Shown: one piece after another, positions 1 through 64,000 of the stretch
Position numbering within the stretch: the first letter of the stretch is position 1
How the letters are laid out: each line of letters begins with the position of its first letter
DNA from: Levilactobacillus lanxiensis
GTDB taxonomy: Bacteria; Bacillota; Bacilli; Lactobacillales; Lactobacillaceae
NCBI RefSeq assembly: GCF_016861655.1
Contig: NZ_BOLN01000010.1
Location: 62,001 to 126,000, forward strand
Direction of reading: 5' to 3'
Length of the DNA stretch: 64,000 nucleotides
Position numbers and translations under genes: made by a program
The notes under the pieces: generated by a model
Told to the model about the DNA's origin: nothing
Seen by the model: the letters and a program-made list of their open reading frames with translations, nothing else
Databases searched by the model: none

Positions 1-135
1 CAGGCTTATTTTTGCCCCTGAATTACCACCCGGCGTTCCGCCTATTTCGTTCGGGCTCCCGACCGGCGGACACGTTTTCATTTCCTTCAAGCCAGTCGGA
101 AACTTCGGTTTTTCATTAATTTTATTATCATCGCA
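1..135. other. Window-edge intergenic stretch
   Basis: Non-coding sequence downstream of htrA. It ends at the htrA terminator hairpin. I see no ORF with a ribosome site and no clear promoter here; it may hold the start of the next gene's upstream region, which lies outside the window. Confidence 0.4.
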
Positions 136-170
136 AAAAGCGACCACCAGAAAATTCCGGTGGTCGCTTT
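136..170 (-). terminator. Intrinsic terminator of htrA
   Basis: Perfect inverted repeat with arms AAAGCGACCACC and GGTGGTCGCTTT around a short AT-rich loop, just past the htrA stop codon. Read on the minus strand it is followed by a T-rich stretch. Confidence 0.85.
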
Positions 171-184
171 CATTTCAGATTCAA

Positions 185-1534
185 TTAGCTTTCTGAGTTG
201 GCTGACGTTGAGGAGCTCAACTGAGAAGACGTCTCGGTCAATTTGACGTTGGCCGTCTTCTTCTTGCCATTGTGGTAGTACGTCATCGAGACCGTATCGT
301 TCAGCTTATACTTGTAGAGGATGTCACGCAACGTGGACTGGTCAGAAATTTGGTGACCGCCCATGGCCGTGATGACGTCGTACTTGGCCAAACCAGCCTT
401 CTTCGCTGGTGACCCGGCGCTGGCGCTCATCACAACGACCCCGCTCTCCACACTAGATGGCAGCTTCAGGATCGACTTCTGTTGGGCGCTGGAAACGTTG
501 GCGAGATCCACGTAGGTAATCCCTAACGCTGGCCGCACAACCTTCCCCTTCTTGACCAATTGATTGATGATGTTGACGACTTCGTTTGATGGAATGGCAA
601 AGCCCATCCCCTCAACACTAGTCCCTTCAGCATCGCTGGCAATCTTGGAAGAGGTGATCCCAACGACTTGGCCGCCGACGTTAATCAGCGCACCACCAGA
701 GTTCCCCGGGTTAATCGCGGCATCGGTTTGGATAACCGTGGCATTCCCAGTCTGAGTACCTGATGAGTTCGTGGTTTCAATCGTCCGTTTCTTAGCGGAA
801 ATGATTCCTTCCGTTAACGACGTTGCGTACTGGCTACCCAGCGGTGACCCGATGGCCAATGCAGTCTCGCCGACCTTGATCTTATCGGAATTCCCAAAGG
901 AAGCGACGGTCTTCAAATCAGACCCGTTGACCTTCAAGACGGCCAAGTCGGTGACGGAATCCTTCCCGACTAATTTCGCCTGCAACTGCTTACCTGAGCT
1001 GGTCACCACGCGCAGAGCGGAAGACCCGGACACCACGTGATTGTTCGTCACGATGTAGGCGGTATTGCCGTCCTTCTTGTAAACGACCCCGGACCCTTCG
1101 GACGCCTCTTCCAGTTCGGATTTCGACTTGGAATTCGAGCTAGAAGATTCGGCGCCAAACAATTGACCCAGCGTACTGCTACTGCTGTTTTGCTTCTGTA
1201 AATTAATCACGGAGACCATGGCCCCCTTGACCTGATTAAAGGCCTTGGTCGACTGGCTAGACACGTTGACCGTCACGTTAGACGTCGACGCGTTGCCACT
1301 CTTATTACTGCCGGCTGGCACCGCGGTATCATTGATGCCACTATTATTCAGGTAAGTGATTCCGCCGTAAGCGGCACCCCCACCTAACAGCCCGGCGACC
1401 AGTGCCGTCACGGCCACCTTGGTCAAGGTCAGGCCGCCCCGTTGCCGTTTCCGCGGTTCCGGAGTGGGCGTTGGAGTTGCTTGGTTTTGATCATTATTTT
1501 CAAATTGATTATTATCGTTGTTATTGTTATCCAT
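185..1534 (-). CDS. htrA: HtrA/DegP-family membrane-anchored serine protease
   Basis: Surface-quality-control protease that degrades or refolds misfolded exported proteins. The protein has a polar Asn/Pro-rich cytoplasmic tail (about 1-38), one membrane segment (about 39-62), a Ser/Asn-rich linker, a trypsin-like domain with His in TNNHVV (about 166), Asp in DLAVL (about 196) and Ser in GNSGGAL (about 279), and one C-terminal PDZ domain (about 340-430). This is the usual single-PDZ HtrA layout of lactobacilli, at a normal length near 450 residues. The start is uncertain: an ATG at 1534 and a GTG at 1537 are in frame, and the GAGGAGG ribosome site lies some 20 bases upstream with a small GCGC-GTTA-GCGC hairpin between, which could bring it closer. 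It is the last gene of the walRK neighbourhood. Confidence 0.93.
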   Translation of the reverse strand: MDNNNNDNNQFENNDQNQATPTPTPEPRKRQRGGLTLTKVAVTALVAGLLGGGAAYGGITYLNNSGINDTAVPAGSNKSGNASTSNVTVNVSSQSTKAFNQVKGAMVSVINLQKQNSSSSTLGQLFGAESSSSNSKSKSELEEASEGSGVVYKKDGNTAYIVTNNHVVSGSSALRVVTSSGKQLQAKLVGKDSVTDLAVLKVNGSDLKTVASFGNSDKIKVGETALAIGSPLGSQYATSLTEGIISAKKRTIETTNSSGTQTGNATVIQTDAAINPGNSGGALINVGGQVVGITSSKIASDAEGTSVEGMGFAIPSNEVVNIINQLVKKGKVVRPALGITYVDLANVSSAQQKSILKLPSSVESGVVVMSASAGSPAKKAGLAKYDVITAMGGHQISDQSTLRDILYKYKLNDTVSMTYYHNGKKKTANVKLTETSSQLSSSTSANSES

Positions 1535-1689
1535 CACATTGCGCTAACGCGCGAACCCTCCTCATTTATCGGCCAGGGACTTTGACGCTCTGGCCGTCGT
1601 TTTTTAATTATATTCATCTTAACGAGTGAGTATGAATTTTTTTCGATGATTCGGTGCTGAAGTCCTAAAGTTTACCAAATCTTACGAAG

Positions 1690-1920
1690 AACCTGGGGTT
1701 AAGCTGTGTTGGGTCCGCCTCCGGGCGGGTGCAAATGGGACCGGAACGCGGTGGGCGCCCGTCCGGAGCCACAGAGCGGTCTCCGAACTTACTTTGAGCC
1801 TCACAAACCCGAGTCTCAAAGATAGCAGTTCCCTAAGCGGCAAAGACCGTCGCTAAGGGAACTCCCACGGCTAAGCCCATTTGCACCCGCCCTGCGGCTA
1901 ACACTGGCTTAGCCCCGGTT
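1690..1920 (+). repeat. Structured dispersed repeat, type A, copy 1
   Basis: Element between htrA and walJ. The outer closing stem pairs GGGTGCAAATGGG with CCCATTTGCACCC. Inside are three arms in order: CGGAG..CTCCG, TTTGAG..CTCAAA, and a long arm AGTTCCCTAAGCG with CGCTAAGGGAACT that has a single A-A mismatch. The ends AACC-GGGGTTAAG and CTTAGCCCC-GGTT are also inverted. There is no ORF. Strand is assigned by the mismatch being A-A. Confidence 0.85.
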
Positions 1921-2104
1921 CGTCGTTATTTGGTAAATTAGGTGGTCATTTGTTTGGATGTTGGTTTGGTTCTAGGCATTACTGGTTGGTTTGCTCGACT
2001 TTACGCAGATTGTGACATTGCGTAGTCTTGCTGTTAATCTGTCTGGCTATTCCGACGCGATTCAGTTGACCCCAACCAACAATTCCACAACTCACCGATT
2101 TCGC

Positions 2105-2932
2105 CTACAACGCAACCAACGGGGTGGCTTCTTCCGGATTGGTATCGATCAGCTGGAAGTCATGGCCGACGCCGAAATCGCGGTTCTCCATCATGGAGGC
2201 CACAGTCAGGTGACACAGCGACTGCATGTTGTTGTGCAGGCTCCGGTGGCCGAGGTAGATTTTCTTGGTCCGGTTACCCAGCACGTCCATCAACGCGTCA
2301 GCGCCCTCTTCGTTTGACAAGTGACCCTTGTCGCCCAGGATTCGCTGCTTCAATGGCCACGAGTACTCGCCCATCCGCAGCATTTCCACGTCATGGTTAC
2401 ACTCCAACAAGTAGGCGTCGGCGTCCTTGATCACACCTTCCACGTGCTCGGAAACGTAGCCGGTGTCCGTCAAAATGACAAACGTTTTCCCATGGTAGTG
2501 AATCGCGTAAAATTGGGGCTCGGCGGCATCATGGGACACGGAGAAACTCTCCACGTCAATGTCCCCGAACGTTTGGACCGTATCCGGCGCAAATAAATGC
2601 TTTTGGGCCAACTCGACCTTGCCAATTTTGCTATCCATGGCGTCCCAAGTGCCCTTGTTGGCGTACACGTTCAGCTGCTCGTACCGCCGCGCCAAAATGC
2701 CCACGGCCTGACGGTGATCCGAGTGTTCATGGGTGACCAGCAACGCGTTCACGTCGTTCATGTTCCGGTTGATATCACCCATCAACTTTTCAATCTTCTT
2801 GCCGCTCAACCCGGCATCAATCATGATGCGTTCGTTGGGGCTCTCCACGTAGGCCACATTACCCGTGCTACCACTAGATAAAATGCTGATGCGCAGGTCA
2901 TCTGCTACTGCTGTATCCGTTCGCAAATTCAA
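2105..2932 (-). CDS. walJ: WalJ (YycJ) metallo-beta-lactamase-fold hydrolase
   Basis: Metallo-beta-lactamase-superfamily protein of the conserved walRK cluster. In Bacillus and streptococci it affects coordination of cell division or DNA replication with wall metabolism; a nuclease-like activity is proposed for the family. The metal-binding HxHxDH motif is at residues 68-73 (THEHSDH), followed by the later His and Asp ligands (SHDAAE, LTDTGY, ECNHD, GHRS). Length 275 fits the family. The start is a TTG at 2932 preceded by AAGGAG at good spacing; no nearer ATG fits. Unlike the usual tight operon, it is separated from yycI by about 680 bp holding two repeats and a terminator, so it probably has its own promoter. 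Confidence 0.92.
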   Translation of the reverse strand: MNLRTDTAVADDLRISILSSGSTGNVAYVESPNERIMIDAGLSGKKIEKLMGDINRNMNDVNALLVTHEHSDHRQAVGILARRYEQLNVYANKGTWDAMDSKIGKVELAQKHLFAPDTVQTFGDIDVESFSVSHDAAEPQFYAIHYHGKTFVILTDTGYVSEHVEGVIKDADAYLLECNHDVEMLRMGEYSWPLKQRILGDKGHLSNEEGADALMDVLGNRTKKIYLGHRSLHNNMQSLCHLTVASMMENRDFGVGHDFQLIDTNPEEATPLVAL

Positions 2933-3002
2933 TTCGACCTCTCCTTAAAATTCAATACCGTAATCATACCGCATTTCAGCTTCCTTGTAACTAATATTAA
3001 TT

Positions 3003-3223
3003 GGGTTATACCGGATGTATTGCGCCTTACCGGGCGGGTGAAAATTGAGCCGTGACGCGGTGGGCGCCCGTCCGGAGCCACAAAGCGGTCTCCGAACTTA
3101 CTTTGAGCCTCCAAGCCCGAGTCTCAAAGATAGCAGTTATCTAAGCGGCAAAGCCCGTCGCTAAGATAACTCCCACGGCTGAGCTCATTTTCACCCACCC
3201 TGCGGCTTAGACTGGATTAACCC
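3003..3223 (+). repeat. Structured dispersed repeat, type A, copy 2
   Basis: Same plan as copy 1, but with compensatory changes. The closing stem is GGTGAAAATTGAGC with GCTCATTTTCACC instead of the GCAAATGGG version, and the mismatch arm is AGTTATCTAAGCG with CGCTAAGATAACT instead of the CCC/GGG version. The A-A mismatch is kept. The ends read GGGTTA and TAACCC, a short terminal inverted repeat. Confidence 0.85.
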
Positions 3224-3348
3224 ACAAACAGTGTTCAGTTTTTCCCCCCACTCATGACTACTCAGACGATTCAGCTAATGTCCTCATGCAATTTCCAAAC
3301 CCAAATCAGTCTAACACTGGTTACCGTTGTGAAAATTTCCACCATCAA

Positions 3349-3540
3349 CAGCGACCAGAGGCGGGGCTAGGTGCCCAGCCGTGTCGATGGCTTTAGCTGA
3401 ACGATTTTCTCAGCTTAGGCCATGGGACGACTTTTGAGACTGGCGGGCTTCCAGGCTTAAAAGCGAGGCGGAAGACCGCTTCCCAGGCTGGAGCCGTTCC
3501 CCACCAGCAGGGCACCTGGCCCCGCCGCCGGGAGCGACCA
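3349..3540 (-). repeat. Structured dispersed repeat, type B, copy 1
   Basis: Lies between walJ and yycI, next to type A copy 2. The closing stem is AGGTGCCC with GGGCACCT. The internal arm GGCTTTAGCTGA / TCAGCTTAGGCC has its mismatch as T-T on the plus strand, hence A-A on the minus strand. The margins CAGCGACCAGAGGCGGGGC and GCCGCCGGGAGCGACC recur in the other B copies. Confidence 0.75.
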
Positions 3541-3561
3541 TCACGAAAATTTCGTCCCAGC

Positions 3562-3587
3562 AAAAAAGGCGGCTCGCGGCCGCCTTT
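3562..3587 (-). terminator. Terminator after yycI
   Basis: Arms AAAGGCGGC and GCCGCCTTT form a GC-rich hairpin; on the minus strand it is followed by TTTTTTGC. It closes the walRK-yycHI operon before walJ. Confidence 0.85.
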
Positions 3588-3610
3588 CATCTTTTTTCAG
3601 TTAACGTGGC

Positions 3611-4468
3611 TTAGTTGCTGGTGGTCGAGGTCCCGCTGACCGTCTTCACGTTGCTATCGTTGGTCAGGATGGCCCCGGTGAACGCGTTGACGTGCTTCAG
3701 CTGGAGGACGCCGGCGTTGTTGCCACTGTTGGCCTTGACCGCGATGACCCAGGTTGGGATGTAGACGCTGCTATTCTTCAACGTGAAGTAGCGTGTGTAC
3801 GCCAGCTTGGTCCAGACGATCTTGGTGTTGTTGGCAATCTGGTTATACTGGTACAACCAGATCAGCGCCTTGCGTTCCGAAATGGTCTCGGTCTTTTCCC
3901 GCAAGGTCGCGACGTCCGTCAGATACCCTTGGGTGTAGCCGGTCACCTGGCCGTCATTGGTCAGGCTGAATCGGATTTCCCCGTAGCGCGAATAAATCTG
4001 ACCGTCCGTCACGTGTTGCGTGTAGACCACGGTGTTGCGACTCGACAACTGTTTGTTATAGAAGTAATTCGTGCCGTTTAAAATGAGCGCGCCGTTATTG
4101 ACCACAGTATCCAGCGTTTTATCCGGATGCTTGGGGTCAACGCCGGTCACGGCCGTCTTAAACGTCGAGGCAATCGTCCCGTCCGTTTCGTAACGCACGG
4201 TCTGGTCGCTCAGACTGGTCAAGCTACTCTTGATGCTGTCGTCGTTGGTCGTGGAAATGTAGTAGCCTTCGCCACTCTTCTTCGATGGCGTGTCAAACGT
4301 GATATCGTCAGAGCGCATTTCCTTAATGATCGTCGTGTCACTATCGGCCGAGCGGCTGGACGTGGTATCGGTCTCCCCGGACGTATCGCGCTGAAAGGCG
4401 GCGAACAAGAAGATATCAATAACAATGAACGCGACTAAGAATAACCACTCGATGCGGCGAAAATCCAT
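3611..4468 (-). CDS. yycI: YycI, WalK regulatory membrane protein
   Basis: Membrane-anchored regulator that, with YycH, binds the WalK sensor kinase and modulates its activity (inhibitory in Bacillus subtilis). It has one N-terminal membrane segment (about residues 9-26) followed by an extracytoplasmic YycI domain; length 285 is normal. The start at 4468 has a strong AAGGAGGGC ribosome site. It lies 28 bp after yycH and is last in the walRK-yycHI unit, closed by the hairpin at 3562. Confidence 0.92.
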   Translation of the reverse strand: MDFRRIEWLFLVAFIVIDIFLFAAFQRDTSGETDTTSSRSADSDTTIIKEMRSDDITFDTPSKKSGEGYYISTTNDDSIKSSLTSLSDQTVRYETDGTIASTFKTAVTGVDPKHPDKTLDTVVNNGALILNGTNYFYNKQLSSRNTVVYTQHVTDGQIYSRYGEIRFSLTNDGQVTGYTQGYLTDVATLREKTETISERKALIWLYQYNQIANNTKIVWTKLAYTRYFTLKNSSVYIPTWVIAVKANSGNNAGVLQLKHVNAFTGAILTNDSNVKTVSGTSTTSN

Positions 4469-4496
4469 GCCGGACCGCCCTCCTTTTTTGACCGGT

Positions 4497-5795
4497 TTAT
4501 GACTGCTTTAGCATCTGGTCGTAAGTTTTCCAGCTTCCGTTGTAGAACACGTACCAGGTTGGCGTCAAATTGACGACCTTATCCGATGAGGACGAGGCCA
4601 ACCACTGGTAACCCAACTGCAACGTCGCCATTTTCTTCTTACTATACCCGGCCGCTACCAGTCGGTCAATGACGCTTTGCGTGCTAGGCAACGACTCGGC
4701 TTTCTTATCGTTAGGCACAGGCACTTGCAGGCTATACAGTGAGAAATTGTACCGCCGAACGCCCTGCGCTAACATCTGAATCCGCGCCGCCCCGTAGTTA
4801 CTCTGGTTAAAAATGGGGAACCCTTCAACGAAGCTCCGGTAGGTCACGGTCGACTTCCCAGAATTGTAGCCATAATAACGCAGGTTTTCCATGGGAATCC
4901 CGATGGACTTGACCGCGCTATAGCTGGCACTAAGCGCCTGGCTGAAGTTGAATGACGATTGCAGCGCACTGTAGTCCTCGTACAACGCCGTCCCGCTCTT
5001 GTTGTAAACGGTCAGCTGGCGCGAGGCCCCGTCGCTATAAATCGTATTATCCTTATTCTTCTTGGCCGAAACGTTGGTCGACTCCCCCTTGTTAAGCAGG
5101 CGGGTGGTAAAGTAATCCGTCGACTGTTGGTTGACCAAATAGCTATACGACTGAACCGTCACACTGTTCGTGACGTACGGAATCGCCGACTTGGTGAACC
5201 ATTTCATCTGGACGTCGATGCGGAATAAGTTTTCTTTCAAAATCTTCTGTAACGCGGCGAGATCACTCTTGCGCACGCTGATACGGTAAACTTCTTGATC
5301 CTTGTCATCCAGCAAATACAGGTGTTTGGCATCGTTCAGCGGCACCATGATCCGGGAAAATTCCGCGGAGGTTCGGGCCAGCTTACTGCCAAAAATCGTA
5401 TTAAACATTTTAATATTGACCGGTGCCGAATAGGACATCAGTAAACTACTCTTGGTGGTTAAATAATGCATGTACGCTGAACGCGAGCCCGGTTGGACCC
5501 GGCGGATACTCCCCAGGTCCCATTTAGACAGGGCCTCGCGAATCTCCGTGGTCAGGTTAACTTTCCGGTTGTTCAGCAGTTCTTGCTTGCCACTGCCGTT
5601 GGTGTACACCACCTCGGTCGGGAGGTAAATATCCTTCTGTGGTCGGGTATTCAGTTCGGTCGTCGGCGTATTGGAACTGCGCTGGCGACTGCGCTCATAC
5701 TGCGCAGGATTCGTCCAAATCATGGCGGATAACGTCACACTGACTGCCACAGCTAAGGTCAATCCCAGTGGTAGAAATGCTTTAGTTATCTTCAT
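4497..5795 (-). CDS. yycH: YycH, WalK regulatory membrane protein
   Basis: Partner of YycI in controlling WalK at the division site. It has one N-terminal membrane segment (about residues 6-26) and a large external domain; 432 residues. An upstream in-frame start at 5855 exists but lies well inside walK. The ATG at 5795 has AGGAGGATC nine bases upstream and gives the typical short cytoplasmic start MKITKAF. Its start overlaps the end of walK by 14 bp, which implies translational coupling. Confidence 0.92.
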   Translation of the reverse strand: MKITKAFLPLGLTLAVAVSVTLSAMIWTNPAQYERSRQRSSNTPTTELNTRPQKDIYLPTEVVYTNGSGKQELLNNRKVNLTTEIREALSKWDLGSIRRVQPGSRSAYMHYLTTKSSLLMSYSAPVNIKMFNTIFGSKLARTSAEFSRIMVPLNDAKHLYLLDDKDQEVYRISVRKSDLAALQKILKENLFRIDVQMKWFTKSAIPYVTNSVTVQSYSYLVNQQSTDYFTTRLLNKGESTNVSAKKNKDNTIYSDGASRQLTVYNKSGTALYEDYSALQSSFNFSQALSASYSAVKSIGIPMENLRYYGYNSGKSTVTYRSFVEGFPIFNQSNYGAARIQMLAQGVRRYNFSLYSLQVPVPNDKKAESLPSTQSVIDRLVAAGYSKKKMATLQLGYQWLASSSSDKVVNLTPTWYVFYNGSWKTYDQMLKQS

Positions 5796-7638
5796 CCCAG
5801 AGATCCTCCTCATCGTACGGCTTGTAAGGCAAGGAAATGTAGAACGTGGACCCACGGCCTTCGCGACTGTCGACCCAGATTCGGCCGCCCAGCATTTGGA
5901 CGACTTCCTTGGAAATCGCGAGACCCAGTCCCGTTCCGCCTTGTGCCCGTGAACGGGCCTTATCTACCCGGTAGAACCGGTCAAAGATCCGCGGAATATC
6001 TGCCCGTGGAATCCCGAGTCCTTGGTCAGACACGCTTAAAATCACGTTGTTGTGCGTCTCCAGCAGGCGGGCCGTGACGATACCACCATCGGGTGAGTAC
6101 TTGATGGCGTTGTTCATCAGGTTATCCAGTACCTGCGTGAAGCGGTCCGTGTCAATTTCGACCCAGAGGTCACGCTTAGTGAAGTCACGCTTGATGGTGT
6201 AGGTCTTTTCAGGCTTATCATCTTGCTTCAACATCATGTCAAAACGGTCGAGCACGTAGTTAAATAGTTCGTTTAAGTTGACCATTTCCAGGTCGACCTT
6301 TTGCGTCCCGGAATCCATCCGTGACAGCGTCAATAGGTCGTTGATCATCCGAATCATCCGGTCGGTTTCTTCCTGGGTGACCTTCAAGAAGCGGGGCGCC
6401 ACCTCGGGATCCTTCCAAGCCCCTTCGGACAGGGACTCGATGTAGGCCCGCACGGAGGTTAACGGCGTCCGCAACTCATGGGACACGTTGGAAACGAATT
6501 CCTTCCGGTCCTGATCGATTTTCTGTTGTTCGGTGACATCGTGGAGCACACAAACTAATCCGGAAATGAAGCCAGACTCCCGTTGAATCAAGGAGAAGTA
6601 GGCTTGCAGAATCAAATCATGTTCTTTAGTCGAAAAATCCAAGACTAAATCATCGGGATCTTCTAGCAGTTCGCGCAACGTATAGTCGTCACGAATATCC
6701 AGTAAGTCCAAGATGGATTTACCCACGGCATCATCGGGGTCGTGGTCGAGGAAGCTGCTAGCCGTCTCGTTAATGATGGTCACGTTACCACGCCGATCGG
6801 TGGCAATAACCCCATCGGTCATGTGGGACATGACGGAGTCGAGTCGCCGCCGTTCGGACTCGGTAGACTCTTGGGCCTCTTCCACCCGCACGGACAGGTT
6901 ATTGACGGCACTGGCCAGTTGGCCCAGTTCATCGTTCCCATACACGTGCACGTGGCCAGAGTAATCCCCTCGAGCGATCCGCAACGTTTGTTTCTTCATT
7001 TCATCGATTGGCCGGGTTATAGCCCGGGAAATAATTATCGCCATGACCAGCCCCAAAATAATCGCCACAAACGTTGCCGATACGTAGATCAGCGTGATTT
7101 GATTGATATTTTGATAGACCGAGTCCAGACTGGACCGCATGTAAATAACCCCGACTAACTCGCTGTTATTTCCCTGGGTCCGAATCAACCGCGTAATCGT
7201 GGTATAGTACCGACTATTATTCTGTGAATTATAGGTCGTCCGCACCACGTCACGGTTATTGTAGATGGCATTCTTAATGTTATTATCAGTAGTTTTTTGG
7301 CCCACGATTCCCTGGTTATCGACTTCATTGGTTCCACGGATGGTCCCCTTGTTATCGATGACCCGAATCTGAGCGTTATTGGTATTGTTGATTTCCGACA
7401 GCGTCGACTTGATTTGTTTGTCACTCTTAGTGGCATTCGTCGTGGTCAACTCGTCAGACAGCCGATTGACAATGTAGGTCTGCACCACCTGTTGGGCCTT
7501 GAACGTGTTTAAGTTCTGGCGTTCCAACTGACGGACAAACACAGCGCCAACGATCTCCAGCGTTAAAAGTAGGAGTAGCGCGAAGACCAGCGCGATTTTA
7601 AAATGAATCGACTGGAAAAATTTTATTTTACTATTCAC
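5782..7638 (-). CDS. walK: WalK (VicK/YycG) sensor histidine kinase
   Basis: Essential cell-wall-homeostasis sensor kinase. Layout: TM1 (about 11-33), extracellular PAS-like domain (about 35-178), TM2 (about 180-202), HAMP (about 203-255), cytoplasmic PAS (about 262-370), HisKA with the phospho-accepting His in NVSHELRTP (about 386), and HATPase_c with the N box (NNAIKYSP), G1 (DQGLGIP) and G2 (GTGLGLA). Length 618 is normal. It phosphorylates WalR, encoded 39 bp upstream, and is followed with overlap by yycH and then yycI, which encode its membrane regulators. The start at 7638 is GTG. Confidence 0.96.
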   Translation of the reverse strand: MNSKIKFFQSIHFKIALVFALLLLLTLEIVGAVFVRQLERQNLNTFKAQQVVQTYIVNRLSDELTTTNATKSDKQIKSTLSEINNTNNAQIRVIDNKGTIRGTNEVDNQGIVGQKTTDNNIKNAIYNNRDVVRTTYNSQNNSRYYTTITRLIRTQGNNSELVGVIYMRSSLDSVYQNINQITLIYVSATFVAIILGLVMAIIISRAITRPIDEMKKQTLRIARGDYSGHVHVYGNDELGQLASAVNNLSVRVEEAQESTESERRRLDSVMSHMTDGVIATDRRGNVTIINETASSFLDHDPDDAVGKSILDLLDIRDDYTLRELLEDPDDLVLDFSTKEHDLILQAYFSLIQRESGFISGLVCVLHDVTEQQKIDQDRKEFVSNVSHELRTPLTSVRAYIESLSEGAWKDPEVAPRFLKVTQEETDRMIRMINDLLTLSRMDSGTQKVDLEMVNLNELFNYVLDRFDMMLKQDDKPEKTYTIKRDFTKRDLWVEIDTDRFTQVLDNLMNNAIKYSPDGGIVTARLLETHNNVILSVSDQGLGIPRADIPRIFDRFYRVDKARSRAQGGTGLGLAISKEVVQMLGGRIWVDSREGRGSTFYISLPYKPYDEEDLWDEDN

Positions 7639-7677
7639 GAAGTCACATACTCCTCAATGCGAGATTTAGCGTTACCG

Positions 7678-8394
7678 CTAGGCTTGGTCGGAATCTGGGT
7701 TGCGCAGGTAGTACCCGACACCCCGCCGTGTGACCAGCCAAGTTGGGTGGCTAGGGGCATCTTCAATCTTTTCACGGAGCCGCCGAACCGTGACGTCCAC
7801 GGTCCGCACGTCACCGAAGTAGTCGTAGCCCCAGACCGTTTGTAACAAGTGTTCCCGGGTCATGACTTGGCCAATGTGTTGGGCCAGGTAGTGGAGCAAT
7901 TCAAACTCACGGTGTGTCAGATCAATGTTAGCGCCGCGCTTGGAGACAGAGTAGGCTTCGGGATGGATGGTTAAATCACCGATCTCAATGTCTTGGTTCT
8001 CAGGTTCTTCGGGTTGGGCGTGTGCCGCAGCACTTTGCCGCCGCAGGTTAGCCTTGACCCGTGCCACCAATTCCCGGTTAGAGAATGGCTTCGTAACGTA
8101 ATCATCGGCCCCAACTTCCAGGCCCACGACCTTGTCCAATTCGGAATCCTTGGCCGTGACCATGATGATTGGCATATCATGCTTTTTCCGGATAGACTTG
8201 GCAACTTCCAAGCCATCGAGCTTAGGCAACATCAAATCCAAAATAACCAGGTCGGGGTTCCCCTCTTCGACCTGTTGGACAGCGGCTTCGCCATCGTAGG
8301 CGACGTCCACCTCGTAACCTTCTTTTTCCAAATTAAACTTCATAATATCAGTAATTGGTTTTTCATCATCGACAACGAGAATTTTCTTAGGCAT
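7678..8394 (-). CDS. walR: WalR (VicR/YycF) OmpR-family response regulator
   Basis: DNA-binding response regulator of the WalRK system, controlling autolysins and wall synthesis. It has a receiver domain (1-120) with acidic residues DDE near 9-11, phospho-accepting Asp53 in ILDLMLP and Lys in VTKPFS, then a winged-helix Trans_reg_C domain with [12 protein letters not shown] and [10 protein letters not shown]. 238 residues. It is first in the operon; an extended -10 promoter lies about 240 bp upstream, leaving a long leader with hairpins. Confidence 0.97.
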
Positions 8395-8430
8395 AGTAAA
8401 AATTTCCTCCTTAAGGGAAATACGAGCGAT

Positions 8431-8452
8431 CCGGTAATTGCAGGATTACCGG
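8431..8452 (-). other. Leader hairpin upstream of walR
   Basis: Perfect 8-bp inverted repeat CCGGTAAT / ATTACCGG with a 6-base loop in the walR 5' leader. A second hairpin, GGCGTTCC / GAACGCC, lies at about 8553-8573. Neither is followed by a T-run on the minus strand, so they are not obvious terminators. Their role is unknown. Confidence 0.5.
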
Positions 8453-8631
8453 CAGGCCGGCCGTTGGGTGTCAAAATACCACCGACAATGGGGCCACAGC
8501 AGTTTCTTTTCAGTTTTTTCATCGTTTAAAGTCAAGGAATATCGGCGTTCCTTTGTTGAACGCCTGGTGTTTTTAAGGGGCGTTGTCCGACCCGATAAGG
8601 TTCCGGTGTCGTTGAGAGCAACGCTATCTGA

Positions 8632-8637
8632 ATTATA
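8632..8637 (-). promoter_or_regulatory. Likely walR operon promoter (-10)
   Basis: On the minus strand the sequence reads TGTTATAAT, an extended -10 element (TGnTATAAT). The -35 is weak. It points towards walR across a leader of about 230 nt. Confidence 0.6.
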
Positions 8638-8697
8638 ACACATCATGAAGTTTCTTTCAGTCCTAGTGTATCAAGGATTTAAGGTGGTTTTAACTTT

Positions 8698-8715
8698 ATA
8701 TTTCCCGGGAAATAT
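8698..8715. promoter_or_regulatory. Noc-binding-site-like palindrome
   Basis: ATATTTCCCGGGAAATAT is an 18-bp perfect palindrome. Its core ATTTCCCGGGAAAT equals the Bacillus subtilis Noc (nucleoid occlusion protein) recognition sequence as I know it. It sits upstream of the walR promoter. No noc gene is in the window, so the function is inferred from sequence identity alone. Confidence 0.6.
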
Positions 8716-8718
8716 ACT

Positions 8719-8757
8719 AACTTAGTGGACAAAACACAACATTTTGTCCACTAAGTT
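8719..8757. repeat. 16-bp perfect inverted repeat
   Basis: Arms AACTTAGTGGACAAAA and TTTTGTCCACTAAGTT with a 7-base loop, starting 4 bp from the Noc-like palindrome. It could be an operator, a terminator for an unseen transcript, or a remnant end of an insertion. No strong T-run follows on either side. Confidence 0.65.
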
Positions 8758-9340
8758 CATAAAAAACAATTGAAAGCCCCGTCCCATGCCGGCCAAGTAA
8801 GAGGTTCTTTACAATTTCAGGTCAAATCGATTACGGGTTAGTCGGCGATTCTTCTGCTTTAACGGCAGACTTGGGTAGGATAACCCGGAGCATTTTTATG
8901 ATCATCGACTAAAATAATCGGTCGGTTCGTTGGTTCTCTCAGCTAACCTAATTGCTTCGCAGTTGAAAAATCGTTTCCAACCAATCTGTCATCATCGTCA
9001 AGCGACTGATTTTTACGCCGCCTCCAATAACGACATCAACTACTACCAAATTTCTAAAGTTCTGACTGCCCCTTAATTTGATTGATTTCAGTCAAAATCA
9101 CGGCAATTTTTGCAAAAAGCAGCCTTTTTCAAAAAAAACTAAAAAAATTTCAACTTTTTTTGCCACGTAAACCGACTTACTTGCCCCGGATTTACCGCAA
9201 TTTTGAAAAAAATGCCAAAAAACCCAAAAAACTTTTTGGCGAAATAAAAATACCTATAATCCGCATTAAACCGGGGATAAGTTTTCCTCACGTTTGATAA
9301 AATACCCAGTTTTTTTGAATAAAAATCAACTTTTTTCGGA
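8758..9340. other. Non-coding A-tract-rich stretch
   Basis: No ORF with a ribosome site. From about 9080 to 9340 there are many runs of five or more A or T, some roughly a helical turn apart, which suggests bent DNA upstream of the tRNA-Lys promoter. A lysine-rich 71-codon frame at 9082-9297 lacks a ribosome site and is most likely a by-product of the A-runs. Confidence 0.5.
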
Positions 9341-9347
9341 AAAGGGG

Positions 9348-9376
9348 TTGCGCACCCTGCACCCGCATGATATGAT
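9348..9376 (+). promoter_or_regulatory. Promoter of tRNA-Lys
   Basis: -35 TTGCGC at 9348-9353, a 17-bp spacer and -10 TATGAT at 9371-9376, about 50 bp before the tRNA. Confidence 0.75.
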
Positions 9377-9424
9377 AGTTCTCGTTGATATGGAAGACAT
9401 ACAACAGCAACAAGTCAATCACAT

Positions 9425-9497
9425 GGGCAGTTAGCTCAGCTGGCAGAGCAACGGACTCTTAATCCGTGGGTCCAGGGTTCGATCCCCTGACTGCCCA
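9425..9497 (+). tRNA. tRNA-Lys (anticodon CTT)
   Basis: Complete cloverleaf of 73 nt: acceptor stem GGGCAGT/ACTGCCC, D-arm with AGCTCAGCTGGCAGAGC, anticodon stem-loop ACGGA-CTCTTAA-TCCGT giving anticodon CTT (reads AAG, lysine), and T-arm GGGTTCGATCCC. The discriminator base is A and CCA is not encoded. It is a single tRNA with its own promoter and terminator. Confidence 0.97.
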
Positions 9498-9506
9498 TCA
9501 CTTACT

Positions 9507-9549
9507 AATCAGCTTTCACGAGGTTAACTTCGTGGTTGCTGATTTTTTT
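9507..9549 (+). terminator. Terminator of tRNA-Lys
   Basis: Inverted repeat AATCAGC..CACGA / TCGTGG..GCTGATT followed by a run of seven T. Confidence 0.85.
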
Positions 9550-9669
9550 GTATAACTAGGTAATAAATATCCGCTACATTTAATATCTATGCATAACGCC
9601 ACCTGGCTTTTTCTCGCGCCGCTATCTATAGGGGGAAACGCTACGGAAACTATGTCGAGGTGAGTCGTT

Positions 9670-10341
9670 TTGCAACAGCAACAGAAGAAGAATCACATGT
9701 CTTATCGCGTCGTCGCCCTCATCATCGGGCTGGTCCTGAACGCCTTTGGAAACGCCCTGAGTGTCGCCGCCAATGCCGGTAGTGGGATTTGGACTGCGGC
9801 GGCCGTCAACATCGCCTATTGGATTCACGGCAACGTGGGGGTCATCCTCCTGATTGTCGGAATCTGCAGCGCCTTGTTGAACCAATTTCTGATTCATCAG
9901 GTCGATATCCCCCGATTTGTTGGTGAGGTTGTCTTCATTTCCTGTTTCAGCTACTTCATTGATTTATTTGTGGCGATGTTTACCAAATGGGGAATTCCCG
10001 ACCTGAACTTAGCTTGGCGCATGCTGCTGAGCATCTTAGGGGTCACCATCTTTGCCTGCTCGATTTCCATCTACCAGCGGGCCAACCTGATTATGCATCC
10101 CAATGATGACACCTCCAATATCCTGCGTTTCATGTACCTGGGTGGTCGGGCAACGGCGTCACAGTTCGTCGACTTCATTCCACCGATCATCATGATTGCG
10201 GTCTGCTACGCGTTCACCCGGCAGATTTACTCCGTGAACGTGGGGACGCTTTACTCCATCCTCTTCAACGGGGTCATCATTGCGGCGTCCGACAAACACA
10301 TCATGCCGCACCTGTACCACAATTTCCGCGTTTCCCATTAA
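9670..10341 (+). CDS. YczE/YitT-like integral membrane protein
   Basis: Polytopic membrane protein of 223 residues with about five hydrophobic segments (near 12-35, 55-75, 82-105, 118-135 and 165-190). The pattern resembles the YczE/YyaS-type membrane family, whose molecular role is not established in lactobacilli. The start is a TTG at 9670 with GAGGTGA seven bases upstream; an ATG at 9697 is the alternative. It stands alone between two terminators. I do not claim a substrate. Confidence 0.7.
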   Translation: MQQQQKKNHMSYRVVALIIGLVLNAFGNALSVAANAGSGIWTAAAVNIAYWIHGNVGVILLIVGICSALLNQFLIHQVDIPRFVGEVVFISCFSYFIDLFVAMFTKWGIPDLNLAWRMLLSILGVTIFACSISIYQRANLIMHPNDDTSNILRFMYLGGRATASQFVDFIPPIIMIAVCYAFTRQIYSVNVGTLYSILFNGVIIAASDKHIMPHLYHNFRVSH

Positions 10342-10351
10342 AGACGAATTC

Positions 10352-10386
10352 ACGCCGCCAATCACACCTGATTGGCGGTTTTTTTG
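10352..10386 (+). terminator. Terminator after the YczE-like gene
   Basis: Arms ACCGCCAAT-like and ATTGGCGGT (CGCCAAT / ATTGGCG) followed by TTTTTTT. Confidence 0.85.
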
Positions 10387-10501
10387 ACAAATCATTTAAT
10401 GCCGCATACTAAATATTTTATCAAGTTTATTTATAAGACAATTTACTAGCTATTGCCGCCGCTTTCCCGTATTCTAACAGGACAAGGGGGGAGAACCACA
10501 T

Positions 10502-10813
10502 ATGAACGATGCCACACTGACTCACGAATTTTTGTTGCTAGAGGTCCTGAACGCCATCTGCGCCAAGACCAAAATCAAGCCCAGCGCTCTGATACTCCTG
10601 AATTTTCACTTCACCGATTCCCAACTGCAAGTCCTCGATACCTACTTATTTGATCACGCCTTCGGACAGGAGTCCCTGTCCACGCAAGACGTCGCCCAAA
10701 AATTACACGAAATTCGCCCCAACATGACCGCCGCCGACTACTTCTTCATCGCCCAAGACCTCGTCGCCGCCTGGCAACATGAGGAGCGTTACCATGGGTT
10801 AAATTTTATCTAG
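10502..10813 (+). CDS. Small protein of unknown function, 103 residues
   Basis: A soluble, probably all-helical protein of 103 residues with no membrane segment or signal peptide. The ATG at 10502 is preceded by the strong site AAGGGGGGAG. The composition is mildly acidic and hydrophobic-patterned (LLLEVLNAICAKTK, DYFFIAQDLVAAW). I recognise no domain. It has its own transcription context: a terminator lies upstream and a repeat downstream. Confidence 0.6.
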   Translation: MNDATLTHEFLLLEVLNAICAKTKIKPSALILLNFHFTDSQLQVLDTYLFDHAFGQESLSTQDVAQKLHEIRPNMTAADYFFIAQDLVAAWQHEERYHGLNFI

Positions 10814-10939
10814 TCTACATATAGGGAGAAACGCAGCAAAAATTAGCCGATTGCTCACGCGCTCAATCGCATAACGACGTGCCTCAGCGAGGAACATCTG
10901 CGAACAACAAACAGAGTCTTGGACCGCAAGCTTAACGTT

Positions 10940-11083
10940 AGTGACCAGAGGCGGGCCAAAGTGCCCTGCTGTGTCGATGGTCTTAGTAGATCTTAGACCA
11001 TGGGACAACCTTTGAGACCGCTTCTCAGGCTGGAACCGACCCCACAGCAGGGCGCTTTGAGCCCGCCGCCGGGAACGGCCTAC
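10940..11083 (-). repeat. Structured dispersed repeat, type B, copy 2 (shortened)
   Basis: Margins GTGACCAGAGGCGGGCC and GCCGCCGGGAACGGCC as in the other B copies. Closing stem AAAGTGCCCTGCTG pairs with CAGCAGGGCGCTTT (one G-T pair). One internal arm is deleted and the mismatch arm is reduced to GGTCTTAG..TCTTAGACC. The rest of the 10814-11248 gap shows no gene. Confidence 0.7.
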
Positions 11084-11248
11084 ACGACACTGCATCACAA
11101 TTTTTGCCAGCCATCATACCCTAATTCAGTCTGGACAAGCGCTGATTGCGGGACTAAGCTTAGGTAATAAGCGGGTTGGACAGTTTAGTAACAAGGCATT
11201 TTAGTGACTGGTTCCATCCCCAGCTAATTTGGAGAGGAGTCGTTTCGT

Positions 11249-12250
11249 TTGCAAAAATCTGTCATCCTGCTAACGACCTGCTTAGCGCTCCTTGGCGGCG
11301 TTTCTGCCCGTGCAGCCACCAAGAACCCTACGCCGGCAAACAAGTACCGTTACGCCGCTAAGAAGGCGTCCTATTACAATAAATCAACCAGTGCTTACTA
11401 CCGCTCCATCTGGACGGCGGCCCGAAAGTCCTGGAATAACTCTAAGGCCTTCAAATGGTCGACCACCAAGAATAAAAAATCGCGCACGTTTACCACGAGC
11501 GTTGCCAAGAATTCCGGTATCTGGACCAACGCTACCGGGATGGCTTACAATGGCATGTCTTATGACAAGACTGGTCACCAGACCGGCGCGGCCATGTACC
11601 TCAACCGCACTGTTCTAAAAAAATACAAATACAATAAGAAACAACGCACCAACGTCGCCATCCACGAAATGGGTCACGCGCTGGGATTGAGCCACAATCA
11701 GTCCGGCTCCATCAGCGTGATGAATCCGGCCAACCGGGTACATCCCCTGCGCAACGTCGATATCCGTGGGGCTAAGAAGGTCTACACGACCCCGCTCAGT
11801 ACGAAAAAGGTGCTGGCTTCCTCAGCCAAGCCCACGCTGACCGTTGACCACCTCAAGGATTACTCCAATGGCATCTATGGGGTGGAAGCGATTCGTAAGG
11901 ACGCCGGCACCATCGTGGAGGGCACCATTACCAAGAGTGTCGCCCACCACAAGGCCCCCAAGAACTACTACACCACCCAAACGCTAAAGATCAATGAACA
12001 TTTCAAGGGTCTCAGCGGCAAGTCCGTCACCTTTACCCAGGGTGGGACCACGAAAATGGCCGTTACCGACAGCGAAGTGCTCCATCAGGGTGAAGAAGTC
12101 GTGGTTATGCTAGCCAAGAACGCGGCTGGCAATTATTACGTCATTAACGATGGGCAGGGAATGTTCGTCGATACCCACACCAGCAATGGCCACGAGCTGT
12201 TTGAACACGTCTCAGATCACACCATTTATACCGAAGATATGCTGCATTAG
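11249..12250 (+). CDS. Secreted matrixin-like zinc metalloprotease
   Basis: A predicted exported protease of 333 residues. It has a signal peptide (about 1-22, ending at a VSARAA-type site) and a metzincin zinc motif HEMGHALGLSH at 139-149 (HExxHxxGxxH), followed by SVMNP as the likely Met-turn near residue 158. The catalytic part is about 30-175. The C-terminal 150 residues form a separate domain I do not recognise. The start is a TTG at 11249 after GGAGAGGAG; the ATG choices further in would remove the signal. It stands alone, with a terminator downstream. The substrate is unknown; cell-surface or milk/plant protein turnover is possible. Confidence 0.82.
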   Translation: MQKSVILLTTCLALLGGVSARAATKNPTPANKYRYAAKKASYYNKSTSAYYRSIWTAARKSWNNSKAFKWSTTKNKKSRTFTTSVAKNSGIWTNATGMAYNGMSYDKTGHQTGAAMYLNRTVLKKYKYNKKQRTNVAIHEMGHALGLSHNQSGSISVMNPANRVHPLRNVDIRGAKKVYTTPLSTKKVLASSAKPTLTVDHLKDYSNGIYGVEAIRKDAGTIVEGTITKSVAHHKAPKNYYTTQTLKINEHFKGLSGKSVTFTQGGTTKMAVTDSEVLHQGEEVVVMLAKNAAGNYYVINDGQGMFVDTHTSNGHELFEHVSDHTIYTEDMLH

Positions 12251-12255
12251 GCAGC

Positions 12256-12300
12256 AAAGCCGTCGTCCCCAGCACAATGCTCGAGACGACGGCTTTTTAT
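12256..12300. terminator. Bidirectional terminator between convergent genes
   Basis: Arms AAAGCCGTCGTC and GACGACGGCTTT, with T-runs on both strands. It serves the metalloprotease gene (plus) and the small membrane gene at 12310 (minus). Confidence 0.88.
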
Positions 12301-12309
12301 GTAAAAAAA

Positions 12310-12549
12310 CTACTCGCGATGGAAGTACCGCAGTCCGGCCTCAATCAGGTCGATCACCGCAAACAACCCGATGAAGCCTGCAATAGCCTCCAGGAAGAAC
12401 CGGCCGTAATCGACCCAGAACAGTTCTCCTAGCGTCACCAGATCAACGGCCCCCTTGACAAGGAAGACAGGTACCAATAAGAACAAAAATATTTCGAATA
12501 GATCCACCGTCTGTGCAACTTGGTCCATAAATAATTTGTGAAAATGCAT
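12310..12549 (-). CDS. Small membrane protein, 79 residues
   Basis: Short protein with two hydrophobic helices (about residues 16-36 and 48-66) and charged ends. The ribosome site GGAGGAGG is well placed before the ATG at 12549, which supports it as a real gene. I recognise no family. Confidence 0.65.
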   Translation of the reverse strand: MHFHKLFMDQVAQTVDLFEIFLFLLVPVFLVKGAVDLVTLGELFWVDYGRFFLEAIAGFIGLFAVIDLIEAGLRYFHRE

Positions 12550-12860
12550 CCCCGTACCTCCTCCGACAATGACTACCCACCACCCCCAACTTCACGCCAA
12601 TAGCGTCTCCCCAAAGTTAAGCGGTGGAATAGTTCTTGCCACTCATCATACGACAGTTTAATCAGTGAACGCCACCCTTTCGGCAAAACAAAAAGCAGCC
12701 GGTCCGCTAAAGTGCGGAGCGACTGCTTTTCTAGAGGTCGAAAATTTGAGGTTAGTCGGTGAGCCCTGTCTCACGGGGCAAGCACTCACTGATTAGTTTG
12801 TTTAAAACGGTGTTGTCTTTCGCCTCCGGGGCGAGGAAAACGAATCGGAACGCGGTGGAC
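12550..12860. other. Non-coding gap with a hairpin and a repeat fragment
   Basis: Holds a terminator-like hairpin at 12691-12730 (AAAAGCAG..CTGCTTTT around GGTCCGC/GCGGAGC) and, at about 12818-12860, what looks like the truncated left end of a plus-oriented type A repeat (CGCCTCCGGGGCG, GGAACGCGGTGG). No ORF seen. Confidence 0.5.
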
Positions 12861-12899
12861 ACTATACAATAGTTGCTAGATCAACATCCGCAGAATTAC

Positions 12900-13113
12900 G
12901 GGCTAAACCCGTGTCAGCCGCAGGGCTGGTGAAAATGGGCTCAGCCGTGGGAGTTGCCTTAGCGGGTTTCCCGCTTAGGCAACTGCTATCTTTGAGACGT
13001 GATCTTCGTCTCAAAGTAAGTCTGGAGACCGCCCTTTGGCTCCAGGCGGGCGCCCACAGCGTCACGGCCCATTTTCACCAGCCCGGAGGCGCTGCTAGAA
13101 ATCAGTTTAGCCC
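12900..13113 (-). repeat. Structured dispersed repeat, type A, copy 3
   Basis: Closing stem CTGGTGAAAATGGGC with GCCCATTTTCACCAG (15 bp, perfect). Arms: GTTGCCTTAGCGGG/CCCGCTTAGGCAAC with T-T on plus (A-A on minus), TTTGAGACG/CGTCTCAAA and CTGGAG/CTCCAG. The ends are GGGCTAAA and TTTAGCCC. It abuts the stop codon of the oppA-like gene. Confidence 0.85.
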
Positions 13114-13122
13114 ATAAACCCG

Positions 13123-14742
13123 TTATTTCCAGTAAGCATACTTATATTGCGCGTCGCTCATCATGGTGTACTTCAACCCGCCAACGGACTTGGAAACCAG
13201 GTGCGCCTTGGCTTGTTGGTACAGCGGAACTAAGCCGGCTTGCTTGGTCACGTAGGTGTCGGCTTGCTTCAACAGGTCCCACCGTTGTTGCGTGGTGTGG
13301 CTGGCCGTATCGTCGACTTGCTTCATTAAATTGGTAAAGTGGGCGTTATCCCATTTGGTAAAGTTCACGGAGCTGGTCCCATCAGCCATTTGTAAGAAGT
13401 CGGCTGGATCCCGCCAATCCGTGGTCCACCCGTCGAGGTCGATATCAAAGTTACCGGCCGCACCCTTGGCAATCTGTTGAGCCAATGGCATCGACTTGAT
13501 GGTGATGCTCAGGCCGGGCATGTACTTCTGTGCCTGTTGTTGCAGGTATTGGGCCACGTGCTTTTGTTCATCCGTGTCGGCGGTCAGGAGTTCCAAATTG
13601 GCCTTCTTGATGCCAAGCTCCTTTTTCGCTTGGTTCCACAATTCAGTGGTCTTCTTAGGGTTGTAACTCAAGAGGTTACCCACATCTTCGGAGAAGTCCT
13701 TACCCGTGGTTGGGTCATTCCCATCACCGGACGGAATCAGGCTTTTAGCAGCGGCGGACCCATCTTGCAGCACATTCTTGGTCAGGGCGTTCCGGTCGAC
13801 CACGTAGGAGAAGGCTTGACGTACCTTGGTGTTGTGCGTCACCGTCTTTTTATCATTAAATTCCAGGAACCGCATGGAACTGTTCAGCGTCGTATTCATT
13901 TCTGGGTTGTTGGCATTTTGCTTGATGTATTGCCCGGAAAGCACGGTTTCTTGAACCTTGCCAGACTTGAACAGGCTAGCTGACGTGCCCGGATCCTTCA
14001 CAACTTGCACGTTGACCTTGGAAATTTTTACATTCTTGGCATTCCAGTAATGTGGGTTCTTCACGTAAGACCAGCTGTCAGCCGCGCCACTCCAGCCAAC
14101 CAACTTGTAAGGCCCTTCGGAAAGCGTCTTTTCAGCGCTGATCCCGTACTTACTGCCATATTTATTGAAGAGACTGGTCTTCATTGGATACGCCGCCGTA
14201 GCCAAGATGTCTGGCAACCAGGGTTGTGGCTTGGACAGCGTCAACTGTAACGTGCTCTTATCCAGGGCCTTCACACCCAATGCAGATGGAGACTTCTTCC
14301 CAGCCTGAACGGCATCATAATTCTTTAAGTATTTGAGCTTGTTGGCTACCTGCGACTTGGACTTCGGATTGACCTGCCAATCAAAGGAGGTCACGAAGTC
14401 TTGTGCCGTCACCGGATCACCGTTTGCCCATTTGGCAGCCTTTTTGATCTTAAACGTATAAACGGTGCCATTTTTCGTGGGCTTAACTACTTTTTCAGCA
14501 ATCCCGGCGATGACCTTACCATTCTTATCCAACGTGTACAGGCCTTCTTCAGTCTGCGCAATCAAACTGGAACTGTTACTGTCACCCGAAATGGCGGGGT
14601 CGGCCGTGGCGGGATTCCCGACCATGGTGACGCTCAACGCCTTATCTGCCTTGTCCGCACTCGTTTGCGCTGCAGTTGACCCACACCCGGCCAATGCTGC
14701 GACTGCCAATAATCCAAAACCTAATCCCATTAATTTCTTCAT
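13123..14742 (-). CDS. Oligopeptide-binding lipoprotein (OppA family, SBP_bac_5)
   Basis: Extracellular peptide-binding lipoprotein of the ABC importer type; it would deliver peptides to an Opp/Dpp permease encoded elsewhere. The lipobox is LAALAGCG with the modified Cys at about residue 20. The remainder is a family-5 solute-binding domain, including the YTFKIKKAAKWANGDPVTA segment and a C-terminal YKYAYWK shared with the other two copies in the window. 539 residues. No permease or ATPase genes are adjacent, so it is an orphan binding protein. Expression is under a T-box leader (14774-15037). Confidence 0.92.
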   Translation of the reverse strand: MKKLMGLGFGLLAVAALAGCGSTAAQTSADKADKALSVTMVGNPATADPAISGDSNSSSLIAQTEEGLYTLDKNGKVIAGIAEKVVKPTKNGTVYTFKIKKAAKWANGDPVTAQDFVTSFDWQVNPKSKSQVANKLKYLKNYDAVQAGKKSPSALGVKALDKSTLQLTLSKPQPWLPDILATAAYPMKTSLFNKYGSKYGISAEKTLSEGPYKLVGWSGAADSWSYVKNPHYWNAKNVKISKVNVQVVKDPGTSASLFKSGKVQETVLSGQYIKQNANNPEMNTTLNSSMRFLEFNDKKTVTHNTKVRQAFSYVVDRNALTKNVLQDGSAAAKSLIPSGDGNDPTTGKDFSEDVGNLLSYNPKKTTELWNQAKKELGIKKANLELLTADTDEQKHVAQYLQQQAQKYMPGLSITIKSMPLAQQIAKGAAGNFDIDLDGWTTDWRDPADFLQMADGTSSVNFTKWDNAHFTNLMKQVDDTASHTTQQRWDLLKQADTYVTKQAGLVPLYQQAKAHLVSKSVGGLKYTMMSDAQYKYAYWK

Positions 14743-14773
14743 ATAATCGACCCCTCATCTTGTTTGCCTAACC

Positions 14774-15037
14774 AAAAAAATCGCCCGTCCTCGTTAACCA
14801 TCTCTGGCTAACAAGGGCGAACGATTCGCGGTACCACCTTGTTTTATCTCTCATGGTGCATTTCACACCCGTGCGGTAATGGGCACGACCCAGGCACGGC
14901 TACTTGATTCACCGCGCCGACCTCCAGATGCGCTTCACCCCGACCGTTTGATCCGGCTTGCATCGACCCGGACTCGCTGAACAAACGGTGAAGGGCTACT
15001 CTTCTGGGCAACGTCTTCTTGATTGATACTAAATCTA
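14774..15037 (-). promoter_or_regulatory. T-box riboswitch upstream of the oppA-like gene
   Basis: On the minus strand: Stem I beginning near GAAGACG with the GCGAGTCCGG distal region, specifier region GTGAAGCGCATCTGGAG, the conserved antiterminator box AAGGTGGTACCGCG at 14827-14840, and a terminator hairpin with a seven-T tail (14774-14822). The specifier is either CGC (Arg; 14930-14932) or GCG (Ala; 14931-14933) depending on register, which I cannot settle. Uncharged tRNA should allow read-through into the lipoprotein gene. Confidence 0.92.
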
Positions 15038-15060
15038 TCATCATCCATTTTAAATGTCAA
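15032..15060 (-). promoter_or_regulatory. Promoter of the T-box/oppA-like transcript
   Basis: On the minus strand: -35 TTGACA (15055-15060), 17-bp spacer, -10 TAGATT (15032-15037). Confidence 0.75.
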
Positions 15061-15108
15061 TTCTTTTATAAACATTCATTTCTTTGCATATTTTCTGCAT
15101 AATTGGCA

Positions 15109-15152
15109 AAAAAAAGAGCGAACCCGCGTCGCCGTAGGTTGGCCCTTTTGTA
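15109..15152 (-). terminator. Terminator of the small exported-protein gene
   Basis: On the minus strand GGGCCAACC pairs with GGTTCGCTC (one G-U pair), followed by TTTTTTTT. Confidence 0.65.
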
Positions 15153-15192
15153 TATTCTGGTTAAGAAACCGTTATTTTACCGATAAACTTTT

Positions 15193-15462
15193 TTATTTAT
15201 TCATGTCCTGTTGCCGATGGCCTTGTGAAACAGTCGTCGTTTGACGGCTAACGGTCTTCCCCGCTTGACTGGTCGTTGTCTGCGTCTTGACCGCAACGTG
15301 CCCCTTACCCGTTGTGTCGAGTTGCACCGCAGTTTGGCCAGACGTCGGTTGAACAACCGAGTCCGTCACAGTTGAGCTGTTTTGCGGAACCTGACTGAAG
15401 AGCAAGCCCCCAGCAACCAGGCCCAGCATAACGCCGCTGATTCCCCTGAATTTTTTTGTCAT
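15193..15462 (-). CDS. Small exported or membrane-anchored protein, 89 residues
   Basis: N-terminal hydrophobic segment (about residues 8-25), which may be a signal or anchor, followed by a Thr/Gln/Ser-rich, low-complexity polar tail (QTTTSQAG, RQTTTVSQ). AGGGGAAAG precedes the ATG. No domain recognised. It sits 73 bp downstream of the MFS gene on the same strand and may be co-transcribed with it. Confidence 0.55.
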   Translation of the reverse strand: MTKKFRGISGVMLGLVAGGLLFSQVPQNSSTVTDSVVQPTSGQTAVQLDTTGKGHVAVKTQTTTSQAGKTVSRQTTTVSQGHRQQDMNK

Positions 15463-15535
15463 GTGCTTTCCCCTGATTTCCCTTTAGTACAGATAACTTC
15501 CTCTGCGTTAATTATACACCAAAAGGTCAAGCAGT

Positions 15536-16711
15536 TTACTTATAAGTTTCCACATTCTGTTGGTTGGCGTGAATCACGACGCCATTTAACCCCAGAATCA
15601 ACAGATTGGCGACCGCCGCAATGATAAATAGGAGCGTGTAGGAACCGTGGTCGATCACCAGACCGCCAAAGAGTGGGCCAAATGCCTTCCCCACGTTGGC
15701 CCACGCATTGGCCATGCCTTGGTATTTCCCTTTAACCGCGTGGGGCGTTAACCCGTTAACGATCGCCGGGATGGCCGGAAACGCCGTCGCCTCACCCATC
15801 GTCAGGATGACCATGGCAATCACAAAGTGCAGGTAGTCCTTGGCAAAGATGAGCGTGACAAACGACAAAGCCACGAAGAAAATCCCAGCATAGACTTGGA
15901 GATACAGATTGCTAAAGAAGTTGGCGAGCCAATTTAATAGCGCCTGGAACACCACAATCAAGCCGGCATTAATCGTCCACAACAGGCTGTATTCACGCAT
16001 TGGAATGCCCATCCCCGTCATGTAAACGGACAAGTTGGACACCCACTGCTCGTACATCACCCAGATAATGATCAACGAAATAAAAAATGTCGCCATAATT
16101 CGTCGATTAGGCAAGGCAATCGTCACGTCTTGGGCTTGCTTGGTCACCACCTGCCGTTGCATCACGGCTGGCGCGTGGTAGCAGGTCAGAACGACCGTGA
16201 AGAAGCAGATGAACAGGCTAAACGCAATCACGAAGAGGAGCGTCACGCTGGTGCTATAGACAAAGCCGACTAGCGCCGTCCCCAGCACCACCCCCAGGTT
16301 TTGTGCGAAGTAGAGCATGTTGAAAATGTACCGCCCGTCGCGGCTGTGAATCGTGGTCCCTAGGGAGTTGACCATCGTTAGCGTCCAGCCGGAAGCCAGA
16401 CCCAAGAAGACCAGAGCAATCGGAAACGCCGGCCAGCCGTGGCTGAAAATCAGCGTTCCCAAGGTGACTAGCGATACGCTGATGCCCCCTAGCGTGAGGT
16501 AATACGGGTTCAGCCGGTCAAATAGTCGGCCCCCAATCACACTCCCCACCACGTTCGCGGAAGAGTATAACAGTAAAATAATCCCGACTTCGGTCAACGA
16601 CGCCCCCAGTCGGTTGTGCATGTAAATCGTGGTCAACGGCCAAATAAAACTCATACCGATACTACTGAACAAGGCGCCCAGCAGCAACCACCGCAAGCGA
16701 ATCTCGCGCAT
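15536..16711 (-). CDS. MFS transporter, 391 residues
   Basis: Major facilitator superfamily permease with about 12 membrane helices. A GGRLFDRLNPY motif after TM2 corresponds to the MFS signature loop (G-x-x-x-D-R). The family is close to multidrug or sugar-efflux-like exporters, but the substrate cannot be read from sequence. GAAAGAAG precedes the ATG at 16711. The upstream region carries the composite repeat, so any promoter lies within or next to it. Confidence 0.85.
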   Translation of the reverse strand: MREIRLRWLLLGALFSSIGMSFIWPLTTIYMHNRLGASLTEVGIILLLYSSANVVGSVIGGRLFDRLNPYYLTLGGISVSLVTLGTLIFSHGWPAFPIALVFLGLASGWTLTMVNSLGTTIHSRDGRYIFNMLYFAQNLGVVLGTALVGFVYSTSVTLLFVIAFSLFICFFTVVLTCYHAPAVMQRQVVTKQAQDVTIALPNRRIMATFFISLIIIWVMYEQWVSNLSVYMTGMGIPMREYSLLWTINAGLIVVFQALLNWLANFFSNLYLQVYAGIFFVALSFVTLIFAKDYLHFVIAMVILTMGEATAFPAIPAIVNGLTPHAVKGKYQGMANAWANVGKAFGPLFGGLVIDHGSYTLLFIIAAVANLLILGLNGVVIHANQQNVETYK

Positions 16712-16794
16712 AAGCCGACTTCTTTCAAAGATTAAAATTCAATTAGATTAATTCTAGCATACGCTTTGCAGAAAATGAAGCTGGTGCGGGGTAT

Positions 16795-17093
16795 GGGTTA
16801 GACTGGTTGTTGCCCGCGTCTCCGGGATGGTGAAAATACGGATGGTCACGTTCGTTCCCGCCGGTGGGCTCAAGATGGCCTGCTATGGGGACCGGTTCCG
16901 GCCTGAGAAGCGGTCCGCCACCTCGCCTTGAAACCTCGCTGAAGTTCGCGAGTTTCCAAGGTCGTCCCGTGCTCTAAACTGAGAAAATCACTCAGTTAAG
17001 ACCACCGACACAGCTGGCCATCTTGGCCCACCGCTGGTCACTGACATTAACCACCCATTTTCACCATCCCTGCGGCTAACACGCGTTTAGCCC
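16795..17093 (+). repeat. Structured dispersed repeat, composite (B core within A ends)
   Basis: The outside is type A: ends GGGTTAGACTGG and GTTTAGCCC, closing stem GGATGGTGAAAAT with ATTTTCACCATCC, and the A-type flank CTGCGGCTAACAC. The inside is a type B core (about 16846-17045) with stem AGATGGCC/GGCCATCT, arm CCTTGAAAC/GTTTCCAAGG and mismatch arm CTAAACTGAG/CTCAGTTAAG (A-A). It lies between divergently transcribed genes. Confidence 0.85.
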
Positions 17094-17280
17094 ACACGCG
17101 CCATCCTCATTATTAGGCTGCCTTTCCAGTGTATTTAACCTATTGATTTAACTCATTTATCCCTTCCCGACAGGTAATTACTATCCCCATAAACAGCACC
17201 CTCTCAAGGACAATCCCCTCGCCAATTAATTGTTTTTCCTCCATACTTCTCGTACACTGAAACCAAAGGAGTGATCCGAC

Positions 17281-17817
17281 ATGACCGTTTTATTTATTAA
17301 TGGCAGTCCCCGACTACACGGCAATACCGTGGCCCTAGGCGAACGCTTTTTACAGGATATTCCACATGACACCGTGAATCTGGCCGAGCATCAGCTAAAC
17401 TTTGTCCACGACCAACGGGACACTAACCAGCCGCAACAGGATTTGACCGATGACTACGAACAACTGATGGCCACCTTTGCTCAAGCCGATGACATTGTCT
17501 TGGGTACGCCGGTCTACTGGTACGGCATGACCGGCCAGCTCAAGGTCTTCATGGATCGCTGGTTTGACAGCTATACCAACGACTTTGATTTCAGTCACAA
17601 ACACGTCTACCTCTTAGTCGTAGGCGCCGATGAACCACAAACCAAGGCGCTAGGCATCACCCAGGCCGTTCAGCATTCCTGCGAATGGTTGAAAATGAGC
17701 TTCGAAGGCACGGCCACCGTAACGGCAGATGGCCCCGATGATGTCCGGAACATGTCCGACATGCCTAGCAGCTTCTGGCAACTCGGCGGCCGGCTCCGCG
17801 CCAACGAAAACGCATAG
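17281..17817 (+). CDS. Flavodoxin-like NAD(P)H-dependent FMN oxidoreductase
   Basis: Flavodoxin-fold reductase of 178 residues. The phosphate-binding start is FINGSPRLHGNT (about 5-16), and the central segment ADDIVLGTPVYWYGMTGQLKVFMDR (about 72-97) is typical of FMN-dependent quinone or nitro reductases. Likely role: two-electron reduction of quinones or similar compounds using NAD(P)H. The start at 17281 follows AAAGGAGTG. A terminator hairpin at 17891 closes it as a single gene. Confidence 0.85.
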   Translation: MTVLFINGSPRLHGNTVALGERFLQDIPHDTVNLAEHQLNFVHDQRDTNQPQQDLTDDYEQLMATFAQADDIVLGTPVYWYGMTGQLKVFMDRWFDSYTNDFDFSHKHVYLLVVGADEPQTKALGITQAVQHSCEWLKMSFEGTATVTADGPDDVRNMSDMPSSFWQLGGRLRANENA

Positions 17818-17849
17818 CGGTCAATTCCGATTCAACGTAATTTTAACAA

Positions 17850-17865
17850 TGTTTCATGTGAAACA
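17850..17865. promoter_or_regulatory. parS-like site (one mismatch)
   Basis: TGTTTCATGTGAAACA, one base from the palindromic parS sequence TGTTTCACGTGAAACA (Spo0J/ParB binding). Intergenic, after the flavodoxin-like gene. Confidence 0.6.
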
Positions 17866-17890
17866 TTCTAAATCTGAAATAACGACAAAG

Positions 17891-17936
17891 ATCCCGATAT
17901 ACCGCCATTTCTGGTTGGTATATCGGGATTTATTTT
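17891..17936 (+). terminator. Terminator of the flavodoxin-like gene
   Basis: Perfect 13-bp stem ATCCCGATATACC / GGTATATCGGGAT followed by TTATTTTTT. Confidence 0.9.
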
Positions 17937-18029
17937 TTGGTTTAGATGAGATAATCTTCCTCCATGATTAAGACGGATTAGATGACTTCCCAATGGTTAC
18001 CTTCAATATAAGTTACCAGCAATAACCCA

Positions 18030-18279
18030 TTCCCCGAGCGGTGGTTGCCCCGAACCAGTATCAGCCGCAGGGCTGGTGAAAATGGGCTCAGCCGTGGGAG
18101 TTGCCTTAGCGGGTTCCCCGCTTAGGCAACTGCTATCTTTGAGACTCGCTTCTCAGAGGCTCAAAGTAAGTCTGGAGACCGCCTTTCGGCTCCAGACGTG
18201 CGCCCACAGCGTCACGGCCCATTTTCACCAGCCCGGAGGCGCAGAACCCAGAGCACAAAAAAAACCACCGCTCGGGGAA
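18030..18279. repeat. 17-bp perfect inverted repeat enclosing a type A element
   Basis: TTCCCCGAGCGGTGGTT at 18030-18046 and its exact reverse complement at 18263-18279, with type A copy 4 between them. It looks like a hairpin whose loop was occupied by the repeat. Confidence 0.85.
18058..18245 (-). repeat. Structured dispersed repeat, type A, copy 4
   Basis: Closing stem GGTGAAAATGGGC/GCCCATTTTCACC. Arms: AGTTGCCTTAGCGGG/CCCGCTTAGGCAACT (T-T on plus, so A-A on minus), TTTGAG/CTCAAA and CTGGAG/CTCCAG. Very close to copy 3. Confidence 0.85.
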
Positions 18280-18301
18280 AGCGATGGTCATCGGAGTAGG
18301 G

Positions 18302-18329
18302 GTAACGTCACTATTATAAGAATGACGTT
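18302..18329. other. Short perfect dyad
   Basis: TAACGTCA and TGACGTTA separated by 12 bases that include TATAAG/CTTATA. It lies upstream of a strong ribosome site at 18351 and may be an operator over a promoter. Confidence 0.35.
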
Positions 18330-18365
18330 AACTATTTTTTCATTATTCCAGGGGAGGAGGAGTAC

Positions 18366-18485
18366 ATGAAAAAAGATTGTTAATCTTTGGTAGAAGCAAC
18401 CGATTGGTTAACTTCTATGCTTCATATACTAATGGGAAAATATGATGAAACTGTGAACTTTCTGGCACACTCTTATGAATTTTAA
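18366..18485 (+). pseudogene. Interrupted small ORF with strong ribosome site
   Basis: GGGGAGGAGGAG at about 18351-18362 precedes an ATG at 18366. The frame reads M-K-K-D-C, then TAA, and continues in the same frame for 33 more codons to TAA at 18483. Either a 5-codon leader peptide or a 39-residue gene broken by one stop. A further frame at 18491-18691 without a ribosome site has a hydrophobic stretch (about residues 31-45) and may be decayed coding sequence. I recognise no family. Confidence 0.35.
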
Positions 18486-18636
18486 CCTACTTGACGATGT
18501 TACTGGGTAAAGCCTTAGGGGCGCAAGGGATTTGCTGGTCAACTACTTTTAGTGCTTTTCACGAATACCACGTTCCGTGGGGGACGAATTTTGTCGTTTA
18601 TACATATATCCTTGTATTTATTCATCAAGACAGTAA

Positions 18637-18672
18637 GAAAGGCTGCGGAACACGACTGTCCGCAACCTTTTC
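18637..18672 (-). terminator. Terminator of dnaB
   Basis: AAAGGCTGCGGA pairs with TCCGCAACCTTT (one mismatch) just past the dnaB stop. A/T runs lie on both sides, so it could work in both directions. Confidence 0.8.
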
Positions 18673-18684
18673 AAAACGCTATTT

Positions 18685-20076
18685 CTATTGATCCGGTGTA
18701 TAAGCCACTGACGAGAACTTGTTAAACGACTTCACGAATAGCAGTTTAACGGTTCCCCGCGGACCCGACCGGTTCTTTTCAATAATGACTTCAACTTCCC
18801 CGACATCTTGGTCACCCTCGTCACGAGGATCACTGTCGTTGCCGCCACCGTCTTCGTCGCCGTCCCGCTCGTAATAGTCATCACGATACAGGAACGAAAC
18901 GATATCGGCATCTTGTTCGATTGACCCGGATTCACGGATATCGGACAACACGGGCCGCTTATCTTGCCGCTGTTCCACACCCCGAGAGAGCTGGGACAAC
19001 GCAATAACGGGCACGTGCAATTCCTTGGCTAGCTTCTTCAGTTGCCGTGAAATATCGGAAACTTCTTGTTGCCGGCTTTCGTGGTTGGTCCCTTCAATCA
19101 GTTGGAGGTAATCGATCACAATCAAGCCCAGGTTTCCTTTTTCCTTAGCTAATCGCCGACACTTGGCCCGAATTTCCGTAATCTTATTCCCGGCGGTATC
19201 GTCGATATAAATGCTGGCCTTGGCCAGACTGCCCATCGCAACGATGAGGTTTTGCCATTCTTCTTCGGACAATTGCCCCGTCCGCAGGTGATTAGCGTCG
19301 ATGGAACCTTCCGCACAGAGCATCCGGTTGACCAACGATTCGGCACTCATTTCCAAACTGAAAATGGCGACGGTCTTGTCGGTCTTGGTCCCCACGTTTT
19401 GCGCAATGTTTAGGGCAAAGGCGGTCTTCCCGACGGCTGGGCGGGCGGCGAGAATCATCAATTCATCGTCGTGCAGACCGGTCGTCATCTTGTCCAGCTC
19501 GGCATAGCCCGTCGAGAGACCCGTGATGACATCCCCCTGCTCGGACAATTTGTTGATCTCTTCAAAGGAGCTGTTCAGCACGTCACGAATTGGCTTGAAT
19601 CCCGTTTGATTCCGGGTCTCCGCCACACTCATGATGTCCTTTTCGGCGTTGTCTAACATGTCGGCAACGTCTTCGTCCTGTTGGTAACCCTGGGTAACAA
19701 TGTTCGTGGCCGTTTGAATCAGGCGGCGCACGATGGCCTTTTCCTGAACGATCTTCGCGTAGTAGGTTGCGTTGGCTGCGGTCGGCACAGACCCTGCCAA
19801 TTCGGCAATGTAGGTCACGCCACCGACGTCATCCAGCTCATTTTTAGACGTTAACCGGTCGGTAATCGTGACCACATCAATGGCCTCGTCCCGGTCGTTT
19901 AAATCCATCATCGCTTGGAAAATAATCTGGTGTTCCCGGCGGTAAAAGTCCTCTGGGGCCAGGTATTCCAGCGCATCCACCAACGCGTCGGCGCTCAAAA
20001 AGATCGCCCCGAGGACGGCCTTTTCGGCTTCGAGGTTCTGTGGTGGTGTGTGATCTGTTAGAACGTTATTATCCAT
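18685..20076 (-). CDS. dnaB: Replicative DNA helicase DnaB (Bacillus DnaC)
   Basis: Hexameric 5'-3' helicase at the replication fork. An N-terminal DnaB domain (about 8-110) precedes the RecA-like C-terminal domain with Walker A ARPAVGKTA (about 209-217), Walker B LIVIDYLQL, and the SDIRESGSIEQDAD arginine-finger region. A Gly/Asp-rich insertion (GDEDGGGNDSDPRDEGDQ, about 404-421) sits between the DDYYERD and VEVIIEKNR motifs and is longer than in Bacillus. 463 residues. It lies downstream of gdpP-rplI as in related genomes, but two small membrane-protein genes are inserted between. Confidence 0.96.
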   Translation of the reverse strand: MDNNVLTDHTPPQNLEAEKAVLGAIFLSADALVDALEYLAPEDFYRREHQIIFQAMMDLNDRDEAIDVVTITDRLTSKNELDDVGGVTYIAELAGSVPTAANATYYAKIVQEKAIVRRLIQTATNIVTQGYQQDEDVADMLDNAEKDIMSVAETRNQTGFKPIRDVLNSSFEEINKLSEQGDVITGLSTGYAELDKMTTGLHDDELMILAARPAVGKTAFALNIAQNVGTKTDKTVAIFSLEMSAESLVNRMLCAEGSIDANHLRTGQLSEEEWQNLIVAMGSLAKASIYIDDTAGNKITEIRAKCRRLAKEKGNLGLIVIDYLQLIEGTNHESRQQEVSDISRQLKKLAKELHVPVIALSQLSRGVEQRQDKRPVLSDIRESGSIEQDADIVSFLYRDDYYERDGDEDGGGNDSDPRDEGDQDVGEVEVIIEKNRSGPRGTVKLLFVKSFNKFSSVAYTPDQ

Positions 20077-20184
20077 GCTTAGTATTTACCTCTTTAAAGA
20101 AAAACCCCGACATAAACTAGAGTTCCATTTTACCATGGAATGCGAGAAGTCGGTGGATTTTAGTGTGGCTTTTTTCGGCGAATT

Positions 20185-20544
20185 CTACGGACCCGGAGAC
20201 ACCTGCGGTAAGGCCACATTAAAAATTAAAATCCGGTAGATTTGAAAATCCACGATCGACGTCCCAGTATCCTCATGGAAAAAGCCCGAGTAACGCTGCG
20301 GGTAAATTGTATAGGTCGGAAAGACCCATTTGCCAATAGCCGTGCCTGGTAAAATGGTCGCACTATCCGGGTCATACTTGGGATGGCAAGACACCGCCAC
20401 AGCTGGTTCCGCGTCGGTCAAAATTGAAAACCGAACCGCCAAGCTAGGACTGGTCGAGAGCAACAGCATGACCGCCACCACGACTTCGATTATTTTTCGC
20501 GCAAGTCCAATTTTATGCCAATGCGCTTTTAATTTCGCGAGCAT
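20185..20544 (-). CDS. Small single-pass exported or membrane protein, 119 residues
   Basis: One hydrophobic segment (about 17-37), which could be a signal anchor, followed by a polar domain with Pro/Tyr clusters (YTIYPQRYSGFFH). AAGGGGTGAGG precedes the ATG at 20544. It lies 7 bp after the gene at 20552-20905 and is almost certainly in the same transcript. Family not recognised. Confidence 0.6.
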   Translation of the reverse strand: MLAKLKAHWHKIGLARKIIEVVVAVMLLLSTSPSLAVRFSILTDAEPAVAVSCHPKYDPDSATILPGTAIGKWVFPTYTIYPQRYSGFFHEDTGTSIVDFQIYRILIFNVALPQVSPGP

Positions 20545-20551
20545 CTGGCCC

Positions 20552-20905
20552 TCACCCCTTCGTAGCCGAGCGGCGCGGTAGCCACGTGACAGCCGCAGTC
20601 ATCGCCACCAAAACTAGGTAGTTGATGCCAATCACCCCGAAGTCATCGAACCAATGATCAAACACCATCATCGCAATGATTCCGACGATTGCCGCAACCA
20701 GGCCGAAAATTTTCAACTTGCGGGACACCAAGCTAACGGTCACCACCAGTGCACCGACCACCCAAAATCCCAGGGGCACATTGCTGATGGCGGGGCTATC
20801 GTGAAAATCAATGGCTTGCGCATTCCACGCAAAATAAAAACCCAAATACGCCGTAAACAAAATGCCAAAAACACCAATAAGACTAGTGACTATTTTTCTG
20901 AGCAT
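20552..20905 (-). CDS. Small membrane protein, 117 residues
   Basis: Four hydrophobic segments (about 5-24, 37-55, 62-78 and 88-105). The start chosen is the ATG at 20905 (MLRKIVTS) with AAGGAAG upstream; a longer frame from 20974 overlaps the rplI terminator. It precedes the 20185 gene in a two-gene unit inserted between rplI and dnaB. No family recognised. Confidence 0.62.
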   Translation of the reverse strand: MLRKIVTSLIGVFGILFTAYLGFYFAWNAQAIDFHDSPAISNVPLGFWVVGALVVTVSLVSRKLKIFGLVAAIVGIIAMMVFDHWFDDFGVIGINYLVLVAMTAAVTWLPRRSATKG

Positions 20906-20957
20906 GCTAACGACTTCCTTTTCCGAATCGGCTGGCAAGCCGCCGATTTCATTCCTG

Positions 20958-20990
20958 AAAAAAAGGCCACCCAAACAGGTGACCTTTCAT
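20958..20990 (-). terminator. Terminator of rplI
   Basis: On the minus strand AAAGGTCACCT pairs with GGGTGGCCTTT, followed by TTTT. Confidence 0.85.
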
Positions 20991-21012
20991 CGACTTTCAA
21001 TTAAATAATCGC

Positions 21013-21471
21013 TTATTTTTGCTTAGCGACCACGTGTACCCGAATCTTAGCCGTCACATCGCTGTGTAGCTTAACGGGCACGTTGGTGAAGCCCAGCGTC
21101 CGAATCGGTTCTGGGAGTTCAACTTTACGCTTATCAATCTTTAAATCAAATTGCTTTTGCAAGGCTTGAACAATTTGCTTGCTAGGAATTGACCCGAATA
21201 ACCGGTCGTCTTCCCCCGCCTTCGCCACGATTTCAACGACCGTCTTGTCGGCCTCTAACCGCTTTTGCAAGTCGCGCGCTTCGGCCAAATCTTCGGCCTC
21301 ACGGCGTTGTTCCGCTTTACGTTCGGCACTTAACTGACTCATGGCGGATTGGTTGGCTTCCTTAGCCAGCCCCCGCTTGATCAGGAAGTTTTGGGCATAA
21401 CCATCGGGAACATTCTTGATTTCCCCGCGCTTACCCTTACCGCGAACGTCTTTGACAAAAATAACTTTCAC
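21013..21471 (-). CDS. rplI: Ribosomal protein bL9
   Basis: Large-subunit protein with an N-terminal RNA-binding domain ([31 protein letters not shown], split here as [10 protein letters not shown] and [13 protein letters not shown]), a long central helix (about 45-75) and a C-terminal domain. 152 residues. The GTG at 21471 gives the canonical MKVIF start with GAGGAG eight bases upstream; the in-frame GTG at 21480 would add three residues. It is 69 bp downstream of gdpP, the conserved pairing. Confidence 0.95.
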
Positions 21472-21540
21472 GTCGTTCACTCCTCACTTATTACATATCT
21501 AATAATTATCCTACGCTACCTACTGGCGAGAAGCAATTAA

Positions 21541-23556
21541 CTAAGTCGTTGCTGGCTCAGGTTCATCGGCATGGGTCAGGATATCTAACAGTTGTTGCTT
21601 GACCTCGGCCACCGTCTTATCAGCGATTTGGGTCGCCGCGTTGGACAAATGACCGCCACCGCCCATGGCTTCCATGGTCAGCTGCACGTTGATTTCACCC
21701 AACGAACGGGCAGAAATCCCCACGCGACCGTCTGCACGACGGGTAATCACGAACGAGGCATCCACGCCGGACATGTTCAGCAGGTCATCGGCCGCTTGCG
21801 CCGCGGTAACAGGGTCATAGGTTTGATCCTCTTCACCGGTGATCAGGGCCATGTCCTCGTTCACGAACTCAACCATTTCAATCAAATGATTGCGTTGCAG
21901 GTAACTATCGACGTTTTCCTTCATATACTGTTGCATCTCAATGGCGTCGGCCCCGGCGGACCGCAAGTAACTGGCCGCGTCAAACGTCCGGGTCCCGGTC
22001 CGTAGCGAGAAGTGCTTGGTATCAACGAAAATCCCGGTCAACATCGCCGTGGCTTCCAGCTTGTTGATGGGTTCCCCCTCTTGTGATTGATACTCAAACA
22101 TTTCAGTAATCAACTCACAAGTCGAGCTGGCATACGGTTCAATGTAGACCAGCAAGGGGTTCTCGGGAAATTCTTCGCCCCGCCGGTGATGGTCAATGAT
22201 CATCACGCGGTTCTCCAGGCGCTTGTACAGGTCGGCCGTGATAGAAATGGACGGCTTGGAATGGTCGACCATCAAGAGCATGCTCTGGTCGGTCGCCTTT
22301 TCCAGCGCCTCTTCTGGTGAAATGATGGCCGCATCCACGTCCGGATAGGCTTTCAAATTATCCAGCAAGCGCTGCACGTCGGAATGGACGGTTTCCTTGT
22401 CGAGGACGATCCAACAGGTCTTGTTGTTCATCTTGGCAATCCGCCGAATCCCCAGGCAGGCCCCCAACGAATCCATATCCGGTTGGGTATGGCCTTGGAC
22501 GAAAATCTGGTCGGATTCGTTCATCAGCTCTTGCAGGGCTTGTGAAATCATCCGCGCCCGGACCCGCGTCCGTTTCTCCATCGGGTTGGTCTTCCCACCA
22601 TAGTAGCGGGCTTCTTGGTCGGCGGCCTTGACGACAACTTGGTCGCCACCCCGGCCGAGCGCCAGGTCCAGGTTACTCTGGGCTTGGTCGGCCAGCTTAT
22701 TCAGGTTGGCATCGCCGTACGCAATTCCCATACTCAGGGTCAACGGGAAGTTTTGCTTGGACGTGCTCTCCCGAATGGTGTCGAGAATTTTAAATTTATC
22801 CGCCTCGATGGCCGCCAGCGACTTGGCGTAGGCCAGCACGAAGTAGTGGTCGTCATCCAGTTGCTTGAGGTACATGTCAAACTGTTGGACCCAGGCCGAT
22901 AGCTCATTGGTCACGTAATTTCGCAGGTTGGAAATGTCTTGGTCGGTCATTGATTGCGTCACTTCATCATAGTTATCCAAGAAGACTTGGCCGATGGCAA
23001 TTTTCTCGTCATCGTACTGTTCCTGAATCAACTGATAGTGGGTGATGTCGTAGAGGTAGACCGCGTGAAAATCCGGTTGGACGTACAGCGTAAAGCGGTA
23101 GTCGCGCCAGCTCACGGTGGTCATGGTCTGCGGTGGTGTCGTCGCCACGAGCTTGGCCAGGTCGGCATCCACGTCACTTAACGTGCGATTCAACACATCC
23201 GTATCACCAAAGTAATGCTGCAGATACGGGTTGACCCACTCGATCTGATCCGTGTCGCCCAGAATCATGACACCAGGTGGCATCCGAATCAGTGCCTCCT
23301 GCTCGCCCTGTTGAATCCGAAACGACAGGTCGGATATGTACTGGGTGGTGTCCGCACCAATCTCTGCCATGGTATTGAACAGAAATAGCGTGGCCACCCC
23401 CACCAGCACCAGAATCACGATCCCGAAGATCCAGTTCAACAGGAACGACAACACGATACCCAGAATGGCCAAGACCGCCGTGAGTACCGCGATTCCCCGC
23501 AGGCGCCGATTCTGCAAAAACTCGGGCACGTTGTCTCGTGAAAATATTTTATTCAT
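21541..23556 (-). CDS. gdpP: GdpP cyclic-di-AMP phosphodiesterase
   Basis: Membrane-bound c-di-AMP hydrolase controlling potassium and osmotic balance and wall stress. Two N-terminal membrane helices (about 18-60), a PAS-like domain (about 80-170), a degenerate GGDEF domain (about 175-305), then a DHH/DHHA1 catalytic unit with GHTQPDMDSLGA (about 357-368), MVDHSKP and IDHHRRG, ending with a GGGGH motif (SMEAMGGGGHLSNAA type). 671 residues, a normal length. The start at 23556 has GAGGAG. Confidence 0.96.
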   Translation of the reverse strand: MNKIFSRDNVPEFLQNRRLRGIAVLTAVLAILGIVLSFLLNWIFGIVILVLVGVATLFLFNTMAEIGADTTQYISDLSFRIQQGEQEALIRMPPGVMILGDTDQIEWVNPYLQHYFGDTDVLNRTLSDVDADLAKLVATTPPQTMTTVSWRDYRFTLYVQPDFHAVYLYDITHYQLIQEQYDDEKIAIGQVFLDNYDEVTQSMTDQDISNLRNYVTNELSAWVQQFDMYLKQLDDDHYFVLAYAKSLAAIEADKFKILDTIRESTSKQNFPLTLSMGIAYGDANLNKLADQAQSNLDLALGRGGDQVVVKAADQEARYYGGKTNPMEKRTRVRARMISQALQELMNESDQIFVQGHTQPDMDSLGACLGIRRIAKMNNKTCWIVLDKETVHSDVQRLLDNLKAYPDVDAAIISPEEALEKATDQSMLLMVDHSKPSISITADLYKRLENRVMIIDHHRRGEEFPENPLLVYIEPYASSTCELITEMFEYQSQEGEPINKLEATAMLTGIFVDTKHFSLRTGTRTFDAASYLRSAGADAIEMQQYMKENVDSYLQRNHLIEMVEFVNEDMALITGEEDQTYDPVTAAQAADDLLNMSGVDASFVITRRADGRVGISARSLGEINVQLTMEAMGGGGHLSNAATQIADKTVAEVKQQLLDILTHADEPEPATT

Positions 23557-24153
23557 ACTTGCTCCTCATCTGTTTCATCTTAAAAAGTTATGGTTACCCG
23601 CATCATTTTGACGGGGTCAGAAAGTTACAAATAATACCCTTATTTTATCACACTTCGGGGTCAGTACAAAACAACGGTCTTGGATGAAACCCCGGCATGG
23701 CGGCGTTGGGTTCGGATTCTTAGGGATGGTGAAAAGTCGTTCTGGGCTTGGTGTTTCATGGGAAGCGGGCGTGGGGCTGGTTGTGCGTGGGGAATACAGT
23801 GTTTCTGGGGACGGGGACGTTGGGTGCTGTGACAAATTACTCGAGGGAGCTTGATATTGGACAATCACAAATACAACAATTTCAATTTTATACGTGGAAC
23901 TATTCTATCTGACAATTTCTAAAACCATTCAATCGTATCCATTTCATCTTAATCTGGATTACCCCGGCTATATAAGGATTTTTATATTTTTATCAGTTTT
24001 CTTATCGCAGCGTATTTGCCAAATTTATGCTCAAATTATCAGCCGCACACATTAAACCATTTGTGCATTTTTCTTTAGGAAACATCTTTCTAACATGCTA
24101 TACTTACCCCGACTGAAGAATCAGCTAATTGGCTCAGTTGGGGGGAGCACGTC
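23557..24153. other. Non-coding gap between divergent genes
   Basis: No supported ORF. A short stretch at about 23715-23740 (TTAGGGATGGTGAAAA) resembles the left end of a type A repeat and may be a remnant. An extended -10 (TGCTATACT) lies at 24096-24104 upstream of the next gene. The middle part is AT-rich. Confidence 0.45.
24096..24104 (+). promoter_or_regulatory. Likely promoter of the secreted-protein gene (-10)
   Basis: Extended -10 TGCTATACT, 50 bp before the ATG. No good -35. Confidence 0.5.
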
Positions 24154-26037
24154 ATGGAAACACATCGTCATTGCCAACAGTTACTCTGGGCAAGTCTCAC
24201 GACCCTCACCCTAGTCTGCGGGCTGCCAGTCATCTTCCCCAGTCCCGTGCTAGCCGCTGAAACGGAAGCAACCGAGACACTGCCCAGTCCCGCCCATGCT
24301 GACCAGGATCCCGTCGCGTTCGCGGATGCCAACCTAGCCGCGTTGGTTGGCAACGCCTTTGGCACTGAGGGTCGCCCCGTCACGTACGGGGATATCCGCC
24401 ACTACCGCGGTGTTCAACCGGACATCAGCGACTATACGAGTTCTCTAGTCGCTACCTCCCTAGAAGGTCTCGAGAGTCTACGCGAATTACCCACCGGCAT
24501 TGGCGTCACCATTCAGTTTGATGTTGCTAAACGCGTCTCCTGGGCGCCACTGGCCGGTGTTCCGGTCTCGGGCAGTCTGACGGTCTTTCAGGATGGCATG
24601 CACAACACCGACTTCACCGCTCTCAACCAGGTGAACATCCTGGAAGACCCGTCGACCTTTCCCCGTCAGCTGTGTCTCACCGGGATTAGCGGCTATATGA
24701 ACTATGCCGGATTGACCGATGCGGACATTCACCTGCTAGACCCCCTTCTTAGCAAATTTAGTAACCTAAAATATCACAATCAGGACGGCCGCACGAACCT
24801 AACCATTAGTAATCAGCGGGTCACCGACTTCTCCTATTTCAGAAAATTTGGCAAGGTCAATGTCCTGGGCATCGGCCAGTACGTCGACTTCAAACAGAAA
24901 GTCACCTACATTGATCCCGCCACGTTCACTCCCGACTCGACCGTCCGTCTGCCCGCGCGGGTCAAGGGACTTGACGGCGAGCCCGTCCAAAATAGCCTGA
25001 AAGTTTTCAACAATGTCTCCAAAACCCTGACCCTGGACGGCACGGATGCCCTGGTGAGCGGCATTTATCCCGGGACTAAGTGGCTCATCATCATGCCTGT
25101 GCATACATACGCTAATTATTCCGAAGCGGCCCCAATCGACTACGCTGATGGCAGCATCCTGCTAACCGACAGCCTCCAGTATTACCGGTTGAAATGGGCG
25201 AAGGCCCCGGTTCCAGCCAAGCCGTCCCCGAAACCAGGACTCGCACCTAAGCAACCAGTCACCTCCACCCCAACGACACACACCACCACGACCAGTCACC
25301 CTCAGCCGCCACGGAAAGGGGCCGCTGCCAAGCAACCTCCCCAGCATTTCCAGCCACGGGTCGTTTACGCCATCAAGTCACTCTACCTCTACCGCCACGC
25401 GACCTTTCGGGTCAAGGAGCGCCAAACCAGATACGCCCAACAGCCGCGGGCTAATCGGCCCCTATTTATCATTATCGGTGAAACCAAATCTCATGCCGGC
25501 CGTCGCCGTTACCGCGTGCGGGACATCAATCATGCGAGTCGCACGGATGGGCAAACGGGCTACATCACGGCCAGCACCGGCTACGTGACGGCGGCTTACT
25601 ATCGAACGGCGCCCCGCCAGATTACGGTGATTGATCCGGCCGGGGTCGATGCGCACTCGCAACCCCATCTGACGACCGCCAATCCGGTCACCCACTACGC
25701 CCAGGGGAGCGTCCTCAAGGTGGTCGCCATTCAGCACCGCCACCTCACGACGCGCTTCCAACTCGCCAATGGGACCTACATAACGGCCAATCGTCAACTC
25801 ATCCGGGCCGGGAAACTCGTATCGCCCACCCACATTCAGACCAAAACTCGGGTGACCCGCTACGGCACGGCAAATCTCACGGAGCGGCGGCAAACCTACC
25901 GGCCGGGACGGCGGCTAAAGGTTCTGGGTTGGTCCTACGCGCACCCCCACGACCTAAGTAAGCCCAGCCCGCGGCGCTACCGCGTACCGGGTGGCTATGT
26001 AACCGCGAATCCGCGAGCGGTGCGGGTGATTGATTAG
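24154..26037 (+). CDS. Secreted surface protein with DUF5776-like and SLAP-like C-terminal repeats
   Basis: Exported protein of 627 residues. Signal peptide at about 1-34 ending near VLAAE. The N-terminal half (about 50-345) has a leucine-rich, internalin-like look (ADANLAALV, LEGLESLRELP, LTDADIHLLDPLLSKFSNL). A Pro/Thr/Lys-rich linker spans about 350-400. Then come a DUF5776-like segment (YAIKSLYLYRHATF, RRYRVRDINHAS, TGYITAS) and wall-binding or SLAP-like repeats with recurring GTYITANRQL and GGYVTANPRAV. There is no LPXTG, so attachment is probably non-covalent through the basic C-terminus. Likely an adhesin or envelope protein. GGGGGGAGCACGTC precedes the ATG. Confidence 0.75.
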   Translation: METHRHCQQLLWASLTTLTLVCGLPVIFPSPVLAAETEATETLPSPAHADQDPVAFADANLAALVGNAFGTEGRPVTYGDIRHYRGVQPDISDYTSSLVATSLEGLESLRELPTGIGVTIQFDVAKRVSWAPLAGVPVSGSLTVFQDGMHNTDFTALNQVNILEDPSTFPRQLCLTGISGYMNYAGLTDADIHLLDPLLSKFSNLKYHNQDGRTNLTISNQRVTDFSYFRKFGKVNVLGIGQYVDFKQKVTYIDPATFTPDSTVRLPARVKGLDGEPVQNSLKVFNNVSKTLTLDGTDALVSGIYPGTKWLIIMPVHTYANYSEAAPIDYADGSILLTDSLQYYRLKWAKAPVPAKPSPKPGLAPKQPVTSTPTTHTTTTSHPQPPRKGAAAKQPPQHFQPRVVYAIKSLYLYRHATFRVKERQTRYAQQPRANRPLFIIIGETKSHAGRRRYRVRDINHASRTDGQTGYITASTGYVTAAYYRTAPRQITVIDPAGVDAHSQPHLTTANPVTHYAQGSVLKVVAIQHRHLTTRFQLANGTYITANRQLIRAGKLVSPTHIQTKTRVTRYGTANLTERRQTYRPGRRLKVLGWSYAHPHDLSKPSPRRYRVPGGYVTANPRAVRVID

Positions 26038-26050
26038 CGTAAATAAGTGC

Positions 26051-26081
26051 TTGACCTTGACGTAACGGCAACCTCTATAGT
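26051..26081 (+). promoter_or_regulatory. MerR-type promoter with 19-bp spacer
   Basis: -35 TTGACC (26051-26056) and -10 TATAGT (26076-26081) separated by 19 bp, the long spacer typical of promoters activated by MerR-family proteins. It drives the merR-like gene, suggesting autoregulation. Confidence 0.6.
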
Positions 26082-26111
26082 AGGTTTTAGGCAAGAAAAG
26101 GAGGTGGTCGC

Positions 26112-26873
26112 ATGACCTACAGTGTCCAAGCCCTCAGCCAGCTCACCGGCGTGAGTCCGCGCACCCTGCGCTACTATGATCAAATTGGCCTATTGCCAGC
26201 CCAACGCAATCCCACGAACGGGTACCGCGAATACCCAGAGACTGCCGTGGACCAGCTACAAATGATTCGTTATTTCCAAACCTTTGGCTTTCAGCTCACC
26301 GCGATCCAAGATTTACTAGCTCAGCCTAAAGCGGCGCAAACAGCCGCCTTAGCCGACCAACGCCAGCGTTTAGCCGCTGAACGCGACCACCTGACGACCT
26401 TGCTAAATACCCTAGACCGCACCCTAGCGGCTAGAAATGGAGGTCCCCAAATGACCAATGCAGAAAAATTTAGCGCCTTTAAGCAAGCACAATTAGACCA
26501 GAACGACCGGCAATTTGGCCCGGAGGTTCGGCAACGTTATGGCGCCGAGAGCTTTGCCGCCAGTCAACAGAAATTTGCCAACCTGAGCGAAGCCGATTAC
26601 CAGCAAATGCAGGCCACTGAGCAGGCACTCTTTCAAGCGCTCCGCACGGTGACCCGCAGTGGTGACTTAGCTAGTGAGGCAGCACAACAGGTGTTCACGC
26701 GACACCGGCAATGGTTATGTTTCACGTGGAACAATTACACCGCAGAAGCTCACCGTGGCCTGGCCCAAATGTACGCTGCCGATAGCCGGTTTGCGGACTA
26801 CTATAACGACCACGTTGGGCTGCCCGACGCCGCGCAAACACTGGTTGCCGTGATTACACGATACGCCAAATAA
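26112..26873 (+). CDS. MerR-family regulator with TipAS-like ligand domain
   Basis: Transcription activator of the MerR family. Winged-helix DNA-binding domain (about 1-70) with LTGVSPRTLRYYDQIGLL; coiled-coil linker (about 75-110); C-terminal TipAS-like antibiotic-recognition domain (about 120-250, with the helical WNNYTAEAHRGLAQMYAAD region). 253 residues. AAAAGGAGGTGG precedes the ATG. A perfect parS site lies inside the coding sequence (26718-26733). The 126-residue hicB-like gene follows 27 bp later and is probably co-transcribed. Confidence 0.88.
   Translation: MTYSVQALSQLTGVSPRTLRYYDQIGLLPAQRNPTNGYREYPETAVDQLQMIRYFQTFGFQLTAIQDLLAQPKAAQTAALADQRQRLAAERDHLTTLLNTLDRTLAARNGGPQMTNAEKFSAFKQAQLDQNDRQFGPEVRQRYGAESFAASQQKFANLSEADYQQMQATEQALFQALRTVTRSGDLASEAAQQVFTRHRQWLCFTWNNYTAEAHRGLAQMYAADSRFADYYNDHVGLPDAAQTLVAVITRYAK
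26718..26733. promoter_or_regulatory. parS site (exact match to consensus)
   Basis: TGTTTCACGTGGAACA; its complement TGTTCCACGTGAAACA matches the ParB/Spo0J consensus TGTTNCACGTGAAACA fully. It is embedded in the merR-like coding sequence, as is common for parS. Confidence 0.88.
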
Positions 26874-26900
26874 CGAGCCCCATTTTCAAGGAGGAAATTC

Positions 26901-27281
26901 ATGCTGCCAAACTTACTGGTTTATCCCATCATTCTGCATAAGGAAACTGTTGGTGGCTTCAGCGTCGAGGTCCCGGACATCGGTTGGACTCAGGGTGATG
27001 ACCCGGCCGATGCTTTAGCAATGGCTCAAGACTTAATCGGCACGGCCTTAGCTGGTGAGGATACCGTGCCGCCAGCCACACCGTTCGATCAAATCGAGGT
27101 ATCTGCCCCAGACATGAAGGCCCTCGTTTCAATTGACCTGGAACTTTTCTGCCGGCAGCACCCCGTAATGGTTCGCAAGCACGTTTCGATTCCAGACTAC
27201 TTAAATGACCTTGGCATTGAACAAGGCATTAATTTCTCAAAACTGTTAACCGAAGCACTACATCTCCGGCTAGATGCCTAA
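26901..27281 (+). CDS. HicB-like antitoxin-family protein (orphan)
   Basis: 126 residues. The N-terminal HicB-like fold starts YPIILHKETVGGFSVEVPDIGWTQGDD, the partial RNase-H-like pattern of HicB, with the usual ALAMAQDLIGTAL helix. The C-terminus (about 93-126) looks like a ribbon-helix-helix DNA-binding end (VSIPDYLNDLGIEQGINFSKLLTEAL). No hicA toxin gene lies beside it, so it may be a solitary regulator. AAGGAGG precedes the ATG. It lies downstream of merR. Confidence 0.75.
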   Translation: MLPNLLVYPIILHKETVGGFSVEVPDIGWTQGDDPADALAMAQDLIGTALAGEDTVPPATPFDQIEVSAPDMKALVSIDLELFCRQHPVMVRKHVSIPDYLNDLGIEQGINFSKLLTEALHLRLDA

Positions 27282-27284
27282 ACT

Positions 27285-27334
27285 AAAAACGACTGATACC
27301 GCACCTCTAAAGGGACTGGTATCGGTCGTTTTTG
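27285..27334. terminator. Bidirectional terminator (hicB-like / VOC gene)
   Basis: Arms AAAAACGACTGATACC and GGTATCGGTCGTTTTT (one G-T pair) between convergent genes. Confidence 0.88.
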
Positions 27335-27335
27335 C

Positions 27336-27800
27336 TTACTTATTGGGGTCCTTGATCTGACTCCACTTCATCACGTGCAGCATCCAAGAAATCCCGTACT
27401 TATCCGTGAAATGGCCCATCTTGCCACCCCAGAACTGCTCGGCAAACGGCATATCAATGGTGACCTGACCGCTGGCCTGCAGGTGTTGGTAAAAGTCCTC
27501 GGCCGCCTGAACGCTGGCAGCATCATCCCCATCGATGTCTAAAATCATATCGACCTGATTGGACGACTGGACCGGGCCACGGAAACTATCTGCCACTTGA
27601 AAACTCATCCCTAAGACGGTAAAGCCGCCATGGATGGTCATACTGTCTAAATCAGCCTCAGCCGGCAGGTGAAATTGTTGCGCCTGCTCGGGTTGGGGAC
27701 TGAATCGGTACACGTCGGTCGCACCGAACACGTCTTGGTAATAGGTCAACGCCTCCTTGGCATTTTCAAACGCAAAACTAGGAATCAAACGGGATTGCAT
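27336..27800 (-). CDS. VOC-superfamily protein (PhnB/glyoxalase-like)
   Basis: 154 residues. Two betaalphabetabetabeta modules of the PhnB-like subfamily: LIPSFAFENAKEALTYYQDVFGATDV at the start and the GGKMGHFTDKYGISWMLHV ending typical of this group. The exact reaction is unknown. The start used is the ATG at 27800 after GAGGAG; the longer frame to 27980 runs into AT-rich non-coding sequence. Confidence 0.85.
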   Translation of the reverse strand: MQSRLIPSFAFENAKEALTYYQDVFGATDVYRFSPQPEQAQQFHLPAEADLDSMTIHGGFTVLGMSFQVADSFRGPVQSSNQVDMILDIDGDDAASVQAAEDFYQHLQASGQVTIDMPFAEQFWGGKMGHFTDKYGISWMLHVMKWSQIKDPNK

Positions 27801-27987
27801 GGACAACCATCTCCTCAATTTAGATGGCTTAAGTGTACCAATCACTGGCAAAAACCGGTAGTGATTAGGCTTGATTATTTGGCAACAGCACGATCGGTGT
27901 TCGTCTATATTTTTTTCGAAACCATTATTTCTATAAGACATCCACAAAAATCGGTCGTCTCTGCCACAACTATTTGCCAACTTTCCG
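27801..27987. other. Intergenic stretch before the first T-box module
   Basis: AT-rich gap upstream of the 27988 promoter; no gene seen. Confidence 0.4.
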
Positions 27988-28015
27988 TTGACATTCGCTA
28001 GATTCCTGCTAAACT
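27988..28015 (+). promoter_or_regulatory. Promoter of T-box module 1
   Basis: -35 TTGACA (27988-27993), 16-bp spacer, -10 TAAACT (28010-28015). The same elements and spacing recur at module 2. Confidence 0.75.
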
Positions 28016-28021
28016 AGCAAT

Positions 28022-28341
28022 CATTAACAATTGATTAGAAAATTAAAAAGTGATGATGAAGACTAGTAACGTCCTTGGTCCTTGTTAGCGAGCCCGGTTA
28101 AGTGCAAGCGGGTCAAGGCTGACGACGCGAACTCCCTTCTGAACTGTCAGCTGAAATTTAGTAAGCCCGACCGGTGGCAACCGTTATCCCTGCAGTGAAT
28201 CGCGACCTGGCTGGCCCATCGGACCTAGCTGATGGTTACCGGCCTCTAGGAGTGTCGCCGTTCACGTTCGAGTAAAAATTAAGGTGGTACCGTGCGACAG
28301 CGCCCTTACGGAGAAGTTCTTTCCGTGGGGGCGCTTTTTGT
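28022..28341 (+). promoter_or_regulatory. T-box riboswitch, module 1
   Basis: Stem I start GTGATGATGAAGACTAGTAA, distal GCGAGCCCGG, specifier region GCGAACTCCCTTCTGAAC, antiterminator box AAGGTGGTACCGTGCG at 28281-28296, and a terminator GCGCCCTTACGG..CCGTGGGGGCGC followed by TTTTTG. The specifier is CTC (Leu; 28132-28134) if aligned from the 3' side, or TCC (Ser) by the GAA-N spacing; Leu is preferred by comparison with module 2. Confidence 0.93.
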
Positions 28342-28378
28342 GTCCACCACTATTTCTAAGCAATTGAAACTAGGAGGG

Positions 28379-28394
28379 TGTTCCACATGAAACA
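28379..28394. promoter_or_regulatory. parS-like site over the oppA-like start codon
   Basis: TGTTCCACATGAAACA, one mismatch from consensus TGTTCCACGTGAAACA. The start ATG of the downstream gene is inside it (28387-28389) and the ribosome site AGGAGGG touches its left edge. Confidence 0.5.
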
Positions 28395-29994
28395 TTTTGC
28401 AGCACTAATTCCCGTCACCATGCTGGTGGCCATCACCTTGAGTGCCTGTGGCAGTAGTGCCGCGGGTCAAACCAATAAGAATAAAACCTTGAACGTCACC
28501 TTGGCCGACGAACCAGCCACTGTCGACCCTAACAAGGATACCGACACCAACAGTGCCAGCGTCATTTTTCAAACGATGGAAGGTCTCTACACGTACAGCC
28601 GCAACAACAAAATCATCCCCGGGGTGGCCACCAAGGTCGTTACGCCCACGAATCACGGCAAGACCTATACGTTTACCCTGAAGAAGACGGCCAAATGGGC
28701 CAATGGTCAGCCCGTCACCGCACAAGACTTTGTGACTTCGCTTCGGCGCATGGCGGACCCCAAGACTAAGGCCCAATACGCGAGCCTCCTGTCGTCGTTT
28801 AAAAATTACAGCGCCATACAACACAGTCAGGCCGCCCCATCCAAGCTGGGAATCACTGCGCTCAGTAAAACCAAGCTGCGCATTCAGTTGACCAAGGCCG
28901 TGCCCTACTTCAATGACCTGCTGGCCAGCAAGTATTATCCGTTGAACACCGCCGCCGTGACCAAATACGGCAGTAAGTACGGGACCAGCGCCACTACGGC
29001 CATGGCCAATGGCCCGTACAAGCTGGTCGGCTGGACTGGGAGCAATTCGACCTGGCACTACGTGAAGAATTCCCACTACTGGAACGCCAAGAACGTTAAA
29101 ATCAAGCGCGTTAAGGTCGCCGTGACCAAAGACGAAACGACGGCCGCTAACCTATTCAAGGCGGGCAAGGTCCAAGAAACCACGGTCAGTGGTGAGTATG
29201 TCCGGGCCAATAGCAATGAAAAACAGCTCCACACTCACCTGCAGGGCCGCATGAACCTGTTGTATTTCAACCACAAACGGACCGTTACCGACTCCGAAAA
29301 TTTGCGGCAGGCCGTTTCCTACATCGTCGACCGCAATCAATTGACCAGTCAGGTGCTCCAGGACGGGTCCAAGCCCGCGCTGAGTGCCATTCCGCGTGGC
29401 GACCAAACCAATCCCCAGACGGGCGGCGATATGGCCACCGAAACCGGCAACCTGCTCCCCCACGACATTGCCAAGGCTAAGGGTTATTGGCAGAAATACT
29501 TGAAGGAGACCGGCAAGTCCACTGCCACCATTAGCATTTTGACCGACGACAGTGACGACGATAAGAAAATCGGCACCTACCTCCAATCCGTGATGGAGAA
29601 ACACTTCAAGGGCCTGACCGTGAAAACGGCCGCGCTGCCCCACGCCCAACACGTGGCCCGCGACTTCTCTGGCGACTTTGACATCAACCTGATTGGCTGG
29701 TCGACCAACTGGCTGGACGCGTCCGACTACCTGGATTTGGCGGCCAAGGACAACTCCGTCAACTTCACCCACTGGAATGATTCGACCTACAACCAGCTTC
29801 TCACGACCGCGGAAAATAAAACGGGCCAGGCCCGCTACAATGGCTTGGTCACCGCCAATAAATACCTGATGGGCGTCAAGGGCTACGTCCCCCTGTACCA
29901 ACCTTCAGAGGCCAAACTGATTAGCAACAAGGTTGGCGGCTTGACGTATTCATTGATCAACGACGCCCAGTATCAGTATGCTTACTGGAAGTAG
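28387..29994 (+). CDS. Oligopeptide-binding lipoprotein (OppA family), module 1
   Basis: Extracellular peptide-binding lipoprotein, 535 residues, with lipobox LSACGS (Cys about 21) and a family-5 substrate-binding domain (TFTLKKTAKWANGQPVT, GPYKLVGWTG, HYVKNSHYWNAKN). It is closely similar in frame and sequence to the module 2 copy and more distantly to the gene at 13123. The start is the ATG at 28387 after AGGAGGG; a GTG at 28378 overlaps the ribosome site and is unlikely. No permease genes are adjacent. The T-box leader makes it responsive to aminoacyl-tRNA shortage, fitting peptide scavenging for a missing amino acid. Confidence 0.93.
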   Translation: MKHFAALIPVTMLVAITLSACGSSAAGQTNKNKTLNVTLADEPATVDPNKDTDTNSASVIFQTMEGLYTYSRNNKIIPGVATKVVTPTNHGKTYTFTLKKTAKWANGQPVTAQDFVTSLRRMADPKTKAQYASLLSSFKNYSAIQHSQAAPSKLGITALSKTKLRIQLTKAVPYFNDLLASKYYPLNTAAVTKYGSKYGTSATTAMANGPYKLVGWTGSNSTWHYVKNSHYWNAKNVKIKRVKVAVTKDETTAANLFKAGKVQETTVSGEYVRANSNEKQLHTHLQGRMNLLYFNHKRTVTDSENLRQAVSYIVDRNQLTSQVLQDGSKPALSAIPRGDQTNPQTGGDMATETGNLLPHDIAKAKGYWQKYLKETGKSTATISILTDDSDDDKKIGTYLQSVMEKHFKGLTVKTAALPHAQHVARDFSGDFDINLIGWSTNWLDASDYLDLAAKDNSVNFTHWNDSTYNQLLTTAENKTGQARYNGLVTANKYLMGVKGYVPLYQPSEAKLISNKVGGLTYSLINDAQYQYAYWK

Positions 29995-30032
29995 AGTGCG
30001 GAGAGAGCCGCTTAGACTCTGAGCATTAACGT

Positions 30033-30075
30033 CGGTTTAGTGATGCCCCCGGTCTTTGGGGGGATTACTGAACCG
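30033..30075. other. Long hairpin after the module 1 lipoprotein gene
   Basis: CGGTTTAGTGATGCCCCC and GGGGGGATTACTGAACCG pair over about 17 positions with two G-U pairs and a 7-base loop. No T-run follows, so a terminator role is doubtful. Confidence 0.6.
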
Positions 30076-30080
30076 GGGTT

Positions 30081-30291
30081 AAGCGCAGGAGTCTGGCTCT
30101 CGGAGCACGTTTCCAAGGCTGCTGATTTTCGGATAGATACGCGCAGAGCCAGTCAAATGATTTAAGATGCTGTAACCTTAAACAACCAGGAGTGCTTGGA
30201 CTTTCTAAGCGCAGGGGCCTGCCTTGTGTAGCACGTTTCCAAGGCTGCAAGCTTCCGGATAGACACGCGCAGAACCCGTTCAACGACCTAA
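30081..30291. repeat. Two degenerate direct repeats, 126-bp period
   Basis: AAGCGCAGG..GCACGTTTCCAAGGCTG..CGGATAGA-ACGCGCAGA at about 30081-30165 recurs at about 30207-30291. The rest of the gap up to the amidohydrolase gene has no ORF. The corresponding gap of module 2 holds a type A repeat instead. Confidence 0.8.
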
Positions 30292-30421
30292 GGCAAGATT
30301 AGGTCAATCCCCACCCAAAAGGACTGACTAAACCGTAATCAATCCCAAAGAAACCGCGTCACCAATCACCATCAATCCGTTATCAAAATTTAAAAAATAC
30401 CAAATTCAGGAGGACTCACCC

Positions 30422-31609
30422 ATGACGAAAAAAACATTCTACAACTTCACCCTATTTGACGGCGCTGGCGATCAAAATACGCCGGACGCTTGGTTCACCG
30501 TGGACACCGACACCGGCAAGATCACTGCCAGCGGCACGGGTCACCCCGATACCACCGACGAACAAGTCGACCTCCACGGCCAATATGTCATGCCCGGCTT
30601 TATCAACGTGCATACCCATATCACCAGCAATCCCGACTCCTTTAGCGGTAGCTTCGGCGCGTCCGAATCCGAGTCCGCGGTCTTTGGTTACGAGAATCTG
30701 CAGAAGCTCCTCAAGTCAGGTGTCACCTACATTCGCCAGTGTGGCGCGACTTACGACGTCGATATCAAACTCAAGCGGCTCCAACGCGACGGACGCCTGC
30801 CGCGCACTCCACACATCATGGCATCCGGTCGCGCCTTTTCAATGACCGGGGGCCACGGGGATGGCCGCAACTCGGCCTACCTGGTCGACTCCCCCGACGA
30901 AATGCGTAAGGGCGTGCGGCAAGCCTTTAAGGCCGGCGCCGAATGCATCAAGGTCATGGCGACCGGCGGCGTGATGACGCCCAACGACTTTATGGAAGAC
31001 CCGCAACTCTCCGTACCCGAAATGCACGTAGCCGTTGAGGAAGCCCATCACAAGCGGCGCATCGTCGCCGCCCACGCGGAAGGCAATCCCGGAATTCAAA
31101 ACGCCCTCGATGCCGGCGTCGACTCCATCGAACACGGCTTCTACGTTAACGAGGCCGAGGCGCATCAGATGATTGCCCAGGGGACCTACCTCACCCCGAC
31201 ACTGATTGCCGAATGGGTCATCCCCGAAAAAGGCCGCGGCGTGCTTCCCGATTGGGAGGTCAAAAAGGCTGCCGACGCCATTGATGACACCTACCACAAC
31301 CTGAAGCGTGCATTTGAAATCGGCGTGAAATTCACCTGTGGCACCGATGCCGGTACCCCCTTCAACGGCTTTGACCGGACCCCCGACGAGTTCGGCCTGC
31401 TCACCAAGGTGGGGATGACCCCCGCACAGGCCTATCACTGTTCTAGCATCAACTCGGCCACGCTTTTAGGCGTTGCCGATGACTACGGTACCCTTGAAGT
31501 TGGCAAGCACGCCGATTTCCAAGTGCTCCGGGCTGACCCATTAGCCGATACGGCCGCCGTAAAGCAAACGGACAAGGGCGTTTACGTGGGCGGTATTCAA
31601 CAGTTTTAA
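30422..31609 (+). CDS. Metal-dependent amidohydrolase (imidazolonepropionase/prolidase-like), module 1
   Basis: 395-residue amidohydrolase-superfamily enzyme with metal-binding HTHIT (about 64-68; HxH), the KVMATGG segment carrying the likely metal-bridging Lys (about 178), His ligands in AAHAEGN and IEHGFY, and Asp in CGTDAGTPF. Related proteins include Xaa-Pro dipeptidase-type and imidazolonepropionase-like hydrolases; pairing with a peptide-binding protein suggests a dipeptidase or amide hydrolase, but this is inference. AGGAGGACTC precedes the ATG. It is probably transcribed from the T-box promoter. Confidence 0.85.
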   Translation: MTKKTFYNFTLFDGAGDQNTPDAWFTVDTDTGKITASGTGHPDTTDEQVDLHGQYVMPGFINVHTHITSNPDSFSGSFGASESESAVFGYENLQKLLKSGVTYIRQCGATYDVDIKLKRLQRDGRLPRTPHIMASGRAFSMTGGHGDGRNSAYLVDSPDEMRKGVRQAFKAGAECIKVMATGGVMTPNDFMEDPQLSVPEMHVAVEEAHHKRRIVAAHAEGNPGIQNALDAGVDSIEHGFYVNEAEAHQMIAQGTYLTPTLIAEWVIPEKGRGVLPDWEVKKAADAIDDTYHNLKRAFEIGVKFTCGTDAGTPFNGFDRTPDEFGLLTKVGMTPAQAYHCSSINSATLLGVADDYGTLEVGKHADFQVLRADPLADTAAVKQTDKGVYVGGIQQF

Positions 31610-31642
31610 CCCCCTTCGGAAAAATTAATTTCAATTTTCGCG

Positions 31643-31670
31643 TTGACAAATAATTTTTCGGTGCTAAACT
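31643..31670 (+). promoter_or_regulatory. Promoter of T-box module 2
   Basis: -35 TTGACA (31643-31648), 16-bp spacer, -10 TAAACT (31665-31670), starting 34 bp after the amidohydrolase stop. Confidence 0.8.
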
Positions 31671-31676
31671 AGCAAT

Positions 31677-32021
31677 TATTAACAATTGATTAGAAAATGA
31701 AAATGTGATGATGAAGTCCAGTAGCAGTGACCATCCTTGTCAGCGAGCCCGGTAAAGTGAGAGCGGGTCAAGCCAGTCGCCGTGAACATCCCTTCGGAGC
31801 AGTTAGCTGAAATCCAAGTAAGCGTCAACCGGGAGCATCCGTTATCAATGCAGTGAATCGCGGGAGTAGTCGCGGCTTCAATCGATCCTAGCCCTTGGGC
31901 CTCGACTCCTAGGAAGCCCGCCGTTCATAATCAAGACGATGCGTTTTCGCGTCGCAAAAATAAGGTGGTACCGTGCGCAAGCACCCTTACAGAGAAGTAT
32001 TTTCTGTAGGGGTGCTTTTTG
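31677..32021 (+). promoter_or_regulatory. T-box riboswitch, module 2
   Basis: Stem I start GTGATGATGAAGTCCAGTAG, distal GCGAGCCCGG, specifier ATC (Ile; 31788-31790) in GTGAACATCCCTTCGGAGC, box AAGGTGGTACCGTGCG at 31962-31977, and terminator AGCACCCTTACAG..CTGTAGGGGTGCT with TTTTTG. The Ile specifier fits both ways of counting. Confidence 0.94.
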
Positions 32022-32067
32022 TTTGTCCACCGCCGCTAATGTTCTAATCAATTGAATTCTAGGAGGG

Positions 32068-32083
32068 TGTTTCACATGAAACA
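32068..32083. promoter_or_regulatory. parS-like site over the second oppA-like start codon
   Basis: TGTTTCACATGAAACA, one mismatch from parS; the ATG at 32076 is inside it. Confidence 0.5.
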
Positions 32084-33683
32084 TTTTGTTTGGACTGCAC
32101 CACTAGCTTTACTCACTGTCTTATCCCTAGCCGGTTGTGGCAGCGCGGCTGGTCACACGACCAATAAGAACCGCACGCTCAACGTGACGCTGGCCAGTGA
32201 GCCCGCCACCGCCGACCCCAACAAGGACACCGACACCAACAGTGCCAGCGTCATTTACCAGACGATGGAGGGCCTCTACACCTATAACAAGGCCAATAAA
32301 ATCGTGGCTGGTGTCGCGACGAAGGTCGTCACCCCCACTAATCATGGCAAGACCTACACCTTCACGCTGAAGAAGAACGCCAAATGGGCCAACGGGCAGC
32401 GCGTCACCGCCCAGGACTTCGTGACGTCCCTTCAACGGATGGCCGACCCCAAGACCAAGGCCCAGTACGCTAGTGTCCTCTCGGCATTTAAGAACTACGC
32501 TGCCGTCCAAAAGGGCACCCTACCAGCTTCCAAGTTAGGCGTTAAGGCGCTGAGCACGACCAAGCTCCAATTTCAACTGAGTAAGGCCGTCCCATACTTC
32601 GATGACCTGGTCGCCAGCAAGTATTACCCGCTGAACACGGCTGCCGTCAAGAAATATGGCCAGAAATACGGGACCAGCGCCGCAAAATCCGTGGGTAACG
32701 GGCCCTACAAGCTGGTTGGTTGGACCGGTAGTAACGCCACCTGGCACTACGTCAAGAACCCCCACTACTGGAACGCCAAAGAGGTTCAGATCAAGCGCGT
32801 TAAGGTGGCCGTCACCAAGGACGTGAACACCGCCGCGAACCTATTTAAGAGCGACAAGGTCCAGGAGACCACGGTCACTGGTGAATACGTGCGCGCTAAC
32901 AGTAATGATGCGAGCCTACATACCCATTTGACTGGCCGCTTGAACTACCTGTACGTCAATAGCCGCAAGACCGCGACGAACTCCGAGAACCTGCGCCAAG
33001 CCATCTCCGCCGTCATCGACCGCAAGCAATTAACTAATAAGGTGCTCCAGGATGGTTCCAAGCCAGCCTTGAGCGCCGTGCCGCAAGGCGACCAGGCGAA
33101 CCCGAAGACCGGGCAGGACATGGCCAAGGAAGTCGGCAACCTGCTCCCCCACAACGTCGTCCAGGCCAAGACTTACTGGGCGAAATACCTGAAGGAGACC
33201 GGTAAGACCAAGGTCACGCTGAACCTTTTGACGGATGATACAGATGACGATAAGAAGGTCGGCACCTACCTCCAATCCGAAATGGAGAAGAATCTAAAGG
33301 GCCTGACCGTCACCACGACCGCCATCCCCCACGCCCAACACGTGGCTCGAGACTTTGCCGGAACCTTTGAGCTCAACCTCACCGGCTGGTCGACCAACTG
33401 GCTAGACGCCTCCGACTACCTCAACTTGGCAGCCAAGGGCAATACCGTCAACTTCACCAACTGGAACGACAGCACTTACAACCAGCTGCTCGCGACCGCC
33501 GATGGTCAAACCGGACTGGCCCGCTACAAGTCGCTGATGAAGGCCGACAAATACCTAATGAGCGTCAAGGGCTACCTGCCCCTCTACCAGCCATCCGAGG
33601 CCAAGCTGATCAGCAGTAAGGTCGGCGGACTGCACTACTCGCTGTTAAACGAGGCGCAGTACCAATACGCTTACTGGAAATAG
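32076..33683 (+). CDS. Oligopeptide-binding lipoprotein (OppA family), module 2
   Basis: 535 residues, lipobox LSLAGCGS (Cys about 22), same domain and length as the module 1 protein and clearly a paralogue by duplication (shared EPATADPNKDTDTNSASVI and YQYAYWK ending). The ATG at 32076 follows AGGAGGG; an upstream in-frame TTG at 32052 precedes the ribosome site and is rejected. The T-box with an Ile specifier controls it. No transporter genes are adjacent. Confidence 0.93.
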   Translation: MKHFVWTAPLALLTVLSLAGCGSAAGHTTNKNRTLNVTLASEPATADPNKDTDTNSASVIYQTMEGLYTYNKANKIVAGVATKVVTPTNHGKTYTFTLKKNAKWANGQRVTAQDFVTSLQRMADPKTKAQYASVLSAFKNYAAVQKGTLPASKLGVKALSTTKLQFQLSKAVPYFDDLVASKYYPLNTAAVKKYGQKYGTSAAKSVGNGPYKLVGWTGSNATWHYVKNPHYWNAKEVQIKRVKVAVTKDVNTAANLFKSDKVQETTVTGEYVRANSNDASLHTHLTGRLNYLYVNSRKTATNSENLRQAISAVIDRKQLTNKVLQDGSKPALSAVPQGDQANPKTGQDMAKEVGNLLPHNVVQAKTYWAKYLKETGKTKVTLNLLTDDTDDDKKVGTYLQSEMEKNLKGLTVTTTAIPHAQHVARDFAGTFELNLTGWSTNWLDASDYLNLAAKGNTVNFTNWNDSTYNQLLATADGQTGLARYKSLMKADKYLMSVKGYLPLYQPSEAKLISSKVGGLHYSLLNEAQYQYAYWK

Positions 33684-33889
33684 GCTTAACCCCCTTGCCT
33701 CCGGGTCGGTGAAAATGAGACTGGTCCGCTGTGGGCGAACGCCCGGAGCCAAAGTTCGGTCTCCGCGCTTACTTTGAGCCGAAAGAGCACGTCTCAAAGC
33801 TATCAGTTCCCTAGGTGGCGAACCCACCAAGGGAACTCCCACGGCTAAGCTCATTTTCACCACCCCTGCGGCTGATACTGGCTTAACCC
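33684..33889 (+). repeat. Structured dispersed repeat, type A, copy 5
   Basis: Begins directly at the stop codon of the module 2 lipoprotein gene. Closing stem GGTGAAAATGAG/CTCATTTTCACC; arm AGTTCCCTAGGTGG/CCACCAAGGGAACT with the A-A mismatch kept but the distal pairs changed (GGTGG/CCACC against AGCG/CGCT); TTTGAG/CTCAAA arm. The 10-mer GGCTTAACCC occurs in the same orientation at both margins (33683-33692 and 33880-33889). Confidence 0.85.
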
Positions 33890-33960
33890 GTAATCTTTTA
33901 ACTTATTAAACAGCTATATAACCCATAATAAATGCACTTTAAATCTTAGGAGGAATTTCT

Positions 33961-35148
33961 ATGACCAAAACTACTTTCCATAACTTCACCCTGTTCGATG
34001 GCGCTGGTGACCACAACGTGCCTGATGCCTGGTTCACCGTTGATAATGACACCCATAAATTAGTTGACCGCGGCCAAGGCACACCGGCCGCCGCTGATGA
34101 TCAGGTCGACCTGGGCGGCCAATACGTGATGCCCGGTTTCTTCAACGTCCACACCCACGTGACCCTGAGTCCCGACTCTTTCAGTGGCCAATTTGGCCAA
34201 TCCGAGTCCGAGGTCGCCGTCTTTGCCTACGAGAATTTACAAACGCTGCTAAAATCCGGGGTCACCTACGTCCGCCAGTGCGGGACGACCTACGACGCCG
34301 ACGTTAAGCTCAAACGCCTGCAACAGCAGGGGCTCCTGCCTCATACACCGCACATGCTGACGTCTGGGCGCGCCTTTTCCATGACCGGGGGCCACGGGGA
34401 TGCGCCCCACGCCGCCTACCTGGTCGACTCTCCCGATGAAATGCGCAAGGCCGTCCGCCAAGCCTTTAAGGCCGGTGCGGAAACGGTGAAGGTCATGGCG
34501 ACCGGCGGTGTCATGACGCCCAATGACTTCATGGAAGACCCGCAACTCTCCGTGGCAGAAATGCACGCGGCCGTTGAAGAGGCCCATCACAAGCGTCGGT
34601 TAGTTGCCGCCCACGCGGAAGGCAACCCGGGGATCCAAAACGCCCTGGACGCCGGCGTCGATTCCATCGAGCACGGTTTCTACGTAACAGCGGATGAGGC
34701 GCGGCAAATGGTTAAACAGGGCACCTACCTCACGCCCACTCTCATTGCCGAATGGACGATTCCCGCCTTCGGTAAGGGCGTGCTTCCGGACTGGGAAGTG
34801 AAGAAATGTGCCGACGCCTTGGACGATACCTACGTGAATTTGAAACGGGCCTTTGAGCTTGGTGTCAAATTCACCTGTGGGACCGACGCCGGCACCCCCT
34901 TCAATGGTTTTGACCTAACGCCAGACGAGTTTGGCCTGTTGACGCGTGTGGGCATGACCCCAGCGCAGGCCTACCAGTGCTCGAGTTTGAACTCGGCGGC
35001 ACTGCTGGGCGTCGACCAGGAATACGGCACACTAGAAGTGGGCAAGTTTGCTGATTTCCAGGTCTTGAAAGCTGATCCGCTGGCGGACACAGCCAACGTC
35101 AAACAAGCTGACAAACAAGTCTACTTAGGTGGCCATCGGGAATTTTAG
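33961..35148 (+). CDS. Metal-dependent amidohydrolase, module 2
   Basis: 395 residues, same length and motifs as the module 1 enzyme (HTHVT, KVMATGG, AHAEGNPGIQNALDAG, IEHGFY, CGTDAGTPF). The catalytic residues are all kept, so both copies look functional. AGGAGGAATT precedes the ATG. It is separated from its lipoprotein gene by the type A repeat but probably reads through, since the only terminator seen is after this gene. Confidence 0.86.
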   Translation: MTKTTFHNFTLFDGAGDHNVPDAWFTVDNDTHKLVDRGQGTPAAADDQVDLGGQYVMPGFFNVHTHVTLSPDSFSGQFGQSESEVAVFAYENLQTLLKSGVTYVRQCGTTYDADVKLKRLQQQGLLPHTPHMLTSGRAFSMTGGHGDAPHAAYLVDSPDEMRKAVRQAFKAGAETVKVMATGGVMTPNDFMEDPQLSVAEMHAAVEEAHHKRRLVAAHAEGNPGIQNALDAGVDSIEHGFYVTADEARQMVKQGTYLTPTLIAEWTIPAFGKGVLPDWEVKKCADALDDTYVNLKRAFELGVKFTCGTDAGTPFNGFDLTPDEFGLLTRVGMTPAQAYQCSSLNSAALLGVDQEYGTLEVGKFADFQVLKADPLADTANVKQADKQVYLGGHREF

Positions 35149-35155
35149 ACAACAG

Positions 35156-35210
35156 AAAAGCAATGCCTCAGCGAAGGATTCGACCCCTCACGCTGAGGCA
35201 TTGCTTTTTT
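35156..35210 (+). terminator. Terminator of module 2
   Basis: Perfect stem AAAGCAATGCCTCAGCG / CGCTGAGGCATTGCTTT followed by TTTT. Confidence 0.92.
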
Positions 35211-35219
35211 GATTTTAGC

Positions 35220-35483
35220 TTATACATGCCGTTGTCGGTAAACGAACTTCACGCCGTGGATAATCGTTTCCACTAAAAATGTTCCGATCAACAGAATATA
35301 GTAAAGGCTCATGACCCCAAACAAGATATCGTTAGCTGGGGATGGTACCAGAAACGAAAAAATTGAAATAGTGATCACCGGCCCAAACATGACGTTGAGC
35401 ACACGAAACCACTTCGTGTAGCCGCGAAATTGATGCCACGCAATCACGTAAAGATGGCAGTAAGATGCCCACAATTTTCGCAT
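35220..35483 (-). CDS. Small membrane protein, 87 residues
   Basis: Two hydrophobic segments (about 28-47 and 52-72), basic ends (YRQRHV). AGGGGAGGC precedes the ATG at 35483. No family recognised. Confidence 0.6.
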   Translation of the reverse strand: MRKLWASYCHLYVIAWHQFRGYTKWFRVLNVMFGPVITISIFSFLVPSPANDILFGVMSLYYILLIGTFLVETIIHGVKFVYRQRHV

Positions 35484-35680
35484 GCTACTGTCGCCTCCCC
35501 TTGCTTAAGGACCTGTCCCCACAGGTGGAATGACTAGCTTTACACATAAATATCCTCCCCTTAACGTTATCATTTATCCCCTGAATCTATTCTCAAGTAT
35601 AGCCATCACCGTCGTCCCCGACAAGGGCTGGCCCCACGTAAAAAGCCCGCCGCCCATAGGCAACCGGCCTTCACTTAAAC

Positions 35681-36523
35681 CTATTTTGTCGTTTGTGCCA
35701 AAACTACCGCGATTTGACCATTTTCAACGAGGCAAATACCCAGTCGCCAACTACTATCGAGGCTGGCGATTTTTTCGGCGGTCCACCCCTGACTGGTTAA
35801 AGCCTCCTGCAGCTTGGCAACTCGACCAGCGACCGGTTGGCCGTAGGTAACTTGCCAGTACCAGTACAGCTTGTTGCTAAAATCCAGGTTAAATTCATCG
35901 GTATATCCTTGAATGTTCTTGAAGTCGCTTGCATCCAGCGAGAACGTGCTGACGGGTACAATATTCTTGTAGCCACTAATACTGGTTGGGAATGAATCAA
36001 AGCGCGTTGCCGTGTACTTAGACAACTGGAAATCTAATGGAACGTTAGGAAAGACTTTCAGAACCGCTCGCGTGAGTTTTTGCGACGGATCGGTCTGAAT
36101 GAATTTCGTATACGCCGCGGCGCTCTTGAAGTTCCGCGGTGTCTTCTGGCTATAGGCCGTCAGATACTTGTTCCAGACCAGCCCCTTAATCTTCTTGTCA
36201 TAGGTCGTGACCTGGTAGTAAACGCCCTTCCCCGGTTTGGTGACGGTGCCCACCAAATACCAAGACGTCTTCGGATAGTTATTCAGATTATGAATCTTCT
36301 TCGTATGCTTTAAATTCCACATATACGCTTTTTTCGTCGTCACACTGGTCGCATACAGACTCGGTGAATTGGCGTCCCCATTGGGCTGCGTCAGTAACTG
36401 ATGCGTTGTGGTCCCACTTAACCAACTCTTCGCGTGGGCCGTGGCCGGCTGACCGATGCCTAGCCCGACTGCCGCCCCGACTAATGCCAAACTCACACCT
36501 AACTTAAATCCCCGTTGTCTCAT
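35681..36523 (-). CDS. Secreted protein with SH3/GW-like wall-binding segment
   Basis: Exported protein of 280 residues with a signal peptide (about 1-30, AxA-type end at ATAHAKS). The middle part (WYLVGTVTKPGKGVYYQV, IKGLVWNKYL) looks like a GW/SH3-type wall-binding module of lactobacilli. The C-terminal part (about 130-280) is not recognised. Start: three in-frame ATGs (36532, 36529, 36523) follow AGGAG; only 36523 has normal spacing (about 9). Confidence 0.65.
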   Translation of the reverse strand: MRQRGFKLGVSLALVGAAVGLGIGQPATAHAKSWLSGTTTHQLLTQPNGDANSPSLYATSVTTKKAYMWNLKHTKKIHNLNNYPKTSWYLVGTVTKPGKGVYYQVTTYDKKIKGLVWNKYLTAYSQKTPRNFKSAAAYTKFIQTDPSQKLTRAVLKVFPNVPLDFQLSKYTATRFDSFPTSISGYKNIVPVSTFSLDASDFKNIQGYTDEFNLDFSNKLYWYWQVTYGQPVAGRVAKLQEALTSQGWTAEKIASLDSSWRLGICLVENGQIAVVLAQTTK

Positions 36524-36618
36524 GTACATCATCTCCTCATACCCGCCATTTTAGCATGAATCTGTAGAATTGGGCAGATTGTTACCTATTTACATTGTAA
36601 CTTTCATCTGTTAGACAT

Positions 36619-36652
36619 AAAAAAAGACCAACCACATCTCTGTAGTTGGTCT
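36619..36652 (-). terminator. Terminator of the rpsF-ssb-rpsR operon
   Basis: GAGACCAAC / GTTGGTCTT stem followed on the minus strand by TTTTTTT. Confidence 0.9.
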
Positions 36653-36666
36653 CATTTCGGTTTTAA

Positions 36667-36906
36667 TTAACCTTCTTCACTGACGAAAGGCATTAAGCCC
36701 ATGATCCGTGAACGCTTGATAGCGATGGTTAACTTACGTTGGTTCTTGGCACTAGTGCCAGTAACCCGACGAGGTAAAATCTTGCCTCGTTCGGAGATAA
36801 ACCGACGTAATAAGTCAGTGTCTTTGTAATCAATGTATTCGATGTGGTTGGCTGCAATAAAGTCAACCTTCCGACGGCGACGGCCGCCACGACGTTGTCC
36901 TGCCAT
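36667..36906 (-). CDS. rpsR: Ribosomal protein bS18
   Basis: Small-subunit protein of 79 residues that pairs with bS6. Basic N-terminus [12 protein letters not shown] and the signature [22 protein letters not shown]. Last gene of rpsF-ssb-rpsR; AGGAGGGAA precedes the ATG. Confidence 0.97.
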
Positions 36907-36934
36907 GTGGAATTCCCTCCTCGATAATTAGTGT

Positions 36935-37501
36935 TTAGAACGGTAAATCATCATCAGAAATGTCAATTGAATCGCCGGAGTTCGCAAACGGATCGGCTGA
37001 GTTATTGTTCCCAGCGTTCCCCTGGTTGTTGTTAACCGGGTTCGGGTTCGTATTTTGAGTTGGGGCAGCCGGAGCTGTGTTCCCACTCGTGTACGGGTTG
37101 GCATTTTGATTCTGATTTTGCTGAGGAGCATTATTCGCGGAACCACCATTGTAGTTACCACCGTCGTTGTTGGCGTTGCGAGAACGCGGTTCAAGGAATG
37201 AAAAGTCCTCGACGACAACTTCGGTCACGTAAACACGTTGGCCTTGTTGATTTTCGTAATTCCGGGTCTGGATGCGCCCTTCAATTCCGACAAGGGAACC
37301 CTTGTGGAAGAAGTTAGCAAAGTTTTCCGCGGACTTGCGCCAGATGACGCAACTTACGAAATCAGCTTCCCGTTCACCAGATTTGTTGGTGAACCGCCGA
37401 TCAACAGCCAGCGTAAAGGTGGCAACAGCAGCACCGCCTTGGGTATAACGTAAGTCAACATCCCGTGTCAGTCGGCCAGTAAGTACTACTCGGTTGATCA
37501 T
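36935..37501 (-). CDS. ssb: Single-stranded DNA-binding protein
   Basis: OB-fold domain (about 1-105; [20 protein letters not shown]), a Gln/Asn/Pro-rich disordered linker (about 112-175), and the acidic tip DISDDDLPF that recruits replication and repair proteins. 188 residues. Second gene of the operon, 35 bp after rpsF. Confidence 0.97.
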
Positions 37502-37536
37502 TGCTGAATAACTCCTCTCAATAGTTAAAGTTTAAA

Positions 37537-37833
37537 TTAATCTTCGCGCTTAACGATCATGTGACGTAAGATGCTGTCGTTGATCTTAGCTAAACGGTCG
37601 AATTCGTTTAAAGCTGCGTCATCAGTAGCGTTTAACGTGATAACGTGGTAGATACCTTCGTTAAAGCCACCAATTTCGTATGCGAACCGACGCTTTGACC
37701 AGTCTTTCGAGTTGATCAATTCTGCACCGTTGTCAGTCAGTACCTTGTCGAAGCGTTCAACCAGAGCGGTTTTAGCGGCATCGTCAAGATCTGGACGAAT
37801 GATGTAGGTGATTTCGTATTTAGTAGTTTCCAT
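37537..37833 (-). CDS. rpsF: Ribosomal protein bS6
   Basis: 98 residues; [14 protein letters not shown] start and [17 protein letters not shown] segment of S6. First gene of rpsF-ssb-rpsR; AAGGAGG precedes the ATG. The upstream region (37834-37900) has a small CCAC-ATTGCA-GTGG hairpin that could belong to the autoregulatory S6:S18 leader known in bacteria, but I could not confirm the motif. Confidence 0.97.
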
Positions 37834-38091
37834 GAATGTTACACCTCCTTATGGACTTCAGGCCCCCACTGCAATGTGGAAGCAAGGAGAGACACTAGCG
37901 TAAGCCAGATACTCACAAGCTAGTAGTATAGCATAGAATGCAATCTTAAGCAAATCGGGGCCGACCGATGGGTGGTTGCTTACGTTACATAGGTTAACTC
38001 CGTAAAAGAAGGCCAAATGTTTTTTTATTTTTGAAACTTTTTCAATTAATTTGCAACTATCATGACAGAAAGCCCCACATATCCAAACAGC

Positions 38092-38125
38092 GGGGCGTTT
38101 ACCTCCCTCGACGTAAACGCCCCGT
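38092..38125. terminator. Perfect inverted repeat, possible terminator
   Basis: CGGGGCGTTTAC and GTAAACGCCCCG around CTCCCTCGAC, just past the regulator gene. There is no clear T-run on either side. Confidence 0.5.
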
Positions 38126-38136
38126 TGCACTCATCC

Positions 38137-38916
38137 CTATGATAATTCCGCTTCCACCTGACTAGGTACCATCTTCAAAGCCAACGCCAACAACAAGTAG
38201 CTGTCTGGCAACAAATACACTAACCGTTGCTCCTGGCTCCACTGAATGCCTGCTTGAAGCACGCGACTAGCCTCAGCGGGCGCGTTCCTCTGTAGCAGGC
38301 TCTGGGCATACTGATAGTAAACGGCTGGTAAATTGACCGGATTGTCCAGTACCCGGTCCTGTTGGATGATGGTCCACGCCCGTTCAAACCCCTCAAAATT
38401 GGGCGTCTGACTCGTCTGAACACTCACCGCATTCTCCGCAGCCATCAGCAACAAGTCCAGCGACCGGTACTGCTTCGGGTGCTGGGGCGTCATGAACATC
38501 AGGCCCGCGCGCAAATGGAGCTCGGCCGCATCGACATCCCCAATAATGGCTAGCGACCGGCCATAGTAATACAGCACGGCCTGCCGATCCGTATCCGTCG
38601 TCAACCGATGGAGCACGTCACCAGCGGCGATATTGGCCACCAGCTCGCTGTATTTCTGGTTTTGCCACCAAGACTGCAGTTGCTGACTAAACGTCGGCAG
38701 ACGCTGAATGGGGTAACTCTGTGGCAACGGCTGATTACGCACGATGCCCAATTGCCGGTAGAGTTGCGTCAGCTGCGCCACACTCGGGGTCTGCTGCCCC
38801 TGTTCGATGGCTGCCAACACATTTAACGGACACAACCGTGTCGCCAGGGCGGTCAACGCCAGTCCCCGTTGTTGCCGACACCTTTGTAAGTAGCTCCCAA
38901 CCATTTCAAACGTCAT
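38137..38916 (-). CDS. XRE-family regulator with TPR-like C-terminal domain (Rgg/PlcR-like)
   Basis: 259 residues. N-terminal helix-turn-helix (about 6-60; LQRCRQQRGLALTALATRL, QGQQTPSVAQLTQLYRQL) and an all-helical C-terminal domain with TPR-like repeats (about 85-255). The layout resembles peptide-responsive regulators, but no signal-peptide gene was found beside it. GGAGGAG precedes the ATG. Single gene between rpsF and gyrA. Confidence 0.75.
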   Translation of the reverse strand: MTFEMVGSYLQRCRQQRGLALTALATRLCPLNVLAAIEQGQQTPSVAQLTQLYRQLGIVRNQPLPQSYPIQRLPTFSQQLQSWWQNQKYSELVANIAAGDVLHRLTTDTDRQAVLYYYGRSLAIIGDVDAAELHLRAGLMFMTPQHPKQYRSLDLLLMAAENAVSVQTSQTPNFEGFERAWTIIQQDRVLDNPVNLPAVYYQYAQSLLQRNAPAEASRVLQAGIQWSQEQRLVYLLPDSYLLLALALKMVPSQVEAELS

Positions 38917-39157
38917 GATTCTCCTCCAGTCTAATTTCCGTTAAACTTCATTAAGGCTAAGATACCAAATCGGGCAGAGAAAGTAAACAGATTAAACCAT
39001 ATACAATTATTTAAATATTCGATATCAGATTGCTGATATATAAGTGATAGTGACCCATTTTATTTTCTATAAATACTGACTAAATAGATTAACTACTTCT
39101 GCTAATAATTGGTTAGATGTATACAAATAGTCACCCCGAATTAACCGCAATCCGCAA
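38917..39157. other. AT-rich non-coding gap
   Basis: Between the regulator promoter region and the gyrA terminator; no ORF or structured element noticed. TATATAAGTGATAGTG at about 39036 is near a dyad but not convincing. Confidence 0.35.
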
Positions 39158-39194
39158 CGACAAAAAGAGCCCCACCAAATTGGCAGAGCTCTCT
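39158..39194 (-). terminator. Terminator of gyrA
   Basis: GAGCTCTGCC pairs imperfectly with GGTGGGGCTC, followed on the minus strand by TTTTTG. Confidence 0.7.
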
Positions 39195-39208
39195 AAAGTT
39201 CAATTTAA

Positions 39209-41788
39209 TTAAGCTTCTGGTGCGTCGGAATCCGGCGCCGTTGCCTGACTATCGTCCGCAACTGGCGTGGTGGCCACGTCACTAGCTGAATCTTCAGCTG
39301 GTGCAGTGGTCTCGCCGGCAGTCGTGGCGTCATCATCAGCCGTCTCGTCTTCCTTGGCAACCTTCGCCATGGTCGCAACGGCCGTGTCATCGGCCAAGCG
39401 AATCAGGTGAACCCCTAAGGTTGCCCGACCCGTTTCAGAAACGTCAGCCCCGCTAAAGCGGATCATAACGCCCTTGTTGGTCACTAACATCAGGTCTTCG
39501 TCACCATTCAAGGTGGTCAACCCAGCTAACGGACCGTTCTTGGCGGTCACGTTCACAGTCTTGATACCCTTACCGCCCCGACCCTTGATTGGGTACTCGC
39601 TGGCAGCCGTTTGCTTCCCATAACCCTTTTCGGAAATGACAAACACGTGGCTGTCCGGCTTGAGGACGCTGGCACCGATGACGTAATCGTTCTCGCGTAA
39701 ACGAATCCCGCGAACCCCAGTAGCGGAACGACCCATGGACCGAACGTCCTGGGACGCAAAGCTAACGGCATAACCCAAATGGGTCCCGATGATCATGTTG
39801 GCTGCGGCATCAATGATGTCGACGTCAATCAGTTCATCGTTTTCCTTTAAGTTGATGGCCTTCAGCCCATTGCTGCGGATGTTGGCAAACTCATCAACTG
39901 GCGTCCGCTTAACCGTTCCTTGCACAGTGGTAAAGAACAGGTCGCGTTGGCCATTGTTCCCAGGGTTAGCCACGTTGATCACGGCCTGAACGTGCTCGTC
40001 GGTATTGATACCGAGCAGGTTGATGACCGGAATTCCCTTGGCAGTCCGCCCGTATTCAGGAATTTCGTACCCCTTCATCCGGTAAACTTTCCCGGTGTTG
40101 GTAAAGAACAACAGCATGTCATGAGTCGACGTTGCGACTAAGTGCTCGATGAAATCATCATCATGCACGCCCATGCCTTGAACCCCTTTACCCCCACGGT
40201 TTTGTGCCTTGAATTCAGACGTTGGCAACCGCTTGATGTAGCCGTTGTGGGTCAAAGAAACCACGACGTCTTCTTCAGCAATCAAGTCTTCGTCTTCCAA
40301 GCTGAGGACTTCACCGACCATTAATTCAGTCCGACGGGCATCCCCAAACTTGTTTTGAATATCGAGTAATTCTTGGTAAATGATGGCTTGTTGGCGTTCC
40401 TTGGATGCCAAGATTTCCTTGTCATCCTTGATAGCTGCCATGACATCATTGTATTCCTTCTCGACCTTTTCCCGTTCCAAACCGGTCAGGCGAACCAACC
40501 GCATGTCCAAGATGGCTTGCGATTGCTTATCTGACAGGCTGTAACGCGTCATCAATTCATTCTTAGCGACCTCGGCCGTTTGTGACTGCCGAATAATCGT
40601 GATAATGGCATCGATGTGGTCCAGGGCAATCCGCAACCCTTCCAGGATGTGGGCCCGAGCTTCAGCCTTCTTCAATTCAAACTGCGTCCGCCGCCGAATA
40701 ACTTCCAGTTGGAATTCCAAGTAGTATTGCAGAATAGCCTTGAGGCCCAATACCTTTGGCGCCCCGTTAACAATGGCCAGCATGTTGATCCCGAATGAGG
40801 TCTGCATCAAGGTCATCTTGTACAAGTTGTTCAAAATGACTTCAGCACTGGCGTCACGACGAACATCGATCACGATACGCATCCCAGTCCGGTCGGTTTC
40901 ATCGTTGACATCGGTAATGCCTTCGATTCGCTTATCCCGGGCCAACTCAGCGATTCGTTCAATCAGCTTAGCCTTGTTGACCATGTACGGAATTTCCGTG
41001 GCCACGATCCGTTGCTTGCCGTTCTTTTCTTCTTCGATGTCGACCTTGGCCCGCAGCGTAATGGTGCCCTTCCCGGTCTCGTAAGCCCGGCGAATAGCGG
41101 CTTTCCCCATCACGATCCCACCAGTTGGGAAATCGGGACCAGGTAAAGCTTCCATCAAGTCAGCTAAACTGGCATCTGGGTTGTCCATCAAAATGTGCAG
41201 GGCACTAATAACTTCGGTCAGGTTGTGCGGCGGAATGTTCGTTGCCATCCCTACGGCAATCCCGGAAGCCCCGTTAACTAAGAGGTTCGGGAACCGTGAT
41301 GGTAAGACAACGGGTTCCCGTTCGGACCCATCGTAGTTATCTTGGAAATCAATCGTATCCTTGTTGATGTCCCGCAGCATTTCCATCGCAATTTTGCTCA
41401 GGCGTGCTTCGGTATACCGCATGGCAGCGGCCCCATCACCATCGACAGACCCAAAGTTCCCATGCCCATCGACTAACATGTACCGGTATGAGAAGTCTTG
41501 CGCCATCCGCACCATGGATTCGTACACGGCGGAATCCCCATGCGGATGGTATTTCCCAAGGACATCCCCAACCATCCGGGCAGATTTCCGGAATGGCTTG
41601 TCGGGCGTAATCCCCAGTTCATGCATATCATATAAAATCCGGCGGTGGACTGGCTTCAAGCCATCCCGCACGTCCGGTAACGCCCGTTGAACAATCACAC
41701 TCATTGCGTAATCCAAGAAGGATGTTCGCATGGTTTGTGAAAGGTCAACGTCGGTAATCCGACCTAAATAATCTTGATCATCAGCCAA
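39209..41788 (-). CDS. gyrA: DNA gyrase subunit A
   Basis: DNA breakage and reunion subunit; catalytic Tyr in [10 protein letters not shown] (about 125). The quinolone region reads [13 protein letters not shown] with Ser86 and Glu90, the sensitive-type residues. The six-bladed C-terminal beta-pinwheel contains the GyrA-box [12 protein letters not shown]. 859 residues; the last about 50 are an acidic, Ala/Thr/Asp-rich tail ([12 protein letters not shown]..) longer than in Bacillus. It follows gyrB by 31 bp. Confidence 0.98.
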
Positions 41789-41819
41789 ATTTTTACCCTC
41801 CGTTCTTGCCTAACACTGA

Positions 41820-43769
<1,950 letters not shown>

Positions 43770-44921
43770 CTAATCCTCCTTTGTTGCTGCGTCGTTATCT
43801 GGCGACGCGTCGGCCACCACGGTTCCATCAGCCACGTGAAAAATGGTTGGGTCCTTAATCAGTTGGCGGGTGATACCGCTCAAACTGGTGGTGGTAATAA
43901 ACGTTTGGACTTTATCCTGAATTGCCGTCAGCAAGTGGGTCTGCCGGGCATCATCTAATTCAGAGAGCACATCATCTAGAAGTAACACGGGGTATTCCCC
44001 GGTCTCTTCCTTCATCAAATCAATCTCAGCGAGCTTGACACTAAGCGCCGTGGTGCGTTGCTGGCCCTGTGACCCGAACGTTTGGACATTCTTGTCATTG
44101 ACCTGAAAATGCAAATCATCACGATGTGGCCCCACCAGCGTTGTCCCCTGGTAAAGCTCCTTGTCGCGTTGCTTAGCGTAAAGCGCCGTGAGCGCGGCAC
44201 AGATGGTCTTGGCGTCCGTTAACTGGTCGTCAGGCACCTGTGTGGCGTAGTGAAACGTCAATTCCTCACGTTGTTGTGAAATTTCCGCGTGAATCGCCTG
44301 GGCCCAATGCTCCAGCTTGTGCAGCATGGTCAAGCGTTGCGCGATAATCTCAGCCCCGTACGCTGCCAATTGATCCGATAACACCGACAAAAAAAGGAGG
44401 TCCTTTTTTTGTTTGTGCTGGAGATCCTTTAGGTAGCGGTTCCGTTGCTTTAACAACGTGCGGTACTGACTTAGGTTGTAGAGATAACGCGGATTCATTT
44501 GACCAAATTCCATGTCCATGAAGCGGCGACGCACGGACGGCGCCCCCTTAACAATGGCCAGGTCTTCCGGCGCAAATAGAATCACGTTGAGCTGGCCCAC
44601 GTACTGTGACAACCGGGCCTGCTCCAGGTGATTCACCTTGGCGCGTTTCCCCTGCCGCGAAAAAGTCAGCTCCAACGGTACCGACCCGGCAGCTTTGACC
44701 ACCCGGCCACTGACCTTCGCCGTTTTGGCTTGCCAGTTGACCAAATCATGGTCGTTAGCCGTCCGGTGGCTGCGCGTCAGCGCCAACACGTAAATGGCCT
44801 CTAATAGATTGGTCTTGCCCTGCGCATTTTCTCCCAACAAAACGTTGATGCCCTTGCCCAGCTGCAGATCAGCAGTTGGGTAGTTGCGAAAATGCTGCAA
44901 CTGCAACTCTTGCAAATACAT
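43770..44921 (-). CDS. recF: RecF recombination mediator
   Basis: SMC-like ATPase for gap repair and fork restart. Walker [14 protein letters not shown] (about 32-44), signature region [15 protein letters not shown] and Walker [12 protein letters not shown]. 383 residues. Its ATG overlaps the yaaA stop by one base (TAATG-type junction). Confidence 0.97.
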
Positions 44922-45148
44922 TATTCACCCTGCTTTGAGCGTATAAAAAATAATCCTACTTCAGGTACGTCGACCGTATCGCCTGGATACAGCTTGCGGC
45001 CCCGACGATTATCTGGCTCGTCATTGACGTTTACGGTGTTTTCCCGCAAATACCATTTGGCTTGGCCACCCGTACTGATAACGGATTCTTCTTTGAGCAT
45101 CTGGCCCAAAGTCATGTAGGGCGTCTCAATGAAAACTTCTTTTTTCAC
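44921..45148 (-). CDS. yaaA: S4-domain protein YaaA (RlbA)
   Basis: 75-residue S4-like RNA-binding protein ([34 protein letters not shown]). Conserved between dnaN and recF in Firmicutes; suggested to act in ribosome assembly or RecF expression. The start is GTG with AGGGGTG upstream. Confidence 0.93.
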
Positions 45149-45519
45149 AATTTCACCCCTTAATTTTCTTCTCTTATATTATACCGCTTTTTAACGAAAA
45201 GGTACAGATGAACAACCTTATTTTTGCCGTCTGAGACGATTTATACCATTCTTGATATTTTTGCTAAAAAACCGGTAAATTTGCTCAGAATCAAAAATAG
45301 CCCGGTTATGGCCGAAATCCCATAATTTTTAGCTTTAATTTCAATAAAAATCGTTATGTAACGTCTGACTCCGGTCAAATGCGCACGCAATGGGCTATTT
45401 TTGCCGCGAATTTAGCTTGGTTTCACGAGAAGCCTGACAGAAAATCGGTGGGCCTAACAACCTAATCGTCGGGCCGTCTCTCGTGAGGTGCACCAATCAG
45501 ATTAGGAGGAACAGATTCT
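45149..45519. other. Non-coding gap with a structured leader
   Basis: AT-rich first half with the putative yaaA-recF-gyr promoter area (TATATTATACC on plus near 45175). From 45422 it contains TCACGAGA (45423-45430) pairing with TCTCGTGA (45479-45486), whose loop carries CCTAATC (45461-45467), complementary to GATTAGG over the ribosome site of the next ORF (45500-45506). Confidence 0.55.
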
Positions 45520-45642
45520 ATGTTCAAGGCACCTAACCAGGCACCAGACCGTGGTCCCCAAATTTTAGAAGCACTGGCCGACATTTTGGGAAACCACAGG
45601 CTGTGGCCAACAAAAGTAGGCCCTATTGGCACATCTGCCTGA
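45520..45642 (+). CDS. Putative 40-residue peptide with strong ribosome site
   Basis: ATG at 45520 follows TTAGGAGGA at eight bases. The predicted peptide is 40 residues, without a signal or membrane segment (starts MFKAPNQAPDRGPQILEAL). It runs opposite to dnaN and yaaA. The leader can sequester the ribosome site. It may be a real small gene, a leader peptide or the start of a decayed gene; no family recognised. Confidence 0.4.
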   Translation: MFKAPNQAPDRGPQILEALADILGNHRLWPTKVGPIGTSA

Positions 45643-45723
45643 TCATTTCAGTCGGTCTTGTCTCAGAATACCGCCTGCTCGCCACCCTATTTCATTTTCC
45701 CTTTATCACGAACAGCGCACAGA

Positions 45724-45753
45724 AAAACGCCGTCTCCTCAACGGGAAACGGCG
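45724..45753 (-). terminator. Terminator of dnaN
   Basis: CGCCGTTTCCCGTT/GAGGAGACGGCG-type hairpin (CGCCGTTTCC..GGAGACGGCG) followed on the minus strand by TTTTT. Confidence 0.8.
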
Positions 45754-45800
45754 CTTGTGAATTGGCTTGTGAATTGGCTTGTGAAACTGCTTGTGAAATT
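45753..45800. repeat. Four tandem 12-bp repeats
   Basis: GCTTGTGAATTG twice, then GCTTGTGAAACT and GCTTGTGAAATT, filling exactly the gap between the dnaN stop codon and its terminator. Confidence 0.92.
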
Positions 45801-46940
45801 TTAGAACGTCCGCACTGGCGTGATCAACTGAATAAAGTTGCTGGTATCTTCAGTTGGCACCAACGTGAATGGCCGCAAGGCTGAGGTGAAAGCCACGCGA
45901 ATCGTGCTTTGGCCAAATGACCGCAGCGCATCCTTCATGTAATCAGGGTTGAAGGAAATTTCGAGATCTTCCCCATCAAGCGCTTTAGGAGCTAACTCTT
46001 CTTCAACGTTCCCGACATCAGGTGAGTTACTGAAGATGGTCACTTGGTTATCGGCTGGCGTCAACGTTAGCTTAACCACGTTGTTCCGGGATTCGTGAGA
46101 CAACAGAGAGGCCCGTTCAACAGCGGACAACAATTCTGGTGCTTCGAATTCAACGGTCGTGGAGGCTTCCTTGGGAATCAACCGCGACGTGTCAGGGTAA
46201 TTGCCTTCCAGTAAGCGTGAGTAGAACGAGGTGTCACCCAGCAAGAAGAGGACTTGGTTTTCTGAGAATTGCATCTTCACGTCAGCCTTGTCATCCCCGA
46301 TCATCCGGGACAATTCGGTCAGACTCTTCCCAGGAATAATCACGTCAAAGGTGGCATCACTGTGGGTTGGCAACGCAATTTGGCGTTGGCTCAACCGGTG
46401 ACTGTCTGTGGCAACGGCTAAGAACTGGTCCTCAGACAACACGAAATGCACCCCGGTCAGGATCGGCCGACTTTCTTGGTTGGAAACGGCAATAACCGTT
46501 TGGCCAATCAATTCCTTGAAGACGGCGCCAGATAAGACCACGGAATCAGCCGCGTCAATTTCTGGCAAATGGGGATAGTTGTTGGCGTCTTGGCCGTTGA
46601 TGTTAAAGGCTGCGGCACCAGAAGTGATTTCTGTTTGGAAACCATCCTTAACGGCCACGGTCATTTCCTTTTCAGGCAACCGCTTGACGATTTCACTGAA
46701 GAACCGGGCAGTTAAGACAATGGAACCAGGTTCATCAATGCTTAAGCCAATATCAGGATCATCGGCCCGAATCAAGGTTTCAATAGAAATATCCGCATTG
46801 GACCCCGTTAAAAGTAACCCTGCGTCACTCGCAACAATTTTTAACCCCGTCAAAATGGGAATCGTGGTCTTTGATGAGATGGCACGGGAGACGTTGTTCA
46901 GTTCCTTAATGAACGCAGCCCGGTTGATGGTGAATTTCAT
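45801..46940 (-). CDS. dnaN: DNA polymerase III beta sliding clamp
   Basis: Ring-shaped processivity factor, three repeated domains. 379 residues from the ATG at 46940 (MKFTINRAAF), which follows AAGGAG; the frame stays open to 47135 but that part is the dnaA-dnaN origin region and lacks a ribosome site. C-terminus ends LITPVRTF, the conserved clamp tail. Confidence 0.97.
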   Translation of the reverse strand: MKFTINRAAFIKELNNVSRAISSKTTIPILTGLKIVASDAGLLLTGSNADISIETLIRADDPDIGLSIDEPGSIVLTARFFSEIVKRLPEKEMTVAVKDGFQTEITSGAAAFNINGQDANNYPHLPEIDAADSVVLSGAVFKELIGQTVIAVSNQESRPILTGVHFVLSEDQFLAVATDSHRLSQRQIALPTHSDATFDVIIPGKSLTELSRMIGDDKADVKMQFSENQVLFLLGDTSFYSRLLEGNYPDTSRLIPKEASTTVEFEAPELLSAVERASLLSHESRNNVVKLTLTPADNQVTIFSNSPDVGNVEEELAPKALDGEDLEISFNPDYMKDALRSFGQSTIRVAFTSALRPFTLVPTEDTSNFIQLITPVRTF

Positions 46941-46975
46941 AAACTGACACTCCTTTTCGTGGTGCAGGTAGTTTA

Positions 46976-47115
46976 ACTTAATTAAAAGAAAAAAATAGTA
47001 GCCGTAGTAGAGCGGTGTATTCTGTGGATAACTTTGAGGAACATCCTGTGTTACTAGTCTTTCCACCTGTGGATAACTTGTGGATAACTTTGATGTTTTT
47101 AGAATCTTATCCACA
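46976..47115. promoter_or_regulatory. oriC, dnaA-dnaN part: DnaA boxes and unwinding element
   Basis: Four exact DnaA boxes: TGTGGATAA at 47023, 47068 and 47079, and TTATCCACA at 47107. Beside the first is ATAGTAGCCGTAGTAG (46996-47011), which resembles DnaA-trio repeats, and then an AT-rich run (46976-46995). The order AT-rich / trio-like / box matches the Bacillus unwinding region. Confidence 0.8.
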
Positions 47116-47209
47116 CCGTGTTCGGTGCGACCCAATTAATCATACCGCAGTTGGTCACAAAAAGACCGTCGCGAGTCTGCCAAAATTGGGTGACCCGGGA
47201 CTATCCGTC

Positions 47210-48568
47210 CTAGCGCCGCAGTTCATCTTTGAGACTATCAATATCTTTTTGAAGCTCGGCGTCGGTCTTCAACGATTCGGTAATTTTATCGTAAGCGTGG
47301 ATGACCGTGGTGTGGTCCTTGCCGCCAAACTCGTTCCCGATGCGGGGCAGTGACGCCTCGGTCAGTTCACGAGAAAGGTACATGGCAATTTGCCGGGGCA
47401 TCACGATGGCTTTCTTGCGTTTCTTCCCCTTTAGATCCTTGAGGGAAACGTTAAAGTAGTCGGCCACGCGGTCTTGAATCACGGGAATCGTGATGGCATC
47501 ACTGGCATTGGCTAGGTTCAAACTCTTCAGCGCTTCTGCGGCCAAGTCAGTGGTAATTGGCTGGTGCATCAACTGCGAATAAGCCTGAACGCGGGCCAGC
47601 GCGCCCTCTAATTCACGGACGTTGGAATCGATTTGCCCGGCAATGTAGCTGAGCGTGTCGTCGGGGATGTCAATTTGATCGGCATCGGCCTTGTTCCGTA
47701 AGATAGCGATTCGTGTTTCCAAGTCTGGCGGCGTGATATCCACGGATAATCCCCAGGCAAACCGCGAAACGAGGCGGTCTTGAAGCTTAGGAATTTCGTT
47801 GGGTAAGCGGTCAGACGTCAGCACGATTTGCTTGCCGTCGTCGTAGAGGGCATTGAATGTATGGAAGAACTCTTCTTGCGTTCCTTCCTTATTAGCAAAG
47901 AACTGAATATCATCGACCAGTAGCAGATCAACGTTGCGGTACTCCTGACGGAACTGCTCCTGCGTCCGAGTTTGAATCGCATTAATAAAGTCATTCGTGA
48001 AAGCCTCGCTAGTCACGTATTTGACCTTGGTGTCTGGGCGATCTTCTAGCATTTTGTTGCCAATCGCGTGCATCAAGTGGGTCTTGCCCAACCCAACGCC
48101 ACCATAGAAGAACAGCGGATTGTACATCACGCCGGGTTCTTCGGAGACCACCAAGGCCGCAGCATGGGCCATTTGGTTGCCTTTTCCGATGACGAAAGTG
48201 TCAAACGTGTAGCGGGAGTTCAGCGCCGTTTCCTTCATAAAGGTTGGCGTGGGTTCGGTTGGGACGGCTTCCCCTGGGGTCGCGGTCTTGGCCTTGAGCG
48301 TTGCTTGTTGCTGACGCTCCCCTTCCAAAATAAGAACGGGCTGAATATCTTCGTGAGCGGCTTGGTATGCGTATTCTACCAATTGCTGGTCCAGGTGTTG
48401 ATGGGTCCAGTAATCACGATGCAGGGGTGATGGGAGTTCCAACGTTAATTTGTTGCCGTTCAGGGCAATCGGCTTGGCTGTTTCAATCCAAGTCGCGTAG
48501 GCTGTCGTCTGGCTGTTTTCTTTAAACAGCTTTTTGATGTCAGCCCACAAAGTTAACATATCTGGCAC
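47210..48568 (-). CDS. dnaA: Chromosomal replication initiator DnaA
   Basis: AAA+ initiator with N-terminal domain I (about 1-80), linker with low complexity (about 85-110), ATPase core with Walker [12 protein letters not shown] (about 156-166) and Walker B LLVDDIQF, and the C-terminal DNA-binding domain with the signature [15 protein letters not shown]. 452 residues. The start is a GTG at 48568 with AGGGGG upstream. Confidence 0.98.
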
Positions 48569-48644
48569 TGATGTATCCCCCTATTTTAGTTTAGATGCTC
48601 ATTTGACGTTTGGACGGACTCCGACCAAACGAAAACGTAAGTCC

Positions 48645-48673
48645 AGTGTAGCATGAAGAAAAAAAGTTTTCCA
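48645..48673 (-). promoter_or_regulatory. Likely dnaA promoter
   Basis: On the minus strand: -35 TGGAAA (48668-48673), 17-bp spacer, -10 TACACT (48645-48650) with TG extension (TGCTACACT). Confidence 0.5.
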
Positions 48674-48721
48674 CAGGGTATTGTGGGGTGTGCATAATTG
48701 TTTCACAGGAAGTGAATAGAG

Positions 48722-48936
48722 TTATCCACAGGGCTGTGAGAAACTGTGGATAAAATTCGCTTAATATAGTTATGCACACCCATCTGTGGACTTAAAACAC
48801 GACAGCAACAAGTGTTTCACAAGTTATCCACAGAATGCACAAATCCTAATTTTTAGAAATAAACAGGCTGTGGAACGGTGGATAACTCGGTTGGCAAGTC
48901 CGGAATAACTTTTTCGAAAAAGTTGAGTTATCCACA
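48722..48936. promoter_or_regulatory. oriC, upstream part: DnaA box cluster
   Basis: Exact boxes TTATCCACA at 48722, 48834 and 48928 and TGTGGATAA at 48745, plus near boxes (TGTGGACTT at 48785, GGTGGATAA at 48887). With the dnaA-dnaN cluster this makes a bipartite origin. Confidence 0.85.
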
Positions 48937-49017
48937 AGCAAAGTGCATGAAACAAATTTTGCTGGGAACAACTTTTTTTATGAAATGCCAAGTTGCTGTT
49001 TCATTTCTCCTTTCTTT

Positions 49018-49027
49018 ATGCTATTAT
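49018..49027 (+). promoter_or_regulatory. Likely rpmH promoter (-10)
   Basis: Extended -10 TGCTATTAT, about 75 bp before the rpmH start. The -35 is weak. Confidence 0.4.
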
Positions 49028-49103
49028 GTTCAGGAAATGCATTTAGTATTTGTCTGGCAACACCAGATAAAAAATAGTCATAGATAAGAGAGGAGATTTT
49101 ACG

Positions 49104-49238
49104 ATGAAGCGCACTTTCCAACCAAAGAAACGTCACCGTTCCCGTGTCCACGGCTTCCGCAAGCGCATGAGCACTAGCAATGGCCGTCAAGTATTAGCAC
49201 GTCGCCGTCAAAAGGGACGTAAAGTATTGTCTGCATAG
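49104..49238 (+). CDS. rpmH: Ribosomal protein bL34
   Basis: 44 residues, highly basic: [17 protein letters not shown] and [13 protein letters not shown] core followed by [19 protein letters not shown] precedes the ATG. First gene on the right replichore; conserved next to dnaA. Confidence 0.97.
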
Positions 49239-49266
49239 GCCGCTGAAGCTTCAGTGGTCTTTTTAT
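49239..49266 (+). terminator. Hairpin after rpmH
   Basis: GCCGCTGAAG/CTTCAGTGGT stem followed by CTTTTTATTTT; probably a partial terminator before rnpA. Confidence 0.75.
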
Positions 49267-49333
49267 TTTATCTGCGGGGAGACTGGAACACCAATCCCGC
49301 GCGGACTGTAAATCGAGAATTTTGGAGATGCAC

Positions 49334-49690
49334 ATGCGAAAATCTTACCGCATTAAGAAAGAAGCGGAATTTCAGCAGGTCTTTGAAACCAGGAATTCAG
49401 TCGCAAACCGGCAATTCGTGGTCTACTCAATGGAAAAACCTAACCAGAAGCACTTTCGGGTCGGCATTTCCGTCGGGAAAAAGATTGGTAACGCCGTTCA
49501 CCGTAACTGGGTGAAGCGCCGGATCCGGCAGAGCCTTCTCGAGTTGAAGCCATACCTGAAGCAGGATGTGGATTTTCTCGTGATTGCGCGGCCCCGAGCG
49601 GACGGTATCAGTATGCCCGATGCGAAAAGCAGCATGATTCACGTGTTAAAGTTAGCGAAACTACTGGATTCCAACTATAGCGAGGAATAA
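49334..49690 (+). CDS. rnpA: Ribonuclease P protein component
   Basis: 118 residues. Protein subunit for tRNA 5' maturation, with [14 protein letters not shown] start and RNR motif [14 protein letters not shown] (about 56-69). The ATG at 49334 has GGAG six bases upstream; the TTG at 49322 and ATG at 49328 overlap the ribosome site. Confidence 0.96.
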
Positions 49691-49692
49691 AC

Positions 49693-50535
49693 GTGAAAAA
49701 CGTGAAAAAGTACAAACGTACCCTACTTATGCTGGGCATTGTGAGTTTGGTCTTTATCCTCTCCGCTTGTAGCAACAAGCCAATCACCAATCAAAGTACC
49801 GGGATCTGGGACGGTTTAATCGTCTTAAACTTCTCGCGGGCGATTATCTGGTTGGCCAACTTGTTCGGCGGCAGTTACGGTGTCGGGATCATCGTCTTCA
49901 CCATTATCATTCGGGTGATCTTGTTACCACTGATGATCTTCCAAACGCGCAGCATGCGGAAGACCCAAGAGGTTCAACCGCAACTGAAGGCCCTCCAAAA
50001 GAAATATTCGTCTAAAGACCGCGAAACCATGGCTAAGTTGCAGTCCGAACAACAGAAATTGTATTCGGAAGCCGGCATCAACCCCGTGATGGGGTGCTTG
50101 CCAGCCTTGGTTCAACTGCCAATCATCTGGGCTTTGTACCAGGCCATTTGGCGGACGGCCGTTCTGCGGTCCGGGACCTTCCTGTGGTTACAATTGGGCC
50201 ACAAGGACCCGTACTTCATTTTGCCAATCTTGGCGGCCTTAGCGACGTTCGCAAGTTCGTGGTTAACCACCAAGTCAGCACCGGAAACCAACTCCATGAA
50301 CATGATGATGGTCGTCGGGATGCCCGTGGTGGTCTTCTTCACCGCCTTAAACGTGGCTTCGTCACTGTCCCTGTACTGGACGGTTTCCTACATTTTCCAA
50401 GTGGGCCAAACCTTACTCATTCAAAATCCGTGGAAGATTCAAGCGGAACGCGATGAGAAAGAAAGAGAAAAGTCCAAGCATGACCGTGCCGTTAAGAAAG
50501 CTGTTCGGCGGGCCAAGCAAAGTAAACGTAAGTAA
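49693..50535 (+). CDS. yidC: YidC/Oxa1 membrane insertase (SpoIIIJ-type lipoprotein)
   Basis: Inserts membrane proteins with or without SecYEG. Lipoprotein signal with LSACSN (Cys about 24), five membrane helices, the conserved Arg in the membrane groove (TIIIRVILLP region), and a basic C-terminal tail (KKAVRRAKQSKRK) that binds ribosomes. 280 residues, GTG start after GAGGA. Two bases after rnpA. Confidence 0.95.
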   Translation: MKNVKKYKRTLLMLGIVSLVFILSACSNKPITNQSTGIWDGLIVLNFSRAIIWLANLFGGSYGVGIIVFTIIIRVILLPLMIFQTRSMRKTQEVQPQLKALQKKYSSKDRETMAKLQSEQQKLYSEAGINPVMGCLPALVQLPIIWALYQAIWRTAVLRSGTFLWLQLGHKDPYFILPILAALATFASSWLTTKSAPETNSMNMMMVVGMPVVVFFTALNVASSLSLYWTVSYIFQVGQTLLIQNPWKIQAERDEKEREKSKHDRAVKKAVRRAKQSKRK

Positions 50536-50555
50536 AACCAATGAAAATGCATTTC

Positions 50556-50591
50556 TGAGTCGTCCTGGCAATTTGCTAGGGCGGCTTTTTT
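50556..50591 (+). terminator. Terminator of rnpA-yidC
   Basis: GTCGTCCT/AGGGCGGC stem with one G-U pair, followed by TTTTTT. Confidence 0.7.
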
Positions 50592-50621
50592 GTCGTTGTT
50601 AGTGAAACTGGGTAAAGGCCA

Positions 50622-50808
50622 TTCGTTCCCAACGGCGGATTCAACCTACCCGGCTATGGGGTCGGTTCCAGCCTGTGGAGCGGGCTTCCACCTCGACTTT
50701 GAGCCGAAGGACGTTCTCAAAGGTCGTCCCGTGGTCTAAGTAGAGAAATTTCGCTCTACTAAGACCACCGACACAGCAGGGGACTTTGATCCGCCTCTGG
50801 TCACTAAC
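50622..50808 (+). repeat. Structured dispersed repeat, type B, copy 3
   Basis: Mismatch arm CTAAGTAGAG/CTCTACTAAG (A-A), TTTGAG/CTCAAA arm, margins CGTTCCCAACGGCGG and CCGCCTCTGGTCACT. An outer pair GGCCATT/AATGGCC lies just outside. Between yidC and jag, which are normally adjacent. Confidence 0.8.
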
Positions 50809-50971
50809 AATGGCCCAGCTTCGCTAAGGTCGTGGCTGACACTGATAGGACTTGTCACAGCTTTCCTTTCGACGCCACGTCGTTACCTTAACAAAATCAC
50901 CTTCACCTCCTTTCAGTGGGGTGTGCGCGGCTCTGCAACGAACATCCGAGTAACGGGGACCTGACGCGTTA

Positions 50972-50980
50972 TGGTATACT
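50972..50980 (+). promoter_or_regulatory. jag promoter (-10)
   Basis: Extended -10 TGGTATACT, 35 bp before the jag start. Needed because the repeat and terminator separate jag from yidC. Confidence 0.6.
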
Positions 50981-51014
50981 AGTGCTTAGCGAAAAAGACA
51001 TGGAGGAATGGACG

Positions 51015-51806
51015 ATGACGATCTACACGGGGAAAACGGAAGAGGCAGCGATTGCGGCGGGACTGGCCGCACTGAATACGAGTCGCGACCAAGTCGTAAC
51101 CAAGGTGGTCACCGCTCCACGGAAAGGCTGGCTGGGAATTGGCCGGCGTGACGCCATGGTTGACGTGACGTTGAAGCCCGTTGCCAAGGAAATGGCTGCA
51201 GAAAAGGACGTGCCGGCTAAAGCCGCGCCACGTTCAGCGGCCACCCAACCCACGACTAAGCCGGCGCCTGTCACGGCCAAAACGGCGACTGAGCCAGCAC
51301 AACCGGTTGCCCCTAAACCGGAACCGGTCGATCCCGCTAAACGCCGTCAGCAGCGTCAGGCGGCCATAGACGGGGTCCAGGATTACCTGGCGACCATCGT
51401 TGAACAGCTCGGTATCGATGCTACCCTTGAGGTCGAAAGCACGGCGCACCGGCAGATTCACTTGTCCTTTACGACCGACAAGGAGGGCCTGCTGATTGGG
51501 AAGCATGGTCGGACCATCAACGCCCTGCAGAGTCTGGCCCAGCTGTACTTGAACCATCATGGCGCCGCTCATGTGGACGCTGTGTTGGACGTGGCGGGTT
51601 ACCGCGAACGGCGGACGATTACGCTATCTCGGCTGGCCGAAAACACAGCCCGCGAGGTTGTGGCGACCGGTAAGCCCATCTATTTGGATCCGATGCCCTC
51701 ATTTGAACGCAAACAGATTCATGCCGTCCTGGCAAAGAACCGTTACGTCACGACTTATTCGGCAGGAAAAGAACCCCACCGCGCCGTTGTGATCGAGCCG
51801 GCTTAG
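51015..51806 (+). CDS. jag: Jag (KhpB/EloR) RNA-binding protein
   Basis: 263 residues. Jag-N domain (about 1-55; IYTGKTEEAAIAAGLAAL, RKGWLGIGRRDAMV), Ala/Pro/Lys-rich linker (about 56-120), KH domain with GKHGRTINALQ, and C-terminal R3H domain (RERRTITLSRLAENTAREV). Controls cell elongation through RNA binding with KhpA. The ATG at 51015 follows GGAGGA; the upstream frame to 50916 lacks a ribosome site. Confidence 0.95.
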   Translation: MTIYTGKTEEAAIAAGLAALNTSRDQVVTKVVTAPRKGWLGIGRRDAMVDVTLKPVAKEMAAEKDVPAKAAPRSAATQPTTKPAPVTAKTATEPAQPVAPKPEPVDPAKRRQQRQAAIDGVQDYLATIVEQLGIDATLEVESTAHRQIHLSFTTDKEGLLIGKHGRTINALQSLAQLYLNHHGAAHVDAVLDVAGYRERRTITLSRLAENTAREVVATGKPIYLDPMPSFERKQIHAVLAKNRYVTTYSAGKEPHRAVVIEPA

Positions 51807-51813
51807 TTTCTGT

Positions 51814-51842
51814 TTGACAAATGAGGCGTTAGCCCTTATAGT
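51814..51842 (+). promoter_or_regulatory. mnmE-mnmG promoter
   Basis: -35 TTGACA (51814-51819), 17-bp spacer, -10 TATAGT (51837-51842). Confidence 0.8.
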
Positions 51843-51869
51843 GAAGACAATCATTCTTATCAAGTTTAC

Positions 51870-52050
51870 GATAAAGTAGTGAAAGTACTTTATCCACGCA
51901 CAGTTAGGTGGCGTGGAGTAGGTGCTTTTTTTTATGGCGTTAAATGATACGCCCGGTGCGTTAACGCTTGATAAGAAAACAAGCATGTAACCAATACAGG
52001 ATAATCAAGACGGGTCAAACGGGTGGTTAGCACCTGTTTGATCCGCAGAT
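51870..52050 (+). promoter_or_regulatory. mnmE leader with hairpins and a U-run
   Basis: Hairpin GATAAAGTA/TACTTTATC (51870-51894), hairpin CCACGC/GCGTGG (51894-51916), a run of eight T (51926-51933), then GCGTTAA..TTAACGC. The U-run lies 9 bases from the second stem, so terminator strength is doubtful. Confidence 0.45.
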
Positions 52051-52067
52051 AAAAAGGAGGATGGCTC

Positions 52068-53462
52068 ATGGCAGTCACCACAACAGAATTTGATACGATT
52101 GCGGCAATTTCTACCCCGCCTGGTGAAGGGGGCATCTCCATCATTCGGTTGAGTGGAGAAGAGGTCTTCGCCGTTGCCAGCAAGCTATTTAAGGGGGCCG
52201 ATTTGACCCAGGTTGGGAGTCACACGATTCACTACGGTCACATCATGGACCCCGAAACCAACGAAGAGGTCGATGAGGTCATGGTCACCGTGATGCGGGC
52301 ACCGAAAACCTACACCAAGGAAGATATCATCGAGATCAACTGTCACGGGGGTATCGTGGCCACAAACCGGATCTTACAGCTGTGCCTGAGCTATGGCGCA
52401 CGGTTGGCCGAACCCGGTGAATACACCAAGCGGGCCTTCTTAAATGGCCGAATCGATTTGACCCAGGCCGAGTCCGTGATGGACTTGATTCGGGCCAAAA
52501 CGGACAAGTCGATGAAGGTTGCTTTAGACCAACTGGACGGGGATTTGTCTAAACTGATTCGGAATTTACGGCAAGACATCCTCGATGCCCTGGCCCAAGT
52601 TGAAGTCAATATCGACTATCCCGAGTACGATGACGTGGAAACCATGACCACCAAAATGCTGCTAGAGAAGGCCCAAGAGGTCCAAAAGCAAATCAAGGTG
52701 CTCCTATCCACGGCTAAGCAAGGGAAGGTCTTGCGCGAAGGATTAGCCACGGCAATCGTTGGCCGGCCTAACGTTGGGAAGAGTAGTCTGTTGAACCACC
52801 TGCTGCACGAGGACAAGGCCATCGTGACCGACGTTGCCGGGACCACGCGTGACGTGATTGAAGAATACGTCAACGTCAAGGGTGTGCCGCTCAAGTTGAT
52901 CGATACGGCTGGGATTCGGGATACCCAGGATAAGGTCGAAAAGATTGGGGTTGAACGCTCGCGGAAGGCCATCAACACCGCCGATTTGGTGATGTTGGTG
53001 CTGAACGCCAGTGAGCCGTTGACCGCCGAAGACCGTGAGCTGTTAACCGCCACGGCTGACACCCAACGTATTCTTATTTTAAACAAAACGGACCTGCCAA
53101 AACAACTTGATATGACCGCGGTGAAGGCTGCGGCCGGTGATAGCCCGATTATTGAGACGTCCATTTTACAAAGTACCGGGATGGATCAATTGGAATCCAC
53201 TATCGCGCACCTGTTCTTTGATGAAGGCATCGAGTCCAGCCAAAACACCGTGATGGTCACCAACGCTCGGCACATTGGTCTGTTACATCAGGCCAACGAC
53301 GCCCTGGATGACGTGCAACACGGGATTGCGGCGGGGATGCCCGTCGACCTGGTGCAAATTGATATGACGCGGGCTTGGGACCTGCTCGGTGAAATTACCG
53401 GGGACAGTTACCAAGACGAGTTGCTCGACCAGTTGTTTAGCCAATTCTGTTTAGGCAAATAA
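52068..53462 (+). CDS. mnmE: tRNA modification GTPase MnmE (TrmE)
   Basis: With MnmG it adds the cmnm5 group at U34 of tRNAs. N-terminal folate-binding domain (about 1-120), helical domain, and inserted G domain with [14 protein letters not shown] (about 227-240), DTAGIRDT and NKTDLP; C-terminal FCLGK (C-x-GK). 464 residues. First gene of the mnmEG pair. AAAGGAGGATGG precedes the ATG. Confidence 0.97.
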
Positions 53463-53522
53463 AACCATAAAAGAGACCGCTTGGCCGCTCCCATCAGCGG
53501 CTAGGCTTGGAGGGAAAGAAGC

Positions 53523-55433
53523 ATGACTGAAGTAATTGCATATCCCGGTCAGGACTACGACGTCATCGTCGTGGGTGCCGGCCACGCTGGTAGTGAAGCC
53601 GCATTGGCCGCTGCTAGAATGGGCAACAAGACCCTGTTAATGACGATCAACCTGGACATGGTGGCCTTTATGCCATGTAACCCGTCCGTCGGGGGCCCAG
53701 CTAAGGGTATCGTCGTCCGTGAAATTGATGCCTTGGGTGGCGAAATGGGTCGTAATATTGATAAGACCTACGTCCAAATGCGGATGCTCAACACGGGTAA
53801 AGGCCCAGCCGTCCGCGCTTTGCGGGCACAAGCTGACAAGCACGCCTACCACGCTGAAATGAAGCACACCATCGAACGCGAACCCAATTTGACCTTGCGT
53901 CAAGGCATCGTGGACGACCTGATCGTGGAAGATGGCGTCTGCAAAGGGGTCATCACCAACACCGGGGCCCACTACAGCGCCAAGGCCGTGGTCATTGCGG
54001 CCGGTACCGCTGCTCGCGGGAAGATTATCATCGGGGAACTGATGTATTCTTCCGGCCCGAACAACTCCCAACCAGCCACCAAGCTGACGGCTAACCTGCC
54101 TAAGTACGGCTTTGACCTGGAACGGTTCAAGACGGGGACGCCACCACGGGTCGATGGGAACACGATTCATTACGATGAAACCGAGGAACAGCCGGGTGAC
54201 GTGGAGCCGAACCACTTTAGCTTCACCACGCCAGACAGTGCCTATTTAGACCTGAAAAACCAGCTCTCTTGCTGGTTGACCTACACCAACCAAAAGACGC
54301 ATGAAATCATCAAGGCCAACCTGGACCGCGCCCCAATGTTTACCGGCGTGATCGAAGGGGTCGGCCCCCGTTACTGCCCATCCATCGAAGACAAGATCGT
54401 CCGGTTCGCTGACAAGCCCCGGCACCAACTCTTCTTGGAGCCAGAAGGCCGGAACACCGACGAATGGTACGTTCAGGGCCTTTCAACCTCGATGCCTGAA
54501 GAAGTGCAACAGAAGATTTTGCACTCCATCAAGGGGTTAGAGGATGCCCAGATGATGCGGCCAGGCTACGCCATCGAATACGATGTTGTGTCGCCCTACC
54601 AATTGCGGCCAACGTTGGAAACGAAGCCGTTGAAGAACCTGTTCACCGCTGGTCAGACCAACGGGACGTCCGGGTACGAAGAGGCGGCAGGCCAAGGACT
54701 GTTAGCCGGTATCAACGCCGGTTTGCGGGCCCTGGGCAAGCCAGGCTTCACGTTGAAGCGTTCTGACGCCTATATTGGGGTCATGGTCGATGACTTGGTT
54801 ACCAAGGGAACGAACGAACCTTACCGTCTGTTGACGAGTCGGGCCGAATACCGGTTGATCTTGCGGCACGACAACGCTGACCTGCGTTTGACGGCCAAGG
54901 GCCACGAATTAGGCCTGATCAGCGACGAGCGCTATGCAGATTTCTTAGCCAAGAAGGCCGCCTTGAAGGCTGAGCTGGACCGGTTAAACAGCATTCGCAT
55001 CAAGCCAAGCGCTGAGATCAACGCCTTCATTGAGAGTCATGGCGACAAGCCGTTACAAGACGGTGTTCTCGCTGCTGTCTTCCTGCGGCGGCCGTATGTC
55101 GACTACCAAACGTTGGCACAGTTCATTCCAGCCCCAGAACAGCCGTTAGACCGCCACATCATTGAGGAAATCGAGATTTCCCTGAAGTACGCCGGCTACA
55201 TCAAGAAGGCTGAGGACAACGTGGTTAAATTGAAGCGGATGGAAGCCAAGGCCATCCCCGCTAAGATCGACTACGATGCCATCGACGGGCTCGCAACCGA
55301 AGCTCACCAAAAGTTGAAGAAGATCCAACCCGAGACGTTGGCTCAAGCCAGCCGAATCAGTGGGGTCAACCCCGCCGATATCGCCATCCTGAGCGTGTAC
55401 ATCGAACAGGGGAAGATTGCTAAAGTTGACTAG
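53523..55433 (+). CDS. mnmG: tRNA modification enzyme MnmG (GidA)
   Basis: FAD-dependent partner of MnmE. Dinucleotide-binding [19 protein letters not shown] (about 16-34), conserved [11 protein letters not shown] and the GTPPR motif, and the C-terminal helical domain. 636 residues. 60 bp after mnmE; GAGGGAAAG precedes the ATG. Confidence 0.97.
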
Positions 55434-55511
55434 TTAATACGAAACTAGCGAGTCGTGTGGGCGATTTTCTAGGTGAATGCCTAGTCCCCCGAGTGATTCG
55501 GTAGTAAATAA

Positions 55512-55559
55512 AAATAGGACTCCCATTGGTTAGCAGCTTAGCCAATGGGAGTCCTATTT
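55512..55559 (+). terminator. Terminator of mnmEG
   Basis: 18-bp perfect stem AAATAGGACTCCCATTGG / CCAATGGGAGTCCTATTT followed by a T-rich tail. Confidence 0.92.
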
Positions 55560-55822
55560 GTTATTAATAATTAATTATTAAATATAGATATTGATAATTA
55601 AAAAGATAGTATACAAGACCTTTACCAATTCTTTGCAGAAACACAACAGTCGTCCGGTAAAGTGGGGGATGTAGTGAGACAACCAAGAGAGTGGCGCACT
55701 GATGCGGGTGACTTGGTCGACTCGGTTTGTGCGACCCCCTTAATCTTTGAAAAATAGCCTGGGCAACACCATTTAGGGGCAATCGGTGGGAAGCTGCTGA
55801 TTGAAAACGAGGGGCGTTTTAG
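55560..55822. other. Non-coding gap
   Basis: AT-rich start (repeated ATTA/TAAT), no supported ORF; frames on the minus strand lack ribosome sites. Confidence 0.4.
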
Positions 55823-56209
55823 ATGCAAACGAGTCTGTTGATCATCGGCATCATCTTGGCGTTAGCCAGTCATTGGCAGCATCATCGCGTCATGGATCAG
55901 TTACACCAACGTGGTGGCCAGCTTAAAGGGCAGTTGGCCCGCAACCATACGATTTACCACGGCTTGCTGTACCTGGGCGTCCTGTACGTGGCACTGGGCC
56001 TCTGGCACCCTACGTGGCTGAATGCCCGGGTACTGGGACTGCTGTCGATCGTCAACGCCGTGGCTATCGTCATTGGCTGGTATCAGCGGCGGCACCACCA
56101 TTATCCAGTTGCATCGCGTCGGTTATGGCACCAACAGGCTTGGTACCTCCTCGGCAGTCAGCTCATACTGGCCGCTGTTTTGCTGGGGACGTTGCTAAGC
56201 CGCACCTAA
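55823..56209 (+). CDS. Membrane protein, 128 residues
   Basis: Four hydrophobic segments (about 3-17, 46-62, 68-86 and 104-124) with His/Gln/Arg-rich loops (HWQHHRVMDQLHQRG, YQRRHHHYP). GAGGGGCG precedes the ATG. No family recognised. Confidence 0.6.
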   Translation: MQTSLLIIGIILALASHWQHHRVMDQLHQRGGQLKGQLARNHTIYHGLLYLGVLYVALGLWHPTWLNARVLGLLSIVNAVAIVIGWYQRRHHHYPVASRRLWHQQAWYLLGSQLILAAVLLGTLLSRT

Positions 56210-56221
56210 AATAAATGAGAT

Positions 56222-56271
56222 TGCCGTCCGTTAGCGGGTTGGAGTGCCGACGTTAACGGGCGCTTTTTTAC
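56222..56271 (+). terminator. Terminator before the antitoxin-like gene
   Basis: GCCGTCCGTTA pairs with TAACGGGCGC (imperfect) and TTTTTT follows. Confidence 0.65.
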
Positions 56272-56289
56272 CCCAGAGGAGGCGTTTTC

Positions 56290-56553
56290 GTGAAACACTA
56301 TACACCGTTAGCTGCACAACAAGATTTAGATGTCATTCTGGCCGCCGTTCACCGGCTTCAGGAGACCGTCGTCATTACCCCCACGGATGGGGATGATACG
56401 CAAGCTGCCGTCCTGTTACCCAAACGTGAGTGGGAAGCGATGGCCGAGCTGGCGTTTTTGGTACAACCCAGTGTGACCGATAAGACACCTAAGCTCACCC
56501 CAACGCCCCGGCGCTTTGAGCACGTGGACATGGAGAATATGGAGTGGGGCTAG
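56290..56553 (+). CDS. Phd/YefM-type antitoxin-like protein (orphan)
   Basis: 87 residues resembling the Phd/YefM fold: YTPLAAQQDLDVILAAVHRLQETVVIT and VLLPKREWEAMAEL. The GTG start follows AGAGGAGG. No toxin gene follows; the next gene is convergent and its stop codon overlaps this one. Confidence 0.6.
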   Translation: MKHYTPLAAQQDLDVILAAVHRLQETVVITPTDGDDTQAAVLLPKREWEAMAELAFLVQPSVTDKTPKLTPTPRRFEHVDMENMEWG

Positions 56554-57233
56554 TCGAGAATTAAAGGCGTCAGGCTAGCGTAGGAATCCACCTCAAAGGT
56601 GGGCCGGAACGCTGCTGAATTGGTGGTGTGGTGGGGATTGAACCAGACATTGGCCAAGCCAGCGTTGATGGCACCCTGGATGTCAGAGCGCAGGCTGTCG
56701 CCGACCATGAGCGTGTTCGTCGCCGTCATGGCTGGATAGGCGGCCTTGATGGGCGCGAAGAACCGCTGGTCGGGCTTGTCATAGCCGACATCTTCGGAGA
56801 TGTAGATCTGATCAAAGAACGTGGCAATGCCAGATCCCGCTAACCGGCTTTCTTGCACGGACTTGGTACCGTTAGTCCCGGCAATCAGTGTCACGCCAGC
56901 CTGGGCTAGTTGCGTCAGAAAGGCCGTGGCCCCAGGCAACGTGTAGTAGTTATGGTTGAGCATGCTCTTGTACTGGGCCTCGATGGCGGGGCCGTCCACG
57001 GTCATGCCAAATGCAGCGAAGGTCCGGGCAAACCGGGTGTCCAGTAAGGGACCACGGTCGGCGCCCTGTTCGATGCGCTGCCAGATACCGTGATTGATGG
57101 TCAGGTAGGCATCCATGGCGGCTGGCACGTCGGGGGCACCATACTGGTTGAGAATGGCCGTCACACCTTCCGTTTCACCTCGTGTAAAGTCGAGGAGGGT
57201 GTCGTCGAGGTCAAAGATTGCGTATTTTTTCAT
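56550..57233 (-). CDS. HAD-superfamily hydrolase, YjjG-type nucleotidase
   Basis: 227 residues. Motif I FDLDDTLLDF (about 6-15), motif II in IAGTNGT, motif III Lys in EDVGYDKPDQRFF, motif IV GDSLRSDIQGA. Related to YjjG/YfnB pyrimidine 5'-nucleotidases that remove non-canonical nucleotides. The ATG at 57233 gives the normal MKKYAIFDLD start; the upstream frame is not used. The stop overlaps the antitoxin-like gene's stop (CTAG). Confidence 0.88.
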   Translation of the reverse strand: MKKYAIFDLDDTLLDFTRGETEGVTAILNQYGAPDVPAAMDAYLTINHGIWQRIEQGADRGPLLDTRFARTFAAFGMTVDGPAIEAQYKSMLNHNYYTLPGATAFLTQLAQAGVTLIAGTNGTKSVQESRLAGSGIATFFDQIYISEDVGYDKPDQRFFAPIKAAYPAMTATNTLMVGDSLRSDIQGAINAGLANVWFNPHHTTNSAAFRPTFEVDSYASLTPLILD

Positions 57234-57305
57234 GAGAGCCGCCTTTCGAAACGTTTTTTCTGAGTTTAGCATAGATTCAGGGATTCGCAAGGAACGGCCA
57301 ATTTA

Positions 57306-57372
57306 AAAGACCGCGGGCCAATCAAAACTACTGAAGCAGTTCAGTGGTGGCGAGTGGCCCGCGGTCTTTTTG
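57306..57372. terminator. Long hairpin between tandem minus-strand genes
   Basis: AAAGACCGCGGGCCA and TGGCCCGCGGTCTTT arms with T-runs on both strands; terminator of the small membrane gene at 57425. Confidence 0.88.
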
Positions 57373-57424
57373 TCGTGCCAAAAGAAAAAGGCCTCATCAT
57401 CGTGGGGATGATGGGACCTGGTGG

Positions 57425-57691
57425 TTAGGCGCCGCCACCAAGGGCGAACGCCTTAACGATGGAGAGAGCCAGAAACGTAATTTGAATGCCGAGGTCAATG
57501 CGGTTAAGCGAGTGAGTATCGGCTGTGCTTTCAAAGACATTGAAGTGAAGCATCGCCGTAATCAACGAACTGAAACAAAGAAAGGCGGCTAAGATGGGAT
57601 TGCTAGCGAGTAACATCGCGACTAGCATCACCAATGTTAGAATCATAACGCCAATCTTGAGTGGGGTAGCTGGGTAACGTACGTGAGTCAT
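57425..57691 (-). CDS. Small membrane protein, 88 residues
   Basis: Three hydrophobic segments (about 13-30, 32-50 and 65-85). The ATG at 57691 has GAGGTG six bases upstream. No family recognised. Confidence 0.6.
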   Translation of the reverse strand: MTHVRYPATPLKIGVMILTLVMLVAMLLASNPILAAFLCFSSLITAMLHFNVFESTADTHSLNRIDLGIQITFLALSIVKAFALGGGA

Positions 57692-57800
57692 CCGAAACAC
57701 CTCGTTTCACTTAATGAGAATATGGCCATACGATTAGAACTTACGTCTATTTTACCAGATTTTCTCATTTAATGGGAGTGAAACGACGATATTTTTTTCG

Positions 57801-59144
57801 TTAATTGGTGTGACGGTCAAAAAGATGGCTCAGCAGCCAGCCGAGGAGACAGCCTATCAGAGCGGGAACTGCCCAGCTAAATCCTTGTGCAGCCAGCGGT
57901 AGGCGATTATTTAACGCCAGAATCCCCTGAGCCCAGTCGGCCCGTTGCCAGGCGGCGGGAAGAGCGGCCACGGCGGAGAAAATCGCCGGAATCAGGGTGA
58001 AGAGCATCCCCAGGCCAAAGAGCCAGCGGCTGGTGCCCAAAATCGGTGAGCACACGGCCAAGATAATCAGGACGATGGCTAGTGGATAGAGGAACATCAA
58101 CACGGGTGTCGAATAGCTGATCAGCTTGGTCAGGCCAACGTTGGCAAATAAACAGGGAAGCGCCGCAGCGAAAATGGTCAGACTCACGTAAGATAGCCGA
58201 GGAAACAGGCCGTGAAGCGTGTCCCCAAAGGCTGAGATCAGGCCGATCGCCGTCTTCAGGCAGGCAATGATCACGATCAGTGCGAGCAAGAGATTCCCAA
58301 ACGTCCCGAAGTAGTAGTCGGCAATCTGGGCGAGGGTGATGCCCCCATTTTCCGCAACGGCAAACTGGCCGAGACTCATGGTCCCCATCAGGGCCAGCAG
58401 CGAGTAGATGATCCCCATGAGGACCACACAGATGATGCCGGCCTTGATTACGTCCTTGGCAATCTGGCCGGGCTCGGTCACGCCCAGCTGACGAATGCTA
58501 TCGATGACGACGATGCCAAATGCCAGGGAGGCCAAGGCGTCCAGCGTGTTGTAGCCCTCCGTGAAGCCGGTTGCTAGGGGACTGGCCACGTACGCCCCGC
58601 GCGCTGTAGCGTGAAAGCCGCCCATGGGTTTGATGAAGGCCGCCAGCATCAGGAGGCCCAGCAGCACCAGAAAGGTCGGTGTGAGCCATTTGCCAATGTA
58701 GACCATTAGCGTACCGGGATTCCGGGCTAGCGCCCAAGCGACGAGGAAGAAGAGCACGGAGAAAATTGCCAATACCCACCCCTGCTGGGCGTGATGGACG
58801 AACGGTGCCAGACCAATTTGAAAGGAGGTCGTGGCGAGTCGGGGGAGCGCAAAAAATGGACCCACGGTGAGGTACAGCAGGATGGTGAAGGTGTAGGCAA
58901 ACGGCCGGTTGACCTTGGTTGCCAGGTCGAAGACGCCCTCACTGCGGGTCAGCCCAATGCCGGCGACCCCCAGGAGCGGCAAGCCAATCCCCGTGAGCAG
59001 GAGGCCGACGATGGCCGCCCCCACGTGACTACCAGCCTGTTGGCCTAGAAAGACGGGGAAAATTAAGTTGCCGGCACCGAAGAACAGCCCGAACAGCATC
59101 ATGCCGATGAACAACATTTCCCGCCAATTTAATTTTGTTTTCAA
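57801..59144 (-). CDS. brnQ: Branched-chain amino acid carrier (BrnQ/LIVCS family)
   Basis: Cation-coupled Leu/Ile/Val importer with about 12 membrane helices and the family start LFFGAGNLIFPVFLGQQAG (about 19-37). 447 residues. TTG start with a weak ribosome site. No T-box was seen upstream, unlike many brnQ genes of lactobacilli. Confidence 0.92.
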   Translation of the reverse strand: MKTKLNWREMLFIGMMLFGLFFGAGNLIFPVFLGQQAGSHVGAAIVGLLLTGIGLPLLGVAGIGLTRSEGVFDLATKVNRPFAYTFTILLYLTVGPFFALPRLATTSFQIGLAPFVHHAQQGWVLAIFSVLFFLVAWALARNPGTLMVYIGKWLTPTFLVLLGLLMLAAFIKPMGGFHATARGAYVASPLATGFTEGYNTLDALASLAFGIVVIDSIRQLGVTEPGQIAKDVIKAGIICVVLMGIIYSLLALMGTMSLGQFAVAENGGITLAQIADYYFGTFGNLLLALIVIIACLKTAIGLISAFGDTLHGLFPRLSYVSLTIFAAALPCLFANVGLTKLISYSTPVLMFLYPLAIVLIILAVCSPILGTSRWLFGLGMLFTLIPAIFSAVAALPAAWQRADWAQGILALNNRLPLAAQGFSWAVPALIGCLLGWLLSHLFDRHTN

Positions 59145-59194
59145 AGTAATCGCAACTTTCTATGTCAGAGTTTTACCGCAGACTAGCATACCAA

Positions 59195-59218
59195 AAAACG
59201 CCGCCAGATGATATGGCG
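59195..59218 (-). terminator. Terminator of the SDR-like gene
   Basis: ACGCCGCCA/TGGCGGCGT stem, then TTTTTT on the minus strand. Confidence 0.88.
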
Positions 59219-59228
59219 GCGTAGCGGT

Positions 59229-59876
59229 TTAGTTATCTGCCACCGTAAAACGGGTCTGGTGGTGTTGCGGATTCTCGATTTCATCTAAGATGGCAACGGC
59301 CATGGTGCCGGCACTAGTACCGGATTCGCCTTGGTCATTGGCCAACAGCTCATCGGTGCCTAATTTAGCTGCTGTGGCCTCGCCGGGATGGAAGTTGGCG
59401 GCAGGGGAGACGCCAAACCAGTTCACGTTGTCGACGTCGCGTAAGAAGGTTAATTCCTTCAACTGGTTCTGGGGAACACTAATGAAGCTGGCGGCCTCGG
59501 GTGCCTGTTCCAGATCGTGCACGAACAGGTGCTGGTCGTCACCGGTCAACAGGCTGCCTGCGCCCAAAATGAAGGCTAGACGGGGCGTCGTGGTTTCCCG
59601 CAACTGACTGACCAGATGAGTGGCCAAGTCTACGTGCAGGTAAGCCTGAGCGGGGGCGGTCGCAAATGCATCAACCACCACATCACTGGCGGTGAGGTCA
59701 GCGGTCGTCAGTTGAAAGGCGTCTTGGGTGCGCGTCGTCAGGTTTGGGTTGGCCGGAAGCTTCGCCAATTTTTCCTCTGAGCGGGCCAGGGCCGTGACAC
59801 TGTGACCACGTTTTAAGGCTTCGGCAACAATGGCAGAGCCGGCCATCCCGGTGGCACCAATAACAGTAATTTTCAT
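59229..59876 (-). CDS. NAD(P)-binding NmrA/SDR-like protein
   Basis: 215 residues. Rossmann start VIGATGMAGSAIVAEALKRGHSVTALARS (about 4-32). Family members include NAD(P)H-binding atypical short-chain dehydrogenases (DUF-type NmrA-like). Substrate unknown. AAAGGAGGAC precedes the ATG. Confidence 0.85.
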   Translation of the reverse strand: MKITVIGATGMAGSAIVAEALKRGHSVTALARSEEKLAKLPANPNLTTRTQDAFQLTTADLTASDVVVDAFATAPAQAYLHVDLATHLVSQLRETTTPRLAFILGAGSLLTGDDQHLFVHDLEQAPEAASFISVPQNQLKELTFLRDVDNVNWFGVSPAANFHPGEATAAKLGTDELLANDQGESGTSAGTMAVAILDEIENPQHHQTRFTVADN

Positions 59877-59983
59877 AGATGAAAGTCCTCCTTTTTCGTT
59901 GCGTTTAGTATAGGCTAGTTGGTCGGTAGCGACAACGATTTTAACCTGTGGTAGAGTAAAAGAAAACAGAGGGGGTCACGACC

Positions 59984-60541
59984 ATGAAGGACGTGGTACA
60001 AGGTAGCTTGGTACACTTAACAGAAATGCGGGATGGGGATGCCGAATGGCTCCAGGATACGCAGTGGGAGCCCGGCCTCTTGCGCAATCTGTCGGCGGAT
60101 GCCTTTCATCCGTTTACGGCGGCGGAATACAGTGAACTGGCCGCGGAACCCGACAACAATGAGCGCTTCTTTTTCATGGTGCGGGCCAACGCTGATGACG
60201 GGTTGCTGGGGTGGGTCATGTTAGATGACGTGTATTTTAAAAATCGGCGGGCAACGTTGGGTATCGCCCTGCCAGTCGCCAGTGATCGTGGTCAGGGGTT
60301 CGGTGAAGATACGCTGAACACGGTGCTAGCGTTTGCGTTCAATGAACTCGGCCTGCACAAGGTCACGCTGGAGGTCAATGCCAATAACGTGCCGGCCATC
60401 CACGCCTATCAGGCGGTCGGCTTCGTGCGTGAAGGCATCAATCGCGAGGGCGTCTACCAGGATGGCCGCTGGCTGGACCTGTATTCGTACGGCATCCTCG
60501 CTAGTGAGTGGCAGGATGTTTCACGTGAAACAGAAGAATAG
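59984..60541 (+). CDS. GNAT acetyltransferase (RimJ/RimL-like)
   Basis: 185 residues. Motif A/B region GIALPVASDRGQGFGEDTLNTVLAFAFNELGLHKV with the acetyl-CoA-binding RGQGFGE (about 105-111), then NANNVPAIHAYQAVGFVREG. Typical of RimJ/L or spermidine-type N-acetyltransferases. GAGGGGGT precedes the ATG. A perfect parS site is inside the last codons (60517-60532). Confidence 0.9.
   Translation: MKDVVQGSLVHLTEMRDGDAEWLQDTQWEPGLLRNLSADAFHPFTAAEYSELAAEPDNNERFFFMVRANADDGLLGWVMLDDVYFKNRRATLGIALPVASDRGQGFGEDTLNTVLAFAFNELGLHKVTLEVNANNVPAIHAYQAVGFVREGINREGVYQDGRWLDLYSYGILASEWQDVSRETEE
60517..60532. promoter_or_regulatory. parS site (perfect palindrome)
   Basis: TGTTTCACGTGAAACA, the full parS palindrome, within the 3' end of the GNAT gene. 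Confidence 0.92.
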
Positions 60542-60548
60542 ATGCTGA

Positions 60549-60591
60549 AAAATGGTCGACAGTCCCTGAGCTATTGGGATGTCGGCCATTT
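60549..60591 (+). terminator. Hairpin after the GNAT gene
   Basis: AAATGGTCGACAGTCCC pairs with GGGATGTCGGCCATTT (minor bulges). The T-run is weak. Confidence 0.55.
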
Positions 60592-60641
60592 GGTTTGTGA
60601 TTAAATTGAGGATGAATTCCGTACGAGGGACTTAGTCAGAA

Positions 60642-60657
60642 TGTTTCATGTGGAACA
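60642..60657. promoter_or_regulatory. parS-like site (one mismatch)
   Basis: TGTTTCATGTGGAACA; complement TGTTCCACATGAAACA, the same variant as over the module 1 oppA-like start. Intergenic, 110 bp from the perfect site. Confidence 0.6.
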
Positions 60658-60660
60658 TTC

Positions 60661-61185
60661 TTAAATTGGCCACGGGGACTCGATGGAGACATGGGCATTC
60701 AAATCCGTCTGTTCGCTCCGCCGTTCCTTCCGTTGGGCATTTCGTTTGGCGTAGCCGTCACAGATGTAGCGTTGTTCATCGGTCACGGGCGTCATTGGTG
60801 GCAGTGGATTGGTGGATGTCGCGTCCTCAATCACGTAGGTGATGAAGCAGGTGAAACCGACGAAGCGTTTGCCGGTCGTCAGGTTCTCGCCGATGATCTT
60901 CACGAAGACTTCTAGCGAACGGGTCCCCGTGCCACTAACATAGGCTTCCAGGCACATGGAGTCGTCCAAATGGAACGGTTTGAGGAAGCTGACGTGGTCG
61001 AAAGAAGCGGTCACGACGGTCTTGTGGGTCAGGCGGACAGCTGCTACGGAAGCGCTATCATCTACCAGCGACAAAATTTTACCGCCAAAGACGGATTCGT
61101 GTTCGTTTAAATCTGGTTGAAAGACCCGGTGACTGGTCACGATAAGCGTGGCATTGCAGGAAACGGGCGTCATTACATTAGTCAA
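60661..61185 (-). CDS. Acyl-CoA thioesterase (hotdog fold, YkhA-like)
   Basis: 174 residues. HotDog acyl-CoA hydrolase: HRVFQPDLNEHESVFGGKILSLVDDSASVAAVR with the catalytic Asp in VDDSAS, and DHVSFLKPFHLDD. Starts with TTG at 61185 after GAGGTG; ATG at 61173 is the alternative. Preceded by a structured 5' leader (61214-61275). Confidence 0.88.
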   Translation of the reverse strand: MTNVMTPVSCNATLIVTSHRVFQPDLNEHESVFGGKILSLVDDSASVAAVRLTHKTVVTASFDHVSFLKPFHLDDSMCLEAYVSGTGTRSLEVFVKIIGENLTTGKRFVGFTCFITYVIEDATSTNPLPPMTPVTDEQRYICDGYAKRNAQRKERRSEQTDLNAHVSIESPWPI

Positions 61186-61213
61186 ATTGGTTCACCTCAT
61201 TAATAGAATAACC

Positions 61214-61275
61214 TTTGGCTGGGACCCGGCGAGCGGAGTCGGTGCTCGTGGTGGATAGCTAACCGCCCAGCCAAA
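61214..61275 (-). ncRNA. Structured leader element of the thioesterase gene
   Basis: TTTGGCTGGG and CCCAGCCAAA form a perfect 10-bp closing stem around two short hairpins (GAGC..GCTC and GGT..ACC), a three-way junction of about 62 nt. On the minus strand a TGTTAGAAT extended -10 lies upstream (-10 at 61293-61298), so the element would be in the 5' untranslated region. No U-run follows. I do not recognise it as a known riboswitch. Confidence 0.5.
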
Positions 61276-61435
61276 TGGCGTTGCACTTCCTCCATTCTAA
61301 CAGAGTGGGCTGTAAACGGCGATAGGGGCCGCAAGTTACAGCTTTATTAATTTTTATCAATATCTATGTGAAATAGGCGAATGACGCCGGCCGGCTTGCT
61401 ATACTGAACGTAAATTAGTAAGGAGGGGTGTTTTC

Positions 61436-62677
61436 ATGATCTATCATGGTGAACCGTTGGACTTGATGCCAACGCTGGATTTGGCGGAAACGTACCCGTT
61501 ACTCGAGTGCACACTGAGCCTGACGCACCCCATTGACGTTGCGCGGCTAAAAGCAGCCGTTGCGACCACCCAAACAGTGGTCCCTCAAGTGTTGGGCCGC
61601 TACAACTTACGCTGGAACCGCTTTGAAGATGCGGCGGATTCCCTGGACCAAGTGATTGAAGAAATCCCGGCGATTCACGACCCGGGGCGGGGCAACCTGG
61701 ACGTTTTGACCGGGCCCCAATTAAAAATTCAGATCATTCACCATCCGGCTTACGACGCCCTGCGCCTGTCAATGAGCCGCTTGTTAACGGATGGCGAGGG
61801 CTTTAAGCATTACCTGTACCTGTTGGCCGCGGCCTACGATGGCGAGGACCTGGCCAACTTTATCAATGAGCGTAGCGTGCGCAAAATTTTAGCCCACCTA
61901 CGCCATCCCCATCGGGCGCTACCAACGTTGAATGGCAACTCGGACGAGACCTTTCCGAGTCTCCAAGGGGACGTGCACCATCACCGTGGCGAGGCGACCA
62001 TCCCCCGGGTGGTGAGTCGGCGACTGCGGCAACGGACCCAGACGGAAAATGTGACAATGAATGCCATGCTCCTGTCAGCTTACGCGCTGTCGCTCTTTGC
62101 CTTAACTGGTGAAAAGCAGCTGATTATTCCCTATCAGGTCGACCTACGTTTACACGGCCCAGTGGCCGCCAGCAACGTGGTTCAGGTCGCCAACCTGACT
62201 AGCGAAATGCCCATCCCGATTACGGTTGAAGATGGCGACCGGCTAGGCGACGTGGTCCAACGCACGCAAGCCACCATCAGTCGGCTACGTGACGAGTTGG
62301 CCTACCTGCCACCGCTGGTCGAATTGAATCGGATGAGTCGGGCGCTGCCACCGCAACTGGTGCGGCGATTGGCCGAAAAGCACCGCCCGCAAGCGGCCAT
62401 TTCGTTTGCTAACTTCGGTCATATTGATCACACCCGCTTGGACTTTGGTGGCGTGGCGGTCACGCAGATTTACTTTGCTGGGGCTTACCGCACGATGCCG
62501 CATTTCCAGCTGACCGTGAGCGTGTATCATGATGCCTGGACGTTGGCCTTCCGCATGTTGGGGTCCGAACCGGACTATCAATTAGGCATTAAAATTTTAA
62601 AGAACGTCGTCGCCCAGCTGACACAGTGGGGACGTGAAGATCTGCCGGACAACTGCCGACTAGCTGACGAAGGCTAG
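61436..62677 (+). CDS. Condensation-domain/acyltransferase-like protein with degenerate active-site motif
   Basis: 413 residues. The fold pattern resembles the CoA-dependent acyltransferase / NRPS condensation superfamily: the N-terminal TLSLTHPIDVARLKAAVATTQTVVPQVL, the position of HHxxxDG at about 113-119 reading SRLLTDG, and a C-terminal ISFANFGHID (DFGWG-like region). The first two His of the catalytic motif are replaced by Ser and Arg, so it may be inactive or use another chemistry. Stand-alone gene, no NRPS modules nearby. AGGAGGGG precedes the ATG. Confidence 0.6.
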   Translation: MIYHGEPLDLMPTLDLAETYPLLECTLSLTHPIDVARLKAAVATTQTVVPQVLGRYNLRWNRFEDAADSLDQVIEEIPAIHDPGRGNLDVLTGPQLKIQIIHHPAYDALRLSMSRLLTDGEGFKHYLYLLAAAYDGEDLANFINERSVRKILAHLRHPHRALPTLNGNSDETFPSLQGDVHHHRGEATIPRVVSRRLRQRTQTENVTMNAMLLSAYALSLFALTGEKQLIIPYQVDLRLHGPVAASNVVQVANLTSEMPIPITVEDGDRLGDVVQRTQATISRLRDELAYLPPLVELNRMSRALPPQLVRRLAEKHRPQAAISFANFGHIDHTRLDFGGVAVTQIYFAGAYRTMPHFQLTVSVYHDAWTLAFRMLGSEPDYQLGIKILKNVVAQLTQWGREDLPDNCRLADEG

Positions 62678-62697
62678 GTAGTGGTTAGGCAGACGCG

Positions 62698-62735
62698 AAA
62701 AGGGACTGTGACGGTTGTCACAGCCCCTTTTGTCA
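62698..62735 (+). terminator. Terminator of the condensation-like gene
   Basis: AAAAGGGACTGTGAC/GTCACAGCCCCTTTT stem with a short T-run. Confidence 0.88.
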
Positions 62736-62954
62736 ATCCAATTAAGGTGAGTGCCGCTAGTAACGCCACGTCCTTTGGGGGGAGTGCGATTCGTTAACTG
62801 GCGTGATCTGCATTTTTAGTGGACGGCCTTAATACGTTGTTTCACTTGCAGTGTAGCATAGGTCGCTGGTTGGCTGGTGGTGAGTGACTTGGCTGTGACC
62901 CAGAGTGGCCGAAGTGGCTAAAAAACGCCCACAGTTAACCTAATCACCTAACCA
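62736..62954. other. Non-coding gap before the repeat
   Basis: No gene or clear signal noticed, apart from scattered GT-rich sequence. Confidence 0.35.
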
Positions 62955-62989
62955 ACGGGGGTGAAAATGAGCTGGAATGCGATGACAGG

Positions 62990-63172
62990 CGTTCCCGGCG
63001 GCGGATTCAAAGTGCCTTGCTGTGGGGCCGGTTACAGCCTGAGGGGCGGGCTTTCACCTCGACTTTGAGCCGAAGGGCGGTCTCAAAGGTCGTCCCGTGC
63101 TCTAAGTAGAGAAAATCGCTCTACTAAGACCACCGACACAGCTGGTCACTTTGATCCGCCTCTGGTCACTGA
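62990..63172 (+). repeat. Structured dispersed repeat, type B, copy 4
   Basis: Long closing stem GGCGGATTCAAAGTGCC / GGTCACTTTGATCCGCC (two imperfect positions), TTTGAG/CTCAAA arm, mismatch arm CTAAGTAGAG/CTCTACTAAG (A-A). An A-like left flank GGGTGAAAATGAG is at 62959. Confidence 0.85.
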
Positions 63173-63297
63173 CACTGCGTAACCCAACTCAGTTTCGCTG
63201 GTTTTGTGGCTGATGTTGGTTTCGTCCATGTTGGCTTACTGTTGGCGTATTTGGCGGCGGTAGGGCCGCGGTTGGGAGTAACTGATAGGTAATTAAA

Positions 63298-63331
63298 AAG
63301 GGCGCAACCGTAGATTTGGTTGGGCCCTTCG
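63298..63331. other. Hairpin between two type B repeats
   Basis: AAGGGCGCAACC / GGTTGGGCCCTT with an 8-base loop; terminator-like, but no gene ends nearby on either strand except the convergent pair further out. Confidence 0.5.
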
Positions 63332-63407
63332 TATCGACTAGAGTCATATAGTTATTTTAAAAAGTTAACGCCGACTCGAGCTAAATTACACCAGCTCAAT
63401 CAACTTC

Positions 63408-63592
63408 AGTGACCAGAGGTGGGCCAAGGTCCCCAGCTGTGTCGGTGGTCTTAGCTGAGGTTTCTCACGCAGCCTAGTCCACGGGGCAACCTTTGAGACC
63501 GTTTCTCAGGCTCAAAGTTGAGGTGGAAGCCCGATTCTCAGGCTGGAACCGACCCCACAGCAGGGGACCTTGAGTCCACCGCCGGGAACGAC
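63408..63592 (-). repeat. Structured dispersed repeat, type B, copy 5
   Basis: Margins AGTGACCAGAGGTGGGCC and CCACCGCCGGGAACG; closing stem AAGGTCCCC/GGGGACCTT; TTTGAG arm present. The mismatch arm is partly decayed. It ends 16 bp from the stop of the efflux gene. Confidence 0.8.
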
Positions 63593-63607
63593 TGGTTTAG
63601 CAAAAGC

Positions 63608-64000
63608 CTATTTAGCCACCGCAGTTTTGGCTTGGTAGCGGACCAGGCCCAGGGCGCCCACATTGCAGACCAGCAACATGGTAGCCATAGCGGCGTAGGA
63701 GCTACCGGACAGGCCAACCAGTGGGGATGCCAGGCCACCGCAAGCGTTTTGCGCCAGACCGATGACGGCTGAAGCCCCGCCGGCGTTACTGGTAGCTTGG
63801 TCCATGATGATGGTGACTGTCAGTGTGAGCAGCGCCCCAATCAGAATGACGAGAGCCAAAACGAGCACGCTGACGACCCAGACGTTAGCTGGGAACAGGA
63901 GCGTCACCAGTAAGACGGCACTGACCCCGGCCGCCAGCGTCAGGAGGCTGGTGACCTGTTGGCGATTGGTGAAGCGACTCGCGAGTTGACCGGGTAAGTT
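63608..64000 (-). CDS. Bcr/CflA-type MFS drug-efflux transporter, C-terminal part
   Basis: Partial: 130 codons, open at the window's right edge. Four hydrophobic helices and the pattern LPGQLASRFTNRQQV... followed by ASNAGGASAVIGLAQNACGGLASPLVGLSG, typical of helices 10-11 of Bcr/CflA-like proton-coupled multidrug exporters. The start lies outside the window. Confidence 0.82.
   Translation of the reverse strand, partial: NLPGQLASRFTNRQQVTSLLTLAAGVSAVLLVTLLFPANVWVVSVLVLALVILIGALLTLTVTIIMDQATSNAGGASAVIGLAQNACGGLASPLVGLSGSSYAAMATMLLVCNVGALGLVRYQAKTAVAK

Follow-up and report, generated by a model that had tools for sequence, protein, structure and literature searches.

The window analysed here, a 64,000-nucleotide stretch of the Levilactobacillus lanxiensis genome, carries at eleven places a repeat that can be drawn as a cloverleaf and whose stems differ from copy to copy. 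An earlier note on this DNA had read such differences as selection on structure, acting either on RNA or on folded single-stranded DNA. The question raised by the locus is what this repeat is, in which nucleic acid its fold is kept, and how its copies came to lie where they do.

Copies in the window and their common fold

A copy of the family was present at all eleven places that had been named, and the stem pairs quoted for them were found in the sequence. The cloverleaf fits as well: the copies, five of type A and six of type B, form one family with a constant order of arms. Types A and B and a looser type C share a plan in which a basal stem leads through an asymmetric internal loop to an asymmetric junction with three arms, two of which (arms 1 and 2) carry an invariant unpaired T. 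The consensus of the A basal stem is GGCTGGTGAAAATGGG / CCCATTTTCACCAGCC. Among 59 cross-species rows, arm 1 was missing in 8 and arm 2 in 4, which indicates that the arms are modules; the unpaired T was found in 51 of the 51 rows having arm 1, which terminates in AGCC...CGGTCT, and in 55 of the 55 rows having arm 2. Arm 3 was the most variable. In B copies, which are also detected by R1, the model of type A, the arm order is as in A, the copies sit within the outer stem of A copies, and the basal stem contains conserved mismatches that are invariant or nearly so. Copies from other genera (eleven printed, two of them clipped by contig ends and left unfolded) kept the fold with quite different stem sequences. 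The GC content of the copies was mostly 0.5-0.65.

The A-type copy at 1695..1915 (+ strand), with outer ends GGGTTAAGC...GGCTTAGCCC, illustrates this plan and is also found in L. mulengensis, L. wangkuiensis, and L. cerevisiae. On the + strand, the left strand of its basal stem (1724..1739) pairs with the right strand (1876..1891). Arm 1 (1763..1786, +) has the tip GCC...CGGTC with the unpaired T, arm 2 (1792..1821, +) is formed by CTTTGAG...CTCAAAG and likewise has an unpaired T, and arm 3 (1827..1863, +), formed by AGTTCCCT...AGGGAACT, covaries and shows the highest variability of the arms.

The other A-type copies are located at 3003..3223 (+), 12894..13117 (-), 18050..18246 (-), and 33695-33895 (+). 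The first of these forms an inward pair with the B-type copy at 3344..3545 (-). The second follows an oppA-like gene and is faced by a weak copy remnant of 13.2 bits (12816..12860, +); it has an internal deletion in L. mulengensis and is missing from L. cerevisiae. The third, also missing from L. cerevisiae, adjoins a terminator-like hairpin, part of which recurs inverted on the other side of the copy. At the site of the fourth, only a remnant was observed in L. mulengensis, and L. wangkuiensis reads GGGTTAACCC, as if both ends had been fused. The remaining B-type copies are located at 10931..11083 (-), which is shorter than its L. mulengensis orthologue, at 16795..17095 (+), at 50620..50816 (+), and at 62960..63178 (+), which forms an inward pair with that at 63397..63594 (-). 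The copy at 16795 has a B-type interior (16848-17052) within an outer stem common with A copies, and L. cerevisiae carries an A interior at this site. The L. cerevisiae stretch matching 50620 contains an inward A/A pair, and about 41 bases of the 63397 copy are left in L. mulengensis. Slightly different limits were also recorded for several copies: 1708-1918, 3018-3229, 12894-13098, and 33692..33889 for type A, and 3346-3543 and 62985-63178 for type B. Apart from the repeat, the region 28007-35148 of the window is a segmental duplication with approximately 75-85% identity that comprises oppA-like genes (28378, 32052), 395-aa genes (30422, 33961), and their leaders. The leaders of these duplicated genes contain the motif GGTGGTACCGTG, which we take to resemble a T-box leader motif; no Rfam match to a T-box was obtained for them at the gathering score.

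Many copies end in GGGYTAAAC...GTTTARCCC together with the outer stem, i.e. in terminal inverted repeats. The GGGTTA..TAACCC ends described earlier do exist, but they were clean on both sides in only 18 of the own-genome copies examined. The inverted repeat ran into the unique flanks in 7.1% of 127 copies, as compared with 0.5% in mismatched flanks. In the window, such flank-extended inverted repeats were observed at 1680-1690 with 1920-1945 and at 18033-18047 with 18265-18280.

Abundance, distribution, and relative orientation

Unbiased counting was carried out on twenty even 20-kb stretches plus the window with R1 and the B model R2, followed by merging by hand. In these 464 kb, we found 82 copies: 32 A, 30 B, and 20 others (mostly type C, with some fragments). 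The first look at this genome had given 236 candidates with the A query and 368 with the B query, 40 of each being scored. Extrapolation gives about 535 copies per genome and 3.0% of the sequence, and the density was unchanged without the window (71 copies in 400 kb). About 3% of the genome would accordingly be one unnamed repeat family, common to many relatives including fermentation species. The copies were unevenly distributed; six of the twenty even stretches had none (L069, L071, L072, L073, L077, and L078), and the counts climbed with GC content (Spearman 0.54, p 0.015). Two of these copy-free stretches are of low GC (0.41 and 0.45) and are perhaps acquired DNA. By our own gene calls, 63 of 64 copies lay outside genes.

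The search of other Lactobacillaceae genomes that had been proposed showed that the family is widespread, although the per-genome counts are lower bounds, with at most 83 or 99 candidates scored per genome in the genus searches and 7 or 8 in those of the family and order, and although only a short calibration underlies the E-values of R1 and R2. R1 matched 33 of 35 Levilactobacillus genomes at E 0.001, the two without a match being G012 and G024. At E 1e-4, it matched 89 of the 330 Lactobacillaceae genomes sampled, with hits in 12 of 40 genera. In an order-level sample, 25 of 395 genomes matched, 24 of them in Lactobacillaceae; the other, in another family, had a single weak match of the A model at 42 bits (G638:C1:322778-322921). 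R2 matched 26 of the 27 named genomes, L. huananensis having none. Two genomes filed as L. brevis (L084 and L085) differed markedly: the type strain had three B matches, and CD0817 had at least 98 among the 99 candidates scored. The nearly copy-free type strain and its copy-rich relatives thus provide natural assay hosts. The available portion of a publication on CD0817 counts 214 interspersed repeats and leaves them undescribed (PMC6534642). We found no description of the repeat family in the literature searched, to which subscription papers did not belong. The family is real and apparently undescribed so far; its copy number, its spread over the Lactobacillaceae, and the orientation rule described below are new here.

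No match was obtained by blastn in a plasmid collection with five copies as queries (one per copy type or genus, which diverged copies could escape) or in a phage collection with one copy as the query. A plasmid or phage origin was therefore set aside. Such an absence would be odd for an active mobile element.

Neighbouring copies obeyed a strict rule of relative orientation. Among neighbours less than 400 bp apart in the even sample, 16 pairs were inward, 6 were direct, and none was outward (22 pairs), a result unmatched in a million random draws. The same distance gave 30 inward, 13 direct, and 0 outward in all the own-genome DNA examined, 11:3:0 in other Levilactobacillus loci (some of them orthologous to own pairs), and 3:0:0 in other genera. 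When the three groups were pooled, neighbours at 400-1000 bp were 7 inward, 2 direct, and 0 outward, and those at 1000-3000 bp were 6 inward, 18 direct, and 10 outward. The rule, inward or direct and never outward, strongly constrains any mechanism. Partners often differ in type (AB, AC, BC), and the spacers of own-genome inward pairs (56-380 bp) share no homology beyond the outer stems. Hence, each pair was formed separately or the spacer evolves fast, and the doublet, with its mixed partner types, was apparently not copied as one piece.

Lone copies were also polarised. With gene limits from our codon-based caller, which was used for all orientation and lone-copy counts, the 5' side was closer to a gene in 29 of 35 lone copies (medians 55 vs 257 bp), and it made no difference whether the nearby gene read into or away from the copy (19, 16). 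Copy remnants beyond 30 bp were found on the 3' side in 9 of 59 cases and on the 5' side in none of 59. Most simply, the unit would be the inward doublet, from which lone copies would derive by loss of one partner; the spacer data fall short of proof.

Covariation, wobble pairs, and turnover of copies

The claim that the arms covary was borne out far beyond chance in both shuffle and tree-aware tests. In the alignment of 59 cross-species matches (58 distinct rows), which was fitted to the structure and is biased in its favour, 97.3% of 2740 cells were paired, whereas shuffles gave 75.0%; changes on both sides affected 43 of 50 pairs and 593 cells, and none of 500 shuffles reached any of the five measures. 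The tree-aware test, which was our own with 40 null replicates and not R-scape itself, was applied to structure-free alignments of 46 A rows and 62 B rows, all but 1-2 of which come from own or sister genomes. These rows were obtained by thinning at 93% identity to 47 A and 64 B copies and by dropping short copies, one A and two B, including that at 10940 in the window. In A, 15 of 50 pairs reached E<0.05, as did 17 of 56 in B; when all column pairs were considered, significance was reached by 7 in A, 6 of them within the structure, and by 6 in B, all 6 within the structure. Stem pairs alternate A-T with G-C, and G-C is often exchanged for C-G; intermediates are few. Furthermore, two window copies folded as single strands in four folds gave z values of -5.1 to -10.4.

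The intermediates allow RNA and DNA to be told apart. In a folded RNA, a G-U intermediate is tolerated and an A-C intermediate is not; in DNA, or if either strand serves, the two are equivalent. Among varying pairs, from which invariant pairs and pairs with a non-Watson-Crick commonest form are excluded, G-U:A-C was 42:54 on the element strand (28:40 in 30 A pairs and 14:14 in 28 B pairs). In 45 distinct tRNAs of the same genus, a single and possibly extreme control, the ratio was 52:4 (Fisher p 3.5e-10 against 42:54). On the transcribed strand of copies between co-directional genes, the ratio was 34:38 (62 rows; 2 of 108 rows at locus edges were set aside). The count over all B pairs, 66:20, runs against the DNA reading, 43 of the 66 being at columns 9/186. 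In the cross-genus fitted alignment, 44 G-U were found vs 35 A-C, with 22 of the G-U at two neighbouring junction pairs. Even these two ratios are well short of that of tRNA. Since varying pairs show no excess of G-U over A-C, it is not as RNA that the fold is kept, and it is apparently maintained as DNA; of the two possibilities raised by the earlier note, DNA is favoured. The comparison tells selection on RNA from selection on DNA in repeats for which action as RNA is usually taken for granted, and the hundreds of variants of one DNA fold form a natural library from which recognition rules can be read.

We then turn to single copies. GdpP of the window is 100% identical to that of L. wangkuiensis and L. 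mulengensis over the best segment, with surrounding DNA at about 93%; judging from these sequences, the source would be a sister species of the two. Between the window and L. mulengensis, one species pair compared with hand-picked gene limits, differing sites made up 9.2% of the elements (187/2039), 7.3% of other intergenic DNA (1068/14589), and 5.6% of CDS (2588/45951). In 15 orthologue comparisons covering 1251 pairs, we counted 148 one-sided changes and, among two-sided changes, 27 in which both forms are Watson-Crick and 8 otherwise. About 3 compensated pairs are expected by chance, as estimated from the per-site rate. Compensated pairs thus exceed expectation, but uncompensated change predominates. 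Some of the compensated changes concern whole arms at once and look like exchange between copies. Because change in shared copies is no slower than in the remaining intergenic DNA, conservation of the fold is a matter of the family and not of the single copy. Hence, selection on structure stands insofar as structure is kept and compensatory change is real, but its action on each copy is not supported. The pattern is that of a replicating element whose offspring must fold and whose old copies decay.

The history of individual sites was also followed. The eleven window copies correspond in L. mulengensis to eight intact copies, one internally deleted copy, and two remnants, and no new copy was found in that species in the aligned stretch. 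At one site, a single copy in the window corresponds to two A copies in L. wangkuiensis; its left end resembles the first and its body the second, so that it may have arisen by recombinational collapse of the two. For one gene pair, both members could be located in 24 species loci, and in 13 of these they are separated by 134-162 bp. In the window, L. mulengensis, L. wangkuiensis, and L. cerevisiae, a single copy lies between them and the separation is 438-569 bp; at six other loci the distance is longer still for other reasons. The copy gained at this site is of type A in L. cerevisiae and of type B in the others, reflecting either an interior swap or a separate insertion. Such gains are older than the turnover observed within the clade, which consists mainly of deletion and recombination and not of new insertion.

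A different explanation is that mutation and gene conversion alone produce the pattern, with arm exchange and template switching at forks changing both strands of a stem and the fold itself unselected. This would predict that G-U equals A-C, and it agrees with orthologues that differ by entire arms, with A and B interiors in one outer stem and at one site according to species, with the inverted repeats that extend into unique flanks, and with the absence of per-copy constraint. However, neither the unpaired T in arms 1 and 2 nor the mismatches conserved in the basal stem of B should survive template switching, and these are invariant or nearly so. Recent one-sided changes are frequent (148 vs 27 compensated), hence repair is not fast, and the dispersal to hundreds of sites and the orientation rule are left unexplained. 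We consider this explanation unlikely.

Proposed mode of spread and relation to known systems

A non-autonomous mobile element had been suggested by the inverted ends, and the look of the family, with inverted ends and dispersed, intergenic copies, agrees with this. The reading we put forward, to which we would give about even credence, is a non-autonomous, non-coding repeat family, mostly dormant now in this genome, that spread by way of folded DNA with the inward doublet as its unit. Spread would require the element to be folded as DNA, either in a strand that is single during replication or transfer or in an extruded cruciform. An enzyme that works in trans or has been lost would read the unpaired T in each of arms 1 and 2 together with the asymmetric junction. 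Copies still able to fold would be copied and would then decay in place. Inward doublets, with 50-380 bp between their members, would be the inserted or functional unit, and doublets minus one member would account for many of the lone copies that carry additional DNA at their 3' side.

A further step, which is tentative and rather doubtful, is that the family may belong to a system for recombination or transposition in the Lactobacillaceae that uses a new enzyme and in which a three-armed DNA strand would be read by its shape and pairs of facing sites would bound the moving unit. If shape were read, the arms could swap and drift as long as they pair, and the junction and the two unpaired Ts would be fixed.

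Traces of insertion and candidates for the enzyme were also sought. In 18 copies whose ends were compared, target-site duplications of 4 bases or more were absent; the ends matched over 2 bases in 5 of the 18 (1.9 expected, p 0.019), making a 2-bp target duplication possible. The Y1 transposase (PF01797) was present in 23 of 35 genomes, unrelated to their copy-rich or copy-free status; it was rejected as the mobiliser, being missing in copy-rich genomes such as G002, G003, and G029 and present in G012 and G024, in which R1 has no match. The integron integrase (TIGR02249) exceeded the curated cut-off in 0 of 35 genomes and was rejected as well. Loss of the SbcCD hairpin nuclease does not explain tolerance of the repeat, as all 35 of 35 genomes have SbcD above the cut-off. 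No autonomous version or parent transposon was seen in the 464-kb sample when it was scanned with a loose end motif. Twenty of the 66 loose matches were away from copies, and the two places that were read resemble ordinary coding sequence, so that the stray motifs there do not look like the ends of a larger transposon. As for 3' transduction, the best flank matches listed among 147 copies were within pairs or clusters, plus one 5'-5' match, apparently of duplicated genes, and this possibility was also rejected.

The nearest known kinds are the streptococcal BOX repeats and the REP doublets. The BOX elements of S. pneumoniae and S. suis are composite, intergenic, clustered, and of high copy number, with outer modules forming the main fold and variable inner modules, and were judged to be dormant non-autonomous mobile elements (PMC3049150). 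The present repeat likewise has a host in Lactobacillales, outer parts that pair, and inner modules that vary (losses of arm 1 or 2, A and B interiors). It is set apart, by description, in that its stems covary across copies and genera, its three arms are ordered, and an orientation rule holds. REP and REPIN sequences form DNA hairpins in which an unpaired base is conserved; they occur as inverted doublets whose spacer varies and as decaying singles, and their RAYT is a Y1 HUH transposase. The lactobacillar repeat resembles REPINs in its inverted doublets with variable spacers. Unlike the 20-nt hairpins of REP/REPIN, its units are four-way folds of 160-200 nt, and unlike in the REPIN/RAYT system, the Y1 transposase does not track its copies.

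MITEs are short, non-coding, intergenic, and AT-rich, with inverted ends and strong folding (PMC10969869, PMC3049150). The lactobacillar repeat is also short, non-coding, inverted-ended, strongly folding, and intergenic; it differs in being GC-rich and multi-branched with covariation, and no clear target duplication or parent IS was found in the searches above. In the integron attC site, a substrate of recombination, what is conserved is the folded strand with its unpaired bases and not the sequence. In contrast to attC sites, the present copies lie in both orientations between ordinary genes, in a set of 35 genomes with no integrase over the cut-off. Extrahelical bases are also found in HUH hairpins, a mechanistic parallel. 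REP doublets, attC sites, and HUH extrahelical bases would serve as parallels for the mechanism and not as memberships; membership in REPIN/RAYT or attC fails because each misses a tested defining feature. CRISPR repeats, riboswitches, and other Rfam families are also structured, repeated, or conserved. The Rfam search that had been proposed gave no match for the family, only a tRNA being found at the gathering score in the window and nothing at E 0.1 in 13 copy-bearing loci. The repeat is a variant of the dispersed structured repeat, unusual in its DNA-level covariation and its strict relative orientation.

Alternatively, the copies might serve the host chromosome as sites for a structural or topological protein, comparable to the gyrase-binding BIMEs, and be kept for chromosome organisation. 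Copies were found on whole-genome contigs and not by blastn in the plasmid and phage collections, and they are dense, family-wide, and polarised towards genes. We nevertheless regard a host element as quite improbable, since the distribution is patchy (no R1 match in G012 and G024, no R2 match in L. huananensis, three B matches in the L. brevis type strain vs at least 98 in CD0817, and 6 of the 20 even stretches empty) and orthologous copies are unconstrained. A structured RNA spread in many copies, whether a small RNA of its own or an element of mRNAs (processing site, terminator, or stabiliser), is highly improbable: covariation is deep, RNA folding is strong (z -8.6), and both strands fold, hence orientation need not matter, but the wobble preference of tRNAs is absent on the element and mRNA strands, orientation and position relative to genes are not fixed (18 copies between co-directional genes have the same orientation as the genes and 17 the opposite, without bias), and Rfam gave no match in the window or the 13 sampled loci.

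A minor observation concerns annotation. ARAGORN called a tRNA-Gly within a B copy (L033:1627-1718), which is likely a false call, and false tRNA calls of this kind could enter the annotations of these genomes.
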